From positions 3,720,001 to 3,784,000 of the forward strand of contig NZ_CP092535.1 in the NCBI RefSeq assembly GCF_022437945.1: a stretch of 64,000 nt of DNA, given 5' to 3'. The notes below the pieces were generated by a model. The model searched no databases. It saw only the letters and a program-made list of their open reading frames with translations, and was not told where the DNA came from. Made by a program: the position numbers and the translations under genes. This document shows positions 1 through 64,000 of this stretch, in pieces (position 1 is the first letter of the stretch; every line of letters begins with the position of its first letter). The stretch comes from Nocardioides sp. TF02-7 (lineage in GTDB: Bacteria > Actinomycetota > Actinomycetes > Propionibacteriales > Nocardioidaceae).

Positions 1-395
1 GGTCGGGGCCCTCGACGCCCGGTCGCAGCGCCTCGGGCCGGTCGTTGCGGTAGGCGAACTCGGCGAGCCCGCCCCGCACCAGCGCCGTGAGGAAGCCGCG
101 CTCCCGAGGGGTCAGGCCCCCGGGCACGACGATCCGGGCGGGGATGCAGGTCTTGTAGTAGCTGAGGCCGCCCGCCAGCGCGAGCAGCCGCAGCACCCGG
201 TCGAACGCCGCCCGGTCGGGGTGGGCAGCGGCGGTGCCGGGCAGCACCACGACCTCGTCGAACGACGCCAGCCGCTCCCCGCCGTCGTCGCGGACCTCGT
301 AGCGGAGCGTGACGGTCGCGTCGCCGTCGAAAAATCGGCTCCAGCACGTGGAACGCGAGCGACGCGCGCGGCAGCGACAGCAGCGGGCTCACCAC
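1..395 (-). CDS. murL: MurL-type UDP-MurNAc-L-Ala-L-Glu epimerase, 5' part
   Basis: N-terminal part of a gene running off the left edge; it starts at one of two adjacent GTG codons (393-395 or 390-392). After removing one T from the run at 331-335, the frame reads a continuous protein with the segments GGLSYYKTCIPARIV and LVRGGLAEFAYRND. These resemble the conserved N-terminal blocks (GxSYYK...P and LGEFAYRN) of the MurL family. In Xanthomonas and some actinobacteria MurL epimerises the terminal L-Glu of UDP-MurNAc-L-Ala-L-Glu to D-Glu. The catalytic C-terminal part lies outside the window. I place the family by remembered motifs only, so the call is moderate. It matters because the dcw murD in this window is degenerate. 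Confidence 0.6.
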   Translation of the reverse strand, partial: MVSPLLSLPRASLAFHVLEPIFRRRRDRHAPLRGPRRRRGAAGVVRRGRGAARHRRCPPRPGGVRPGAAAARAGGRPQLLQDLHPRPDRRARGPDPSGARLPHGAGAGRARRVRLPQRPARGAATGRRGPR

Positions 396-492
396 GTCAG
401 CATACTGAGCGGGCACCGGCCCGCCGTCGCCCGCGCGTCCGTGGGCGGGCGCGGAATCGGTGGCGCCGGACCGGGCGCCGTACCCTTGAGCG

Positions 493-1849
493 GTGAGCAC
501 GATCCCCACCCTCGAGCAGCTGCACGCCCTCGGCGCCCGGCAGCAGCCGACGTACGACGACCCGGCCGCCGTCGCCGGCGTGGTCGAGCGGCTGCGGACG
601 ATGCCGCCGCTGGTGTTCGCCGGCGAGTGCGACGACCTCAGGACAAGCTCGCCGCGGTGACCCGCGGCGAGGCGTTCCTGCTGCAGGGCGGGGACTGCGC
701 CGAGACCTTCGCCGGCGCGACGGCCGACAACGTGCGCAACAAGCTGCGGGTGCTCCTGCAGATGGCGATCGTGCTGACCTACGCCGCGTCGGTGCCGGTG
801 GTGAAGGTGGGCCGGCTCGCCGGGCAGTACGCCAAGCCGCGCAGCTCCGACCTCGAGACCCGCGCCACCGCCGACGGGCAGAGCGTCACGCTGCCCGCCT
901 ACCGCGGCGACGCCGTCAACGGCTACGAGTTCACCGCGGCCGCGCGGCAACCCGACCCGCAGCGCCTGCTCGAGGTCTACCGCGCCTCGGCGGCGACGCT
1001 CAACCTGGTCAACGCCTTCGTCCGCGGCGGGTACGCCGACCTGCGCCAGGTGCACACCTGGAACACCGACTTCGTCTCGACGAGCGTCTACGGCCAGCGC
1101 TACGAGCGGGTGGCCACCGAGATCGACAAGGCGATGCAGTTCATGACCGCCATCGGCGTCGACGCCGAGGAGCTGCGCCGGGTCGACTTCCACTCCTCCC
1201 ACGAGGCGCTGGTGCTGGAGTACGAGCACGCGATGACCCGCGTCGACTCCCGCACCCAGCAGCCCTACGCCGCGTCCGGCCACTTCGTCTGGATCGGCGA
1301 GCGGACCCGCCAGCTCGACGGCGCCCACGTCGAGCTGCTGAGCCGGATCCGCAACCCGATCGGCGTCAAGCTCGGCCCGACCACCTCCGCCGACGACGCG
1401 CTCGCGCTCGCGGCGAAGCTCAACCCGGACAACGAGCCCGGCCGGCTGACGTTCATCACCCGGTTCGGCGCGGCGAAGATCCGCGACGGGCTGCCGCACC
1501 TGGTCGAGAAGATCACCGCCGAGGGCGTCCAGGCCGCGTGGGTCTGCGACCCGATGCACGGCAACACGTTCGAGGCGACCTCCGGCTACAAGACCCGCCG
1601 CTTCGACGACGTGATCGAGGAGGTGCAGGGCTTCTTCGACGTGCACCACGCCCTCGGCACCTGGCCCGGCGGCATCCACGTCGAGCTGACCGGCGACGAC
1701 GTCACCGAGTGCCTCGGCGGCGGCGAGGAGCTGCGCGACGAGGACCTCGCCAACCGCTACGAGTCGGTCTGCGACCCGCGTCTCAACCGGGTGCAGTCGC
1801 TGGAGCTGGCGTTCCTCGTCGCGGAGATGCTGCGCCGCGACCGCCGGGC

Positions 1850-1853
<4 letters not shown>
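493..1853 (+). CDS. aroG: Class II DAHP synthase (AroG type)
   Basis: 3-Deoxy-D-arabino-heptulosonate 7-phosphate synthase, the first step of the shikimate pathway (PEP plus erythrose 4-phosphate). It is the plant/actinobacterial class II type: N-terminal [20 protein letters not shown], then [19 protein letters not shown] and, near the C-terminus, [10 protein letters not shown] and [13 protein letters not shown]. The corrected length is 453 aa, close to the M. tuberculosis enzyme. One G is missing at about 641 (CTCAGGACAAG should read CTCAGGGACAAG), which joins the GTG-started N-terminus to the rest. Its stop overlaps the GTG of the aldolase gene by four bases. A second, unrelated DAHP synthase lies at 7.6-8.6 kb. 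Confidence 0.93.
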
Positions 1854-2848
<995 letters not shown>

Positions 2849-2858
2849 CCGAGTAGCG

Positions 2859-2880
2859 CGGCCCGCCGCGCGGCGGGCCG
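2859..2880. terminator. GC-rich palindrome between convergent genes
   Basis: Perfect 22-bp palindrome (arms CGGCCCGCCGC / GCGGCGGGCCG) lying exactly in the gap between the aldolase stop and the stop of the convergent reductase-like gene. It lacks a T tract, so it is best read as a bidirectional hairpin terminator or mRNA-end stabiliser of the kind common in high-GC actinobacteria. Function is inferred from position and symmetry only. Confidence 0.5.
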
Positions 2881-2889
2881 TGAGCCGGA

Positions 2890-3507
2890 TCAGCGCGCCC
2901 GGTCGTAGGTCAGGCTCAGCTCGCCCTGCTCGCCCGCCTCGTGCCGGGCGAGCGTCCACCTCGTCGCCGGCAGGCCGGCCTCGAAGAGGCGGGTGCCGCC
3001 ACCGGCGAGCTCGGGTACGACGAGCAGCTCCAGCCGGTCGACCTCGTCCGCGGCCAGCAGCTCTTGGATCACGCTCGGGCTGCTGTTGACGAGGATGTCG
3101 CCCACACCGACGTCGCGCAGCTCCGCGACCACCTCGGCCGCGGGCGCGTTGCGGACGCGCGAGTTCTCGCCCGGGGCGTCGGTGAGCGTGGTGGAGAGCA
3201 CCACCTTCTCGGTGGCCACCAGCCACTTGGCGTAGGCCTCGTCGCGGGGGTCGACGCCGTCGGAGCTGATGAGGGCGGGCCAGAACCCGAGGAACCCCTC
3301 GGCGTTGACACGCCCGAGGACAGCGGTCGTTGCGGTCGAGATGAAACGCGCCATGTGGTTGCGGGCGACGTCGGTGACGGCGTAACGGACGATCGGTGCC
3401 AAGTCGTCGGGTCCGCCGGCGCCGTGGAACGAGCCGTCCAGGGTGAGCGCGAGGTTGGCGACAACCCGTCGGCTGGTGGACCTGGTGATGGGGTGCTGAG
3501 CGTTCAC
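2890..3507 (-). CDS. Dihydrofolate reductase-like protein (RibD C-terminal domain)
   Basis: 205 aa with the DHFR/RibD-C fold pattern: an N-terminal strand VVANLALTLDGSF, then LGRVNAEGFLGFW, KVVLSTTL, and the nucleotide-binding turn GVGDILVNSSPSVIQELL, ending RLFEAGLPATRWTL. Such YyaP/YwjB-type proteins are NADPH-binding reductases of unknown substrate; they are not the essential folate enzyme. It lies downstream of the ECF sigma gene on the same strand (75-bp gap) and may be part of that regulator's operon. Confidence 0.8.
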   Translation of the reverse strand: MNAQHPITRSTSRRVVANLALTLDGSFHGAGGPDDLAPIVRYAVTDVARNHMARFISTATTAVLGRVNAEGFLGFWPALISSDGVDPRDEAYAKWLVATEKVVLSTTLTDAPGENSRVRNAPAAEVVAELRDVGVGDILVNSSPSVIQELLAADEVDRLELLVVPELAGGGTRLFEAGLPATRWTLARHEAGEQGELSLTYDRAR

Positions 3508-3582
3508 GGTGAGCTCCTGTGAGGTGGTCGGCCCGCCCGGTGCGCGCCGTTCACCTCCTGTAACGGAGCCCGGTCGAGATCC

Positions 3583-4584
3583 TCATCGGCGACTTCTCCG
3601 GTCGTCGCCGCGCGACTGCTCGGGCAGCACCAGCGGCAGGCCCAACCGGATGAAGTGGTGCGGCTCGAACGAGGTGATCTCGGCGACCCGGTCACCCTCG
3701 ATGCGGAGCACGTCGAGCACCTGCGCGCGGTAGACCGTCGTACCCGGCAACCGGACGTAGTTCGCGCACGCCGGCATGGTGTTGACGGTGGTCGGCGTCG
3801 ATCGCCAGTGCCCGAGGAAGGTCGGCGACGCCGGGTCGAGCGACCGCATCACGAACGACAGCATCGCGTCCCGGCCGTGGAACCAGAACGGGTTCGGCGG
3901 CATGGTGAGCACCACGTCGTCGCGGAGCACGTTCGCGATCTCGGCCGCGTCCAGCGACTCCACGGCCGCGATGTAGCGGTCGAGGATCTTCCGCTCCTCC
4001 TCGGACGGCCCTCGCGCCCGGCGCCACTCCTCCCTCCGTGCAGGCAGGCGGGAGCGGAGCGTCGATCGAGCACGTTGCAGGGCGGAGTTCACCGAAGCGG
4101 GGCTGGTGTCGAGCAGCCGCGCCGTGTCGGCGGCGGACCAGCCCAGCACGTCGCGCAGCACGCTCACCGCGCGCTGCACCGGAGGCAGGTGCTGGAGACC
4201 GCCGACGAACGCCAGCTCGATGGTCTCCCGCGCCTCGGTGCTGTCCTCGGGCAGCGGCGCCGGCTGCAGCCAGGCGATGCTGACCGGAGCCGCGCCGGTG
4301 CCGTGGTCCATCCCGGGGAGCTCGGCGTACGGCGCCGGGGTCCGCTGGTGCGCCCGCAGGAAGTCCAGGCAGGCGTTGGTCGCCACCTTGTAGAGCCAGG
4401 CCCGGAAGTTGGAGCCCCGCTCGAACCGCTCCCGGGACTTCCAGGCGCGCAGGAGCGCCTCCTGCACGAGGTCCTCGGCCTCGTCGTAGGAGCCGAGCAG
4501 CCGGTAGCAGTGCACCTGCAGCTCGTGACGGAGCGGCTCGGAGAGCTCGGCGAACTCGGCGGAGTCGACGGTCTGGTCGGGCAT
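3583..4584 (-). CDS. ECF-type RNA polymerase sigma factor with SnoaL-like C-terminal domain
   Basis: 333 aa. Region 2 spans roughly residues 15-85 (LVQEALLRAWKSRERF, FRAWLYKVATNACLDFLR), and region 4 roughly 130-185 (LPPVQRAVSVLRDVLGWSAADTA, helix-turn-helix TSPASVNSALQRARSTLR). A SnoaL/NTF2-like domain follows from about 195 (RYIAAVESLDAAEIANVLRD, FWFHGRDAMLSF). This architecture belongs to the SigG/SigJ-like ECF groups, in which the fused domain modulates activity and no separate anti-sigma factor is needed. It starts at ATG 39 bp after the ArsR-type gene on the same strand, so the two are probably cotranscribed. Confidence 0.88.
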   Translation of the reverse strand: MPDQTVDSAEFAELSEPLRHELQVHCYRLLGSYDEAEDLVQEALLRAWKSRERFERGSNFRAWLYKVATNACLDFLRAHQRTPAPYAELPGMDHGTGAAPVSIAWLQPAPLPEDSTEARETIELAFVGGLQHLPPVQRAVSVLRDVLGWSAADTARLLDTSPASVNSALQRARSTLRSRLPARREEWRRARGPSEEERKILDRYIAAVESLDAAEIANVLRDDVVLTMPPNPFWFHGRDAMLSFVMRSLDPASPTFLGHWRSTPTTVNTMPACANYVRLPGTTVYRAQVLDVLRIEGDRVAEITSFEPHHFIRLGLPLVLPEQSRGDDRRSRR

Positions 4585-4623
4585 GGCGACGATCTTCGTC
4601 CTTCCTGGGCGCCTGTCGTGGCC

Positions 4624-5193
4624 TCACTCGCCGGTGGACACGGTGGGCAGGGGTGGGGTGGTCGGTCGGGTAGATGCCGACCGCGAACCCGTACACGATC
4701 TCGCCCGACCTGGGCAGCTTGTCGAACTCGTCGACCAGCTCGGTCATCCGCTCCCAGAACCGGGAGGCCTGGTCCTCCGAGATGCGTGCGTGGCGGATGA
4801 ACCCCCACAGCTTCCCCTGCCCGTGCGCCGTCGCCGACTCCTGGGCGGCGACCTCGAGGTCGTTGAAGTCGAGCGGCGCCTCGCCGTCGGCCGACGGCTC
4901 AGCGGTCACGTAGAACAGGCGGGCGGTGCGACCGTAGAAGCGCTCCTCGATCGCGCGCACCTTCCGCGTCCGGACCACCCGGAGGAGCCCGTTGCGGACG
5001 AGCACGTCGACGTGGTGGGCGACCGTGCTCTTGGGGCGTTCGACGGCGGCAGCGAGCTCGGTGACCGAGGCGGCCCGCTCGTGCAGCAGCTGCAGGAGCG
5101 TCGTGCGCAGCGGGTGACCGATCGCCTTGACCTGCTCCGGTCGGGTCAGCGCCAGCCGGTCGGCGAGCTCGTAGTCCGGGGGTTGTCGGTCAT
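4624..5193 (-). CDS. ArsR-family winged-helix transcriptional regulator
   Basis: About 189 aa after two corrections. The N-terminal winged helix reads ALTRPEQVKAIGHPLRTTLL, ASVTELAAAVERPKSTVAHH and VLVRNGLLRVVRTRKVRA. The C-terminal half is a ligand-sensing-type region (WGFIRHARISEDQASRFW). The best start is ATG at 5193, which needs one more C in the run complementary to 5178-5182. The alternative TTG at 5239 would put coding sequence through a palindromic operator. One extra C near 4651-4654 separates the body from the natural end PTVSTGE at 4624. It is divergent from the hydrolase at 5253 and upstream of the sigma factor. Confidence 0.8.
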
Positions 5194-5210
5194 GGACGAA
5201 CAGACTAGCG

Positions 5211-5238
5211 TGATCGAATGTTCCGGAATAGTCGATCA
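5211..5238. promoter_or_regulatory. 28-bp palindromic operator in divergent promoter
   Basis: TGATCGAATGTTCC followed directly by GGAATAGTCGATCA: 12 of 14 positions are symmetric around a central TTCCGGAA. It occupies the gap between the ArsR-type regulator and the divergent hydrolase, the expected place for an autoregulatory operator controlling both. The symmetry is directly visible; the regulator that binds it is inferred. Confidence 0.6.
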
Positions 5239-5252
5239 AAAGGGGCGTTGAG

Positions 5253-5822
5253 ATGGCCGAGGTGCTGCTCTACCACCACATCCAGGGGCTGACCGACGGC
5301 GTCCGGGCCTTCGCCGACGACCTGCGCAGCGCCGGCCACACCGTCCACACGCCCGACCTGTTCGACGGCCGCACCTTCGCCAGCATCGAGGAGGGCTTCG
5401 GGTTCGCCGAGGACGCCGGGCTCGACGCGGTCCGCGAGCGGGGAGCGGCGGCGGCCGACGAGCTGGGCACCGGCCTGGTCTACGCCGGGTTCTCCTTCGG
5501 CGTGATGATCGCCCAGCAGCTGGCGCAGACCCGCCCTGGTGCCCGCGGCGCCCTGCTCATGTACTCGTGCATCCCGGTCGCCGCGTTCGGCGGACCGTGG
5601 CCCGCCGGCGTACCGGTGCAGATCCACGGCAAGGAGGGTGACGAGTTCTTCGAGGAGGACCTCCCGGCCGCGCGCGAGCTGGCCGCCGCCACCGACGACG
5701 CCGAGCTGTTCCTCTACCCGGGCGACCAGCACCTCTTCGCGGACTCCTCCCTCGATGCCTACGACCCGGAGGCCACCGCGCTGCTGACGGAGCGCGTGCA
5801 GGGGTTCCTCGCCGCGGTGTGA
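5253..5822 (+). CDS. Dienelactone hydrolase family protein
   Basis: 189-aa alpha/beta hydrolase of the dienelactone hydrolase/YghX kind. Pattern: VLLYHHIQGLTDGVRAFADDL, DLFDGRTF, nucleophile elbow AGFSFGVM with Ser81 where classical DLH has Cys, VQIHGKEGDEF with candidate acid Asp130, and YPGDQHLF with His160. The Ser in place of Cys means a serine-hydrolase mechanism is more likely than true dienelactonase. Transcribed divergently from the ArsR-type regulator with the palindromic operator between them, it is probably that regulator's target. Substrate unknown. Confidence 0.8.
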   Translation: MAEVLLYHHIQGLTDGVRAFADDLRSAGHTVHTPDLFDGRTFASIEEGFGFAEDAGLDAVRERGAAAADELGTGLVYAGFSFGVMIAQQLAQTRPGARGALLMYSCIPVAAFGGPWPAGVPVQIHGKEGDEFFEEDLPAARELAAATDDAELFLYPGDQHLFADSSLDAYDPEATALLTERVQGFLAAV

Positions 5823-5931
5823 GGAGCGGCGGGAGCGGTCAGTCCCGTCGCCACGGGGAGTCACCGGCCATGTGCGACCGATCTTCCCCACTCGGCGCCG
5901 AACAGGCAGCGGGCGCACCCGCGTGGGGAGG

Positions 5932-6546
5932 TCAGAGCACCGAGAACCCGACCGGCAGCCCCGACCGGCCCGTCGCGGCGAGCAGCAGGTCGCCGGCGCG
6001 GCCGTCGTGGACGGCGAGCCCGGCGACGATCGACAGGGCCATCTCGGCGGCCGCCGGAGGTACGTCGACCGGCTCGCCGAGCGCGACGGCCAGGTCGGCG
6101 GTGTGCACCGCGAGCTCGAAGACCCGGGTCGGCAGGTAGTCGGCGAACCGCATGCCGCCGACGATGGTCTGGACCACCTCCGTGCCGTCGTGCCGGTCGA
6201 GGACCGGCAGCACCCGCTCGGCGATCGCGGTGACCGCGGCGACCGGGTCGTCACCGAGGGCGGCGCCGGCGTCCCGCCCGCGTTGCGCGACCCCGGGGCC
6301 GGCCGCGATCGCCCGCGCGGCCCGGTAGTACTCGACAGGGGAGTCGACCCGGATCGCGTCGGCCGGCGTGGCGGCGTACTCCTCGACGGTGAGGAACGAC
6401 CGGGTGGTGTGGCCGACCAGGGCGCGCACGTCCCACTCGCCGAGGCCCGGCTCGTCCCAGCGGTCACCGACCAGCCGCACCGTCGCCAAGAACCGCTCCG
6501 CCGCCGCCCGATAGGCGTCCCGCGCCTCCGCCCACCCCGATCGCAT
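5932..6546 (-). CDS. Maleylpyruvate isomerase N-terminal (DinB-like) domain protein
   Basis: 204 aa beginning WAEARDAYRAAAERFLATV, with LGEWDVRALVGHTTRSF carrying the conserved metal-site histidine, then DYLPTRVFELAVHTADLA with a second histidine. This is the mycothiol-dependent maleylpyruvate isomerase N-terminal/DinB four-helix fold, widespread in actinobacteria for thiol-linked detoxification. The C-terminal region (MALSIVAGLAVHDGRAGDLL) is the short TIGR03083-type tail. No substrate can be assigned. The 109 bp before the end of the hydrolase gene hold nothing I recognise. Confidence 0.75.
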   Translation of the reverse strand: MRSGWAEARDAYRAAAERFLATVRLVGDRWDEPGLGEWDVRALVGHTTRSFLTVEEYAATPADAIRVDSPVEYYRAARAIAAGPGVAQRGRDAGAALGDDPVAAVTAIAERVLPVLDRHDGTEVVQTIVGGMRFADYLPTRVFELAVHTADLAVALGEPVDVPPAAAEMALSIVAGLAVHDGRAGDLLLAATGRSGLPVGFSVL

Positions 6547-6581
6547 GGCGGAACAGTACGGCGATCCGCCCGCGCGTCTCG

Positions 6582-7567
6582 TCAGCCGGTCGGTCCGCCG
6601 AACGCGACCTCGCTGATGGCGGTGTAGTCGCGACCCGACCGGCCACGGCCGGGGGCGGTCACGTCGAGGATCCGCAGCTGGACCTGCCGGGTGCTGACCG
6701 GGTCGATGTCGACGACCTGCAGGGCCCGCCGCTCGCGGAGGTCCTGGGTGACCTCGGAGCCGTCCTCGAACAGCCAGGAGACGCGCAGGATGCGGCGGTT
6801 GCCGTCGTACCAGTCGTGCGGCGGGTCCTTCTTGGCGTAGCCGTTGACCAGGCCCACCGACGTGATCTCGACCGGCTCGTCGAACCGGAAGGTGACCACC
6901 TGCCCGGTGCCGTCGCCCGCCATCCGCCAGGCGGTGCGCGGGTCGCCGTCGAGCATCCGGCGGGCGTGGAAGGAGACCCGGTTGCCGTCGCCGTCGGTGC
7001 TGGCCGGTGCCGTGGCCGGCACGTCGACCAGCGCGAGCGCCGCGAGCCGGCGTTGCCCGGCGGGCTGGTCGGACGGCTCCTCCTCCTCACCAGCACCTGC
7101 CGGCTCGCTGACCGGCGCGGGGGTCGGGTCACCGCCGGCGGCCTGGGGCTCCTGCGGGGAGCCGCCGGTGACCAGGAGCACGATGCCGGTGAGCGCGACC
7201 AGTGCGAGCAGCGCCAGGGCAGCCACCCAGGGCAGGGCGGTCCGGCGCCGGGCCGGACGGTCGGCCGCCGGCTGCCCGGCCCGCGACTGCCCGGCCGGTG
7301 GCGGGCCCGGCGGCGACGACCGCGGCGGGGCGGTCGGTGGGCCCGGCGGCGCGGGCGGCGGCGCGTCGGCGTACAACGGGTAGCGGGCCGAGGGCGGCAC
7401 CGACGACGGCGGGAGCGGCTGCACCGGGGGAGCCGCACCGCCGTCACGTCGGGGTCGCGCGTCCCGTCCGGCGCGTCGCCGGCGACCGGGTGGGGCGCCG
7501 GTGCGCCGCAGCCGGCGCAGAACGCACCCGCCCCCAGCTCGCGACCGCAGTTGCCGCAGTACCTCAT
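6582..7567 (-). CDS. Zinc-ribbon membrane protein with discoidin/NADase-type C-terminal domain
   Basis: The N-terminus is a zinc ribbon with CGNC and CAGC pairs (Cys4, 7, 17, 20). A Pro/Ala-rich linker follows, then one membrane helix ([20 protein letters not shown]), an acidic Gly/Glu stretch, and an extracytoplasmic beta-sandwich ([40 protein letters not shown]). The last domain resembles the discoidin-like glycan-binding domain found in actinobacterial zinc-ribbon proteins. One C is missing in the run at 7426-7430, so ribbon and linker appear in different frames; corrected length is 328 aa. Probably an envelope sensor or binding protein; role unknown. Confidence 0.75.
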
Positions 7568-7595
7568 GCCGCGATCAAACCACGATCCGACGCGA

Positions 7596-8646
7596 TCAGC
7601 CCGCCGGCGTCCTCGCCTCGGCCGGCGCCCGCCCGACGAGCGGCGGCAGCTGCCGCACCGCCTGCGCCAGGGCCCGGAGCTCCGGGCCGACCAGGGCCTG
7701 TGGGCCGTCGCACAGCGCGACCTCCGGCTCGGGGTGGACGTCGACGATGACGCCGTCGGCGCCCACCGCGATCGCCGCTCGCGACAGCGGCACGACCAGG
7801 TCCTTGCGGCCGGCGGCGTGCGACGGGTCGATGATGATCGGCAGGTGGCTGGTCGCCTGCACCACCGGCACCGCCGAGATGTCGAGGGTGTTGCGGGTGG
7901 CCGGCTCGAAGGTGCGGATGCCCCGCTCGCACAGGACGACGTCGAGGTTGCCGCGCTGCGCGACGTACTCCGCCGCCATCAGCCACTCCTCGATCGTGGC
8001 GGTCATGCCCCCGCTTGAGCAGGACCGGCTTGCCGGCCTCGCCGACGGCCTGGAGCAGGCCGAAGTTCGCCATGTTGCGAGTGCCGATCTGCAGCATGTC
8101 GGCGTGCTCGGCCACCTCGGGCACGTCGCGGGCGTCGACGACCTCGGTCACGATCGGGAGCCCGGTCGCCTCGCCGACCGACGCGAGGATGTCGAGGCCC
8201 TTGCGGCCGAGGCCTTGGAAGGCGTACGGCGACGTCCGCGGCTTGTAGGCGCCGCCGCGCAGGAGGGTGGCTCCGGCCGCCTTGGCCATGGTCGCCGCCT
8301 CGAGCGTCTGGTCCGGGGTCTCCACCGCGCAGGGACCGGCGATCAGCGTGAACGTGCCGGGGCCGATCGGGGCCTCGGCGCCAGGCTTGCCGACCCAGAC
8401 CGTCGACCGCTCCGGGTGGTGCTGACGGCTGACCAGCTTGTAGGGGTCGGAGATCCGGTGCACCGCCTGGACGCCCTGGAGCGTGCGCAGGTTGAGGTGG
8501 TGGAAGCTGTCGATGTCGCCGACCAGTCCGATGATCGTCCGGTCCACGCCCTGGGAGACGAACGCCTCGCCGCCGACGGCCTCGACGCGCTCGACGACGT
8601 GGGCGATGTCCTCCGCGGTGGCATCCGGTGCCATGACCACGACCAT
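7596..8646 (-). CDS. aroF: Class I DAHP synthase (AroF, B. subtilis-like subtype with N-terminal regulatory domain)
   Basis: 349 aa after correction. A ferredoxin-like N-terminal domain ([20 protein letters not shown] to about residue 75) precedes the TIM barrel with GPCAVE (104-109), the substrate loop [11 protein letters not shown] (135-145), [22 protein letters not shown] and [12 protein letters not shown]. This is the type I-beta DAHPS arrangement, in which the N-terminal domain gives feedback control by aromatic amino acids. One extra G in the run at 8013-8017 splits the frame at LLKRG/MTAT. ATG 8646 is chosen because the N-terminal domain begins directly there. Confidence 0.92.
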
Positions 8647-8696
8647 GGTGCAACTCACTCTCTGTGCTGGTTCCCGGTGACGACCCGGACAGCACG

Positions 8697-8723
8697 ACGC
8701 CCCGGGTTCGGCAGCCGGGGCGT
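8697..8723 (-). promoter_or_regulatory. Hairpin in the aroF leader
   Basis: Perfect 9-bp stem (ACGCCCCGG / CCGGGGCGT) with a 9-nt loop, about 50 nt upstream of the aroF start on the transcribed strand. There is no U tract, and the leader upstream has only isolated Tyr and Phe codons, so classical attenuation is not well supported. It may be a structured leader or a terminator reading the other way. Confidence 0.35.
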
Positions 8724-8885
8724 TGGGATGGGGTGGCGGGGAGGGGTCTACATGCTCCTCACCCGCACGGGCGGCGCCCGGCGGGTGGGTAAACAGATAG
8801 GTCCTCTGCACGAGGAAGAGACTAGGCCACCCGGGGTGACGGCCGGTGGCCGATCCAGGATCCGGACGGGCGGTCCGGCCGTCGA

Positions 8886-9765
8886 TCAGGGCCGCAGCCG
8901 CTTGAGCAGCGGGATGTCGGGGTCGTCGGGGCTGCGGGAGCCGGGCGTCTCCAGGATGAACGGCACACCCTCGGTCGCCGGGTGGGTGAGCAGCTCGGCG
9001 AACGCGTCGACACCGATGTGGCCCTGACCGATCTTCTCGTGGCGGTCGCGCAGCACCCGCGGGGGTCCTTGGAGTCGTTGGCGTGCACGAGCCGGAGCCG
9101 CCCCGGCCCGCCGATCTCGACGACCCGGTCGACGGTGGCCTTCGCGCCGCCGGGCTCGGCGAGGGAGCGCCTGCCGCGAACACGTGGCAGGTGTCGAGGC
9201 AGATCCCTGCCTTCGGGTGGAAGTCGAGCGCGGCGAGGTAGGCCTCGAGGTCGTCGACGCCGGCACACAGCGAGCGGCCCTGGCCGGCGGTCGGCTCCAG
9301 CAGCAGCCACGGCGCGTGGTCGGCCTCGACCTGCTCGAGGACGGGCAGCAGCGCCTCCCGCACCTGCCGCAGCGCCCGCTCGTGGCGCTCGACCGCCGAG
9401 CCGGGCTCGCCGGGGTCGACGTACGAACCGGTGTGGACGACGACGCCCTCGGCGCCGACCTCGACGGCCCGGCGCAGGTTGTGCGCGACCAGGGCCGCGG
9501 AGCTCTCGTACGTCTGCGGGGTCGGACTGCCGAGGTTGACCAGGTACGGCGTGTGGATCAGCACCCGCACGCCCCGCTCGGCCGTGGCCTCGCGGAACCG
9601 GCGGTCGACCTCGGGGTCGCCGGGGGAGCGGGCCCAACCGCGCGGGTTGCCGACGAACACCTGCACCGCCTCGCAGCCGAGCTCCTCGGCGCTGCGGAGC
9701 GCGCCGTCGACGAGGTTCTTGCCGACCAGGACGTGGGTGCCGACGGGGCGCGAGGGCTGCTGCAT
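8886..9765 (-). CDS. nfo: Endonuclease IV (deoxyribonuclease IV)
   Basis: AP endonuclease of base excision repair, TIM barrel with three metal ions. Motifs: [74 protein letters not shown] and [28 protein letters not shown]; together they supply the expected His/Glu/Asp ligands. Two single-base deletions (a C near 9163, a G near 9057) split it into three frames; corrected length 293 aa. ATG 9765 is followed immediately by the conserved GTHV block. The 22-bp repeat arrays lie just upstream of the start. Confidence 0.9.
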
Positions 9766-9801
9766 GACCGCGCCACGCTATCCGGGCGGATGTGGTGTGT
9801 T

Positions 9802-9889
9802 GAATCGGGTGTCGTGGTGTGTCGATTCGGGTGTTGTGGCGCGCCGAATCGGGTGTCGTGGTGGCTCCATTCGGGCCTTGTGGCGCCGG
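9802..9889 (-). repeat. Left array: four 22-bp tandem units, inverted relative to right array
   Basis: Four consecutive 22-bp units (9802-9823, 9824-9845, 9846-9867, 9868-9889) with core GATTCGGGTGTCGTGG; a decayed fifth unit lies at 9780-9801. Read on the minus strand the core becomes CCACGACACCCGATTC, matching the unit of the right array. The units lie between nfo and the kinase gene and carry no convincing gene. Confidence 0.8.
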
Positions 9890-9892
9890 CCG

Positions 9893-10068
9893 ATCACCAC
9901 GAGACCGGACTCGAGCAACCACGAGGCCTGATTCGACCAACCACGAGGCCCGATTCGACCCACCACGGGGCCCGATTCGACCGACCACGAGGGCCGATTC
10001 GACCGACCACGAGGCCGGACTCGACCGACCACGAGGGCCGATTCGACCAACCACGAGGCCCGATTCAA
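9893..10068 (+). repeat. Right array: eight 22-bp tandem units
   Basis: Eight head-to-tail 22-bp units with core ACCACGAGGCCCGATTCGA, diverging at a few positions (CGAGG/CGGGG, CCCG/GCCG, ATTC/ACTC). A 3-bp hinge at 9890-9892 separates it from the oppositely oriented left array, so the pair forms a long imperfect inverted repeat. The unit equals two helical turns. Stop-free frames run through it on both strands only because the repeat itself lacks stops. It fills most of the 321-bp gap between the kinase and nfo. Confidence 0.85.
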
Positions 10069-10086
10069 CGTGGAGGCGGGCCAGGG

Positions 10087-12142
10087 TCAGACCACGTAGA
10101 CGGTGATGGTGCTGCCCTTCTCGGCCATGGTGCCGGCGGGCGGGTTGGTGGAGTAGGCGCGCTCGCCGGTGAAGTAGACCGGCGCGTGCCGGATCCGCAC
10201 GACGAAGCCGAGGTCCTCGAGGGTCGCGACGGCCTCCTCGGTGGGGTCGTAGAAGACGCTGGGGACCTCGACCAGCTCGGGGCCCTCCGACACCACGAAC
10301 TCCACCACGTCGCCCTTGAACAGCGTGCCCTCGGCGGGCTCATGGCTGATCACGCCGCCCTCGTCGACGGTGTCGCTGTGCTCGCGGTCGACGACCTCGA
10401 CCGCGAGCCCGCGGTCCTCGAGCTCCGCCTTCGCCGTCTCGAAGTCCTTGCCGACCCAGTCGCCGACCTTGATCGGCTTGCGGCCCTTGCTGACCACCAG
10501 GCCGATCGCGGTGTCGGGCGAGAGGCCCTCGGCCTTCTCGGTCCCGAACTTCGGCAGGCTGCGGATCACCTCGCCCTCGGGCACCGACTCCGACCACCGC
10601 CGCTCCACCTTCCCGACGACGAACTTCACCTCCGCGAGCGCCTCGGTCGCCTCCTCGACCGTGTGCCCGCGCAGGTCGGGGACGTCGTAGCGCTCGGGCC
10701 CCTTCGACACCGTCAGCACGACCGTGTCGTCGGGCAGGATCCGAGACCCCGCCCCCCGGGTCGCTGCTGATGACCTCACCGGCGGCGACGTGCTCGGAGT
10801 AGACGGCGTCGGCGAGCTCGACCTGCAGCCCGGCGTCCTCCAGCCGTTCCTCGGCGGCTGCCTGCGTCAGCCCCACGACGCTCGGCGTCGTCGTGTACCG
10901 CGCCCAGCCGAACCAGTAGGCACCGCCGCCCACGGCCGCGGCCAGGAGCGCCGCCAGCAGGAGGAGTACGACGCCGCGTCGCCGTCGTCGGGATCGGCCG
11001 GCGACCGGCGTCGGCGGTCCGCCCGCGGGAGGAACGTGATCGTCCGGTGCCTCGATGACCGTCGTCGGCTCGCGGCGCGCCGCCGGGGCCGGTCCGACGA
11101 CGTCGTCGGCCCGGTCGAGGGCGTCGGCGACCTCGGCCTCGTCCCAGAGCTCGCTCATCGGCTCCGGCACGGTGTCGGTGCGCACGGCCACGGGCCGCAG
11201 GTCGGCCTCGAGCTCGGCGTCCTCGCGCACGCCGTCGTGCAGCGCCGCGGTGACCCGGTGCACGTGGTGGAGCAGCACGCCGGCGTCGGCCGGGCGCAGC
11301 GACCGGTCGCGGGTCGTCGCGCGGGCGACGAGCGCGTCGACGTACGCCGGGATCCCCGGCGCCCGCTGCGACGGCGGCGGCACGTCCTCGTGGACGTGCT
11401 TGTAGGCGACCTGGATCGGGCTCTCGCCGGTGTGCGGCTTGGTGCCGGTGAGCAGCTCGTAGAGGATCACGCCGACCGCGTAGACGTCGACCCGGGCGTC
11501 GGCGCGGCCGTCGACCACCAGCTCGGGCGCCAGGTAGGAGACGGTGCCGATCAGCACGCCCTGGGTCGCGGTGTGCTGGGTCTCCGCACTCACCGCGCGC
11601 GCCAGGCCGAAGTCGGCCACCTTGATCCGGCCGTCGTCGGCGATGAGCACGTTCTCGGGCTTGACGTCGCGGTGCACCAGGCCGGCGCGGTGCGCGGACG
11701 CCAGGGCCGACAGCACCGGGTCGAGCAGGGCGAGCGCCCGCTCGGGCGACATCGGCGCCTCCTTGGTGACGGTGTCGCGCAGCGTGTGGCCGGTGACCAG
11801 CTCCATCGCGAGGTAGACCGTGCCCTCGTCCTCGCCCTGGTCGTAGACGGCGACGACGTTGGGGTGCGACAGCCGGGCGGCGGCGCGCGCCTCGCGGACG
11901 AACCGCGCCGCGAACTCCTCGTCCCCGGACGTGGCGTCGCCCAGCCCGGCGTGCATGATCTTCACCGCGACCGTGCGGTCGAGCCGCACGTCGTGCGCCT
12001 CGTAGACACCGGCCATGCCGCCGCGGGCGATGCGCGGCCCGACGCGGTAGCGACCGTCGAGGAGGCGGCCGACGCGGGGGTCGTTGTCCGGGGTCGCCGA
12101 GCTCCGCGCGCGGGCACCACGGGCACGCGTGTCCTCGTGCAC
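10087..12142 (-). CDS. pknL: PknL-type serine/threonine kinase with four PASTA domains
   Basis: 684 aa. The kinase domain covers roughly 31-300: glycine loop IARGGMAGVYEAH, Lys61, HRDVKPEN (catalytic Asp159), DFG 177-179, and GTVSYLAPE. A juxtamembrane linker is followed by one membrane helix (about 391-411), then four extracytoplasmic PASTA repeats that should bind muropeptides or lipid II. One extra G in the run near 10747-10752 splits the first PASTA (SSDPG/AGSRILPDD). GTG 12142 has a good Shine-Dalgarno (AGGAGGGT). It is called PknL because the divergent neighbour is Rv2175c-like, as beside pknL in M. tuberculosis; mycobacterial PknL, however, has no PASTA domains. Confidence 0.85.
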
Positions 12143-12321
12143 AGCGACCCTCCTGTGCAGTCCGTCGGGCTCCGGTGGGGAAGGACCGGAGGCCACATGG
12201 TACGTCGGCCGGCGTGGGCGCCCGGGCAGGCTCGCCGCCCGCGCGCGCTGCCCGGGCGCGCCCCCGTCGAGGGCCGGAACCGGGCCGTGCCCGGCTGGAC
12301 CGCTGCTGGAATGATGGAGGC

Positions 12322-12702
12322 ATGACCGATCCGGCTCCGCGCCTCGCAGACCGCGACCTCGGCGCGCTCGTGGAGGACTGGCTCGACTGGGACGCCGCCG
12401 GCGCACGGCTCGGCGTCACGCCGGCCAAGGTGCGCACGATGGTCCGCGACCACCAGCTCGCCGCCGCCGTGCCGGGGGAGGGCCGTCCCCCGATGGTGCC
12501 CGCCCTGTTCATCGACGACGAGGGACTGCCGGTCAAGGGGCTGCCCGGCCTGCTGACGCTGCTCCACGACTCCGGCTTCGACGACCGCGAGTGCATCGCC
12601 TGGATCTTCCTCGACGCCGACCTTCCCGGCCGTCCGATCGACGCCCTCCGCGAGAACCGCGGCACCGAGGTCAAGCGCCGCGCGCAGGCGCTGGCGTTCT
12701 GA
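12322..12702 (+). CDS. Rv2175c-family DNA-binding protein
   Basis: 126 aa, small winged-helix protein: LVEDWLDWDAAGARLGVTPA, KVRTMVRDHQLAAAVPGEG, VPALFIDDEG, LPGLLTLLHDSGFDD, ECIAWIFLDADLPGRPIDAL. The M. tuberculosis homologue Rv2175c binds DNA and is phosphorylated by PknL, which lowers DNA binding. The same gene pair is kept here divergently, 179 bp apart, so it is the likely kinase substrate. ATG follows ATGGAGGC. Confidence 0.88.
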   Translation: MTDPAPRLADRDLGALVEDWLDWDAAGARLGVTPAKVRTMVRDHQLAAAVPGEGRPPMVPALFIDDEGLPVKGLPGLLTLLHDSGFDDRECIAWIFLDADLPGRPIDALRENRGTEVKRRAQALAF

Positions 12703-12738
12703 CCCCGCGTTCTGACCCCGCGCCCTGACCCTGCGCCC
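12700..12738 (+). repeat. Three 13-bp tandem repeats at the end of the Rv2175c-type gene
   Basis: TGACCCCGCGTTC, TGACCCCGCGCCC, TGACCCTGCGCCC in a row. The first unit contains the stop codon, so each copy repeats an in-phase-looking TGA. It fills most of the gap to the convergent AraC gene. Probably a slippage duplication without function. Confidence 0.6.
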
Positions 12739-12752
12739 GGGCGGCGGGCGGA

Positions 12753-13699
12753 TCAGGCCGACACGTCGCGCAGCCGGTACTGCTGCGGGCTCATGCCGCG
12801 CTCGCGCTTGAACGCCGCGCTCAGCGCGAACGGCGTGCTGTAGCCGACCTGGCGGGCCACACTCGCGATGGTGGCCTCCGGGTCGCTGAGCAGGTCGGCG
12901 GCCAGGGCCAGCCGCCAGCCGGTGAGGTAGGCCATGGGCGGCTCGCCCATCACGTCGGTGAACCTGCGGGCGAGGGCCGCCCGCGAGATCCCGGCGGCGT
13001 CGGCCAGGGACCCGACCGTCCACGGGTGCGCGGGCCGGCCGTGCATGAGACCGAGCACCTGGCCCACCACGGGGTCGTGCTGCCCGCGGAACCACGCGGG
13101 CGCGCCGTCCCCTGGCCGTCGTGAACCACTGCCTCAGCGCCGAGATCAGCAGCACGTCGAGGAGCCGGTCGAGCAGTGCGCGCTGGCCGGGGGCCTCGAC
13201 GGTCACCTCGTGCGCCAGCAGGTCGACCAGGGGCGAGCGCCACTCCTCGCCCCTGACCACGGCCACCGGCGGCAGCGCGGCCAGCAGGGGGCGGCTGACC
13301 TCGCCCGCGTGCTCGTAGGTGGCCGTGAGCAGCACGGTGCCGGCCTCGGTGCTGGTCCCCCAGGTGCGGATGCCGAGCGACCACTCGTCGACGAGGCTGC
13401 GGCCGTCGTCGGCACTGGTGCACAGGCCGCCCGGCAGCACCACCACCGTCGGCTCGGTCGCGGGCTCGTCGGCGACGGTGTAGAAGCCCGGTCCGCGGAC
13501 CACCGCCACGTCCCCGGCCGCCAGGCGGGTGGACGCCCCCCTCGTCGGGGACGACGTACGCCGACCCGCGCAGCGGTGTCACGACGGTGAGCGGCGCCGC
13601 GTCCTCGATGCGCAGCGCCCACGGCGGCTCCAGCAGCGAGCGGAGCAGGAACGCGCCGCGGGCGCGCGGCCCGTCGAGCAGCGCCTCGAGCACGTCCAT
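12753..13699 (-). CDS. AraC-family transcriptional regulator with cupin-type sensor domain
   Basis: 314 aa after correction. The N-terminal half is an AraC-binding/cupin-6 domain (MDVLEALLDGPRARGAFLL, PWALRIEDAAPLTVVTPLRG, VLPGGLCTSADDG). The C-terminal half has two helix-turn-helix motifs (WTVGSLADAAGISRAALARR and ATIASVARQVGYSTPFALSA), ending AFKRERGMSPQQYR. One extra G in each of the runs at 13536-13541 and 13109-13112 breaks the frame. It is followed on the same strand by no gene but preceded 25 bp away by the NAD(P)-binding reductase gene, its probable operon partner. Confidence 0.85.
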
Positions 13700-13724
13700 G
13701 TCGCGGAAGTCTAGGTCAGCCGGG

Positions 13725-14357
13725 TCAGTACGACAGGCCGGCAGGAGCCCCGACGTAGCGGTCCTCGGTCACGACGTCGAGCACGAAGTGCGCGACGTCG
13801 GCGCGGGAGACCTGGAGCGCCAGGTCCCTGGCATCGGGACCGAAGCCGTGGCGGTAGCGACCGGTGAGCGGCCCGTCGGTGTAGGCGGCCGGCCGCACCA
13901 GGGTCCACACCAGGCCGCTGGAGCGGACGACCTCCTCCTGCCGCTGGTGGTCGGCGTACGCCTTGCGGAGCAGCATCCCGAACATCAGCCGCTTCCAGAC
14001 GAAGCTCAGGTTGGCCCGGCTGTCGCCGGCGCCGAGCGTGGAGACGCAGACCAGTCGCTCGACGCCGGCCTCCTTCATCGCGGCGACGGCGGCGCTGGTG
14101 CCGGCCTCGCGGATGCCGGCCGCGCGGCCGGCGCCGAGCGCCACGACCACGGCGTCGGCGCCCGCGACCGCCCGTGCCACGACGTCGTGGTCGGTCGCGT
14201 CGCCGGCCAGGACGTGCAGCCCCTGGTCGTCGCGGAGCGACGGGTCGAGACGGTCGGGGTCGCGCACCAGCGCGGTGACGTGGTGCCCGGCGGCCAGCGC
14301 CTGCTCGACGACGTGGCGGCCGACGGTGCCGGTCGCACCCAGGACGGTGATCTTCAT
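13725..14357 (-). CDS. NAD(P)-binding oxidoreductase, NmrA/SDR-like
   Basis: 210 aa, atypical short-chain dehydrogenase: Rossmann motif VLGATGTVGRHVVEQAL (GxTGxxG at 7-13), basic VRDPDR after strand 2 suggesting NADP, DAVVVALGAG, VERLVCVSTLGAG and WTLVRPAAYTDGPLTG. It lacks the classical YxxxK and belongs with SDR family proteins of NmrA/HSCARG type. Start ATG has GAGGAGG upstream and, 17 bp before it, a perfect inverted repeat. No substrate can be given. Confidence 0.85.
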   Translation of the reverse strand: MKITVLGATGTVGRHVVEQALAAGHHVTALVRDPDRLDPSLRDDQGLHVLAGDATDHDVVARAVAGADAVVVALGAGRAAGIREAGTSAAVAAMKEAGVERLVCVSTLGAGDSRANLSFVWKRLMFGMLLRKAYADHQRQEEVVRSSGLVWTLVRPAAYTDGPLTGRYRHGFGPDARDLALQVSRADVAHFVLDVVTEDRYVGAPAGLSY

Positions 14358-14373
14358 GGTGTTCCTCCTCGGT

Positions 14374-14398
14374 CGGTTTGACCTGCTCAGTCAAACCG
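14374..14398. promoter_or_regulatory. Perfect 25-bp inverted repeat operator
   Basis: CGGTTTGAC, 7-nt spacer CTGCTCA, GTCAAACCG. The 9-bp arms are perfect and AT-richer than the surroundings, and the site sits just upstream of the NAD(P)-binding reductase start. This looks like the operator of a dimeric repressor (HxlR, MarR or TetR type); the cognate regulator is not identified. Confidence 0.55.
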
Positions 14399-14454
14399 CC
14401 GGGATGAGTGGCTCGCCATGGCCGGGACGCTCGGCCGCATACGCGATCGTCCAG

Positions 14455-15418
14455 TCAGTCGCGGGTGGAGCGGTCGACGGCGCTCGCGTAGCGGGTCGCC
14501 AGCACCCGCAGGTGGTCGACGAGCGCGGGCGGCTCCTCGACCCAGAAGTCGATGCCGAGCATGCCGATCCAGACCGCGACCACCTCGAGGCTGTCGCCGC
14601 CGGTCACCAGCACGCTGCGCCCGTCGGGGGCGCGGCTCGACGGTGCCGACGGCGGGGTTGATCCGGGCGACCACCTCCTCGGCCGGTGCGTCGACCACGA
14701 GGCGGGCGTGCACCGCCCACCCGGTGCGGGCCACCTCCCGCACGACGAACTCGGTGAGGTCGAACGGGTGCGGCTGCGGGGTGAACCGCCGACCGCCGGG
14801 GACGCGGAGCCGGATCCAGTCGACGCGGTACGGCGCCCACGCGCCGCTGCCGACGTCGCGCGCCACCAGGAACCAGCGCCGCTGCCACGCCACGAGGTGG
14901 TAGGGCTCCAGCTCGAGCCGCGCCTCCCCGTAGTCGCAGCGGATGCCCTGGTGGTCGCGGACCGCCGCGGCCAGCTCGTTGAGCAGGTCGGGGTCGACCA
15001 CCGGGTCCTCGACGTTGGAGTCGGTGTTGGCCGGGCCGGCGCTCGTCGCCGTCCGGAGCGCCGCCAGCCGCCGGCGCAACCGGTCGGGCAGTACCTGCTC
15101 GAGCTTGGCGAGGGCGCGGGTGCCGGACTCCTCGAACCCGGCCATCCCGGTCGCGGCGCGGAGGCCGACCGCGACGGCGACGGCCTCCCCGTCGTCGAGC
15201 AGCAGCGGCGGCAGCTTGGCGCCCGCCCCGAGGCGGTAGCGCCCACCCGGGCCGCGGACCGACACGACCGGGTAGCCGAGCTCGCGCAGCCGGGCGACGT
15301 CGCTGCGAACCGTGCGGTCGGTCACCCCCATCCGCTCGGCGAGCTCGGCGCCGGACCAGTCGGCCCGCGCCTGCAGCAGTCCCAGCAACGCGAGCAGGCG
15401 CTCGGCGGTCGCGGCCAC
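14455..15418 (-). CDS. WYL-domain helix-turn-helix transcriptional regulator
   Basis: 320 aa. N-terminal HTH_11: ALLGLLQARADWSGAELAER, MGVTDRTVRSDVARLRELGY, PVVSVRGPGGRYRLG. The central WYL domain has EPYHLVAWQRRWFLVARD, and the C-terminal WCX extension ends VDHLRVLATRYASAVD. One extra C in the run at 14626-14630 shifts the last 70 codons. It is divergent from the epoxide hydrolase (108-bp gap), the usual arrangement for a regulator and its target. Confidence 0.87.
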
Positions 15419-15526
15419 GGCGTACCTCCTCCGGATCTCTCGACGGTCCCGAAAGTACCGGAAGAAACCGTTCCTGAACCACTCCTAGCGTGAGGGTCAC
15501 GAACCGCGAACTCCCGAGGAGGAGCC

Positions 15527-16648
15527 ATGACCACCACCAACGCCGAGGTCCGCCCGTACGCCGTCCGGGTCCCGCAGTCCGAGCTCGACGACCTGCACGC
15601 CCGGCTCGAGCGCACCCGCTTCGCCCCGGCCGCCCCGGGCGACTCCTGGGACTACGGCACGCCGGAGTCCTACCTGCGCGACATGGTGGAGCGCTGGAAG
15701 GACTTCGACTGGCGCGCGGTCGAGGACTCGATCAACGCGCACCCCGGCTTCGTGACCGAGATCGACGGTCAGGACATCCACTTCCTCCACGTCCGGTCGT
15801 CGGTCGAGGGCGCCACGCCGCTGCTGCTCGCGCACACCTACCCCGGCTCGGTCCTCGACTACCTCGACCTGATCGGCCCGTTGACCGACCCGGTGGCCCA
15901 CGGCGGCCGGCCCGAGGACGCCTTCCACCTGGTGATCCCGTCGATGCCTGGCCTCGGGTTCTCGGCGCCGGTCACCGAGCCGTGGACGATCGCCCGGGTG
16001 GCCGGGGCCTACGACACGTTGATGCGCCGCCTCGGCTACGACGCCTACGGGATCCACGGCAGCGACGCGGGCGCACTGGTGGCGCGCGAGATGGCCGTCG
16101 TCGAGCCGGCCGGGTTCCTCGGCGCGCACGTGCTGCACCTGTTCGCGTTCCCCACCGGGGCGCCCGGGGAGATGGACGGGTTCGGCGAGAAGGAGTACGC
16201 CGCGCTCGGGCACCTGCAGTGGTTCCAGAGCGTCGGTGGCTACAACCAGATGAACGGCACCCGGCCGCAGACGGTCGCCGCCGGGCTCGCCGACTCCCCG
16301 GTCGCCGCGCTCGCCTACAGCGAGCTCTTCGAGAGCTTCGGCAACGGCACCAGCCTGGTGCGGCCCGAGCAGGTGCTCGCCCAGGTGTCGCTCTACTGGC
16401 TGACCAACACCTACGCCAGCGCGGTGCGCTACCACTTCGAGGAGCAGCGCGCCGAGCGCGAGCCGGTCGTCAGCCGGGGCCGGCTCGGGGTGGCCGTCTT
16501 CAAGGACGACTTCCAGACCATCCGTGCGTTCGCCGAGCGCGACAACGCCGGCATCGAGCACTGGTCGGAGCACCCCCGCGGCGGGCACTTCGCGGCGATG
16601 GAGGTGCCCGAGGACCTGGCCGCCGACCTGCGGGTCTTCTTCGCCTAG
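15527..16648 (+). CDS. Epoxide hydrolase family protein
   Basis: 373 aa with the N-terminal EHN region (YAVRVPQSELDDLHARLERT, WKDFDWRAVEDSIN) and an alpha/beta-hydrolase core. The oxyanion loop is HTYPGS (103-108, in place of HGWPGS), the nucleophile elbow HGSDAGA has Asp180, and the terminal RGGHFAAME has His354. An Asp nucleophile indicates epoxide or related ester/halide hydrolysis. SD GAGGAGG precedes the ATG. The divergent WYL gene is the likely regulator. The TAG stop is the first part of a long inverted repeat shared with the convergent gene. Confidence 0.88.
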   Translation: MTTTNAEVRPYAVRVPQSELDDLHARLERTRFAPAAPGDSWDYGTPESYLRDMVERWKDFDWRAVEDSINAHPGFVTEIDGQDIHFLHVRSSVEGATPLLLAHTYPGSVLDYLDLIGPLTDPVAHGGRPEDAFHLVIPSMPGLGFSAPVTEPWTIARVAGAYDTLMRRLGYDAYGIHGSDAGALVAREMAVVEPAGFLGAHVLHLFAFPTGAPGEMDGFGEKEYAALGHLQWFQSVGGYNQMNGTRPQTVAAGLADSPVAALAYSELFESFGNGTSLVRPEQVLAQVSLYWLTNTYASAVRYHFEEQRAEREPVVSRGRLGVAVFKDDFQTIRAFAERDNAGIEHWSEHPRGGHFAAMEVPEDLAADLRVFFA

Positions 16649-16810
16649 ATGAGTAAGTCCAAGGGGTCGTGCAGGCGAGCGGCGCTCAGCGCCGCCGTGG
16701 CAAGGCGCGGTCGCGACGGCGCTGTGGGTCCATCTCCGAGCGGCCGCAACGCCGCCACGGTGGATGCTGAGCGTTGCGCAGCGTGCGAACCCTTGGACTT
16801 ACTCATCTAG
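16645..16810. mobile_element. MITE-like palindromic element between convergent genes
   Basis: 166-bp segment with perfect 21-bp terminal inverted repeats (CTAGATGAGTAAGTCCAAGG plus G at the left, its complement at 16790-16810). Weaker inverted similarity continues inward (GCTCAGC and a CCGTGGC block on both sides). Both outer CTAG ends supply the TAG stop of the flanking gene: epoxide hydrolase on the plus strand, polyprenyl synthase on the minus strand. It has no coding capacity. It could be a non-autonomous transposable element or a bidirectional terminator/REP-type palindrome; no transposase is in the window. Confidence 0.6.
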
Positions 16811-17897
16811 ACCGCCCGGCGGGTCGCCGCGGTCGCCAGCCCCTCCAGCACGGCGCAGGCGTGGTCGTCGAGGCCGACCGCCTCCCGAGCCCGGTGGAGG
16901 GCGGCGACCGCGCGGCCGGCGAGGTCGTCGATCACGGCCTCCACCTGCTCGGCGGCACCCGAGCGGTCGATGATCCCGCGCAGCTCGGCGACCTCCTCGT
17001 CGCCGAGCGCGGTCCCGAGGGCGGCGTCGAGCCGGGCGGCCTCCGCCGGGGAGCGGCGTCGAGGGCGAGCGCCACCAGGACGGTGCGCTTGCCCTCGACC
17101 AGGTCGTCGCCCGCGGGCTTCCCGGTGGTCGCCGGGTCGCCGTAGACACCGAGCAGGTCGTCGCGGAGCTGGAAGGCCTCGCCGAGCGGCAGGCCGAACG
17201 AGCTGAGCGCCGTCAGCGTCTCTGGGCCGGCGCCGGCGAGTGCGGCGCCGACGTGGAGCGGGCGCTCGATCGAGTACTTCGCGGACTTGTACCGCAGCAC
17301 CGTCATGGCCGCGTCGACGTCGGCCCGGCCCCGGGCCTGGACGGAGACGTCGAGGAACTGCCCCGCGATCACCTCGGTGCGGCACAGCTCGAGCACGTCC
17401 AGCGCAGGAGCGACCCGTTCGAGCGGCAGCCCGCACCGGCGCAGCATCTCGTCGGACCAGGAGAGCAGCAGGTCACCGAGGAGGATGGCGGCGGCGGCGC
17501 CGTACTGCTCCGGGTCGCCGGGCCAGCCGGCGTCGCGGTGCAGGGCCGCGAACCCGCGGTGGGTCGCCGGCCGCCCGCGGCGGGTGTCGGAGGCGTCGAT
17601 CAGGTCGTCGTGGGCGAGCGCGCTCGCGTGCAACAGCTCGAGCGCCGCTCCTGCCCGGACCAGGGCGCGTTCGTCGAAGTCGTCGCGCACCGCGGCGCGG
17701 AACCCCCAGTGGCAGAACGCCGCCCGGAACCGCTTGCCGCCGGAGGAGACGGCCCGCGCCTCCGCCACCAGCCGCTCGGCGTCACCGCCCAGCGGTCGGA
17801 GCCGCTCGGCCTGCTCGTCGAGGAACGCGTCGATGGCCGCCTGGAGGTCGGCGCGGAACCGCTGCTGCTCGTCGTCGTCCCACGCCTGCCCGCTCAT
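16807..17897 (-). CDS. Polyprenyl diphosphate synthase (IdsA/GGPP synthase type)
   Basis: 363-aa trans-prenyltransferase that elongates allylic diphosphates with IPP. Motifs: GGKRFR (53-58), first Asp-rich DDLID (97-101), RTEVIAGQFLD, YKSAKYSIERPLHVG, and second Asp-rich DDLLGVYGD (246-254). The residues before the first Asp motif are small or hydrophobic, so chain length is not obvious. One missing C at 17048-17051 shifts the last 85 codons. ATG 17897 is preferred to the upstream TTG at 17924. The location next to metF matches idsA2-metF of M. tuberculosis. Confidence 0.87.
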
Positions 17898-17962
17898 GGC
17901 GGCGAGCCTATTGATCACGGACAATGCCCCGCTGAGGGGGTCGCTCTCCTACACTCGCCGCC

Positions 17963-18854
17963 ATGACAACGGGTCGCGGCCGCTCCCTGGGCGACATCAT
18001 CGGCACGGGCGAGCGCTCGTTCTCGTTCGAGTTCTTCCCGCCCAAGGACGAGGCGGGGGAGCAGCAGCTCTGGAACGCCATCCGCGCGCTCGAGCCCTAC
18101 CGGCCGACGTTCGTCTCCGTCACCTACGGCGCCGGCGGCAGCAGCCGCGACAAGACCATCGGCATCACCGGGCGGATCGCCCGTGAGACCTCGCTGCTGC
18201 CGATCGCCCACCTCACCTGCGTGGGCCACACCCGGGAGGAGCTCGAGTCGATCCTCGACGCGTACGCCGCCGAGGGTGTCTGTCACCTGATGGCGCTGCG
18301 CGGCGACCCCACCGAGGGGCCGCGCGCCGACTGGACGCCCACGCCCGGCGGCCTCGACTACGCCGTCGAGCTGGTCGAGCTCGCCCGCTCGCGCGGGGAC
18401 TTCCGGGTCGGCGTCGCCGCCTTCCCCGAGGGGGCACCCCGCGGCGACGTCGCTCGACGACGACGCCGACGTGCTGGTGGCGAAGGCCCGGGCCGGCGCC
18501 GAGTTCGCCGTCACCCAGATGTTCTTCCGTGCCGAGGACTACTTCGGTCTCGTCGACCGGGTGCGTCGACGTGGTGTCGACATGCCGATCCTCCCGGGCA
18601 TCATGCCGATCCTGAACCTCAACGCGATCCGCCGCCAGGGCGAGCTGATCGGCACCTCGGTGCCCGACGAGGTCGTCGCGCGGATCACCGCCGCCGGCCC
18701 CGACCCCGCCGACATCCGCGCGGAGGGCATCCGGCTGGCGGCCGAGCTGTGCGAGGACCTGCTCGCCGGCGGCGCCCCGGGCCTGCACTTCTACACGCTG
18801 AACCGGTCGAAGGCGACGCTGGAGATCTTCGAGGCACTGCGGATCACCGTCTGA
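17963..18854 (+). CDS. metF: 5,10-Methylenetetrahydrofolate reductase
   Basis: 296-aa FAD enzyme reducing methylene-THF to methyl-THF for methionine synthesis. Motifs: SFEFFPPKDE, FVSVTYGAGGSSRDKT, AHLTCVGHTREEL, LMALRGDPTEGP, GVAAFPEGHP, VTQMFFRAEDYF, PILPGIMP, and GLHFYTLNRSKAT at the end. One extra G in the run at 18430-18434 splits it after AAFPEG. It is divergent from the prenyl synthase (65-bp gap). Confidence 0.92.
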
Positions 18855-18862
18855 GGCGCGCC

Positions 18863-18964
18863 GTGCGGGAGCTCGTCGCGACGAGCCTGCTGGACGAGCC
18901 CGCCCTCGCCGCCTGGCGACTGCTCGAGCGCGAGAACCTCCGGCGTACGACGGAGCAGCGGTGA
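18863..18964 (+). CDS. Possible 33-aa ORF between metF and azlC
   Basis: GTG-started reading frame RELVATSLLDEPALAAWR and on to a TGA that overlaps the azlC GTG. It fills the gap neatly and is translationally coupled by position, but has no clear Shine-Dalgarno and no family I recognise. It may simply be spacer sequence. Confidence 0.2.
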   Translation: MRELVATSLLDEPALAAWRLLERENLRRTTEQR

Positions 18965-19636
18965 GCTTCCGCTCGGACTTCGTCGACGGCGCCCGCAAGG
19001 CGGTCGGGCCGGCGGCCGCCACGCTCGCCCTCGGGATCTCGTTCGGAGCGGCGGCGGCCGCCGCGGGGTGGGGCTTCGCGGCGCCGCTGGCTTTCTCGGC
19101 GCTCGCGTTCTCGGGATCGGCGCAGTTCTCGCTGCTCACGACGCTGCAGGCGGGCAGTGCCGTGGCGGCCGTCGCCTCGGCGGTCCTCATCAACGCCCGC
19201 TACCTGGTCATGGGGCTCGCGCTCAACGACAGCCTCGAGGGCGGTCGCGGACGGCGGGCGCTGCAGGCGCAGGCCCTGGTCGACGCGTCGTTCGTGGTGG
19301 CCCACCGCGGCGGTGGGCGGTTCGACGTGGTGCGGCTCCTCGGGGCCACCGTCCCGCAGTGGACGTGCTGGCTGCTCGGCACCCTCGTGGGGCTGCTCCT
19401 GCGGCCCGACCCCGCGATGATGGAGCGGCTAGGCCTCGACGTGGTCTTCCCGGCGTTCTTCCTGCTGCTCGTCCTCGAGGAGATCAAGTCCGCTCGGGCG
19501 GCCGCCGCTGCGCTCTGCGGCGGGAGCATCGCGGGGGCGCTCCTGCTGGTGACCGAGCCCGGCTACGCGCTGCTGGCCGCCACGGCGGGGGGCGGCGGTG
19601 GCGCTGCTCCCCGGTGCGGAGGAGCAGCCGGCATGA
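18961..19636 (+). CDS. azlC: AzlC family branched-chain amino acid permease subunit
   Basis: About 224 aa of alternating hydrophobic helices with the AzlC signature: FVDGARKAVGPAAATLALGI, FGAAAAAAGW, LAFSGSAQFSLL, LINARYLVMGLALND, VDASFVVAHRG and ATVPQWTCWLLGTLVGL. It works with AzlD as an exporter of branched-chain amino acids or analogues. One extra G in the run at 19587-19592 makes it appear fused to the next gene; corrected, it ends LLPGAEEQPA with TGA overlapping the azlD ATG. Confidence 0.88.
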
Positions 19637-19935
19637 GGGTCTGGTTGTCGGTCCTCGCCGTCGCCGCGGCCAACAGCCTGCTGAAGGCGACCGGGCCGCT
19701 CGTGCTCGGCGAGCGGCGGCTGCCACCCGTCGTCCGCCGTGTCGTGGCGCTGGTGGCACCGGTGCTGCTGGCGGGACTGATCGTGGTCGAGCTCGCCGGC
19801 CCCGACTGGCGGGGGCTCGACGGTCCGCAGGTGCTGGGCGTCACGGTGGCGGGGCTGGCCTGGTTCCTGCGGGCACCGCTGCTGGTCGCCGTCCTGGTCG
19901 GGGCGGCGGCCGCCGCCGCGGTGCGCTTGCTCTGA
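19633..19935 (+). CDS. azlD: AzlD domain-containing protein
   Basis: 100-aa membrane protein with three to four helices: VWLSVLAVAAANSLLKATGP, VVALVAPVLLAGLIVVELAG, VLGVTVAGLAWFLRAPLLVA. LGERRLPPVVRR is typical of the family. It is the small partner of AzlC and overlaps it by ATGA. The apparent single AzlC-AzlD polypeptide is a frameshift artefact. Confidence 0.87.
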   Translation: MRVWLSVLAVAAANSLLKATGPLVLGERRLPPVVRRVVALVAPVLLAGLIVVELAGPDWRGLDGPQVLGVTVAGLAWFLRAPLLVAVLVGAAAAAAVRLL

Positions 19936-19943
19936 GCGGGCGG

Positions 19944-21248
19944 TCAGGCCGGCCCGACGACCTGCGCGACCAGCGCCGCCGACTGCGCGACGAACGGCAC
20001 GCCCGCGCCGGGCGCGGCGTGCGCGCCGGCGGCGTACACCCCCGCGATCGGGGTGGTGGGCCCGAGTCGGTGCCGCACCGTGCCGCGCCCCTGCCAGAGC
20101 ACGCCCATCGGCGAGCCGCCCCAGCGGTCGACCTGGTCGCGGGGGGAGAGGTCGACGCGTGCGACGACCTGGTCGCGGACGTCGATGCGGTGGCGGGCCA
20201 GCGCGTCGAGCACGTCCTCGGCGATCCGGCCGCGGCCGTGCACCGTCCAGGCCGCGCGGCCCTCGGGCGCCGTGCCGCCCGTGCGCACGGTGAGCAGCGG
20301 CTCCGCGTGGAGGACCAGCTCGGCGGGGAGGTCGGGCACGTCACCCTCGAGGCCGACGTGGGCGACGACCGGCGGGATCGCCGGCATCGTGCGCTCGACG
20401 AGCGGGGCCAGGGCCGGCAGACGGCGGGGGTCGACCGCGACGACGACCGCGTCGACGTCGATCTCGCCGGTCTCGACCACGACGGCCGCGACCCGCCCGT
20501 CGCGGACCACCAGGTCGCGCGCCGGGGTCGAGGTGAGCACGGTGACGCCACGGGTCTCCATCCGCGTCGCGAGGAGGTCGGCGACGCGCGCCATCCCGCC
20601 CGGCACCCGCCACACGCCGAAGCACTGCTCGAGATAGCTCGCGACGCCCACCCACGAGGGCACGTTGCGCAGGTCGTGCCCCTCGGCCACCGCCGGGTGG
20701 CCGGCGACCAGGGCGAGCCGCTCGTCGCGGAAGTCGCGCCGCAGCCGCTTGTGGAGCGTCTCCCGGCTGCCGAGCAGCGCGGCGAGGTCGCGGGGGACGT
20801 CGGTCGGGTCCCAGGGCGCCTCGACGTAGTGGCGGCGGAGGACGTCCCACACCGGCGCATAGCGGTCGACGTGGCGGACCCATGCCTCGCCGAGGCCGGG
20901 GGCGAGCTCGTCGAACGCGGCGACCTGCGCGGCCCGGGAGCCGCCCGGGACGACGACGGACGTGCGGTCGGCGAACCGGTGCTCGCGAGCCACCTCCAGC
21001 GGCTCGAGCTCGCCGCCGAGCTCGCGCTCGAGGGGGCGGCCGGTCTTGCGGAAGAGGTCGCGCAGCGCCGCCGGCAGCAGCGTCGTGGTCGCCGCACCGT
21101 CCCACGTGAAGCCGGCCTCACTCACCGCGCCGAGCGCGCCGCCGAGCGTCGGGGACGCCTCGACCAGCACCACCTGGTGGCCGGTCTTGGCGAGCCGGGC
21201 GGCGGACGCGAGACCGCCGAGGCCGCCGCCGACGACGACGATCCTCAC
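19944..21248 (-). CDS. CrtI-like FAD-dependent oxidoreductase (phytoene desaturase family)
   Basis: 434 aa. N-terminal dinucleotide fold VVVGGGLGGLASAARLAKTG, then LVEASPTLGGALG, substrate-domain segments, and the C-terminal FAD-binding signature VYAAGAHAAPGAGVPFVAQS. It resembles CrtI/retinol-saturase-type proteins; no carotenoid genes adjoin it, so the substrate is open. Start GTG at 21248 is reached through a run of 11-bp repeats, each containing GTGAGG. Frame intact. Confidence 0.83.
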   Translation of the reverse strand: MRIVVVGGGLGGLASAARLAKTGHQVVLVEASPTLGGALGAVSEAGFTWDGAATTTLLPAALRDLFRKTGRPLERELGGELEPLEVAREHRFADRTSVVVPGGSRAAQVAAFDELAPGLGEAWVRHVDRYAPVWDVLRRHYVEAPWDPTDVPRDLAALLGSRETLHKRLRRDFRDERLALVAGHPAVAEGHDLRNVPSWVGVASYLEQCFGVWRVPGGMARVADLLATRMETRGVTVLTSTPARDLVVRDGRVAAVVVETGEIDVDAVVVAVDPRRLPALAPLVERTMPAIPPVVAHVGLEGDVPDLPAELVLHAEPLLTVRTGGTAPEGRAAWTVHGRGRIAEDVLDALARHRIDVRDQVVARVDLSPRDQVDRWGGSPMGVLWQGRGTVRHRLGPTTPIAGVYAAGAHAAPGAGVPFVAQSAALVAQVVGPA

Positions 21249-21289
21249 CAGCGCCTCACCAGCGCCTCACCAGTGCCTCACCAGTGCCT
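21246..21289 (-). repeat. Four 11-bp tandem repeats making serial GTGA overlaps
   Basis: On the minus strand the unit GTGAGGCACTG occurs twice and GTGAGGCGCTG twice, followed by the GTGAGGATC start of the oxidoreductase. The first GTG overlaps the TGA of the YbaK gene. Each unit reads GTG AGG CAC/CGC TGG TGA, with the TGA overlapping the next GTG, giving a ladder of minimal stop-start units between the two genes. Confidence 0.75.
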
Positions 21290-21762
21290 CACTCGACGTC
21301 GACGGGGGTCGCGCCGGTCAACCGGAGCAGCTCGTCGTAGGACGTCGAGAAGACCGCCGCGGGGTGGCCGGCGGCCGCCCACACGACGTCGTACTTCTCC
21401 AGCCAGGTGTCGAGGTACGTCGGCACGGGGGAGGGGTGCCCGATCGGCGAGACCCCGCCGATCACCTGACCGGTGTGCTCGCGGACGAAGTCGGGGCTGG
21501 CCCGCTTCAGCCGCTCCACGCCGACGGCCGCGGCCGTGCGGACGGTGTCGACGCGGTGGGCGCCGGACGTGAGGATCAGGACCGGCGACCCGCCCGCGTC
21601 GAACAGCAGGCTGTTGGCGATCGCGCCGACCTCGCAGCCGAGCGCCTCGGCGGCGAGTGCGGCGGTGTGGACGGAATCGGGCAGAATGACGATCTCGCCA
21701 GAACCCCCGCGACGCTCGTGCTCGTCGCGGAACCGGCTGATCGACGGGTGGTCGGCCGACAT
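21289..21762 (-). CDS. YbaK/EbsC-type aminoacyl-tRNA deacylase
   Basis: 157 aa of the YbaK/prolyl-tRNA-editing fold: EIVILPDSVHTAALAAEALG, VGAIANSLLFDAGGSPVLIL (catalytic lysine position not retained as in ProX), ASPDFVREHTGQVIGGVSPI and the GH before the end. It hydrolyses mischarged tRNA; which one cannot be told. A second, more canonical YbaK lies at 57.8 kb. It is coupled to the downstream oxidoreductase by the repeat ladder. Confidence 0.82.
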   Translation of the reverse strand: MSADHPSISRFRDEHERRGGSGEIVILPDSVHTAALAAEALGCEVGAIANSLLFDAGGSPVLILTSGAHRVDTVRTAAAVGVERLKRASPDFVREHTGQVIGGVSPIGHPSPVPTYLDTWLEKYDVVWAAAGHPAAVFSTSYDELLRLTGATPVDVE

Positions 21763-21831
21763 GGGAGTGACCCTAGGGCAACCGCCCGGGGCACGGACGA
21801 CAGGTCCGACGGGGAGTCGAGGAGGACTCGG

Positions 21832-22386
21832 ATGCAGAAGCGACCGGCCGCGGTCGAGCTGGCCACGTGGCTGCTGTGGACCCTCGTGGTCGCGGGGCTG
21901 GTGATGTCGGTCCTCGTCGTCGTGTTCCGCGACGACCTCGCCGATGCGTGGTCGCCCGCCTCCTCGGACGGGAGCACCGTCCGGCCGCTCGAGTTCGTCC
22001 CGGTGATCCTCGTGCTCTACGTCGTGGTCGCGGTGCTCGCGGTCACGCTCATCCCGCTGATGCGCCACGGGCACAACTGGGCCCGGCACTCGCTCGCCTC
22101 CATCGTGGTCGGGATCCTCTTCGTCACGGTCGCCACCGTCCGCACCTCCCCGCCGACCCTGTTCCGCTGGCTGATCATCGTGGCCGCGGTCCTCAGCGCC
22201 GTCAGCCTGGTGTTCCTGTGGCACCCCCAGTCCCGCCGGCACTGCCTGGAGGAGGACGGGGACGGCGGTCGCTCGGAAGAGGAGGACGGTGCGGGCGCCG
22301 GCGACTCCGGTGATGCCGGCGATGCCGCGGACGCGGGGGACGCCGGGGACGCCGTGCGCGGCGGGTCTGCGGCGCGGCGCCCCTGA
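21832..22386 (+). CDS. Four-helix membrane protein with acidic Gly-Asp-Ala tail
   Basis: 184 aa with hydrophobic segments TWLLWTLVVAGLVMSVLVVV, FVPVILVLYVVVAVLAVTLI, ASIVVGILFVTVATV and FRWLIIVAAVLSAVSLVFLW, then a charged tail rich in GDAGDA repeats. It resembles small DUF-type actinobacterial membrane proteins; no function can be given. GGAGGA precedes the ATG. Confidence 0.7.
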   Translation: MQKRPAAVELATWLLWTLVVAGLVMSVLVVVFRDDLADAWSPASSDGSTVRPLEFVPVILVLYVVVAVLAVTLIPLMRHGHNWARHSLASIVVGILFVTVATVRTSPPTLFRWLIIVAAVLSAVSLVFLWHPQSRRHCLEEDGDGGRSEEEDGAGAGDSGDAGDAADAGDAGDAVRGGSAARRP

Positions 22387-22426
22387 CTGTCTGACCGGCC
22401 CGCGGCCCGGGGTGGGAGGGCCCGCC

Positions 22427-22517
22427 GCGACGTGAGGTTTCCCCGGTCGACCGGGGAAACCTCAACTTGTCGGGCAAAGCAATGCCGGACAAGTGGAGGT
22501 TTTGCCCGTCACGTCGC
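22427..22517. repeat. Nested palindromic element (REP-like)
   Basis: Outer arms GCGACGTGA (22427-22435) and TCACGTCGC (22509-22517) enclose two hairpins: a perfect 32-bp palindrome with arms TGAGGTTTCCCCGG around TCGA (22433-22464), and ACTTGTCGGGCA / TGCCGGACAAGT with a 6-nt loop and one mismatch (22465-22494). The short AT-containing blocks stand out from the GC-rich background. It lies downstream of the membrane-protein gene. Possible terminator, REP-type repeat or cruciform; the rest of 22518-22640 is GC-rich spacer in which I see nothing. Confidence 0.7.
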
Positions 22518-22641
22518 CGCCCCGCCGCCCGGGCCGCCGCCCCGCCTCGCCCCCGCCGTTCCCAACCGCCCGCCACCGCAGCCTTTGGCCCCCGCCCACC
22601 GCCGCACGGGCCGACCCCCTGCGCCCCCGCGCCGCCAACCC

Positions 22642-22699
22642 TTGACGCCCTGTCGGGGGGCGGGTGTACCGTGAACGTGTTCGAACAAACGTTCGAACA
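22642..22699 (+). promoter_or_regulatory. Promoter with LexA-type SOS box
   Basis: -35-like TTGACG (22642-22647), -10-like TGTACC or TACCGT around 22665-22672, then TCGAAC AAAC GTTCGA at 22681-22696. This exactly fits the actinobacterial LexA operator TCGAAC-N4-GTTCGA, and the arms extend to 9 bp (TGTTCGAAC / GTTCGAACA, 22678-22699). The box covers the expected transcription start of the HEPN-methyltransferase-dinB gene set. Box directly seen; LexA control inferred. Confidence 0.85.
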
Positions 22700-22774
22700 G
22701 CGAGCCGGCGGGGCGCCTCGACCCCGCCCCGTCGGCTCGACCCGGCCGACACCGCCACACGAAGGGGACCAGCG

Positions 22775-23290
22775 ATGGCGAGCACCCACCCGTCCGGAGC
22801 CGGCAGCGCCACCCGGCAGGTCGCAGGGCCGACCCGAGGGTCGGTGCCCGGGCCGATCTCCGGCCCGGTCCACCTGCCGGCCACCACCCACTCCTACCTC
22901 CTGCGGGCGGCGGAATCGCTGAGCGAGGCCGTCGCCGCCCGCGACGTCGCGGCGCGCTACGCGTGCGCCCACGTCGCGGCGCTGCGGGCCGCGGCGGCGC
23001 TGCTCGCCGCCCGGGCCCGGCCGGCGCCGGGGCGGCGGCGTCCGCAGAAGAACGCCTGGGTGCTGCTCGCCGACGTGGCGCCCGAGCTCGCCGAGTGGGC
23101 GTCGTTCTTCGCGGCGGGCGCGGGCAAGCGCGCGGCGGCCGAGGCGGGGTCGAGCCGCGCGGTCACCGAACGGGAGGCCGACGACCTCGTGCGCGACGCC
23201 GACCGGTTCCTCGCGGTCGTGGAGCAGGCCCTCGGCCTGGTGCCGCACGTGCCGGTCGGCGACCAGCTGGCCGGGCGAGCGGCAGGCTGA
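22775..23290 (+). CDS. SAV_6107-family HEPN domain protein
   Basis: 171 aa. After a disordered Gly/Pro-rich N-terminus come helices YLLRAAESLSEAVAARDVAA, RYACAHVAALRAAAALLAAR, AWVLLADVAPELAEWASFFA, EREADDLVRDADRFLAVVE: the SAV_6107-type HEPN fold seen beside dinB-type genes in actinobacteria. HEPN domains can be RNases, but no RxxxxH motif is evident (only a weak RYACAH). As first gene behind the LexA box it should be DNA-damage induced. Confidence 0.78.
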   Translation: MASTHPSGAGSATRQVAGPTRGSVPGPISGPVHLPATTHSYLLRAAESLSEAVAARDVAARYACAHVAALRAAAALLAARARPAPGRRRPQKNAWVLLADVAPELAEWASFFAAGAGKRAAAEAGSSRAVTEREADDLVRDADRFLAVVEQALGLVPHVPVGDQLAGRAAG

Positions 23291-23329
23291 CCACCGCCGC
23301 GCGGCGGGCGAGGCTCTAGTGTTGCCGTC

Positions 23330-24064
23330 ATGGTCACCAGTGAGCGGCCCGTCGAGCGCCCGGGCTCGGTGCGCACCGCCGTCGTGTGGGACGCGCTCGG
23401 GCCGGTCCTCGCGGGAGACCCGCGCGACGTCGTCGACATCGGCGGCGGCACCGGAGGGTTCGCGGTCCGCGTGGCGCGCCTCGGCCACCGGGTCACGGTG
23501 GTCGACCCCAGCCCCGACGCGCTCGCGGCGCTCGACCGCCGCGCCCGCGAGGTCGGGGTCGTGGTCGCCGGCCGGCAGGGTGATGTCTCCGGGCTGCTCG
23601 ACGTGGTCGGCGCCGACAGCGCCGACCTCGTGCTCTGCCACGGCCTCCTCGAGATGGTCGACCCCGTCGCGGCCCTCGCCACCATCCGCCGCGTCCTCCG
23701 CCCGGGCGGCGTCCTCAGCCTGCTCGTCGCCCAGCGACACGCGGCCGTCGTGCACCGGGCGATGGCCGGCCACTTCCAGCAGGCGCTCGCCCTGCTCGAC
23801 GGGGACGACCCGGCCGAGCAGCGCGGCCGATCGGCCCGCCCGACCCGCCGGTTCGCCGCCGACGAGGTGGCCGCGATGGTGCAGCAGGCCGGGTTCGCCG
23901 TCACGGCCACCCACGCGGTACGGGTCTTCACCGACCTCGTCCCGGGCTCCCTGCTCGACCAGGAGCCCGGCGCCGCTGCTGCGCTCGCCGACCTCGAGCG
24001 CGCAGTCGCCGAGCGCCCCGAGTACCTCCCCCTCGCCACCCAGCTGCACCTGCTCGCCCACTGA
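23330..24064 (+). CDS. SAM-dependent methyltransferase
   Basis: 244-aa class I methyltransferase: motif I VVDIGGGTGGFAVRVARLGH, acidic end of strand 2 VTVVDPSPDAL, ADLVLCHGLLEMVDP and IRRVLRPGGVLSLLVAQRHA. The family is methyltransferase type 11, close to the SmtA/CmoM branch. It sits between the HEPN gene and dinB, on the same strand and closely spaced, so it is probably in the same SOS-controlled unit. Substrate unknown. Confidence 0.83.
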   Translation: MVTSERPVERPGSVRTAVVWDALGPVLAGDPRDVVDIGGGTGGFAVRVARLGHRVTVVDPSPDALAALDRRAREVGVVVAGRQGDVSGLLDVVGADSADLVLCHGLLEMVDPVAALATIRRVLRPGGVLSLLVAQRHAAVVHRAMAGHFQQALALLDGDDPAEQRGRSARPTRRFAADEVAAMVQQAGFAVTATHAVRVFTDLVPGSLLDQEPGAAAALADLERAVAERPEYLPLATQLHLLAH

Positions 24065-24082
24065 CCGACCCGGGGCGCCCCG

Positions 24083-25342
24083 GTGACGGGGCAGACCCGC
24101 ACCCCGATCGACTGCCACCTGCTGCACGTCGACATGGACGCGTTCTACGCCTCCGTCGCGATCCGCGACCGGCCCGAGCTGCAGGACGTGCCCGTGGTGG
24201 TCGGCGGCGGCCACCGCGGGGTCGTGCTGTCGGCCAACTACCCCGCCCGGGCGTACGGCGTCCGGTCCGGCATGTCGGGGGTCGAGGCCCGCCGGATCTG
24301 CCCTGGACTGGTCGCGGTGCCGCCCGACTTCGACGTGCTCCGCCCGGTGTCGCGGGCGATCATGGAGACGTTCCGCAGCTTCACGCCGGTGGTCGAGGTG
24401 ATGTCGCTCGACGAGGCGTTCCTCGACGTCCGCAGTGCCGTCCGCCTGTTCGGCCCGCCGGAGCGGATCGCCGAGCTGATCCGCTCGCGGGTGCGTGCCG
24501 AGCACGGCATCACCTGCTCGGTGGGGATCGCCGCCACGGTGTCGGTCGCCAAGCTCGCCAGCCGGCGCGCGAAGCCCGACGGCGTCCTGACCATCCCGCC
24601 CCACCGGTTCGCCACCATCGTCCACCCGCTCGACGTGGGCGAGCTCTACGGCGTCGGTGAGGCGACCCGTCGGCGCCTGCACCGGCTCGGGCTGGTCACG
24701 GTCGGCGACGTCGCGCGGATCCCGGTCGACGACCTGCGCCGGATGCTCGGCGGGCACCTCGGTGGTCACCTGCACGCGCTGGCCCACGGCGCCGACCGCA
24801 GCGAGCTGCACCCCGGCGGTGCCGGCACCTTCGGCTTCGGGGAGGGCACGCCCGAGGGCAGCATGGGCGCCCAACACACGCTCGCCGCCGACACCCGCGA
24901 CCGCCAGCAGCTCGCGCGCGAGCTGCTGCGCCTCTCGGGCCGCGTCGCCGCCCGGCTCCGCGCCGCCGGCAAGGTCGGCCGCACGGTCGCCCTGACCGTC
25001 AGGTGGAGCGACTTCCGCACCATCTCCCGCTCCCGGACGCTGAACGAGCCGACCGACGTGACCGACGACGTTTACCGCGCCGCCCTGGTCCTGCTCGACG
25101 CCCTGGGCCCGCTGCGGCAGGCGGTGCGGCTCGTGGGGGTGCGTGTGGAGCGGCTAGTGCCGCGGCAGCGCCTCGACGGGCGGCAGCTCGCGATCGGCGA
25201 GCGCGACCCCGGGTGGCCCGACGCCGACCGGGCCGTCGACCGGGCGGTGGACCGGTTCGGGCGGGCTGCGGTACGCCGGGCCAGCCTGCTCGACGGCGCT
25301 GCGGGCGGGCCGCCGGGGATGATCCCGACCGATCATGGGTAG
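24083..25342 (+). CDS. dinB: DNA polymerase IV (Y-family)
   Basis: 419 aa. Catalytic motifs VDMDAFYASV (Asp17) and SLDEAFLD (Asp110, Glu111), the finger block LSANYPARAYGVRSGMSGVE, CSVGIAATVSVAKLASR, the helix-hairpin-helix GVGEATRRRLHRLGL and the little-finger domain. Error-prone translesion polymerase. GTG start 18 bp after the methyltransferase. No beta-clamp motif is obvious at the extreme C-terminus. Frame intact. Confidence 0.93.
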   Translation: MTGQTRTPIDCHLLHVDMDAFYASVAIRDRPELQDVPVVVGGGHRGVVLSANYPARAYGVRSGMSGVEARRICPGLVAVPPDFDVLRPVSRAIMETFRSFTPVVEVMSLDEAFLDVRSAVRLFGPPERIAELIRSRVRAEHGITCSVGIAATVSVAKLASRRAKPDGVLTIPPHRFATIVHPLDVGELYGVGEATRRRLHRLGLVTVGDVARIPVDDLRRMLGGHLGGHLHALAHGADRSELHPGGAGTFGFGEGTPEGSMGAQHTLAADTRDRQQLARELLRLSGRVAARLRAAGKVGRTVALTVRWSDFRTISRSRTLNEPTDVTDDVYRAALVLLDALGPLRQAVRLVGVRVERLVPRQRLDGRQLAIGERDPGWPDADRAVDRAVDRFGRAAVRRASLLDGAAGGPPGMIPTDHG

Positions 25343-25463
25343 TGCCCGAACGTACGGAGTTAGCGGAATTGCCGTGGTCGGCCTACCGGTCGGCGCGGGC
25401 CCTGCCTACACTTGCTGCAAGAACCACTGACGGCCCGACCGTCTTCGCACGTGGGAGGAACCG

Positions 25464-25904
25464 GTGCCACTCTCCGAAGAGGAGCTGCGACTGCTGGAGC
25501 AGATGGAGCGGGCCCTCGTCGAGGAAGATCCCAAGTTCGCGTCCACGCTCCGTGGCACCACGCTCCGCCAGGCCGCCCGTCGCCGGGCGCTGCTCGCCGG
25601 GGTGGTCTTCGCGATCGGCATCGCCGTCCTCATGGGTGGGGCGATCAGTGGGTGGTGGCAGATCGGCATCCTCGGCTTCGTGATCATGCTCGGGTCCGCC
25701 ACCGTCGCGCTCAGCGCGATCCGAGGACAGCAGCGGGTCGGAGCCGACCCCGGGCCGACGGCGCACCCGTCCGGCCTCGGTGTCATCCAGGGTGGGCGCT
25801 CACGCAGTCGCCGATCCGGCCGGCCCCGGCCCGCGGGCTCCGGATCGTTCATGGCGCGGATGGAGGCTCGCTGGCGTCGTCGCCGCGAGCAGGGCGGCTT
25901 CTGA
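25464..25904 (+). CDS. DUF3040 domain membrane protein
   Basis: 146 aa starting PLSEEELRLLEQMERALVEE, DPKFASTLRG, the DUF3040 signature, followed by two membrane helices (ALLAGVVFAIGIAVLMGG, IGILGFVIMLGSATVALSAI) and a basic Arg/Gly tail. Common near the dcw cluster of actinobacteria; function unknown. The GTG has GGGAGGAACC upstream. It ends 13 bp before the convergent TgpA gene. Confidence 0.85.
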   Translation: MPLSEEELRLLEQMERALVEEDPKFASTLRGTTLRQAARRRALLAGVVFAIGIAVLMGGAISGWWQIGILGFVIMLGSATVALSAIRGQQRVGADPGPTAHPSGLGVIQGGRSRSRRSGRPRPAGSGSFMARMEARWRRRREQGGF

Positions 25905-25917
25905 CCCGCACAGCCGA

Positions 25918-28310
25918 TCAGCGCCCGGCAGGAACCCGCTCGTCCTCGACCGAGGGAGCCCGGCCGTCGCCGCGGTCCACGCCCGCCCACAGCGACCGCG
26001 GGGAGCCAGCGGGCCCGCGAGCTGCGTCGCGGGGCGCCGGCAGCCAGCGAGTCGGCCACTGCACGAGCGTCGTCGGCCAGCCCGGGCAGCGGGCTGTCGT
26101 CACCGTCGCGGGCGTAGCGGGAGCGTTCGAGGGCATCGACGACCCGGTCGAGCGCGGCGGTCGCGTCGGGGTCGACGTCGGGTCCGGTGCGGGGCCGCTC
26201 GGGCGGGCTCTGGTCGGACCGGTCGCCGAGCAGTCCCACCAGCACGGCGCCGACCTCGCGGGGCGACCGGCCTGCGGGCCAGGGAAGGCCGAGGTCGACG
26301 GCGGTCGCGCGCAGCTCCGCCCACACCTGCTCGGGGCCGCCGGTGAGGCGGCGCCGGCGCGCCCGGTCCCGCAGCCTCCGCGGGGCGAGCAGCAGCGCGA
26401 GCAGCAGGGCGACGACCAGCACCGCGCCGAGCCCGCCGAGCAGCACCGGCAGCCAGCCGGCGCCCTCCTCCTCGTCGGCCGCCTCGACGTCGACGTCGGT
26501 GGGCTCGGGCTCGACGGTGACGCTGCCCGTGGCGTCGCTGGGGCGCAACGACGGTTCCTGCGTCGTCTGGGACTCGGTCGGGAAGTCCGGCACGTTCGCG
26601 CGGTCCACCTCGACGGTGGTGTAGTCGGGCACCCGCCCGCGGTGCTCGCGGGCGTCGGCTCGAACAGCACCCAGCCGGCGCCCTCGAAGTAGAGCTCGAC
26701 CCACGTGTGGAGGTCGTGCGAGCTGTACTCGTAGGTGTCGTCGCCGAGGGCCTCGGGCTCGAGGAACCCGACCGCGACGCGGGCCGGGATCCCGACCATC
26801 CGCGCCATGATCGCCATCGCCGACGCGAACTGCTCGCAGTAGCCGACGCGCCCGTCCGGTCCCCTGTTGAGGAACGTCTCGAACACGTCGCCGCCGATGC
26901 CCGACGGCGCCCGGCGGAGGCTGTAGCGGAAGCCGCCGGAGCTGCGGAACCAGTCCTGGAGCAGCAGCGCCGCCTCGTAGTCGTCGCGCGCGGTCTCGGT
27001 GACCGACCGCGCATAGTTGCGCACGACGCTGGGGATGCCGCCAGGAACCTCGAGGAACTCCTCGTCCACCGCGCCGGTGGGGGCGTTGGCGAAGAACCGG
27101 CCGTCGGTGCCGAAGGACGGCTCGACCGCGGTCATCTCGTAGGACAGCCCGGCGGTGGTCAGGTCGTCGGGCACCGCGATGAAGTCCATCGTGTCGAGGT
27201 CGTAGCGCCAGTCGCCGTCAGCGGTCACCGACGTCGCCGGAAACTGCGTGGGGAGCCACGACGACCGGAAGTCCCCGGTCACCTCGACGTCGTAGTCGTA
27301 GGAGGTCAGCGGCACCTCCGGCGAGAGCCCGCTCGGTCCCGGCAGCTCGCCGCCCGCGCGCGCGTCGTCGGCGACGCCCCGGTCGCCGCTGCTCCACTCG
27401 ATGCCGGTGAACCGGTTGAGGGACGCGATCCGGAGGTAGCGCGGGTCGGGGTCGTCGGTGCGCACCCGCAGCAGCGGGATGTCCGCGTCGCGCTGGAGGT
27501 CCCGGCGCAGGTCGGCGCGGGGGTTGTGGATCTCGATCTCGTCGTCGCCGTTGCCGGCGCCCAGGCCGAGCACGTCGACGTCGAGCACGGGGATGAACGG
27601 CGGCACCACGAGCGCCAGGGCGGTCGCGGCCACGCCGATCCGGCCGGCGCCGACGCGCAGCGCGTCGGCCATCGGGTTGCTCTCGTCCCAGGGGTTGTGC
27701 TCGTCGAGGCCGAGCGGCCGCCCCCCACCGCAGCACCTGCTCGCGGCTGTCGAGGTGGAGCATGGCGAGGAAGCCGGCCGCCGCGAGGACGAACGTGAAC
27801 CAGCCCGGGCCGGTCTCGGCGAGGCCGGCGGGCACGGAGTAGACCGCGAGCAGGGGCCAGCCCGGCGACCGGCACCCGTCGCAGCGTGCACGCGAGCAGG
27901 TCGACGACGAGGACGAAGAAGAGCCCGCCGACGACCAGCAGCGGGGCCACCGGAGGTACGCCGGGACCGATGGGCGCGGCGTACGTGCCGGCCGAGTCGA
28001 CCGCGAGCTCCAGGGAGCGGACGAGCCGGTCGCCGGTGTCGCCGTAGGGGATCGGACTGCCGCCGAGGTGGCCGCTGACGAACGCCACGGCCACGAGCAG
28101 CTGCAGGGTCACGGTCAGCAGCGCCGGCGTGCCGAGCCACCGCAGCAGCGCACCGCCGACGACGAGGAAGGTGCCCATGACGACCACGGGCGCGAGGTAC
28201 TCCGAGGAGTCCACGACGAAGCCGCGCCACGACAGCAGCGCAGCGACGGTGGTGCCGCCCGCCAGCAGGGCCAGCAGCAGGGCCTGGGGGAGTGCGGGAC
28301 GACCGGTCAC
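25918..28310 (-). CDS. TgpA-type transglutaminase-like membrane protein
   Basis: About 796 aa. N-terminal membrane helices (LLLALLAGGTTVAALLSWRG onward), then a periplasmic transglutaminase core with GYCEQFASAMAIMARMVGIP (catalytic Cys), SSHDLHTWVELYFEGAGWVLF (His/Asp), a late helix WLPVLLGGLGAVLVVALLLA and a cytoplasmic DUF4129-like tail. Four single-base indels were placed: extra base at 27856-27859, extra C at 27721-27726, missing C near 26650, extra base near 25982-25988. The last sets the C-terminus and is the least certain. GTG overlaps the DUF58 stop. Usually cotranscribed with DUF58 and MoxR; envelope function. Confidence 0.85.
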
Positions 28311-29569
28311 CGCGCCGCTCCCGCCACGGGCCCGCCCGCCACCGGTCCGCCCGGCGCCGGTGCGCTGACGGCACGGCGGCCCAGCTCGCGCCAGGCGACG
28401 TCGATCCGGTCACGCGGTCCGATCGCGACGGCGCGCCACCCGGCACCCGAGGCGCCCCGTGCGGCCGCCGGCGACGCGGGCCGCCCTGCCCACTGCTCGA
28501 CGTCGAGCACGAACGCGAGCGCGGTGCCGGCGTCGTGCCGGATCCGGCGCAGCGGGACCTGGTCGCCGCTGTCGCTGCCGCCGAGGACGGCCACGACGAG
28601 GCCCCCGCGGTCGTGGTCCGACCAGGTCGCGTCGATCCCGGGGTGCTGGGCGGTCGCGGCCAGCGCCAGCCGCTCGAGCACCGCCGTGGAGCTGTCGGGG
28701 GAGTCGGCGCCGCCGCCGTCGGTCAGCACCAGCCGGACGGCGTACCCGTGCTGCTCGAGGTGGGTGACGACCGACGCCGCGACGACGACGGCGTGCTCGA
28801 AGCTCGACCCGAGGCCCTGGCCCCGGTGGGCGCGCAGCCGGTTGTCGAGGAGCACGGTGGCGCGCGCCTCCCACGGCTGCTCCTCGCGGCGCACCATCAG
28901 GTCGCCGACCTTCGCCGAGCTCCGCCAGTGCACCCGGCGGAGGTCGTCGCCGCGGCGGTACTCCCGCACGCTGACGTCCTCGGCGGAGCCGGCGGCGAAC
29001 GACTGCGGGCGGTGCTCGCTGGCGCCGCTCCAGCCGCCGCTCAGCCGCACCACCGGCAGGGTGACCGTGCGCGGTGTGACGACCAGCGGAGCGACCCCGG
29101 GGAGCGTGCGCCGGGTCTCGACCAGGCCGAACGGGTCGGACACCCGGACCGTGAGCGGGCCGACGTCGAACCGGCCGCGGACGTCGGAGCGGACCTGGTA
29201 GCTCACCTTCTGCCGCCAGTTGCGGCCGATGCCCTGGAGGACGAACCGCGGCCGGGTGCCGAGGGCGTAGGGGACCTGGTCCTCGACCAGCATGGCGCCG
29301 GCGCCGGCGCGGCCCTCGTTGACGAGGTCGAGGTCGACCCGCGCCGGCTGGCCGGCGGTGACGAGCCGCGGGTGCACCGCTCGTCCGACGGCCAGCGCCG
29401 GCCGGCGGCGACCGATCACGAACGCGGCGACCAGCGGCAGCGTCAGCACCAGCACCCCGATCCGGGTCAGGCTGGTCTGGCCGAGCAGCATCGCGCAGAC
29501 GATCGTGGTCACGCCGGCCGCGAGGAACGCGCGGCCGCGGAGGGTCAGGCCGGAGAGGGTCTGTCGCAC
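28307..29569 (-). CDS. DUF58 domain protein
   Basis: 420 aa. Two N-terminal membrane helices (AFLAAGVTTIVCAMLLG, IGVLVLTLPLVAAFVIGRRR), then a beta-rich region with RGRFDVGPLTVRVSDPFGL and the DUF58 block VREYRRGDDLRRVHWRSSAK, followed by a vWA-like C-terminal half (RATVLLDNRL). Partner of the MoxR ATPase in a chaperone-like assembly. Start GTG 29569 lies 14 bp after the MoxR stop. Frame intact. Confidence 0.87.
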   Translation of the reverse strand: MRQTLSGLTLRGRAFLAAGVTTIVCAMLLGQTSLTRIGVLVLTLPLVAAFVIGRRRPALAVGRAVHPRLVTAGQPARVDLDLVNEGRAGAGAMLVEDQVPYALGTRPRFVLQGIGRNWRQKVSYQVRSDVRGRFDVGPLTVRVSDPFGLVETRRTLPGVAPLVVTPRTVTLPVVRLSGGWSGASEHRPQSFAAGSAEDVSVREYRRGDDLRRVHWRSSAKVGDLMVRREEQPWEARATVLLDNRLRAHRGQGLGSSFEHAVVVAASVVTHLEQHGYAVRLVLTDGGGADSPDSSTAVLERLALAATAQHPGIDATWSDHDRGGLVVAVLGGSDSGDQVPLRRIRHDAGTALAFVLDVEQWAGRPASPAAARGASGAGWRAVAIGPRDRIDVAWRELGRRAVSAPAPGGPVAGGPVAGAAR

Positions 29570-29583
29570 AGGATCGGCCGGCG

Positions 29584-30564
29584 TCAGCGGTGGTCGGGCA
29601 CGGGCACCTGCGCGGCGATCCGGTCGAGGATCGCGGCGGTGCCGAGGCCCGCCTCGGCCCGGGGGAGCAGCCGGTGCGCGAGCACCGGCTGGACCAGGGC
29701 ACGGACGTCGTCGGGGAGCACGTAGTCGCGCTGGTGGAGCGCGGCGTAGGCCTTCGCGGCGCGCACCAGGTGCAGGGTCGCGCGCGGGGAGGCGCCGAGG
29801 AGCAGGTCGGGGTGGTCGCGGGTGGCGGAGGTGAGGGCGACGGCGTAGCGCTGGACCGGCTCGGCGACGTGCACCTGGCCGACGATCGCGCACAGCTTGC
29901 GCAGCTCCGCGCCGTCGGTCACGGGCTCGAGGTCGTCGAGCGGGTTCAGCTGGGTGTGGGAGCCGAGCATCGCGATCTCCGCCGCCGGCACCGGGTAGCC
30001 GATCGACACCCGGGCCATGAACCGGTCGCGCTGCGCCTCGGGGAGGGCGTAGGTGCCCTCCATCTCGACCGGGTTCTGCGTCGCGACCACCATGAACGGC
30101 GACTCGAGCTGGTAGGTGACGTTGTCGACGGTGACCTGCCGCTCCTCCATGCACTCCAGCAGCGCCGACTGGGTCTTGGGGGAGGCGCGGTTGATCTCGT
30201 CGCCGATGACGATGTTGGCGAACACCCCGCCCGGCCGGAACTCGAACTCGCGCGTCTGCTGGTTGTAGACCGACACCCCGGTCACGTCCGAGGGCAGCAG
30301 GTCGGGGGTGAACTGGATCCGGCGCACCGTCGAGTCGATGCTGCGGGCCAGGGCCTTGCTCAGCATGGTCTTGCCGACGCCGGGCACGTCCTCGAGCAGC
30401 AGGTGGCCCTCGGCGAGCAGCACGACGAGGGACGCCGAGACGACCTCGCTCTTCCCCTCGATCACGCGCTCGACGTTGGCGCGGATGCGCCCGGCCACCC
30501 GGGCGACGGTGGCGACGTCGGCCCCCCGGTTGTGGTCGATCTGCTCGGCGGTCGGCGACTCCAC
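29584..30564 (-). CDS. MoxR-family AAA+ ATPase
   Basis: 326 aa. Walker A VPGVGKT (60-66), Walker B IVIGDEINRA (Asp122, Glu123), sensor region MVVATQNPVEMEGTY, LPEAQRDRFM arginine finger, and the C-terminal lid YVLPDDVRALVQPVLAHRLL. It acts with DUF58/vWA proteins, probably in envelope stress or maturation. GTG 30564 follows CAGGGAGTACCAGGAC and begins the conserved N-terminus; a longer frame upstream is spurious. Confidence 0.9.
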   Translation of the reverse strand: MESPTAEQIDHNRGADVATVARVAGRIRANVERVIEGKSEVVSASLVVLLAEGHLLLEDVPGVGKTMLSKALARSIDSTVRRIQFTPDLLPSDVTGVSVYNQQTREFEFRPGGVFANIVIGDEINRASPKTQSALLECMEERQVTVDNVTYQLESPFMVVATQNPVEMEGTYALPEAQRDRFMARVSIGYPVPAAEIAMLGSHTQLNPLDDLEPVTDGAELRKLCAIVGQVHVAEPVQRYAVALTSATRDHPDLLLGASPRATLHLVRAAKAYAALHQRDYVLPDDVRALVQPVLAHRLLPRAEAGLGTAAILDRIAAQVPVPDHR

Positions 30565-30880
30565 GTCCTGGTACTCCCTGTCTCTGGCCTGCGCCCCCAG
30601 CGTAAGGCGCGAGGTGCGGCCACGGTACGGCGTCCGCGCAAGCGGGTGCCGCGGCCCGCGCTTCCTGCCCCGGCCGCCACCGCCGCTCCCCCTCCGGTGC
30701 CCCCGGGGCCACCACGGCGCCCCACTTCCTCCACTTTCCGCTCCACCCGCTCCACCGCGCCCCCTCCACCCGCCCGCCACGCCTCGTTCCCGCCTGGGAA
30801 GCGCCGGGATCCGCCGTGGCCGCAGGTCCCCGCGACGCCGCGGAGGGCGCCGGAAGGACGCTCGGACACGCCCCGATGTG
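30565..30880. other. Divergent MoxR/mraZ upstream region with GTGGAG motif cluster
   Basis: 316 bp without a convincing gene. On the minus strand at 30720-30769 the motif GTGGAG or GTGGGG recurs five times at irregular 9-14 bp steps, including GGAAAGTGGAGGAAGTGGGG. This resembles the MraZ boxes in front of mraZ but lacks their strict 10-bp period. Possibly a second, decayed MraZ site affecting the MoxR operon; otherwise I see nothing in it. Confidence 0.35.
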
Positions 30881-30881
30881 G

Positions 30882-30937
30882 TTGACGGTGGAGGAAAGTG
30901 GAGTACTGTGGGGGAAAGTGGAGGAAAGCGGAGGTGC
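30882..30937 (+). promoter_or_regulatory. mraZ promoter overlaid by five 10-bp MraZ boxes
   Basis: TTGACG (30882-30887), 16-bp spacer, TACTGT (30904-30909). From 30888 run five head-to-tail decamers: GTGGAGGAAA, GTGGAGTACT, GTGGGGGAAA, GTGGAGGAAA, GCGGAGGTGC. MraZ is known to bind direct repeats with this period upstream of its own operon, so the array over the core promoter is the expected autorepression site. The last unit also provides the ribosome binding site of mraZ. Confidence 0.85.
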
Positions 30938-30940
30938 GAG

Positions 30941-31366
30941 ATGCTCTTCATGGGCACCTTCACCCCCAAGCTCGACGAGAAGGGGCGGCTCTTCCTCCCG
31001 GCGAAGTTCAGGGACCGACTGGCGGAGGGCCTCGTGGTGACGCAGGGACAGGAGAACTGCCTCGTCGTCTGGCCTGCCGACGTCTTCGCGGAGGAGGCCG
31101 AGCGGGCAGCAGCGCGGCCGATGACCAACAAGGCCGCCCGGCGCTACGCACGTGTGCTGTTCGCCGGCGGCGACGAGGGCAAACCGGACAAGCAGGGGCG
31201 GATCGGCATCCCCGCCCACCTGCGCGACTACGCGGGGCTCGACCGCGACGTGGTCGTGATCGGCGTCCGGGACCGGCTCGAGATCTGGAACCCGCAGCGG
31301 TGGAGCGAGTTCCAGGCCGAGGCCCTCGAGGACTTCGCCGACCTCGACGAGGACGACGAGGACTAG
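30941..31366 (+). CDS. mraZ: Transcriptional regulator MraZ
   Basis: 141 aa with two SpoVT/AbrB-like halves: [20 protein letters not shown] and [20 protein letters not shown]. First gene of the dcw cluster and regulator of it. ATG follows GCGGAGG. Acidic tail DLDEDDED. Frame intact. Confidence 0.95.
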
Positions 31367-31417
31367 CACCACCGAGGAACCAGCCGGGTCGGCCCGGCGC
31401 GCAGCACAACTCGACAG

Positions 31418-31569
31418 CGGATCCGCAGGACGAGGCCTCGGCCCGCTCCTGGTCGCGGTCTGGGGCACCTTCCCCGGCTCCAGAACGTCGACCCGCCGCC
31501 TCTGGGGCCCCTTCCCCGGTTCCAGAGGCGCACGCAGGGAGCGGGCAGGGACCTGGACCTGCGGATCCG
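31418..31569 (+). ncRNA. mraW-type leader RNA with duplicated hairpin
   Basis: Between mraZ and rsmH. Outer stem of 12 bp (CGGATCCGCAGG at 31418, CCTGCGGATCCG at 31558) and a middle stem of 9 bp (GCCCGCTCC at 31441, GGAGCGGGC at 31538). Inside are two near-identical 26-nt hairpins (31459-31484 and 31501-31526) sharing TCTGGGG, CTTCCCCGG and TCCAGA. Position fits the mraW RNA motif known upstream of mraW in actinobacteria; identity with that Rfam family is from memory. Probably a cis-regulator of the peptidoglycan operon. Confidence 0.6.
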
Positions 31570-31622
31570 TCGCAGTCTCGGACAGGGGGCAGGACAGCGG
31601 AGCAGCAGCGGGTGAGGGTCGA

Positions 31623-31797
31623 ATGAGCATGACGGGTGCGGGCACCGCCGGTCGGTCCGGCGCGACGCCCGACGCAGCGCGCGAGCCGCGGGTGCGCGAG
31701 CTGGCGCGCGACGCGGTCACGTTGATGGCGTTCTCGGCCGCCGTGTCGCTCGGTGTCGCGCTGCTGCTCCTGCTCGGCCACGGCGCGGGGTCGCTGA
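31623..31797 (+). CDS. Small single-pass membrane protein upstream of rsmH
   Basis: As sequenced, the frame runs on into rsmH, adding about 60 residues with a membrane helix ([18 protein letters not shown]) that no RsmH has. Removing one G from the run 31787-31790 gives a 57-aa protein ending GHGAGR with TGA at 31795-31797, eight bases before the rsmH ATG. Given the many G-run indels in this sequence, that reading is preferred. Alternatives are a true fusion or an untranslated stretch. Confidence 0.5.
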
Positions 31798-31805
31798 GGC
31801 CGGAG

Positions 31806-32786
31806 ATGGACGACGCCCGCCACGTCCCGGTCCTCCTCGACCGGGTCGTCGACCTCCTCGCGCCCGCGCTCGACCGCGAGGGCGCGGTCCTGGTCGACGC
31901 GACCCTCGGCCTCGGGGGCCACACCGAGGCCGTGCTGGCCCGTTGCGGCCGCGCCCGGGTGGTCGGCATCGACCGCGACCCGGGGGCGCTCGAGCGCAGC
32001 ACGCAGCGGCTGGCGTCGTACGGCGACCGGTTCACCGCCGTGCACGCCGTCTACGACGAGCTCCCCGACGTGGTCGCCGACCTCGGGCTGGCCGAGGTCG
32101 GCGCCGTGCTGTTCGACCTCGGGGTCTCGTCGATGCAGCTCGACCTGCCCGACCGGGGCTTCGCCTACGCGGTCGACGCGCCGCTCGACATGCGGATGGA
32201 CCCCGGCTCCGGGCCGACGGCCGCCGACGTCCTCAACACCTACACCGCCGACGACCTGGCCCGGGTGCTGCGCGACTACGGCGAGGAGCGCCACGCCCGC
32301 CGGATCGCGGCCGCCGTGGTCCGGGAGCGGGAGCGGGAGCCGTTCACGACCTCCGCGCGCCTGGTCGCCCTGCTCTACGACGCGATCCCAGCCCCGGCGC
32401 GGCGGACCGGTGGCCACCCCGCGAAGCGGACGTTCCAGGCGCTGCGGATCGAGGTGAACGACGAGCTGCGCGTGCTGGAGCGGGCGGTGCCGGCCGCGAT
32501 CGCCGCGATCGGCGTCGGCGGACGGGTCGTCGTCGAGTCCTACCACTCGCTGGAGGACCGGCTGGTCAAGCGTGCGTTCACCGCGGCGACCCGGTCCGAC
32601 GTCCCCGAGGACCTGCCGTTCGTCCCGGAGGGCCACGAGCCCGCGCTGCGCCTGGTCACCCGCGGCGCCGAGCAGGCCGGTGCCGACGAGGTCGCCGCCA
32701 ACCCCCGCGCCGCGTCCGTGCGGCTGCGCGCCGTCGAGAGAGTCCGTCCCCGCACCCGCCCGGCCGACGAGGGAGTCGCGTCATGA
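31806..32786 (+). CDS. rsmH: 16S rRNA (cytosine-1402-N4)-methyltransferase RsmH (MraW)
   Basis: 326 aa from the ATG at 31806: [16 protein letters not shown], motif [73 protein letters not shown] and [14 protein letters not shown]: a complete RsmH. Start chosen because family members begin directly before HVPVLL. The stop overlaps the ftsL-like ATG (ATGA). Confidence 0.93.
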
Positions 32787-33328
32787 GCAGCACCGCACCC
32801 CAGCTCCGCAGTCGCATCCCCCGGTTCGCCGGGGCCGCGGTCGAGCGGGCCCGGCTCACCGTCGTCCCGCGGCCGCGCACCCGGCCGCGCGCACCGCGGG
32901 TGCCGTTCGTCATCCTCGTCAGCGTCCTGCTGCTCGGCGGCGTCGTCGGGCTGCTCCTGTTCAACACCTCGATGCAGCAGGCGGCCTTCCGCACCACGGC
33001 GCTGGAGCGGCAGGCGGGGGACCTGTCGGCCCGCCAGGAGGCGCTGCAGCTGGAGCTGCAGGAGCTCCGGGACGGCGACCGGCTCGCCCGGGTCGCGCAG
33101 CGCGAGCTCGGCATGGTGATCCCGGCCGGCGGCGTCGGCGTGCTCGAGCTCGGCAGCGGCCAGGTGGCCGGCGACCCGGAGCCGGCCCAGGCCGGCCAGC
33201 AGGTGCCCGTCGACCTGCCGGGGCAGCGCCGTCCGCCGGCCCTCGACCCCGGCCCGGTGCAGGTCGTCGACCGCGACGGCGTGCCGGACCGCGATCGGGA
33301 TCGCGCCCGATCTAGGTTGGGCAGGTGA
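32783..33328 (+). CDS. ftsL: FtsL-like septum formation protein
   Basis: 181 aa: basic cytoplasmic N-terminus, one membrane helix ([20 protein letters not shown]), a short periplasmic coiled coil ([20 protein letters not shown]), then [16 protein letters not shown] and a long Pro/Gln tail. Position between rsmH and ftsI and topology match the FtsL/Rv2164c slot of the divisome. Overlaps both neighbours by four bases (ATGA and GTGA). Confidence 0.8.
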
Positions 33329-35089
33329 GCCGACCCGACCGAGCCTCGCCGCTGCTGCGGCTGCGCGTGGGGTTCGTGCTGATCGCGATGGTGCTGTCGG
33401 TCTTCGCCGCACGGCTGGTCCAGCTGCAGGGCGTCGACCCGGCCGACTACGCCGCGATGGCCGCGGCCGAGGGCACCGAGTCCGTCGTCCTGCCGGCCGC
33501 CCGCGGCGAGATCCTCGACCGCTTCGGGGAGCCGCTGGCCGAGTCGGTCGACGGGCGGATGATCGTGGCCGACCCGGCGCTCACCGCCGACGACGCCCCC
33601 GAGCTGGCGACGTTCCTCGCCCGCCGGCTCGACCTCGACTACATCGAGGTGCTCGAGCGGCTGCGGGTGGAGGGCAGCCGGTTCCAGTACGTCGCCCGGC
33701 AGGTCCCCGCCAGCCTGGCCTCCGACGTGGTCGCCGACGCCGAGCGGAAGGGCTTCGTCGGCCTGTTCACCGAGCACGACCCGGTGCGGGTCTACCCCAA
33801 CGGCGACGTCGCCGCCAACCTGGTCGGCTTCCTCGGCACGCCGCGCAAGGACGGCTCGGCGCGGGCGCTCGCCGGGCTCGAGGCGGCGTTCGACGCCTAC
33901 CTCGCCGGCACCGACGGCGAGGCGCGCTACGAGACCGGCGCCGGCAACCAGATCCCGCTCGGCGACAACACGGTCACGCCGGCCGTCGACGGGTCCGAGC
34001 TGCGGCTCACGCTCGACCGCGACCTCCAGTGGTACACGCAGAAGGTGCTCCAGCAGACCGTCGAGGGCTCGCGGGGCGAGTCCGGCATCGCGGTCGTGAT
34101 GGACAGCCGCACCGGCGAGCTGCTCGCGCTCGCCGACTACCCGTCCTACGACGCGAGCGACCCCCCAGGAGTTCGCGGACCAGAAGCACCTGTTCAAGTC
34201 CAGCGCGCTGACCGACGTCTACGAGCCGGGCTCGGTGCAGAAGGTGCTGACGCTCAGCGCCGTGCTCGACGCCGGTCTCGGCACGCCCCGCCAGCAGTAC
34301 GTCGTCCCGCCGGTGCTCGACCGGCAGGACCGCCCCATCCACGACCACTGGGTGCACGGCGTCGAGCACCTGACCCTGGCCGGGATCCTCGCCAAGTCGT
34401 CCAACATCGGCACCGTGCTGGCCGCCGACCGGTTCCGCCCGGGCCAGCTGCGCCGCTACCTCACCGCGTTCGGCCTGGGCCGGCGTACCGACGTCGGCCC
34501 GCGCGGCGAGACCAAGGGCCTGCTGCCGAAGGGCGCGGCGTGGACCGACCAGGTCGACGACCGGATCGCGTTCGGCCAGTCGCTGTCGGTCAACGCGGTC
34601 CAGATGGTGGCGGCCGTCAACGCCCTCGCCAACGACGGCGTCCGGATCGACCCGAGCCTGGTCAAGGGCACCGCCACCCTCGACGACGGGACGCCGATCG
34701 GCACCGACCAGGTCGAGCGCCGCCGGGTCGTGAGCAGCGAGGCCGCCTGGCAGACGGCGCTGATGATGGAGCGGGTGCTCGACCCGGAGGACGGCGTCGC
34801 GTCCATCGCCTCGGTCCCCGGCTACCGGATCGCCGGCAAGACCGGCACGGCGCAGCGGGTCGCCGAGGAGTGCGGCTGCTACGACGGCAGCCACACCGCG
34901 TCGTTCGTGGGCTTCGGGCCGACCGACGACCCGCGGTTCACCATCTACGTCGTCGTGCACGACTCGCGCACCGGTGGCGGCTCGGCCGTCGCCGGCCCGG
35001 CGTTCGCGAAGCTGATGAGCTACAGCCTGCGGCGCTACGGCGTGAAGCGCACGGAGACCCGCCCCTCGCAGCTGCCCGTCGAGTGGTGA
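33325..35089 (+). CDS. ftsI: Division-specific transpeptidase FtsI (PBP2/PbpB)
   Basis: 587 aa after correction. Membrane anchor VGFVLIAMVLSVFAARLVQL, PBP-dimer domain (AARGEILDRFGEPLAES), transpeptidase motifs SxxK as EPGSVQK (Ser303, Lys306), SSN (358-360) and KTGTAQ (505-510). Cross-links septal peptidoglycan. One extra C in the run of six at 34161-34166 shifts the frame at SYDASDPQEF. No PASTA domain. Stop TGA shares its last base with the murE ATG. Confidence 0.94.
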
Positions 35090-36629
35090 TGGCCGACCCG
35101 ACCCCTGCCTCCGACGTCGCCGCCACCCGCCCCCAGCACCCGGTCGCGCTGCCGTTCGGCGACCTCGTCGCGCTGGTCCGGGACCGGACGGAGGCCCGGG
35201 TGACCGGGTCCGGGGGCCCGGTCACGGGCATCACGCTCGACTCCCGGCGGGTGCTGCCGGGCGACGTCTACGCCGCCCTGCCGGGCGCCCGCGCGCACGG
35301 CATCGAGTTCGTCGACCAGGCCGTGGCCGCGGGGGCGGTCGCGGTGCTGACCGACGAGGCGGGCGCCGGTGCGGCCGGCCGGGCGGGGGTCCCGGCGATT
35401 GTCGTGCCCGCCCCGCGCGCGGTGCTCGGCGAGGTGTCGGCCGGCGTCTACGGCCACCCGGCCCGGGCGATGCGGATGGTCGGCGTCACCGGCACCCAGG
35501 GCAAGACCACCGTCACCCGCCTCCTCGACGGCGGCCTCGGCGCCGCCGGCATCACCTCGGCCGTCGTCGGCACCGTCGGCACCCGGATCGCCGGCACGGA
35601 CGTCCGCACCTCGCTCACCACGCCGGAGGCGCCCGACCTGCACGGCCTGTTCGCGCGGATGCGCGAGCTCGCGGTGACCAGCTGCGCGATCGAGGTCTCG
35701 AGCCACGCGCTGGTCCTCGGCCGCGTCGACGGCGTGGTGTTCGACGTCGCCGTCTTCACCAACCTCGGCCGCGACCACCTCGACTTCCACGCCGACGTCG
35801 AGGACTACTTCCGCGCCAAGGCCTCGCTGTTCACGCCGGAGCGGGCACGGCTCGGCCTGGTGAACGTCGACGACGAGCACGGCCGTCGCCTGGCGGCCGA
35901 GGCCACGGTGCCCGTGCGCACGTTCTCGGCGGCCGGCACTGACGCCGACTGGACCGCGACCGACGTCCGGCTCGGGCCCGACGGCTCCACCTTCCGTCTC
36001 GCGGCCCGGGCGTCGACACCGACGCCCGGGTCGCCATCCCCGGCGACTTCAACGTGGCCAACGCGCTGGCCGCGGTCGCCGCCGCGGCCGAGGCGGGGCT
36101 CGACGTCGACCGGGTGGTCGCCGGCGTCGCGGCCGGCGGCGGCGTGCCGGGCCGGCTCGAGCGGGTGGCGACCGACCGCGGGTTCACGGTCGTCGTCGAC
36201 TACGCCCACAAGCCCGACGCCCTGGAGGCGGTGCTGCGCACGCTGCGCCCGGTCACGGCCGGCCGGCTCGTCGTCGTCATCGGTGCCGGCGGCGACCGCG
36301 ACCGCGGCAAGCGGCCGGTGATGGGCGCGATCGCGGCGACTGCCGCCGACGTCGTGGTCGTGACCGACGACAACCCGCGCAGCGAGGACCCGGCCGCCAT
36401 CCGCGCCGAGCTCCTCGCCGGCGCCCGCGAGGTCACCGAGGGGGAGCGCGCCGAGGTGCACGAGGTCGGCGGTCGACGTGCGGCCATCGCGTTCGCGCTC
36501 GTCGCCGCCCGCCCCGGCGACGTCGTGCTCGTCGCCGGCAAGGGCCACGAGACCGGGCAGGAGGTCGCCGGCGTGGTGCACCCGTTCGACGACCGCGAGG
36601 TCGTCCGCGAGATCCTGGGCGGACGATGA
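35089..36629 (+). CDS. murE: UDP-MurNAc-tripeptide synthetase MurE
   Basis: 513 aa. P-loop GTQGKT (135-140), TTPEAPDLH, EVSSHALVLGRVDGV, FTNLGRDHLDFH, VVDYAHKPDALEAVL, GAGGDRDRGKRP and DNPRSEDP near residue 427. DNPR marks the diaminopimelate-adding type; LL-DAP (as in Nocardioides walls) versus meso-DAP cannot be separated by this motif. One missing C at 36003-36005 splits the frame at RLAAPGVDTDARV. The stop overlaps murF (ATGA). Confidence 0.94.
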
Positions 36630-37997
36630 TCCCCCTCACCCTCGCCGAGGTCGCCGCCGTCGCCGGCGGCGAGCTGCACGGCGACCCGGACCTCCTCGTC
36701 ACCGGGGACGCGTACGTCGACAGCCGCTCGCCCGTCGCGGGCGGGCTGTTCGTCGCCCTGGTGGGCGAGCGCGCCGACGGCCACGACCACGCCGCCGGCG
36801 CCCATGCCGTGCTCGGCAACCGGCCGACGGCGGCACCCACCGTCGTCGCCGCCGACCCGGTCGCGGCGCTCGGCCGGCTCGCCCGCCACCTGCTCGACCG
36901 CACCGGCGCCCACGTCACCGCCCTGACCGGCTCCCAGGGCAAGACCGGCACCAAGGACTACCTGGCCGCCGTGCTCGCGCGCCTCGTCGGGGGCGGAGAA
37001 GGTCGTCGCCACGGCTGCCAACCACAACAACGAGCTCGGCGTCCCTCTCACCGTGCTGCGCGCGACGGAGGACACCAGCCACCTGGTCGTCGAGATGGGA
37101 GCCCGGGGGACCGGCCACATCGCCTACCTGTGCGACGTCGCGCCGCCCCGGGTGGCGGCGGTGGTCAACGTCGGCTCCGCCCACGTGGGCGAGTTCGGGG
37201 GCCGCGAGGCGATCGCGCGGGCCAAGGGCGAGATCGTCGAGGCGCTGCCTGCCGAGGGCACCGCCGTGCTCAACGCCGACGACCCGCTGGTCGCCGCCAT
37301 GCGCCACCGCACCCGGGCACGGGTGCTCACGTTCGGGACGGGCGGGGACGTGTCCTGGCGCGCGGTCGAGCTCGACGACCTCGGCCGCCCGGCGTTCGAG
37401 ATCGGCCACGGCGGCTCCTGGCACCCGGTGCGGCTGCGCCAGACCGGAGCCCACCAGGTGCTCAACGCGGCGGCGGCCGCCGCCCTGGCCGTCGCCGGTG
37501 GGTTCGGGCTGGGCGACGTGGCCGGGGCGCTGTCGGAGGCCACCTCGGCGTCGCGGTGGCGGATGGAGGTCCACGAACGGGCCGACGGCCTGGTCGTCGT
37601 CAACGACGCCTACAACGCCAACCCCGACTCGATGCGCGCGGCCCTGGACGCCCTCATCGCGATCGGGCGCGCCCGCGGCCGCCGTACGGTCGCGGTGCTG
37701 GGGGAGATGAAGGAGCTCGGCGACGAGCACGACAGCGGCCACCGCGCCGTCGGCGCGGACGCCGCCCGGCTCGGTGTCGACGTGGTGGTCGTCGTCGGCG
37801 CGGCGGCGGCGGGCATCGCCGACGCCGCCGGGTCGGGACCGGCCACCCGGGTGGTGCGGACCGAGGGGCGCGAGGAGGCGTCGACGTGGGTGCGGCAGAA
37901 TGCCGGACCGGAGGACGTCGTCCTCGTGAAGGCGTCGCGGGGCGCCGCGTTGGAATGGGTCGCCGACCAGCTGCTCGCCGGGTCGGACGCCCCGTGA
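36626..37997 (+). CDS. murF: UDP-MurNAc-tripeptide-D-Ala-D-Ala ligase MurF
   Basis: 456 aa. [21 protein letters not shown]-loop GSQGKTGTK (102-110), [64 protein letters not shown] and [11 protein letters not shown]. Adds D-Ala-D-Ala to the UDP-tripeptide. One extra G in the run 36989-36993 splits it at [15 protein letters not shown]. Confidence 0.93.
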
Positions 37998-38028
37998 CCC
38001 GGTCGGACGAGGAGAGGACGACGACACC

Positions 38029-39144
38029 GTGCTAGCGATCCTGCTCGGCGGCGGCATCGCCCTCCTGACCTCGCTGCTCGGCACCCAGGTCGCGATCCGG
38101 CTCTTCACCAAGTGGGGCTACGGCCAGGAGATCCGCGACGACGGGCCGACCAGCCACCACACCAAGCGCGGCACGCCCACGATGGGCGGCGTGGTGATCA
38201 TCGCCGCGGCGGTGCTCGGCTACTTCGGGGCCAAGCTGCTCACGCTCGACGCGCCCAGCGCGTCGGCGCTGCTGCTGGTGTTCCTCTTCGTCGGCATGGG
38301 CCTGGTGGGGTTCCTCGACGACTTCATCAAGATCTACAAGCAACGCAGCCTCGGGCTCCGCAGCAAGGCGAAGATGGTCGGGCAGACCCTGATCGCCCTC
38401 GTCTTCGGACTGCTGGCCCTGTCGCCGTGGCTGGCCGACGAGTCCGACGTCACGCCCGCCGGTTTCGTCCAGGTCGGCGACGTGTTCGCCACGCACAAGG
38501 TGTCGTTCCTGCGCGAGATCGAGTGGCTGGCCCTCCCGCTGCTGGTCGCGCTGCTGCTGATCTGGCTCCTCGTCACCGGCTTCAGCAACGCCGTCAACCT
38601 CACCGACGGCCTCGACGGGCTCGCGGCCGGCGCCAGCGTGATGGTGTTCGGCGCCTACACCCTGGTGAACATCTGGCAGTTCAACCAGTCGTGCGACGTC
38701 GCACCCGGCGACGGCTGCTACAACGTCCGCGACCCGCTCGACCTCGCGATCATCGCCGCCGCCATCACCGGGGCCTGCTTCGGCTTCCTGTGGTGGAACG
38801 CGTCGCCGGCCAAGATCTTCATGGGCGACACCGGCTCGCTCTCGCTGGGCGGGGCGCTCGCCGGGTTCGCGATCTTCACCCGCACCGAGCTGCTGCTGGT
38901 CGTGCTCGGCGGCCTGTTCGTGCTGATCACCGCGTCGGTGATGCTGCAGGTCGGCTGGTTCAAGGCCACCAAGCGGTTCACCGGCACCGGCAAGCGGCTG
39001 TTCCGGATGGCGCCGCTTCAGCACCACTTCGAGCTGCTCGGCTGGGAGCAGGTGACGATCGTGATCCGGTTCTGGATCATCACCGGGCTGTTCGTCGCCA
39101 CCGGCCTCGGCATCTTCTACGCCGAGTGGGTGGCGAGGCTGTGA
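38029..39144 (+). CDS. mraY: Phospho-MurNAc-pentapeptide transferase MraY
   Basis: 371 aa, ten hydrophobic helices. [36 protein letters not shown] (paired Asp), [29 protein letters not shown] and the His motif [13 protein letters not shown]. Makes lipid I. GTG start; its stop overlaps the next gene (GTGA). Intact, unlike most neighbours. Confidence 0.95.
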
Positions 39145-40154
39145 CCGACGTCGACGCCCTCGGTCGCGGGCAGTCCTGGCGCGGGGTGCGGGCGGTCGTC
39201 GCCGGCTTCGGCGCCAGTGGGGCGGCGGCGGTCGACAACCTGCTGCACCTCGACGCGGACGTGACCGCGGTGGCCGACGCGGTGGGTGAGGGGCTGCAAC
39301 CCCGCGCCGAGCTGCTCGAGGCGCTCGGCGCACGGTTCCGGGTCGGGAGTGACGCGACGGCGACCCTGCCCGACGACACCGACCTGCTCGTCGTCTCCCC
39401 GGGGTTCCCGCCCGGTGCGCCGCTGCTGGAGCAGGCGTCCGGGCGCGGCGTGCCGGTGTGGGGGCGAGGCCGAGCTCGCGTGGCGGCTCCGCGACCCCGA
39501 GCAGCCGGCCCCGTGGCTGTGCGTGGGCGGAGAGGGCCGCGAGACCGTCGCCACCGCCCTCGTCCCGATCCTGCGGGCCGCCGGCCTGCGCAGCGCCGCG
39601 GCGGGCGGCCACCGGCTCCCCGCTCACCGAGGCCGTGATGGACCCCGAGCCCTACGACGTGCTCGCGGTCGAGCTGTCGGGCCGCCAGCTCCACCACACC
39701 GCCGGCCTGGCCGCCGAGTCCGCCGCCGTGCTCGCAGTCGGGCAGCCGCCGGCGGGACTGGTACGCCGATCCCGACCCGGCCGGCGCCCACGCCCGGGAC
39801 ACCGGGCGGGTCTACGAGGGCGTCGAGCGGGCCTGCGTCTACAACCCGGCCGACCCGGCCACCGAGCAGCTGGTGCGCGAGGCCGACGTCGTCGAGGGCG
39901 CGCGGGCGATCGGCGTGACCCTCGGCATCCCGTCGGTCGGCATGCTCGGCGTGGTCGACGACATCCTGGTCGACCGGGCCTTCATCGAGGAGCGGCGGAG
40001 CAGCGCCGCCGAGCTGTGTGCCCTGGCCGACCTCGCCTCCCAGGAGCCCGCGTTCGTGACCGGTGCGCTGGCCGCGGCGGCGCTGGCCCGCGCCCACGGC
40101 ATCAGCCGCTCCGCCGTGCGCGACGGGCTGCGGGAGCTCCGCCCCGCGCCCTGA
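39141..40154 (+). CDS. MurD-like protein lacking ATP-binding motif and C-terminal domain
   Basis: 336 aa after removing three extra bases (39460-39464, 39609-39610, 39754-39756). N-terminal UDP-binding domain [14 protein letters not shown] and [13 protein letters not shown] are MurD-like, and [20 protein letters not shown] to [13 protein letters not shown] aligns with actinobacterial MurD. Where MurD has TGTNGKTT this has GGEGRETV (129-136), SSFQL is SGRQL, and the DHLDWH block is reduced to ADWYADP. The protein ends at RELRPAP, where MurD continues with about 140 residues including DDSKATN. No frame supplies these, and only about 130 bp remain before ftsW's ribosome binding site. Probably non-catalytic; remnant or scaffold. 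Confidence 0.8.
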
Positions 40155-40179
40155 CCGGCCTGCGCGACACGCACCGGAT

Positions 40180-41568
40180 GTGCGCGCCATCGGCGCCGGC
40201 GCCGGGGAGACTGGGACCGCGCTCTGGGACGGCGCGCCGTCGCGTCCCGGGCCGTCGTACGAGCAGCCGGGCCGGACAGGAGGGGTCGCCATCACCACCG
40301 CGCACCCCGAGGGCAGCACCCGGTTCCGGCTCCGACCGCCGGCCCGCCTCCTGCCGGCCCTGCGACCGGGACAGGCGGGGCGACCCGGCTGGACGGCGGC
40401 CCTGCGCGACGCCCTCGCCCGGCCGCTCACCACCTACTACCTGCTGCTCGGCTCGGTCGCGCTGCTGCTGACGATCGGGCTGCTCATGGTCCTCAGCGCC
40501 TCGAGCGTCGAGGCCTACCGCCAGACCGGCGACTCCTACGCGACGGTGAAGCGGCAGCTGATGTGGGTAGCGGTGGGGGTGCCCGCGGCCTGGGTCGCGT
40601 CCCGGGTGCCGCTGCGGTGGGTGCGCCGGCTCGCCTACGTCGCGTTCTCCGCCTCGCTCGTCCTGCTCGGGCTCACCGCCGTCATCGGCATCACCGTCAA
40701 CGGCAACCAGAACTGGCTCGCGATCGGCCCGCTGCAGATCCAGCCCTCCGAGGTCGCCAAGCTCTCGGTGGTCGTCTGGGCGGCGCACATCTACGCCAAC
40801 AAGGAGCGGCGGCTCGGCCGCAGCCTGCACGAGATGGTCGTCCCGGTCGTGCCCGGCCTGGCGCTCGCGACCGTGCTCGTCGTCGTGGGCCGCGACCTCG
40901 GCACGGCCCTGGTGTTCTTCGCGATCGCCGTCGGGATGCTCTGGGTGGTCGGCGTGCCCCTGCGGGTCTTCGCCATCGTCATCTGCGGCCTCGGCGCGAC
41001 CGCGCTCGCGCTGGCGGCCACCGAGTCCGAGCGGCTCGCGCGCATCACGACGTTCGTCGACCCCTTCAAGGACTACCACGGCACGGGCTGGCAGCCGGCC
41101 CACGGCCTCTACGCCATGTCCAGCGGCGGCATCTTCGGCGAGGGCATCGGCGCCAGCCAGCAGAAGTGGGGCGCCCTCCCGGAGGCCCACACCGACTTCA
41201 TCTTCGCCGTGCTCGGCGAGGAGCTCGGCCTCGTCGGCACCCTGCTCGTCGTCGGGCTGTTCCTGACGATCGCCTACGCCGCCCTGCGGATCGCCCGCGA
41301 GACCAAGGAGCCGTTCGTCCGCTACTGCACCTTCGGCATCGTCATCTGGCTGCTGGGCCAGATGATCATCAACGTCGGCATGGTGCTGGCGCTGCTGCCG
41401 GTGATCGGCATCCCGCTGCCGCTGGTGTCCTACGGCGGCTCCAGCCTGCTGCCGACCCTGGTCGCGCTCGGTCTGGTCGTGGGCTTCGCCCGCCGCGAGC
41501 CGGCGGCTGCCCGTGCCCTCGCGCAGCGCCGGCGCGCCCGCTCCACGGGCCTGTCGGCCCATCGGTAG
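40180..41568 (+). CDS. ftsW: Lipid II polymerase / SEDS protein FtsW
   Basis: Ten-helix SEDS glycosyltransferase: [96 protein letters not shown]. The start is unclear. GTG 40180 is the nearest standard start but has no Shine-Dalgarno. A strong AGGAGGGG at 40279 is followed 7 nt later by ATC 40291 in frame with ITTAHPEGS. Either a rare ATC start, a substitution error, or the GTG is used. Confidence 0.92.
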
Positions 41569-41578
41569 CCTTCGCGCA

Positions 41579-42684
41579 ATGCGAGTGTTGTTGGCCGGTG
41601 GCGGCACGGCAGGGCACACCTCACCGCTCCTGGCGACGGCGGCCGCGCTGCAGCGGCTCGACCCGTCGGTCGAGATCACCTGCCTCGGCACCCCCCGCGG
41701 CCTGGAGAACACCGTCGTGCCCGCGGCCGGCTACCCGCTCGAGCTGATCCCGCCGGTGCCGCTGCCCCGCCGACCGGGGGCCGACCTGGTCAAGGTGCCG
41801 GCCCGGCTGCGAGCCGCGGTGCGGGCCGCCCACGCGGTGCTCGACCGGGTGGACCCCGACGTCGTCGTCGGCTACGGCGGCTACGTGTCGGTGCCGGCGT
41901 ACCTGGCGGCCCGGCGCCGGCGGCTGCCGCTGGTCGTGCACGAGCAGAACGCGCTGCCGGGAATCGGCAACAAGCTCGGCGCCCGGTTCGCCACCAGGGT
42001 CGCGGTCAGCTTCCCGGGCACACGCTGCGCGGCGCCGAGTACGTCGGCCTGCCCGTGCGGCGGATGATCTCGCAGCTCGACCGGCCGGCGCTGCGGCCCG
42101 AGGCCCGGTCGTTCTTCGGGCTCGAGCCCGACCTCCCGACCCTCGTCGTGACCGGCGGCTCCCAGGGCGCGTGGAAGCTCAACCGTGCTGTCGCCGGCGC
42201 CGCTGCCGCGCTGGGCGCAGCCGGCGTGCAGGTGCTGCACGTCGTCGACCCGCGGGGGCTGGAGGACCCGGAGTGGAAGGAGCCGAAGGCGCAGCCGTCG
42301 GTGCCCTACGTCGTGGTGCCGTTCGTCGAGCGGATGGACCACGCGCTCGCGGCCGCCGACCTGATGGTCTGCCGCGCGGGCGCCAACAGCGTGGTCGAGG
42401 CCGCCGCCAGCGGGGTGCCCGCGATCTTCGTGCCGCTGCCGATCGGCAACGGCGAGCAGGCCCACAACGCCCGCCCGGTGGTCGACGCCGGCGGCGGGCT
42501 GCTGGTCGAGGACGCCGCGTTCACCGCGGCCTACGTCGCCGACACCGTGCCCGGGCTCGCCACCGACGGCGACCGGCTGGCCCGGATGGGAGCTGCCGCG
42601 GCGGGGCTGGTCCCCGCGGACGCCGACGAGCGGCTCGCGCGGATCGTCGTCGAGGCCGCCGGGTCGGGCAGGGGGGCGCGGTGA
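41579..42684 (+). CDS. murG: UDP-GlcNAc:lipid I GlcNAc transferase MurG
   Basis: 368 aa. [90 protein letters not shown] and [15 protein letters not shown]. Makes lipid II. One missing G at 42017-42019 breaks [22 protein letters not shown] 10 bp after ftsW; stop overlaps murC (GTGA). Confidence 0.94.
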
Positions 42685-44112
42685 GGATCCCGGTCCCGGC
42701 GGAGGTGCCGCCGGCCGAGGAGCTGGGCCGGGTGCACTTCGTCGGCATCGGCGGTGCCGGGCTGTCGGGCATCGCGCGGATCATGGCGCGCCGCGGCGTC
42801 CCGGTCACGGGCAGCGACGACAACGACACCCCGTTCCTCGCCGGACTGCGCGAGCTCGACGTCCCGCTCCACCTCTCCTACGACGCTGCGCACCTCGGCG
42901 ACGCCGACACCGTCGTCGTCACGACCGCGGCGCGCGAGACCAACCCCGAGGTGGTCGCGGCCCAGGAGCGCGGGCTCCGGCTGCTGCCGCGGTCGGCGGG
43001 ACTCAAGGCGGCGATGCACGGCCAGCGGGTCGTCGCCGTCGCCGGCACCCACGGCAAGACCACCACCACGTCGCTCCTCGCCGTCGCGCTGATCGAGGCG
43101 GGCGCGGACCCGTCGTACGTCGTCGGCGGGGTGCTGAGCGCCACCGGCCGCAACGCGGACCTCGGGCAGGGGGGAGTACTTCGTCGCCGAGGCCGACGAG
43201 AGCGACGGCGCCTTCCTCGTCTACGACACTCACGCGGCGATCGTCCTCAACGTGGAGGCCGACCACCTCGACATCTGGGGCAGCGAGGCCGCCTACGCCG
43301 CGGCGTTCGACGAGTTCGCCGACGGCATCGACCCCGCCGGGTTCCTCGTCTGCGGCGTCGACGACCCCGGAGCCGCCCGGCTGGCCTCCCGGCAGCGCGC
43401 CGCCGGGCGACGGGTGGTCACCATCGGCGAGGACGCCGGCGCCGACCTCCGCGCCACCGGCCTGCGCACCGCCGGCACCGGCACCACGTTCGACGTCGAG
43501 CGACGCGACGGCGCGGTGCTCGGCACGGTCGCGCTCCGGATCCCCGGCCGGCACTACGTCGTCGACGCGCTGGCAGCGCTGGCCACCGGGCTCGAGCTCG
43601 GCCACGACTTCACCGCCCTGGCGCGCGGGCTCGGCTCGTTCACGGGCACCGGGCGCCGGATGGAGCCCAAGGGCGAGGCCGGCGGGGTGCGGGTGCTCGA
43701 CAGCTATGCCCACCACCCGAGCGAGATCCGCGGCGACCTCGAGGCCGCCCGTGCCGTCGCCGGCGACGGCCGGGTCGTCGTCGCGTTCCAGCCGCACCTG
43801 GTCTCGCGCACGAGGATCTTCGGCCGCGCGATGGGCGAGGCGCTCGGCGCCGCCGACGAGGTGGTGGTCCTCGACGTCTACCTGGCCCGCGAGGACGCCG
43901 ACCCGGCGGTCACCGGCGCGGTGGTCGCCGACGCGGTGCCGCTCGCGGAGGGGCGGGTGCGCTACCTGCCCGACCGCGCCGACGTCGTACCGACGCTGCT
44001 CGGGCTCGCCCGGCCGGGCGACGTCGTGCTGACCCTCGGCGCGGGCGACGTGACCGCGCTGGCTCCCGAGCTGCTGGCCCTGCTGGCGGAGGGGGCGGCC
44101 GCCGGTGGCTGA
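42681..44112 (+). CDS. murC: UDP-MurNAc-L-alanine ligase MurC
   Basis: 476 aa. HFVGIGGAGLSGIARIM, VTTAARETNPEV, P-loop AGTHGKTTTT (GTHGKT 122-127), EADESDGAFL, LNVEADHLDIWG, VLDSYAHHPSEI, FQPHLVSRT. Adds L-Ala to UDP-MurNAc. Its full set of ligase motifs contrasts with the degenerate MurD-like gene. One extra G in the run 43169-43174 splits it before EYFVAEADE. The end overlaps ftsQ by 8 bp. Confidence 0.94.
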
Positions 44113-44840
44113 CCGGGGCGTGGAGCGGACGAGGAGACGGTTCGCGCGCCGGCAGTGGGCCCGCCGCTGGCTGACCTGGCGCTACGTGCTGGGCGTCGTG
44201 CTCGTCGTGGCGACGCTCGGCTTCGCGGTCTACGCCGTCTACTTCTCGCCGTGGCTGCGGGTCGAGGGTGCCGAGGTCGTGGGGGAGGGGCAGCTCACCG
44301 AGGCGGAGGTGCTCGCGGCGGCGGAGGTGCCGGACGGCGGCGCCCTGGCGCGGGTCGACCTCGACGCGATCGCCCGGCGGGTGCAGGCGCTGCCGGCGGT
44401 GCGGTCGGTCGACGTCTCCCGGCAGTGGCCGCACGAGGTGCGCATCGACATCGTCGAGCGGACCCCCCGTGGCCGTCGTCGACGACGGCGACTCCTTCAG
44501 CCAGCTCGACGCCGAGGGGTGGACCTTCGGCCGGCTCGCGAAGGCGCCCGACGGGCTGCCGCTGGTGGAGGTCGGGTCCGACGCCGACCGCGCGGCCCTC
44601 GTCGAGGCGGCGCAGGTCGTGGCGGCCCTCGACCCGGACGTGAGCGCCCGGGTGGAGGCGGTGGAGGTGCGCACCGTCGACCAGGTGCTGCTGCGGCTGC
44701 GGGACGGGCGCGAGGTGCGGTGGGGGAGCGCGGACCGGGCCGAGCAGAAGGCCGCCGTGCTGCTGGACCTGCTCGCGGCCGCGCCGGACGCGCGGACCTA
44801 CGACGTCAGCGTCCCCGGGCTCCCCACGACCCGGCCGTAG
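44105..44840 (+). CDS. ftsQ: Cell division protein FtsQ
   Basis: 244 aa: basic N-terminus, one membrane helix (YVLGVVLVVATLGFAVYAVY), POTRA domain (WLRVEGAEVVGEGQLTEAEV), VRSVDVSRQWPHEVRIDIVE and the FtsQ beta domain. Links FtsL/B-type proteins and FtsW/I in the divisome. One extra C in the run of six at 44463-44468 breaks ERTPVAVVDDG. The GTG start lies inside murC. Confidence 0.9.
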
Positions 44841-44938
44841 CGCGCTCCCGGCACAGGCGCCACGGATGCCGGCCGGCGTCCCGGCGTGTCTGCGCCGCCG
44901 GGCGCCGCTTCGTCCCTAGTGTCGTCGGCACGACGAGG

Positions 44939-44969
44939 TTGACATAACTATAACCCTCAGGATGAGGGT
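44939..44969 (+). promoter_or_regulatory. ftsZ promoter region with small inverted repeat
   Basis: A notably AT-rich stretch starting TTGACATAACTATAACCC, followed by ACCCTCA GGA TGAGGGT (7-bp arms, 44953-44969) and AAGGGTTGAGGG. TTGACA (44939-44944) is a good -35; TATAAC at 44950-44955 could be a -10 of an overlapping start. The CTATAACCCTC block resembles the conserved region upstream of ftsZ in streptomycetes. The remaining intergenic sequence up to the ftsZ GTG is a 130-nt leader. Confidence 0.6.
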
Positions 44970-45101
44970 AAGGGTTGAGGGACACGCCGGCCCGTCGCTT
45001 CCCCGCACGACCGTCCCGCCATCCCCAACAGCTGGCCCCACCAGCCGGCTGCCGACACCAACTGGCACACAGAACTGATTCGACGAGAGGTGAAAGCCGC
45101 C

Positions 45102-46310
45102 GTGGCAGCTGCACAGAACTACCTGGCCATCATCAAGGTCGTGGGCATCGGTGGTGGTGGGGTCAACGCCGTCAACCGGATGATCGAGGTCGGCCTCAAG
45201 GGCGTCGAGTTCATCGCGATCAACACCGACGCGCAGGCCCTGCTCATGAGCGACGCCGACGTCAAGCTCGACATCGGCCGCGAGCTCACCCGCGGGCTCG
45301 GCGCCGGCGCCAACCCCGAGGTCGGCGGCAAAGCCGCCGAGGACCACGCGGAGGAGATCGAGGAGGTGCTCAAGGGCGCCGACATGGTCTTCGTGACCGC
45401 CGGCGAGGGCGGCGGCACCGGCACCGGCGGCGCCCCGGTCGTGGCCCGGATCGCGCGCTCGCTCGGCGCGCTGACCATCGGCGTCGTCACCCGGCCGTTC
45501 GCGTTCGAGGGCCGGCGCCGCGCCGGCTCCGCCGAGGAGGGCATCGCCCGGCTCCGCGAGGAGGTCGACACCCTCATCGTCATCCCCAACGACCGGCTGC
45601 TCTCCATCAGCGACCGCAACGTGTCGGTGATGGACGCGTTCCGCCAGGCCGACCAGGTGCTGCTCCAGGGCGTCTCCGGCATCACCGACCTGATCACGAC
45701 GCCGGGCCTGATCAACCTCGACTTCGCCGACGTGAAGTCGGTCATGGCCAACGCCGGGTCCGCGCTGATGGGCATCGGCTCCGCCCGCGGCGAGGACCGC
45801 TCGGTGGCGGCCGCCGAGATGGCGGTGTCGAGCCCGCTGCTCGAGGCGTCCATCGACGGCGCGCACGGCGTGCTGCTCTCGATCGCCGGCGGCTCCGACC
45901 TCGGCCTGTTCGAGATCAACGAGGCGGCGGCGCTGGTCGCCGAGGCCGTGCACCCCGATGCCAACATCATCTTCGGCGCGACCATCGACGACGCCCTGGG
46001 CGACGAGGTGCGGGTCACCGTGATCGCGGCCGGCTTCGACGGCGGCACGCCCAAGCGCCGGGAGGAGGGCAGCGCGCTGCGACGCGAGGCCCGGCCGCAG
46101 CAGACGCAGGAGGAGACCCGCGCCGCCGTGGCCGCAGCCGCCAACCGGCGCGAGCCCGCCGCCGAGCGGACCGAGCGGCCGGCCCCGGCGCCCGCCGAGC
46201 GGTCGGAGCGCCCGGCCGAGAAGCCGAGCGTGCCCGTGGGCGCCCGCCCGGCGCCCGCGCCGATGCAGCTCGACGACGACGACCTCGACGTCCCCGACTT
46301 CCTCAAGTAG
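45102..46310 (+). CDS. ftsZ: Cell division GTPase FtsZ
   Basis: 402 aa. [28 protein letters not shown], tubulin signature GGGTGTGG (103-110), [16 protein letters not shown]7 loop (205-210) and GSARGEDR, then a Glu/Arg/Pro-rich linker and C-terminal peptide [12 protein letters not shown] that should bind SepF and FtsW. GTG 45102 is chosen because actinobacterial FtsZ begins AAxQNYLAVIK; AGAGGTGAAAG lies upstream. Intact. Confidence 0.96.
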
Positions 46311-46322
46311 GTCCCGGAGGAC

Positions 46323-47057
46323 ATGTACGCCTACCGCAGCACCCACGGCCCCGTCGAGCTGGCGTTCACCGACCGGCTCGGCGGGGTCAGTGCTGCGCCC
46401 TACGACGAGCTCAACCTCGCGCTCACGGGGGCGACGACCCGGCCGCGGTGGCGCGGAACCTGCGCACGGTGCTCGCCGACTTCGCCCCCGACGCCGACCC
46501 GGCGCCCGCGATGGTCCAGGTCCACGGACCCGACGTGACGTACGTCGACCACGGCGAGGCCGCCGGCTCCGAGCGGGTCGAGTGCGACGGCCAGGTCACC
46601 GACCGGCCCGACCTGGTGCTCGTGGTGCGGGTGGCCGACTGCGTGCCGGTGCTGCTCGCCGACGCCGAGGCCGGCGTGGTCGGCGTCGCCCACGCCGGGC
46701 GGGCCGGGATGGTGCGGGGAGGTGGTGCCGCGCACGGTGGAGCGGATGACCGCGCTGGGCGCCCGCCGGGTGACGGCCTGGGTGGGCCCCCACATCTGCG
46801 GCCGCTGCTACGAGGTGCCGGCGCAGCTGCAGGACGAGGTGGCCGCCGCGGTCCCGGAGAGCAGGAGCACCACCTCGTGGGGGACCCCGGGCCTCGACAT
46901 CGGGGCGGGCGTCCGCGCCCAGCTCACCGCGGTCGGCGTACCGGTCGTCGACGCCGCCCGCTGCACCCGCGAGTCGCCCGACCTCTACTCCTACCGCCGC
47001 GACGGCGCCGCCGCCGGCCGGTCCGCCGGCCTCGTGCGGCTGCGAGGCGCGGCATGA
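46323..47057 (+). CDS. pgeF: Peptidoglycan editing factor PgeF (laccase-domain protein)
   Basis: 244 aa of the YfiH/YlmD family that removes L-Ser-type misincorporations from UDP-MurNAc precursors. AFTDRLGGVSAAPYDELNLA, MVQVHGPDV, VADCVPVLLAD (metal Cys), GVAHAGRAGMV (His) and GPHICGRCYEVP. One missing G at 46428-46432 and one extra G at 46715-46718 cancel in total length. It sits between ftsZ and yggS as usual. Confidence 0.9.
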
Positions 47058-47752
47058 GCCGCCGCGACGAGGTCGCCGCCGGGCTCGACCGGGTCCGCGC
47101 CCGGATCGCCGCGGCCTGTGCGGCCGCCGGCCGCTCCGCCGACGAGGTCCGGCTGGTCGTGGTGACCAAGTACTTCCCGGCCTCCGACGTGCGCCTGCTC
47201 GCCGAGCTCGGGGTGACCGACGTGGGGGAGAACCGCCACCAGGAGGCGGAGGCCAAGGCGGCCGAGTGCGCCGACGTGCCGGTGCGGTGGCACTTCATCG
47301 GCGGGCTGCAGAGCAACAAGGCCGCCGCGGTCGCTCGCTACGCCGACGCCGTGCACTCCCTCGACCGCGCCAAGCTGGTCGCCCGGCTCGACGCGGGCGC
47401 CGAGAGCCGGCCCCGGCCGGTCGACGTCCTCCTCCAGGTGAGCCTCGACCCGCCGGGGCGCGAGGGACGGGCCGGGGTCGACCCCGCCGACGTGGCCGAC
47501 CTGGCCGACCGGGTGGCCGCCGCTCCGCACCTGCGGCTGCGCGGCCTGATGGCCGTCGCGCCGCTCGGCGAGGACCCGGCCGCGGCATTCGAACGGCTCG
47601 CCGCCATCCGCGCCGACTTCCTCGCCGACCACCCCGACGCAGGTTGGCTCTCGGCCGGCATGAGCGGCGACCTGGAGCAGGCGATCACGGCCGGTGCGAC
47701 ACACGTGCGCGTCGGCACCGCGGTCCTCGGATCGAGGCCCGCGGTCCAGTAA
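47054..47752 (+). CDS. YggS family PLP homeostasis protein
   Basis: 232 aa. Lys39 in VVVTKYFPASDV binds PLP; VGENRHQEAEAKA, WHFIGGLQSNKAA, LQVSLDPPGREGRAG, LRGLMAVAPLGED and LSAGMSGDLEQAI follow the family. Non-catalytic PLP-binding protein (PLPBP/YlmE) of the ylm division-linked genes. ATG overlaps the pgeF stop. Intact. Confidence 0.92.
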   Translation: MSRRDEVAAGLDRVRARIAAACAAAGRSADEVRLVVVTKYFPASDVRLLAELGVTDVGENRHQEAEAKAAECADVPVRWHFIGGLQSNKAAAVARYADAVHSLDRAKLVARLDAGAESRPRPVDVLLQVSLDPPGREGRAGVDPADVADLADRVAAAPHLRLRGLMAVAPLGEDPAAAFERLAAIRADFLADHPDAGWLSAGMSGDLEQAITAGATHVRVGTAVLGSRPAVQ

Positions 47753-47809
47753 TGTCCACAACACGAGAAGTCGCCCGCGCGGGGCGCAGAAGACTCGGAG
47801 GCAACAGCC

Positions 47810-48337
47810 ATGAGCGGTGCGATGCGCAGGATCGGTGAGTACCTCGGCCTGCTCGAGGACACCGGCTACGACGAGCTCGACGACGACCGCGACGTCGTCG
47901 ACGAGACCGAGCGCACCTCCTCGGCCCGGGCCGAGCGGACCGCCCGTCCCCGTCCGGCCCCCGTCGCCGACATCAGCGAGCGGCGCCGCTCCGTCCCGGC
48001 CGCCCCGGTCGCCCAGGTGGCGCCTGAGGTGGGCCCGGAAGGGGGCACCGTGGCCGAGCTCTCCCGGATCATCACGCTCCACCCGCGCACCTACAACGAG
48101 GCCCGGGCGGTGGGCGAGCAGTACCGCGACGGCACGCCGGTGATCATGAACCTCACCGAGATGGACGACGCCGACGCCAAGCGCCTCGTCGACTTCGCCG
48201 CCGGCCTGATCTTCGCCACCCGGGGCAGCATCGAGCGGATCACCAACAAGGTGTTCCTGCTCTCGCCGCCCAACGTCACCGTCGCCGCCGCCGACAAGCA
48301 GCGGATCGCCGAGGGCGGGTTCTTCAACCAGAGCTGA
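47810..48337 (+). CDS. sepF: Cell division protein SepF
   Basis: 175 aa. Amphipathic N-terminal membrane-binding helix ([14 protein letters not shown]), acidic and Pro-rich linker, then the DUF552 core [60 protein letters not shown]. Anchors FtsZ to the membrane in bacteria without FtsA; no ftsA is present in this cluster. Confidence 0.94.
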
Positions 48338-48399
48338 CCGGTCGTCCGGCCGCTCCACCCAGCCCCGGGGCCGGTTGGCCCGTACGGCACACTTGAGCC

Positions 48400-48419
48400 G
48401 CCGGGCGACAGCGCCCGGC
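48400..48419 (+). terminator. Hairpin between sepF and yggT
   Basis: Perfect 8-bp stem GCCGGGCG / CGCCCGGC with loop ACAG, followed by TTCTCTCGTT. The weak T content makes it a partial terminator at best; it may separate sepF from the yggT transcript. Confidence 0.45.
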
Positions 48420-48448
48420 TTCTCTCGTTCACCAACTAGGAACTGTCG

Positions 48449-48739
48449 TTGTCGATCGTCGGCCAGGTCATCGAGTACGTCCTGTGGGTCTTCATCGGGC
48501 TGCTCTGGGTGCGTTTCATCGTCGACTGGGTGCAGGTGTTCGCCCGGTCGTGGCAGCCGCGCGGCCTGGTCCTGGTGCTGCTCGAGGTCGTCTACTCGGT
48601 GACGGACCCGCCGATCAAGGCGCTGCGCCGGGTGGTGCCGCCGCTGCGGCTGGGGAGCATCGCGCTCGACCTCAGCTTCATCATCGTGATGATCCTCGCC
48701 TACATCGCTCTGGGCGTGACCCGGAGCATGGCGATCTGA
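48449..48739 (+). CDS. YggT family membrane protein
   Basis: 96 aa, two hydrophobic helices: VIEYVLWVFIGLLWVRFIVD and LDLSFIIVMILAYIALGVTR, with DPPIKALRRVVPPLRLG between them, the YggT signature. TTG start with GGAAC 5 nt before; no ATG or GTG fits. Conserved between sepF and divIVA; role probably in envelope or division, unproven. Confidence 0.88.
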   Translation: MSIVGQVIEYVLWVFIGLLWVRFIVDWVQVFARSWQPRGLVLVLLEVVYSVTDPPIKALRRVVPPLRLGSIALDLSFIIVMILAYIALGVTRSMAI

Positions 48740-48766
48740 CGTCACGGCGGTATCGTCGAGTCTCTC

Positions 48767-48778
48767 GACCTGCAGGTC
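48767..48778. promoter_or_regulatory. 12-bp palindrome upstream of wag31
   Basis: GACCTGCAGGTC, perfectly symmetric, shortly before a -10-like TATTGT (48784-48789) and 54 bp before the wag31 start. Possible operator or chance PstI-centred palindrome. Confidence 0.3.
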
Positions 48779-48831
48779 AGGCGCTATTGTTCGCGGGACA
48801 GCAAGTCCCAGGATCGAAGATAGGTGAGGTC

Positions 48832-49608
48832 ATGCCGCTGACGCCCGAGGACGTGAGCAACAAGCGCTTTACCCCCGTCCGGTTGCGCGAGGGCTACGAC
48901 ATGGGCGAGGTCGACCAGTTCCTCGACGAGGTGGAGGCCGAGCTCGCGCGGCTCACGCAGGAGAACGACGAGCTGCGCGCCAAGCTGGCCGCCGCTCAGT
49001 CGGGTGCTCCGTCGTCGTTCGACCCGGTGGCGCCCACCCAGCTCACCCCGGTGCCCGAGGCCGCTCCGGAGCCGCCGCCGGCGCCCGTGGCTGCGCCCGC
49101 GCCCGCACCGGTGAGCGCACCGGCCACCGGCGAGGTCGTCGGCGGGGTCGAGACCATCCGGGTGGAGACCGTGCCGGAGGCGTCCAACGCCGCCGCCCGG
49201 CTGCTCGAGATCGCGACCCGCAACGCCGACGAGCTGGTCGAGGACGCCAAGAACGAGGCCGACCGGATCGTGGGCGAGGCCCGCACCAAGGCCGAGCGCC
49301 TCGAGAACGAGGCCCGTGGCAAGTCCGACCGGCTCGAGTCCGACGCCCGGGCCCGCGCCGAGATGCTCGACGCCGAAACCGCCGAGCGGCGCACGCAGCT
49401 CTTCGGTGACCTCGAGAAGGAGCGCGACAAGCTGGCGCTGGAGGTCGAGAACCTCCGCTCGTTCGAGCGCGAGTACCGCTCGCGCCTCAAGAGCTACTTC
49501 ACCCAGCAGCTCGAGGCCCTGCAGACCCCGGGCGACACGGTCGCCCCGTCCGAGGAGGCGCCGGCCCCCAAGCGGCTGCGCTCCATCCTCGGCGAAGAGG
49601 AGCGCTGA
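48832..49608 (+). CDS. wag31: Polar growth protein DivIVA/Wag31
   Basis: 258 aa. N-terminal DivIVA membrane-curvature domain LTPEDVSNKRFTPVRLREGY, DMGEVDQFLDEVEAELARL, a Pro/Ala linker, then a long coiled coil (ARLLEIATRNADELVEDAKN, ERRTQLFGDLEKERDKLALE) and FEREYRSRLKSYF. Marks cell poles and recruits wall-growth machinery. Strong AGGTGAGGTC ribosome binding site. Intact. Confidence 0.94.
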   Translation: MPLTPEDVSNKRFTPVRLREGYDMGEVDQFLDEVEAELARLTQENDELRAKLAAAQSGAPSSFDPVAPTQLTPVPEAAPEPPPAPVAAPAPAPVSAPATGEVVGGVETIRVETVPEASNAAARLLEIATRNADELVEDAKNEADRIVGEARTKAERLENEARGKSDRLESDARARAEMLDAETAERRTQLFGDLEKERDKLALEVENLRSFEREYRSRLKSYFTQQLEALQTPGDTVAPSEEAPAPKRLRSILGEEER

Positions 49609-49632
49609 GCGCTCCGGCGCCTGCACCTGCAC

Positions 49633-49664
49633 CACCGGCCGTCCCGCACCGCGGGCGGCCGGTG
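49633..49664 (+). terminator. Strong hairpin terminator after wag31
   Basis: Stem CACCGGCCG / CGGCCGGTG (9 bp) continuing, past a one-base bulge, into CCCGC / GCGGG with loop ACC, followed by TGCATTT. Lies 25 bp after the wag31 stop and closes the dcw transcript. Confidence 0.65.
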
Positions 49665-49782
49665 TGCATTTCGGCGGCTCGGCGCAGGCGGTGTGGCTGC
49701 TTGGTCGCGGGGGACCCACCGGCTACCCTCCCTGCAGCCCGTGATCCACGTCACCGGCTGAGCCCGGACAAGGAGGGTCCGC

Positions 49783-50742
49783 ATGGCCCGCAGCACGAAG
49801 AAGTCGTTGGCGGGACGCACCGTGTCCGCGGCCGGCAAGATCATCGGCCGCCGGCGCTCCGCCAACGGTGAGGACGCGAGCCCGTCCCGGACCACCGCGT
49901 CGGTGAAGAAGACGACGGCGAAGAAGGCCGCACCCGCCAAGAAGGCGGCTCCGGCGAAGAAGGCGACGCCCGCGAAGAAGGCGGCTCCGGCGAAGAAGGC
50001 GACGCCGTCGAAGAAGGCGGCCCCCGCCAAGAAGGCGACGCCCGCCAAGAAGGCCGCACCGGCCAAGAAGGCCGCCCCCGCCAAGAAGGCGACGCCCGCG
50101 AAGAAGGCCGCGCCGGCCAAGAAGGCGACGCCCGCGAAGAAGGCCGCACCGGCGAAGAAGGCTTCCGCGACGAAGAAGACGTCGCCCGCCACGAAGTCGA
50201 CCACGAAGACCTCGCCGGCCCCGAAGCCGGCACCGACCACGAAGGCGGCGCCGGTGAAGAAGACGACCAAGCGGGCGGCGCCCGTGAAGAAGGCAGCACC
50301 GAAGAAGGCAGCACCGAAGAAGGCGGCGTCCGCGCAGAAGGCGGCGGCGACCGCGCTGCCGGTGCTCGACAGCGAGGCGAAGTGGTCGTCGGCGGAGCTG
50401 GCCGAGGTGATGGCCGAGCTCCACGAGCAGCGCGAGCACAGCGCGCAGATCGTCGCCGAGCAGGAGGCCGACCTGTCCGGGCTGCTCCGCGACGCCGGCG
50501 ACGGCGCCGGGCAGGACCAGGCCGACATCGGCGCCACCAGCTTCGAGCGCGACCACGAGCTCACCGTCCTCAACCACGAGCGCGAGAAGCTGGCCCAGAT
50601 CGACCGGGCGCTCGCGCGCATCGAGAACGGCACCTACGGCGTGTGCGAGTCGTGCGGCAACCCCATCGGCAAGATGAGGTTGATGGCGTTCCCCCGTGCG
50701 ACACTGTGCATGACATGCAAGCAGCGCGAGGAACGCCGGTAG
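49783..50742 (+). CDS. DksA/TraR zinc-finger protein with histone H1-like Lys/Ala/Pro tail
   Basis: 319 aa. Residues about 40-190 are a low-complexity array of PAKKA[A/T] pentads like eukaryotic histone H1 or HupB tails, preceded by SLAGRTVSAAGKIIGRRR. The C-terminal part is a DksA/TraR module: coiled coil AELAEVMAELHEQREHSAQI, DQADIGATSFERDHELTVL and zinc finger CESCG...CMTCK. Such proteins could bind DNA through the tail and RNA polymerase's secondary channel through the coiled coil. The last 28 bp overlap lspA. Confidence 0.88.
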   Translation: MARSTKKSLAGRTVSAAGKIIGRRRSANGEDASPSRTTASVKKTTAKKAAPAKKAAPAKKATPAKKAAPAKKATPSKKAAPAKKATPAKKAAPAKKAAPAKKATPAKKAAPAKKATPAKKAAPAKKASATKKTSPATKSTTKTSPAPKPAPTTKAAPVKKTTKRAAPVKKAAPKKAAPKKAASAQKAAATALPVLDSEAKWSSAELAEVMAELHEQREHSAQIVAEQEADLSGLLRDAGDGAGQDQADIGATSFERDHELTVLNHEREKLAQIDRALARIENGTYGVCESCGNPIGKMRLMAFPRATLCMTCKQREERR

Positions 50743-51356
50743 ACCACGAGACCGCCCCGGACGAACGCCGTCGCCGCCTGCTCGCCAGCCGGGGCACCTG
50801 GCTGCTGTTCGCGGTCGTCGCCGGCGTGCTCTACGCCGCCGACCAGCTGTCGAAGCGGGCCGCGGTCGAGCACCTCGCCGACGGTGACGTGCAGGTCGTC
50901 GGCGAGCTCCTGCAGCTGCACCTGACCCGCAACCCCGGCGCCGCCTTCTCGCTCGGCACCGACTTCACGGTCGTCCTCACCTGCCTCGCCATCGCGGCCA
51001 CCGTGGTGGTGCTGTGGATGAGTCGCGGCCTGGCCGACCGGTTCTGGGCGTTCGGGCTGGGCGCGATGCTGGCCGGCATCACCGGCAACCTCACCGACCG
51101 GCTGGTCAGGGAGCCGCAGGCCTTCCACGGTCACGTCATCGACTTCCTCCAGCTGCCGAACTGGCCGATCTTCAACGTCGCCGACATCGCGATCAACGTC
51201 GGCGCCGCCGTGGTGCTGATCCAGGTGTTCCGCGGCGTCCACCTCGACGGCACCCGCGGGACCCCCGACCGGCCCGGTGACGACGGGACGGGCACCGACG
51301 GCGCCTCCGCCGAGGACGACGGGGGAGGCCCGGCCGCCGCGGAGGACGACCGGTGA
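50715..51356 (+). CDS. lspA: Lipoprotein signal peptidase LspA
   Basis: 213 aa, four membrane helices. [30 protein letters not shown] (Asp128) and [11 protein letters not shown] (Asp157) give the aspartic-protease dyad of signal peptidase II. A long acidic Gly/Asp tail follows the last helix. ATG lies within the DksA-type gene; its stop overlaps rluD (GTGA). Confidence 0.92.
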
Positions 51357-52288
51357 CCACCGCCGACCACCGCAGCCTCCCCGTGCCCGACAGCCTCGAC
51401 GGCGAGCGGGTCGACGTCGCCATGGCCCAGCTGTTCGGGCTCTCCCGCTCCCGGGCGGCCGAGCTGATCGCCGCGGGCAACGTCCGCCTCGACGGCGCGG
51501 CGGTGAGCAAGAGCGAACGGGTGCTGCCCGGCTCGGTGCTCGACGTCGAGATCCCCGTCGAGGCCGACCCGCTCGAGGTGGTGCCCGAGGTGGTCGAGGG
51601 CATCAAGATCATCCACGACGACGACTCCATCGTCGTGATCGACAAGCCGGTGGGCGTCGCGGTGCACCCCTCGCCCGGCTGGCGCGGCCCGACCGTCGTC
51701 GGCCACCTGGCGGGCGCCGGGTTCCGGATCGCCACCAGCGGCGCGTCGGAGCGGCAGGGCATCGTCCAGCGGCTCGACGTCGGCACGTCGGGCGTGATGG
51801 TGATCTGCAAGTCCGAGCACGCCTACTCGCTGCTCAAGAACGCCTTCCGGCAGCGCACCGTCGACAAGACCTACCACGCCCTCGTCCAGGGGCACCCCGA
51901 CCCGCTGTCCGGCACCATCGACGCGCCGATCGGCCGCCACCCGGGCGCGGACTACAAGTTCGCGGTGATGGAGGGCGGACGCGCGAGCGTGACGCACTAC
52001 GAGACGCTCGAGGCGCACCGGTTCGCCAGCCTCCTGGAGGTCCACCTCGAGACCGGCCGCACCCACCAGATCCGGGTGCACATGGCGGCCCTCAAGCACC
52101 CCTGCTGCGGCGACCTCACCTACGGAGCCGACCCCGTCCTCGGCCGCAGGCTCGGGCTGACCCGGCAGTGGCTGCACGCGGTGCGGCTCGGGTTCGAGCA
52201 CCCCGACACGGGCAAGCACGTCGAGTACGAGTCGTCGTACCCCGACGACCTCCAGAGCGCCCTCGACGTCATCCGTGACAGCCACTGA
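51353..52288 (+). CDS. rluD: RluA-family 23S rRNA pseudouridine synthase (RluD type)
   Basis: 311 aa. N-terminal S4 domain ([20 protein letters not shown]), [19 protein letters not shown], catalytic [13 protein letters not shown] (Asp142), [25 protein letters not shown]. Modifies helix 69 in the E. coli case. Overlaps the GNAT gene by 14 bp. Intact. Confidence 0.92.
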
Positions 52289-52794
52289 CCTGGTGCTGCG
52301 CCCGGCCGGTCCGGCCGACGCGGACGCGGTCGCCGACGTCCACCTCGCGGCCCGCGCTGCTGCGCCGATGCCGCCGTCGGTGCACCCCGAGCCGGAGGTC
52401 CGCGCCTGGCTCGCGAGCCGGCTCGACGGCGCCGCTCGTGTGGACGCCGACGAGACCTGGGTGGCGGAGTTGGCGGAGTCGACCGGGCTGACCGGGCTGA
52501 CCGGGCTGACCGGGCGCGTCGTCGGCTACGCCCGGTTCACGGCCACGTGGCTCGACGACCTCTACGTGCACCCCGCGCACGCGGGCACCGGCATCGGCTC
52601 GGCCCTGCTCGACCTGGTGAAGGCGCGGCGCCCGCACGGCTTCGGCCTGTGGGTGTTCGAGACGAACGAGCCGGCGCGGAGGTTCTACGCCGGCCGGGGG
52701 GCTGGTCGAGCGCGAGCACACCGACGGGTCGGGCAACGAGGAGCGGGAACCGGACGTCCGGATGGAGTGGCCCGGCCGGCGGACCGGGATCTGA
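52275..52794 (+). CDS. GNAT family N-acetyltransferase
   Basis: 172 aa: [40 protein letters not shown], acetyl-CoA loop [31 protein letters not shown]. One extra G in the run of six at 52696-52701 hides the true end ([10 protein letters not shown]). A 9-bp repeat GACCGGGCT (four copies, 52481-52516) encodes TGL TGL TGL in the loop before the central strand. Substrate unknown. Confidence 0.83.
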
Positions 52795-52850
52795 CAACGG
52801 CTTCGCCGAAACCGCTCCGCCGCGGCGCTCGCGACGGGAGACTCGGGGGC

Positions 52851-53440
52851 ATGACCACGTGGTCGGAGTCCTCCGGAGCGACCGGCGCCGCCGGCTCGCC
52901 GGAGGATGCCGCGGCCGAGGCCGCCCGAGGGCGGACCGCCCTGGGCTTCGCCGGTGCGCTGCTCGCCGTGCTGCTGGTCGTCGTCCTCGGCAGCCGCACC
53001 GAGCTGGCCCCTCACCTTCGGCCTGTCCGGAGAGGCCGGCACGTTCGCCGCCAAGACCTGCGGCCGCGACCTGCAGTACGACGGCACGACGACGCGCGCG
53101 CAGTGCCTCGGTACGTTCGAGCCGGCCGGGGGGCGGCTCGGCGTACCGTGCCGAGCTCTACTACGACGGCGACCCGGGGGAGAGCTATGCGGTGCGCGCC
53201 GACCCCGACTCCCGCTCCGCCTACCGCAGCGACCTGTGGTCCCGCTGGGCCGCGGCGTCGCTGCCGCTCGTGCCGCTCGGGCTGATGTGGCTGGCGGTCG
53301 GCGCGTGGTGGGCGTTCCGCCGCCCCGGCGTGCTCAGCCCCCGCCACCGGTGGGTGGTCCTGGCCGGTTTCCTGGCCCCCGCAGCGGGGTTGCTGGTCCT
53401 CGCCGCCGCCGGGTTCGTGGTGGCGGTCGGCACCACCTGA
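52851..53440 (+). CDS. Membrane protein of unknown function
   Basis: About 195 aa after two corrections (extra C at 53009-53012, extra G at 53128-53133). One N-terminal helix (TALGFAGALLAVLLVVVLGS), an extracytoplasmic part with two Cys (KTCGRD, QCLGTF) and SAYRAELYYDGDPGESYAVR, then two helices (LPLVPLGLMWLAVGAWWAF, VVLAGFLAPAAGLLVLAAAG). The two Cys may pair. No family recognised. Confidence 0.65.
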
Positions 53441-53611
53441 GCCGGCCGGCCGGACTGTCGGAGGGTCTCCCTATCGTCGGGTCCGAGTTCGCGTAGGCTG
53501 GCGGTCCTTCCCCCAGTGAGCCCGCGGGCCCGCCCGCCGACGTCCGGCGCGGCCGTTCCGGCCACTGCCGCACGCCGTCCGCACACCGAGTGAGGGAGTC
53601 AGAAGCAGCAC

Positions 53612-56600
53612 ATGGCAGGCTCGAGCGCCGCGGCAGCCGGGGACGGGGACTTCGTCCACCTGCACGTCCACACCGAGTACTCGATGCTCGACGGGGCGTC
53701 GCTGCTCGACGGGCTGTTCGGCCGGGTCAGCGAGCTCGGCATGCCCGCCGTCGCCATGACCGACCACGGCAACCTGCACGGTGCCTACGACTTCTGGTCC
53801 AAGGCCCGCAAGCACGGCGTCAAGCCGATCATCGGCATCGAGGCCTACGTCACCCCCGGCACCCACCGCTCCGAGCGTCGCCGCGTCCGCTGGGGCAAGG
53901 GCGAGACCGCCGAGGAGGGCGGCGACGACGTCTCGGGCGGCGGCGCCTACACCCACATGACCATGTGGGCAGAGAGCACCGAGGGGATGCACAACCTCTT
54001 CCGGCTCTCGTCGCTGTCCAGCCTCGAGGGGTACTTCTACAAGCCCCGGATGGACAAGGAGCTCCTCCAGACCTACAGCAAGGGCCTGATCGTCAGCACC
54101 GGCTGCCCCAGCGGCGCGATCCAGACCCGGCTCCGGCTGGGGCAGTGGGACGAGGCGGTCCGCGAGGCCGGCGAGCTGCAGGACGTCTTCGGGCGCGACA
54201 ACGTCTTCCTCGAGCTGATGGACCACGGCATCTCGATCGAGAAGCGGGTCCGCGACGACCTGCTGAAGCTCGGCAAGCAGCTCGGCATCCCGCCCGTCGC
54301 CACCAACGACAGCCACTACAACAACCCCGGCGACGCCGCGGCGCACGAGGCGCTGCTCTGCGTGCAGTCGGGCAGCCGGCTCTCCGAGCCGCCGTACAGC
54401 AAGGGCGGGCGCCGGTTCGCGTTCGAGGGCACCGGCTACTACATCAAGTCCGCGGCCGAGATGCGCGAGCTGTGGGGCGACCACAACGGCCTGCGGGAGG
54501 CGTGCGACAACACGCTGCTGATCGCCGAGCGGTGCGAGGTCGAGTTCAACGAGTCGACCGGCGGCTACATGGCCCGCGCCGACGTGCCGGCGGGGGGAGA
54601 CCGAGGAGTCGTGGTTCGTCAAGGAGGTGTGGCGTGGCATCGAGTCGCGCTACCCCGGCGACCGGCTGACCCAGGAGGTCCGCGACCGGGTCGACATGGA
54701 GCTCGCGGTCATCTCCCAGAAGGGCTACTGCGGCTACTACCTCGTGGTCGCCGACTTCATCAACTGGGCCAAGAGCAACGGCATCCGGGTCGGCCCCGGG
54801 CGTGGCTCGGGCGCCGGGTCGATCGCGGCGTACGCCCTGCGGATCACCGACCTGTGCCCGCTCGAGCACGGCCTGATCTTCGAGCGGTTCCTCAACCCCG
54901 AGCGCCCGTCGATGCCCGACTTCGACATCGACTTCGACGAGCGTCGGCGCACCGAGGTCATCCAGTACGTCAGCGAGAAGTACGGCAGCGACCGGGTCTC
55001 CTACATCGCCACCTTCGGCCGGATCAAGGCCAAGCAGGCGATCAAGGACGCCGCCCGGGTGCTCGACCACGGGTTCGCCGTCGGCGACCAGATCACCAAG
55101 GCGCTCCCGCCCGACGTCATGGGCAAGGGCGTGCCGCTCAAGGACATCTTCGACGACGGCCACAAGCGGTTCGGCGACGGCGCCGAGTTCCGCGAGCTCT
55201 ACGACAAGGACCCCACGGTCCGCGAGATCTACCAGACCGCCCTCGGCCTCGAGGGGCAGATCCGGCAGTGGGGCGTGCACGCGGCGGGCGTCATCATGTC
55301 GAGCGAGCCGCTGGTCGACATCGTCCCGATCATGAAGCGCGAGCAGGACGGCGCGATCATCACCCAGTTCGACTACCCGATGTGCGAGTCGCTCGGGCTG
55401 GTCAAGATGGACTTCCTCGGCCTCCGCAACCTCACGGTCCTCGACGACGCGCTCGACAACATCCGCGCCAACCGGGGCGAGGAGGTGGTGCTCGAGGACC
55501 TGCCGTTCGACGACCCCGCCACCTACGACCTGCTCTCGGCCGGCGACACACTCGGCGTCTTCCAGCTCGACGGCGGCCCGATGCGGGCGCTGCTGCGCAG
55601 CATGCGGCCCGACAAGTTCGCCGACATCTCCGCGGTCGGTGCGCTCTACCGCCCGGGGCCGATGGGCGCCGACTCCCACAACAAGTACGCCCGCCGCAAG
55701 AACGGCCGCGAGCCGATCGAGCCGATCCACCCCGAGCTGGCGGAGGCGCTGGAGCCGATCCTCGGCGAGACCTACGGCCTGATCGTCTACCAGGAGCAGG
55801 TGATGGCGATCGCCCAGGTCCTGGCGGGCTTCACGCTGGGACAGGCCGACAACCTGCGCCGGGCGATGGGCAAGAAGAAGAAGGAGGAGCTCGACAAGCA
55901 GTACGCCGGCTTCGAGGGCGGCATGCTCGAGCGCGGCTACTCCAAGGACGCCGTCCGCACCCTCTGGGAGATCCTGCTCCCGTTCTCCGACTACGCGTTC
56001 AACAAGGCGCACTCCGCGGCCTACGGCGTCGTGTCCTACTGGACGGCGTACCTCAAGGCCAACTACACCGCCGAGTACATGGCGGCGCTCCTCACGTCGG
56101 TGAAGGACGACAAGGACAAGATGGCGGTCTACCTCAACGAGTGCCGTCGCCTGAAGATCCAGGTGCTGCCGCCCGACGTCAACGAGTCGGCCAAGAACTT
56201 CACGCCGGTCGGCACCGACATCCGCTTCGGCCTGACCGCCGTCCGCAACGTCGGTGCCAACGTCGTCGACCAGGTCGTCGCCGCGCGGGAGGAGAAGGGT
56301 CGCTACGAGTCGTTCAACGACTTCCTCGACAAGGTGCCCGCGCTGGTGTGCAACAAGCGGGTGATCGAGTCGCTGATCAAGGCCGGCGCGTTCGACGACC
56401 TCAAGCACCGGCGGCGCGCGCTGCTGGCGATCCACGAGACGGCGGTCGACCAGTACGTCGACATCAAGCGCAACGAGGCGATCGGGCAGGACTCGCTCTT
56501 CGCCGGGCTCGACGACATGGACGGTGCGGACTTCGGGGTGAGCGTGACCATCCCCGACATCGACGAGTGGGACAAGACCACCCTGCTCGGCCACGAGCGC

Positions 56601-57215
56601 GACATGCTCGGCCTCTACGTCTCCGACCACCCGCTGCTCGGGCTCGAGCACGTCCTCGCCAACAGCGCCGACTGCACGATCGGCGAGCTGATGGCCGACA
56701 CCGAGGGCACCGAGCGGCCCGACGGCGCGGTGATCACGGTCAGCGGGCTGATCACCTCGGTGCAGCGCAAGATCACCAAGAAGGGCGACCCCTGGGCGAT
56801 GATCTCGCTCGAGGACCTCGAGGGCGCCATCGACGTGCTGCTGTTCCCGAGCGCCTACCAGCTGGCGGGCACGATGCTGGTGCCCGACGCGATCGTGACC
56901 GTCAAGGGTCGCCTCTCGCGCAGCAAGGAGCAGCCGGAGCTGCACGCGATGGAGGTCACCGTGCCCGACCTCGACCGCGGCAGCGACGGCCCGGTCGTGA
57001 TCAGTCTGCCCTCTACGCGCTGCACCGCCCCGGTCGTGGCCGGGCTCAAGGAGGTGCTCCGCACCCACCCGGGGCTCACCGAGGTCCGGCTGCGGCTTCT
57101 CACCCGGGAGAACACGCGGCTGATGAAGCTCGACGACGGCCTGCGGGTGTCGCCGAGCCCCGCTCTCTTCGCCGACCTCAAGCAGCTGCTCGGGCCCGGG
57201 TGCCTCGCCGGATGA
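53612..57215 (+). CDS. dnaE: DNA polymerase III alpha subunit DnaE1
   Basis: 1200 aa. N-terminal PHP domain with FVHLHVHTEYSMLDGA and MTDHGNLHGAYDFW, still carrying the metal-binding His set expected for proofreading in actinobacteria. Polymerase core GPGRGSGAGSIAAYAL, catalytic MPDFDIDFDE near 435-441 and KMDFLGLRNL; then the helix-hairpin-helix region, and an OB fold (VSGLITSVQRKITKKGDPWA). One extra G in the run 54592-54597 splits it at PAGETEESWF. Replicative polymerase. Confidence 0.96.
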
Positions 57216-57829
57216 GCCAGCCCGTCGTGGCCGACGCACCTCCGGCGGAGGCGGAGCGGTCCGGCCGCCGGCTGCTGCTGCCCGCCGGCCTGGTCGGGCT
57301 GGGCGGCCTGCTCGGCGTGGTCGGCGGCTGGGCCTGGCACGCGTGGTGGTCGCCGGCTCGTCCGGGCCGGGTGTTCGAGACGGAGGACGGCGTGGTGTGG
57401 CTGCCGTTCCCGTGGGACCCGGGCCAGGCGCAGGTCTTCGCCGGCACGGCGCAGTACGCCGTCGTCGGGTTGGTCGGGGGCGTCCTGCTGGGCGTCGTCG
57501 CCGCGGTCACGGGGCGCCGCCGGGCCCTGGCGGCACTGGCCGGTCTCCTGCTCGCCACCGCCGTCGCGGCCGCCGTCACCTTCGTCGTCGGCACGGCGCT
57601 CGGCCCGCCGGACCCGCAGGGCCTGGCGGCGGAGAAGGGCGTCGGCGCGGAGCTGCCGTCGTCGATGCAGGTCGACGGCTGGACGCCCTACCTGTGCTGG
57701 TCGCTCGGCGGTCTCGTGGCCTGGCTGGCCGCGACCCTGCTGGTCAACAGCGCCGAGAACGTGCGCCGCCGGGAGGCCGGCGGCGGCTGGCTCAGGCCCG
57801 GCGGATCGGAGCCGTCACCGCCCGCGTGA
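57212..57829 (+). CDS. Four-helix membrane protein (DUF2567-like)
   Basis: 205 aa. Helices LLLPAGLVGLGGLLGVVGGW, YAVVGLVGGVLLGVVAAVTG, ALAALAGLLLATAVAAAVTF and YLCWSLGGLVAWLAATLLV, with RVFETEDGVVWLPFPWDPGQ between the first two. The layout resembles small DUF2567-type actinobacterial proteins; weak call. ATG overlaps the dnaE stop. Its last 38 bp overlap the convergent YbaK gene. Confidence 0.7.
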   Translation: MSQPVVADAPPAEAERSGRRLLLPAGLVGLGGLLGVVGGWAWHAWWSPARPGRVFETEDGVVWLPFPWDPGQAQVFAGTAQYAVVGLVGGVLLGVVAAVTGRRRALAALAGLLLATAVAAAVTFVVGTALGPPDPQGLAAEKGVGAELPSSMQVDGWTPYLCWSLGGLVAWLAATLLVNSAENVRRREAGGGWLRPGGSEPSPPA

Positions 57830-58283
57830 GCCGCACCAGGTCGGTCGGCGCGAGCTCGACCTCGAGCCCGCGGCGCCCGGCCGAGACGCACACCGTCGGC
57901 CAGTCGAGCGCCGAGTCGTCGACCACGGTGGGATGCGCGCGCTTCTGGCCGAGCGGCGAGATGCCGCCGACGACGTAGCCGGTCGCGCGCTCGGCCGCCT
58001 GTGGGTCGGCCATCACCGCGCGCCGGCCGCCCGCCGCCTTCGCGAGCGCCTTGAGGTCGAGCTGGCCCGACACCGGCACGACGGCGACCGTGAGCCGGCC
58101 GTCGACGTCGGCCAGCAGGGTCTTGAACACCCGGGCGGGGTCGACGCCGATCGCCGCGGCCGCCTCCTCGCCGTAGGACTCCGACCGCGGGTCGTGCTCG
58201 TACTCCTGGACGGTGAACGCCACGCCGGCCGCCGTCAGGACGGTGGTCGCGGGCGTCCCGCCCGCCGACTTCTTCTTCGCCAT
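57792..58283 (-). CDS. ybaK: Cys-tRNA(Pro)/Cys-tRNA(Cys) deacylase YbaK
   Basis: 163 aa of the canonical YbaK/EbsC type: PATTVLTAAGVAFTVQEYEH, EEAAAAIGVDPARVFKTLLA with the catalytic-lysine FKT motif, VAVVPVSGQLDLKALAKAAG and TGYVVGGISPLGQKRAHPTV. Clears Cys from tRNA(Pro). More typical than the paralogue at 21.3 kb. Tail-to-tail overlap with the preceding membrane-protein gene. Confidence 0.88.
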   Translation of the reverse strand: MAKKKSAGGTPATTVLTAAGVAFTVQEYEHDPRSESYGEEAAAAIGVDPARVFKTLLADVDGRLTVAVVPVSGQLDLKALAKAAGGRRAVMADPQAAERATGYVVGGISPLGQKRAHPTVVDDSALDWPTVCVSAGRRGLEVELAPTDLVRLTRAVTAPIRRA

Positions 58284-58306
58284 CGGCCCTCTGACCAGCC
58301 CGGTGC

Positions 58307-58972
58307 CTAGTTGGGCGACCAGCGGGTGCGGGCCACCTCGGTCGCGGGCAGCGAGGTGATCACGTTCATCGCCTGCAGCTCCTCCCGCAGCTGCTCGACG
58401 ACGAGCGCGAGGCGCTCGGCCGCGTCGGACGCCTCGAGCAGCTGCTGCCGCTCCGCCATCGGCAGCGGCGCGGACGCGGCGAGCACCCAGGAGAGGTACG
58501 TCGGGTCGGCCGGCAGCGCGCCGTCGTAGGGGTCGGTGGCGATCTGGGCCAGCGTGGCCCGGTAGGCCGTGAACGTCGCCCGTGCCCGCTCGACCAGCTC
58601 GGCCGGCACCCGCGCCTCGGGCTCCGGCAGGTCGGCGACCTCGCCGAGCGGGAACTGGTCGCCCGGGAGCAGCCGGTCGAGGCGGATCCGGTCGCGACCG
58701 ACCGCCACCACATCGAACGTGCCGTCGGCGTGGGCCTCGACGTCGGTGAGCTGGAGCCGGACCCCGACACGGAACAGCGACTGGGCTCCGTGGTCGCCCA
58801 CCTCGTAACCCTCGCGGATCGCCACCGAGCCGAACAGGCGCTCGGCCGGGTCGTCGACCCGCAGGAGGTGGTGCACCAGCGCGCGGTAGCGGTCCTCGAA
58901 GACGTGCAGCGGCACGCTCACGCCCGGGAACACCACCGTGCTCAGCGGGAACATCGGGAGCTGTGCCGTCAC
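58307..58972 (-). CDS. Lon substrate-binding (LAN) domain protein
   Basis: 221 aa. [67 protein letters not shown], then a helical part. It is the N-terminal domain of Lon without ATPase or protease; common stand-alone protein in actinobacteria beside hisD. Frame from GTG 58972 is intact; the region upstream in the same frame is antisense to hisD. Confidence 0.87.
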
Positions 58973-59062
58973 ACGGTCGACACTAGTGCGGCGCACCGCG
59001 GGCCTCGTCCACCGGTCGTCGGCGAGGCGGGGGAAACCGAGGCCCGGCCGTAGAATCGGGCC

Positions 59063-60371
59063 ATGGCCCTCATCCGTCGCATCGACCTGCGTGACGCCGA
59101 CCCGGCACGGGTCGACTACCGCGCAGCCGTGCCCCCGCGCCGACTTCGACGTCGAAGCCGCGGTGCCGGCGGTGCATGCGATCTGCGAGGAGGTCCGGAC
59201 CCGCGGCGTCGACGCGATCCGCGAGCTGGGGGAGCGGTTCGACGGCGTGCGCGTCGACGACCTCCGGGTCGCCCCGGAGGCGATGACGGCCGCCCTCGAG
59301 CAGCTCGACCCCGACGTACGGGCCGGGCTGGAGGAGTCGATCGCGCGGCTCCGGGCGGCCAGCGAGCGCGAGCTCGAGGCCGACGTGGTCACCGACGTCG
59401 CGCCGGGTGCGCGGGTGGTGCAGCGCAAGGTGCCGGTCGACCGGGTGGGTCTCTACGTGCCCGGCGGCCTCGCGCCGCTGGTGTCCACGGTGCTGATGAA
59501 CGTCGTCCCGGCCCAGGTCGCCGGGGTCGGCTCGATCGCGCTCGCCAGCCCGCCGCAGAAGGACTTCGGCGGCTCCGTCCACCCGACGATCCTGGCCGCG
59601 TGCGCGCTGCTCGGCGTCGACGAGGTCTACGCCGTCGGCGGCGCGCAGGCGATCGCCATGTTCGCCTACGGCGTCGGGCCCTGTCGCCGGGTCGACCTGG
59701 TCACCGGCCCGGGCAACATCTACGTCGTCACCGCCAAGCGGATCCTCAAGGGCCTCGTCGGCATCGACTCCGAGGCGGGTCCGACCGAGGTGGCGATCCT
59801 CGCCGACGACAGTGCCGACCCGGTCTATGTCGCCGCCGACCTGGTCTCCGAGGCCGAGCACGACCCGCTCGCCGCGGCGGTGCTGATCACCGACTCGGTC
59901 GAGCTCGCCGACGCGGTGGAGGCCGAGCTGGAGCGGCAGGTCCCGGCCACCAAGCACGCCGAGCGGGTGCGCACGGCGCTGGCCGGGTCGCAGTCGGGCA
60001 TCGTGCTGGTCGCCGACCTCGACCAGGGCGTCGACGTCGCCAACGCCTACGCGTCGGAGCACCTCGAGATCCAGACCCGCGACGCGCACGCGGTGGCCGC
60101 GCGGATCCGCAACGCCGGCGCGATCTTCATCGGCCCGTTCGCGCCCACCGCGCTCGGCGACTACTGCGCGGGCTCCAACCACGTGCTGCCCACCGGCGGC
60201 TGCGCCTGCCACAGCAGCGGGCTCTCGGTGCGCTCGTTCACCAAGGCGGTGCACGTCGTCGACTACACCCGCGAGGGGTTGTCGGCCGTGCGCGACCACG
60301 TGGTGACGCTGGCCGAGGCCGAGGACCTGCCCGGCCACGGGCAGTCGGTCGCGATCAGGTTCGAGTCGTGA
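59063..60371 (+). CDS. hisD: Histidinol dehydrogenase
   Basis: 435 aa, last two steps of histidine synthesis (histidinol to histidine, Zn and NAD). [88 protein letters not shown]. One extra C in the run 59132-59136 separates the N-terminus [20 protein letters not shown] from the rest. First gene of the his operon; overlaps hisC by GTGA. Confidence 0.94.
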
Positions 60372-61473
60372 GCTGGCCCCCCGGTCCGGGAGGAGCTGCG
60401 GGGGATCGAGCCCTACGGCGCTCCCCCAGCTCTCGCTCGACGTGGCGCCGGTGCAGCTCAACGTCAACGAGAACCCCTACGGGCCGTCCGAGGAGTGTGT
60501 CGCCGACGTCGCGGCCGCGGTGGCGGACGCGGCGCGGACGCTCAACCGGTACCCCCGACCGCGAGCTCGTCGCGCTGCGCACCGCGCTGGCGTCGTACCT
60601 CTCCGGCGACGTGCCCGGCACGATCGAGCCGGCGCAGGTGTGGGCCGCCAACGGGTCCAACGAGGTGATGCTGCAGCTGCTCCAGGCCTTCGGCGGGCCG
60701 GGGCGGACCGCGGTGAGCTTCGCGCCGACGTACTCGATGTATCCCGAGTACGCCCGCGACACCAGCACCGCGTGGGTCACCGGGCGGCGCCAGGAGGACT
60801 TCTCGCTCGACCTCGACCGCGCACGAGAGCTGGTCGCCGAGGTGCGGCCGAGCGTGGTGCTGCTGCCGAGCCCCAACAACCCCACCGGCACCGCGTTGCC
60901 GCAGACGGCGGTGACGGCGCTCTGCGAGGCGGTGGGCGACGCCGGCGTCGTGGTGGTCGACGAGGCGTACGGCGAGTTCCGCCGCTCCGGCGTGCCGAGC
61001 GCGCTCGAGCTGTTGCCGGTGCACCGCAACCTGGTGGTGACGCGGACGATGAGCAAGGCGTTCGCCGGGGGCGGGCCTGCGGCTCGGCTACCTCGCCGCC
61101 GACCCGGCGATCTGCGACGCGATCCACGTCGTGCGGCTGCCCTCACCACCTCTCCGCGGTCACCCAGGCCGCCGCGCTCGCGGCGCTGCGGCACGCCCCC
61201 GAGCTGCTCGGCCGGGTCGACGAGCTGCGCGTCCAGCGCGACAAGACCGTGGCCTGGCTGCGCGACCAGGGGCTGCAGGTGGCCGACAGCGACGCCAACT
61301 TCTGCCTGTTCGGCACGTTCGCCGACCGGCATGCTGTCTGGCAGGGCCTGCTCGACCGCGGGGTGCTGATCCGCGAGACCGGCCCGGACGGCTGGCTCCG
61401 CGTGTCGATCGGCACGCCGGAGGAGATGGCGGCGTTCGAGGACGCCCTGACCGACGTGATGAAGGAGCTGTGA
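60368..61473 (+). CDS. hisC: Histidinol-phosphate aminotransferase
   Basis: 366 aa after removing five extra bases (60377-60382, 60423-60427, 60552-60556, about 61071-61076, and a T at 61143). [63 protein letters not shown] and PLP-lysine segment [19 protein letters not shown]. The heaviest indel load in the window; the 61143 event is not in a G/C run. Coupled to hisD and hisB by overlapping stop/start codons. Confidence 0.9.
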
Positions 61474-62093
61474 TGAGCAGGACCGCACGGATCGAGCGGC
61501 AGACCAGCGAGTCGAAGGTGCTCGTCGAGGTCGACCTCGACGGCACCGGCCGCCACGACGTCTCCACCGGCGTCGGGTTCTACGACCACATGCTGATCTC
61601 GTTCGCCCGGCACGGTCTGGTCGACCTCACCGTCCAGACCGACGGTGACGTGCACATCGACGCCCACCACACGGTCGAGGACACCGCGATCGTGCTCGGT
61701 CAGGCGCTGCGCCAGGCGCTCGGCGACAAGGTCGGCATCCGCCGGTTCGGCGACGCCACGGTGCCGCTCGACGAGGCGCTGGTGCAGGCCGTGGTCGACG
61801 TGTCCGGCCGGCCCTACTGCGTCCACACCGGCGAGCCGGAGGGGCAGCAGTACGTGCAGCTCGGCGGCACCACCCCGGCCTACCTCGGCTCGCTGACCAA
61901 GCACGTCTTCGAGACGATCGCCTTCCACGCCCACATCGCCCTGCACGTGCGGGTGCTGGCGGGGCGCGAGCCGCACCACATCGTGGAGACGCAGTTCAAG
62001 GCGTTCGCCCGCGCGTTCCGCGACGCGATCGCGCTCGACCCCCGCGAGACCGGGGGTCCCGTCCACGAAGGGTGCGCTGTAACCGGTGGCTGA
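61473..62093 (+). CDS. hisB: Imidazoleglycerol-phosphate dehydratase
   Basis: 206-aa monofunctional His[67 protein letters not shown]. The two DxHHxxED-type metal motifs are present. Overlaps hisC (TGATG) and hisH. Intact. Confidence 0.94.
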
Positions 62094-62737
62094 CCGCAAG
62101 CCCAGCGTCGTCGTCCTCGACTACGGCTCGGGCAACCTCCGCTCCGCCGTGCGCGCGTTCGAGCGCGCCGGCGGCGACGTCACGCTGACCGCCGACCTCG
62201 ACACGGCGCTGGAGGCCGACGGCCTCGTCGTGCCCGGGGTGGGCGCGTTCGAGGCGTGCATGAACGGACTCCGCGCGATCCGCGGCGAGCGGGTGATCGC
62301 CCGCCGGCTCTCCGGCGGTCGCCCGGTGCTCGGCATCTGCGTCGGCATGCAGATCCTCTTCGAGCGCGGGATCGAGCACGGCGTCGAGACCGCGGGTTGC
62401 GGCGAGTGGCCCGGCGTCGTCGAGCGGCTCCAGGCCCCGGTCGTGCCGCACATGGGGTGGAACACCGTCCACGCCGCCGACGGCACCCGCCTGTTCGCCG
62501 GCATCGAGGACGAGCGGTTCTACTTCGTCCACTCCTACGGCGTCCGCGACTGGTCGCTGGTCACCAACGACCGCACGCCGGACTCCCCACCAGCCGCTGG
62601 TCACCTGGGCCGAGCACGGCGGCGACCGGTTCGTCGCCGCCGTCGAGAACGGCCCCCTCAGCGCCACCCAGTTCCACCCCGAGAAGTCCGGCGACGCCGG
62701 CGCCCAGCTGCTCCGCAACTGGGTCACGAGCCTCTGA
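62086..62737 (+). CDS. hisH: Imidazole glycerol phosphate synthase, glutamine amidotransferase subunit
   Basis: 216 aa. [35 protein letters not shown], nucleophile elbow [31 protein letters not shown] (catalytic His/Glu). Supplies ammonia to HisF. One extra C in the run 62585-62588 breaks [14 protein letters not shown]. Confidence 0.93.
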
Positions 62738-62748
62738 AAGCGACGGTC

Positions 62749-63483
62749 ATGCCTGACTACCTCGAGCTCCTGCCCGCCGTGGACATCAAGGGCGGCCAGG
62801 CCGTCCAGCTGGTGCAGGGCGTGAACGGGTCGGAGAAGCGGTTCGGCGACCCGCTGGAGGCGGCCATGCGCTGGCAGGAGGCCGGCGCGGAGTGGCTGCA
62901 CCTGGTCGACCTCGACGCCGCGTTCGGCACCGGCGAGAACCGCCGGTTCCAGGCCGAGATCGTCGGCCGGCTCGACATCAAGGTGGAGATGAGCGGCGGC
63001 ATCCGCGACGACGAGTCGCTGGAGGCCGCGATGGCCACCGGCTGCCGCCGGGTCAACATCGGCACCGCCGCGCTCGAGCAGCCCGAGTGGTGCGCCCGCG
63101 CGATCGCGACGTACGGCGACCGCGTTGCGGTGGGTCTCGACGTCCGGGGCCGCACCCTGGCCGCGCGCGGCTGGACCCGGGAGGGCGGCGACCTCTACGA
63201 GACCCTGGCCCGGCTCGACTCCGAGGGCTGCGCGCGCTACGTCGTGACCGACGTCAACAAGGACGGCATGCTGCAGGGCCCCAACCTGCAGCTGCTCCGC
63301 GACGTCTGCGCCGCCACCGACCGGCCGGTCGTCGCGTCCGGCGGCGTGACCACGCTCGACGACATCCGGGCGCTGATGGAGCTGGTGCCGCTGGGCGTCG
63401 AGGGCGCCATCGCCGGGACGGCGCTCTACACCGGGCAGTTCACGCTCGAGGACGCGCTCGCGCTGACCAAGGGCACGGCGTGA
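62749..63483 (+). CDS. priA: ProFAR isomerase HisA / PriA (probably bifunctional with TrpF activity)
   Basis: 244-aa TIM barrel: [89 protein letters not shown]. Actinobacterial PriA enzymes isomerise both ProFAR and PRA, serving histidine and tryptophan pathways; whether this one does depends on trpF elsewhere. Followed by hisF at GTGA. Confidence 0.9.
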
Positions 63484-64000
63484 CCCTCGCGGTGCGGGTG
63501 ATCCCGTGCCTCGACGTCGACGCCGGCCGGGTCGTCAAGGGGATCAACTTCCGCGAGCTGCGCGACGCCGGTGACCCGGTCGAGCTGGCGCGCACCTACG
63601 ACGCCGAGGGCGCCGACGAGCTGACGTTCCTCGACATCTCCGCCTCCCACGAGGGGCGCGCCACGACGATGGAGATCGTCGCCGCGACCGCGGAGCAGGT
63701 GTTCATCCCGCTGACCGTCGGTGGCGGCGTCTCGTCGGTGGCCGACGTCGACCGGCTGCTGCGGGCCGGCGCCGACAAGGTGGCGGTCAACACGGCCGCC
63801 ATCCAGCGGCCCGAGCTGGTCGCCGAGATCGCCGACCGGTTCGGCAACCAGGTGCTGGTGCTGTCGGTCGACGCCCGCCGGGTGACGGGGGAGGGCCGCA
63901 CCGACTCCGGGTTCGAGGTCACCACCCACGGCGGCCGGAAGTCGGCCGGGCTCGACGCGGTCGCGTGGGCGGCGCGGGCCTGCGAGCTCGGTGCGGGCGA
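63480..64000 (+). CDS. hisF: Imidazole glycerol phosphate synthase, cyclase subunit (5' part)
   Basis: First about 173 codons, cut by the right edge. [20 protein letters not shown] (catalytic Asp after CL), [66 protein letters not shown] barrel partner of HisH. GTG overlaps the priA stop. Intact to the edge. Confidence 0.93.

Follow-up and report, generated by a model that had tools for sequence, protein, structure and literature searches.

Recurrent truncation of the dcw-cluster MurD in Nocardioidaceae that carry MurL and MurD2, and its probable retention as a pseudoenzyme

Introduction

Why does a dcw cluster carry, between mraY and ftsW, a murD gene whose product has neither the ATP-binding loop nor the C-terminal domain of the ligase, and what does the remaining protein do? 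This question is raised by the window, i.e. the whole stretch of 64,000 nucleotides analyzed here (G000:C1:3720001-3784000), which lies on the single 4.75-Mb contig of a Nocardioides genome with a completeness score of 70%. The features referred to below are as follows, in positions of the window unless a genome coordinate (G000) is given.

41-322, reverse strand: N-terminal part of MurL, in a frame that differs from that of the remainder outside the window
G000:3719053-3719982, left of the window, reverse strand: rest of MurL, directly beside MurD2 (3717777-3719027)
38029-39144, forward strand: mraY, intact frame, overlapping the murD start
39141-40154, forward strand: MurD, truncated and catalytically dead, lying between mraY and ftsW, with N-terminal and central domains only
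39141-39464, forward strand: N-terminal (UDP-sugar type) domain of MurD in the first frame, by direct reading
39465-39761, forward strand: stretch between three apparent +1 frameshifts (~39465, 39604-39625, 39755-39761), containing most of the former catalytic block
39526-39549, forward strand: degenerate P-loop position, GGEGRETV instead of TGTNGKTT, by alignment with relatives
39762-40151, forward strand: retained second half of the central domain, ending at the border between central and C-terminal domains (dN/dS 0.11 among truncated orthologues)
40291-41568, start approximate, forward strand: ftsW (open reading frame 40063-41568; homology to the sister genome from 40414)

Results

The murD gene of the window has lost the P-loop and the C-terminal domain

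The window murD starts with GTG, overlapping the mraY stop codon. Direct reading showed three apparent +1 shifts, after which the starting frame is restored, and the pieces 39141-39464, 39466-39603, 39605-39760 and 39762-40154 match MurD in that order. The N-terminal piece matched PF21799 with 30.4 bits (cut-off 27) and TIGR01087 with 36.1 bits, below the cut-off of 211.95, and 249/334 aligned residues of the protein are identical to those of the intact MurD of the sister genome, G193.

The sequence-only reading of this DNA had described a MurD without P-loop or C-terminal domain, and both losses were confirmed. The motif GxxGK(T/S), which 24/24 full-length relatives have where the window protein reads GGEGRETV, was absent from all three forward frames of 39141-40154. 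The reported replacement of SSFQL by SGRQL was also seen in the alignment, the EDH block is likewise degraded, and E. coli Lys115, Asn138, His183 and Lys198 correspond to R, G, P and T. The protein stops at ~338 aa (482-501 aa in the 24 intact relatives), directly where intact relatives run on into the C-terminal domain, and no detached copy of this domain was found in the genome, where the five PF02875 matches (E<=0.001) belong to murE, murF, murC, MurD2 and FolC. We considered whether FolC, encoded at G000:3258k, might be a MurD in disguise and rejected this, since its sequence is folylpolyglutamate-synthase-like and secA lies next downstream (both names are our own attributions). The other Mur ligases do keep their motifs, as had been stated: GTQGKT in MurE, GSQGKT in MurF and GTHGKT in MurC.

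The quality of the assembly bears on the three shifts. Compared with G193, one frame switch each was found in ftsI, murE, murF, murG, murC and ftsQ, and none in mraY, ftsW and ftsZ (ftsI, ftsW, murG, ftsQ and ftsZ being named by recognition); the same comparison scored zero in murD, where one alignment spanned the shifted middle, and the count of three comes from direct reading. Because completeness is low and neighboring genes show single frame switches, assembly errors appear to be scattered through this region, and the three murD frameshifts are probably errors of this kind, although three within 1 kb exceed the count in any neighboring gene. The loss of the P-loop itself is another matter: sequencing error was rejected as its cause, as no forward frame restores the motif and 22 other assemblies share the truncation.

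Two further observations were made in the window. A gene near 46.5-47.0 kb has one apparent frameshift compared with the sister genome (dcw region 33325-47045), and the product of 49783-50742 (forward strand) has a long AAPAKKA/ATPAKKA repeat and, after it, a zinc-finger end that we take to be DksA/TraR-like.

MurL and a putative MurD2 are present and MurI is not found

The D-Glu step had been proposed to be performed another way, by MurD2 and MurL, and the rest of the genome bears this out. A search for a second MurD or MurD2 and for MurI returned one MurD-type gene above the TIGR01087 cut-off, G000:3717777-3719027 (reverse strand, 290.8 bits), which is MurD2 and adjoins MurL, and no match to MurI (TIGR00067) at E<=10 anywhere in the genome. 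MurL matched NF041275 in two stretches, positions 130-444 (331 bits) and 21-112 (47.5 bits), with E 8e-99; the curated cut-off is 700, and all 28 MurL matches in the genus fall below it. According to a review, Glu, Arg, Pro and Phe of Xanthomonas MurD2 replace E. coli Asp182, Lys348, Ala414 and Leu416, and the first two substitutions (Asp182, Lys348) determine specificity for L-Glu (PMC8788868). At E. coli positions 182/348/414/416 the residues are E, R, P and F in the MurD2 of the window genome and D, K, A and M in the 24 full-length dcw MurDs, and the 27 MurD2 rows have E in 23 (D in 4), R in 27, P in 27 and F in 23 (Y in 4). The P-loop Lys and Lys198 are present in 27/27 MurD2 proteins of the family. 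By the marker residues reported for MurD2, this protein is a putative L-Glu ligase.

We also considered D-Glu production by D-amino-acid transaminase and rejected it: among 33 genomes (27 MurL-positive genomes of the family and 6 others) none had a match above the cut-off and 33/33 had sub-threshold matches alone, under a cut-off so strict that it was passed by 1/14 control genomes. As a separate observation, a gene with a weak TIGR01121 (aminotransferase) match lies within ~2 kb of MurL in G164, G170, G230 and G271 (L075, L077, L091, L096).

Truncation of MurD accompanies MurL in the genus and family

Among the 215 Nocardioides genomes of the genus set, MurL was matched in 28, strongly in 25 (E 7e-69 or better) and distantly in three (1e-26 to 1e-30). 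MurI was above the cut-off in 189/215 genomes and in 0 of the 25 strong-MurL genomes, four of which (G170, G175, G199, G271) had weak sub-threshold matches; a single genome, G275 (84% complete), had neither MurL nor MurI. The three distant-MurL genomes, G193, G241 and G264, possess MurI and an intact MurD; their MurL-like proteins are encoded at G193:C7:11819-12370, G241:C2:585018-585872 and G264:C1:3242167-3243021. Two more MurL-positive genomes without a MurI match, G060 and G147, belong to other genera of the family, whose sampling outside the genus was limited to the 149 family genomes drawn. MurD2 adjoins MurL in 27/27 MurL-positive family genomes. The MurD2-MurL pathway would thereby be extended to about one in nine of the Nocardioides genomes examined (25/215).

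We compared the mraY-ftsW regions of the window, the 26 other MurL-positive family genomes, the three distant-MurL genomes (grouped with the controls) and 17 MurL-negative genomes hand-picked from the 187 in the genus that gave no MurL match. MurD was truncated in 23/27 MurL-positive family genomes (the window, 20 other genus genomes, G060 and G147) and full-length in 20/20 MurL-negative or distant-MurL genomes. Loss across a clade, which the sequence-only reading had left to an alignment of homologues, is thus seen as the same truncation in 22 other MurL-positive genomes of the family and in 0/20 others. In 23/23 truncated copies the protein ends 4-16 residues past the VR(D/N/T)G motif, and 22/22 copies other than that of the window read as one uninterrupted frame of 304-348 aa; a lone stop falls within the tblastn match of L022 (G164) and of L045 (G324) because the match overruns the gene's own end. 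Because these 22 orthologues, from other assemblies, are equally truncated in single open frames, chance or sequencing error cannot account for the loss.

The four remaining MurL-positive genomes, G176, G207, G210 and G259, have a full-length MurD with intact motifs. They form one group with MurL-MurD2 and without MurI (L026, L033, L034, L041), and possibly represent a recent switch caught ahead of decay. The order mraY-murD-ftsW was conserved across the 46 family loci compared. Furthermore, when the truncated alignment was used as query, a truncated MurD was found in three of the best 80 of 571 named loci, those of N. gilvus, N. malaquae and N. ferulae. Second mraY-like genes, one of them partial, were noticed in seven MurL-positive genomes (L068-L074) and in some MurL-negative genomes too; within the stretches fetched, tblastn found neither murD nor ftsW at L068-L074.

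Outside the family the stump is not found beside mraY

MurL was found in 20/393 genomes of the class, 16 of them outside the family. No murD lies between mraY and ftsW in nine of these 16 (G482, G390, G379, G665, G404, G488, G512, G610, G346); in two, G342 and G466, mraY is followed by what we take to be pgeF, then MurL and MurD2; two, G490 and G566, have just a C-terminal piece of murD adjoining mraY; and three, G580, G374 and G405, have a full-length murD beside mraY. The loci of G466 and G342 (L183, L186), from another family, have the order mraY-pgeF-MurL-MurD2 within the dcw cluster, with neither murD nor ftsW directly after mraY, and those of G490 and G566 (L187, L188) hold the half of murD opposite to that kept in Nocardioidaceae. 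MurL and MurI co-occur outside the family, with MurI above the cut-off in G405, G374 and G566 and just below it in G580.

A stump of N-terminal plus central domains beside mraY was thus found in 0/13 non-full loci outside the family, vs 23/23 non-full copies within it. Judged on the dcw loci beside mraY, retention of the stump appears to be a trait of Nocardioidaceae, and any second role of MurD would not be general, because 13/16 MurL-positive genomes outside the family have no stump there.

The truncation arose repeatedly

Truncation required 11 changes on a MraY+FtsW tree built from 45 genus rows, with G060 and G147 excluded, and 12 on a quick tree that included these two other genera; parsimony counts of this kind do not separate gain from loss. 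A MurD tree built without the catalytic columns gave eight changes, a count lowered by the clustering of many truncated rows on long branches. Inheritance of one ancestral truncation by all copies was rejected by AU tests on both trees (p-AU 1.6e-54 for MraY+FtsW and 1.5e-68 for MurD), in which the group constrained to one clade had been named after the alignment was seen. In the MurD tree the window copy is paired with the intact MurD of G193 (support 97), G230 with G152 and G167 (97), and G170 with G150 (93). Of ten independent pairs differing in MurL, nine were concordant in truncation and one showed no difference (sign test p 0.004).

The MurL tree, compared by eye, is unlike the species tree; for example, G147, of another genus, is placed with G170 (support 80). 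This fits horizontal gain of MurL on more than one occasion, as far as trees compared by eye can suggest. Two unlike MurL types accompany the truncated MurD.

Active-site residues are replaced and other parts of the protein persist

The residues lost and kept were counted in the 23 truncated forms. The equivalent of Lys115 is present in 2/23, of Asn138 in 3/23, of His183 in 2/23 and of Lys198 in 0/23, vs 24/24 full forms in each case, and that of Glu157 in 3/23 truncated forms. We take Lys198 (carbamylated) and His183 to be catalytic in MurD, and Asn138 and His183 to contact the substrate. GxxGK(T/S) is retained in 2/23 truncated forms, G183 (GTKGKT) and G230 (GTHGKT), vs 24/24 full forms; because these two keep the P-loop without the C-terminal domain, loss of the domain can come before decay of the active site. 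Kept in 23/23 truncated forms are the Arg of EGAR, the Arg and Phe of RAF, the Glu of SAAEL, and the Arg and Gly of VRDG. Columns conserved in the full form were retained in >=80% of truncated forms at 47/63 positions in the N-terminal domain, 19/65 in the catalytic block and 52/65 in the second half of the central domain.

These counts weigh on two other explanations. The stump might still be an active ligase whose C-terminal domain is supplied in trans, and the MurD fold predicted for the N-terminal and central domains of an orthologue would suit this idea; with Lys198 retained in no truncated form, Lys115 in two, and a separate C-terminal domain looked for in the window genome (E<=0.001) and not found, we give it next to no weight. 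Alternatively, the truncated MurD might belong to the replacement pathway as a regulatory or structural subunit, which docks MurD2 or MurL or senses a precursor. Its occurrence solely with MurL-MurD2 in the genomes tested, and the persistence of non-catalytic parts while active-site residues were replaced, would be expected of such a subunit. We nevertheless consider this explanation unlikely, given that the 13 non-family MurL genomes described above show no stump between mraY and ftsW and that two unlike MurL types accompany it. Furthermore, a role in precursor binding is argued against because Asn138 (3/23) and His183 (2/23), the presumed contacts to UDP-MurNAc-L-Ala, are lost in most truncated forms.

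The truncated MurD is under purifying selection in relatives

Selection was assessed by pairwise Nei-Gojobori dN/dS in 10 truncated, 9 full and 4 mixed pairs, with pooled values from four, five and three of these, respectively. Ratios were 0.11-0.29 among the truncated forms and 0.07-0.25 among the full forms, and the pooled values were 0.16 (0.13-0.19, four independent pairs) for truncated and 0.17 (0.14-0.20, five pairs) for intact MurD. Within truncated pairs, dN/dS was 0.11 in the second half of the central domain and 0.19 in the former catalytic block, which suggests that this block did not become free after the switch. In the three truncated-vs-intact sister pairs, it was 0.55 in the catalytic block and 0.24-0.29 in the other parts. 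The window copy gave 0.40 overall against its sister, higher than among the relatives. These ratios indicate that purifying selection is acting on the truncated MurD in relatives of the window genome.

A pseudogene that is being lost, and that relatives still carry for the time being, would explain the three apparent frameshifts of the window copy and the dN/dS raised during the transition (catalytic block, 0.55). In simulations of neutral decay, at the divergences concerned, 16-38% of frames were still open with mutation toward 95% GC, though 0.3-2.8% at 72% GC. Open frames by themselves therefore prove little, and we place the weight on dN/dS and on recurrence. Instead of ratios near 1 and broken frames, the relatives have a ratio of 0.16 with an upper bound of 0.19, like that of working MurD, single open frames in 22/22 other copies, and an identical end point in 23/23; we thus find loss in progress quite improbable as a general explanation.

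It could also be supposed that the DNA or its translation alone matters, as a spacer, for translational coupling, or as the site of an internal ftsW promoter; the overlap of the murD start with the mraY stop in the window and the constant gene order in the 46 family loci would be in keeping with this. However, the dS of the retained parts (0.44-0.49) is not below that of mraY (0.33) or ftsW (0.38) in the same pairs, whereas dN is low, and because dS is not lowered the constraint appears to be on the protein and not on the DNA. In addition, mraY runs directly into ftsW in the nine other MurL-positive genomes without an intervening murD. We regard this explanation as very improbable.

Predicted structure and published contacts of MurD

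An AlphaFold2 model of the truncated N. gilvus MurD had a mean pLDDT of 93.3, which partly reflects an input alignment in which 46/49 rows were intact MurD, and by Foldseek it matched solved MurDs with TM up to 0.80. The model suggests that the truncated MurD is compatible with a two-domain fold and says nothing on stability. Together, the PF21799 match, the placement with G193 in the tree and this orthologue model point to MurD descent and to the MurD fold of the N-terminal and central domains.

Protein contacts of active MurDs have been described. In M. tuberculosis, Mur synthetases are reported to interact with FtsW, FtsQ, FtsZ, Wag31 and the SepF orthologue but not one another, and MurD contacts MurI and PknA (PMC3605390). 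In Thermotoga, another study describes binding of MurG to MurD, MurE and MurF and contact of MurD with MreB as well (PMC6420597). Finally, residues 55-354 of A. baumannii MurD are reported to be enough for binding the GTPase MigC (PMC12208494). The 'truncated MurD' of that article, considered as a natural precedent, is a laboratory construct and was set aside. A naturally truncated or dead MurD was not found by title or abstract in the literature searched, which lay mostly outside subscription journals.

Discussion

We propose that addition of the second amino acid to the peptidoglycan precursor would have passed to MurD2, as L-Glu ligase, and MurL, as epimerase, encoded together elsewhere in the genome. 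With MurI lost, the dcw MurD would have been released from catalysis; its C-terminal (glutamate) domain would then have been cut away where the domains meet, with replacement of the residues for ATP and substrate. The remaining stump would most likely serve as a scaffold or adaptor for the assembly of MraY, MurG, FtsW and division proteins in Nocardioidaceae. We assign a probability of about 0.68 to this reading as a whole, i.e. takeover by MurD2-MurL followed by retention of the dcw MurD as a non-catalytic pseudoenzyme, most likely a scaffold. Replacement, loss, recurrence and selection are read from sequence, and the scaffold role is suggested by the selection together with the published contacts of active MurDs.

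The more general form of this proposal is that MurD of Nocardioidaceae would have a second, catalysis-free function, seated in the N-terminal domain together with the latter half of the central one, and that with each gain of MurL-MurD2 and loss of MurI natural selection would strip away the chemistry and the third domain and preserve these parts; we think it reasonably probable. Of the earlier suggestion that the relic is kept as scaffold, regulator or spacer, a function of the protein is favored by the purifying selection in relatives and a mere spacer is disfavored, while our choice of scaffold over regulator is an inferred one. Several findings count against the pseudoenzyme reading: the three shifts and the dN/dS of 0.40 in the window copy, the four MurL-positive genomes with an intact MurD, the P-loops of G183 and G230, and the lack of interaction among the mycobacterial Mur synthetases. 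By its frameshifts and higher dN/dS, the window copy may itself be decaying.

Structural roles of Mur ligases are hard to test, as deletion is lethal for metabolic reasons. If the proposal is true, the metabolic need has gone in several lineages while the protein has been kept, so that its residual function would be open to deletion and pull-down experiments in these soil bacteria, and the retained residues would indicate the part of MurD that may form contacts. It would also mean that evolution has repeatedly separated what a core cell-wall enzyme does as a catalyst from what it does as a structural component.

What is new here, by comparison with known systems, would be a MurD pseudoenzyme of two domains that recurs in Nocardioidaceae and is maintained by selection. 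With catalytic MurD (TIGR01087; EC 6.3.2.9), the stump shares its gene position between mraY and ftsW and the sequence of the N-terminal and central domains, and it differs in having no P-loop, carbamylated Lys, catalytic His or PF02875 C-terminal domain. The adjacent MurL and MurD2 of the window genome, and the failure to find MurI there, resemble the MurD2-MurL arrangement of Xanthomonas oryzae, Micromonospora and Salinispora, as presented in a review that nowhere names Nocardioides and in its available part describes no retained dead dcw MurD (PMC8788868). In the complexes of Mur enzymes scaffolded by MurG and MreB and in the mycobacterial network, MurD likewise takes part in protein contacts (PMC6420597, PMC3605390); however, the MurDs of Thermotoga and M. 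tuberculosis are active enzymes, whereas in the stump the putative contacts would be all that remains.

Pseudoenzymes such as pseudokinases retain a fold from which the catalytic residues have gone, and selection on them persists. The stump is like pseudoenzymes in general in its kept fold, lost catalytic residues and maintained selection, and it differs from them in that the loss in MurD is recurrent (8-12 changes) and has removed one third of the protein at the same border.
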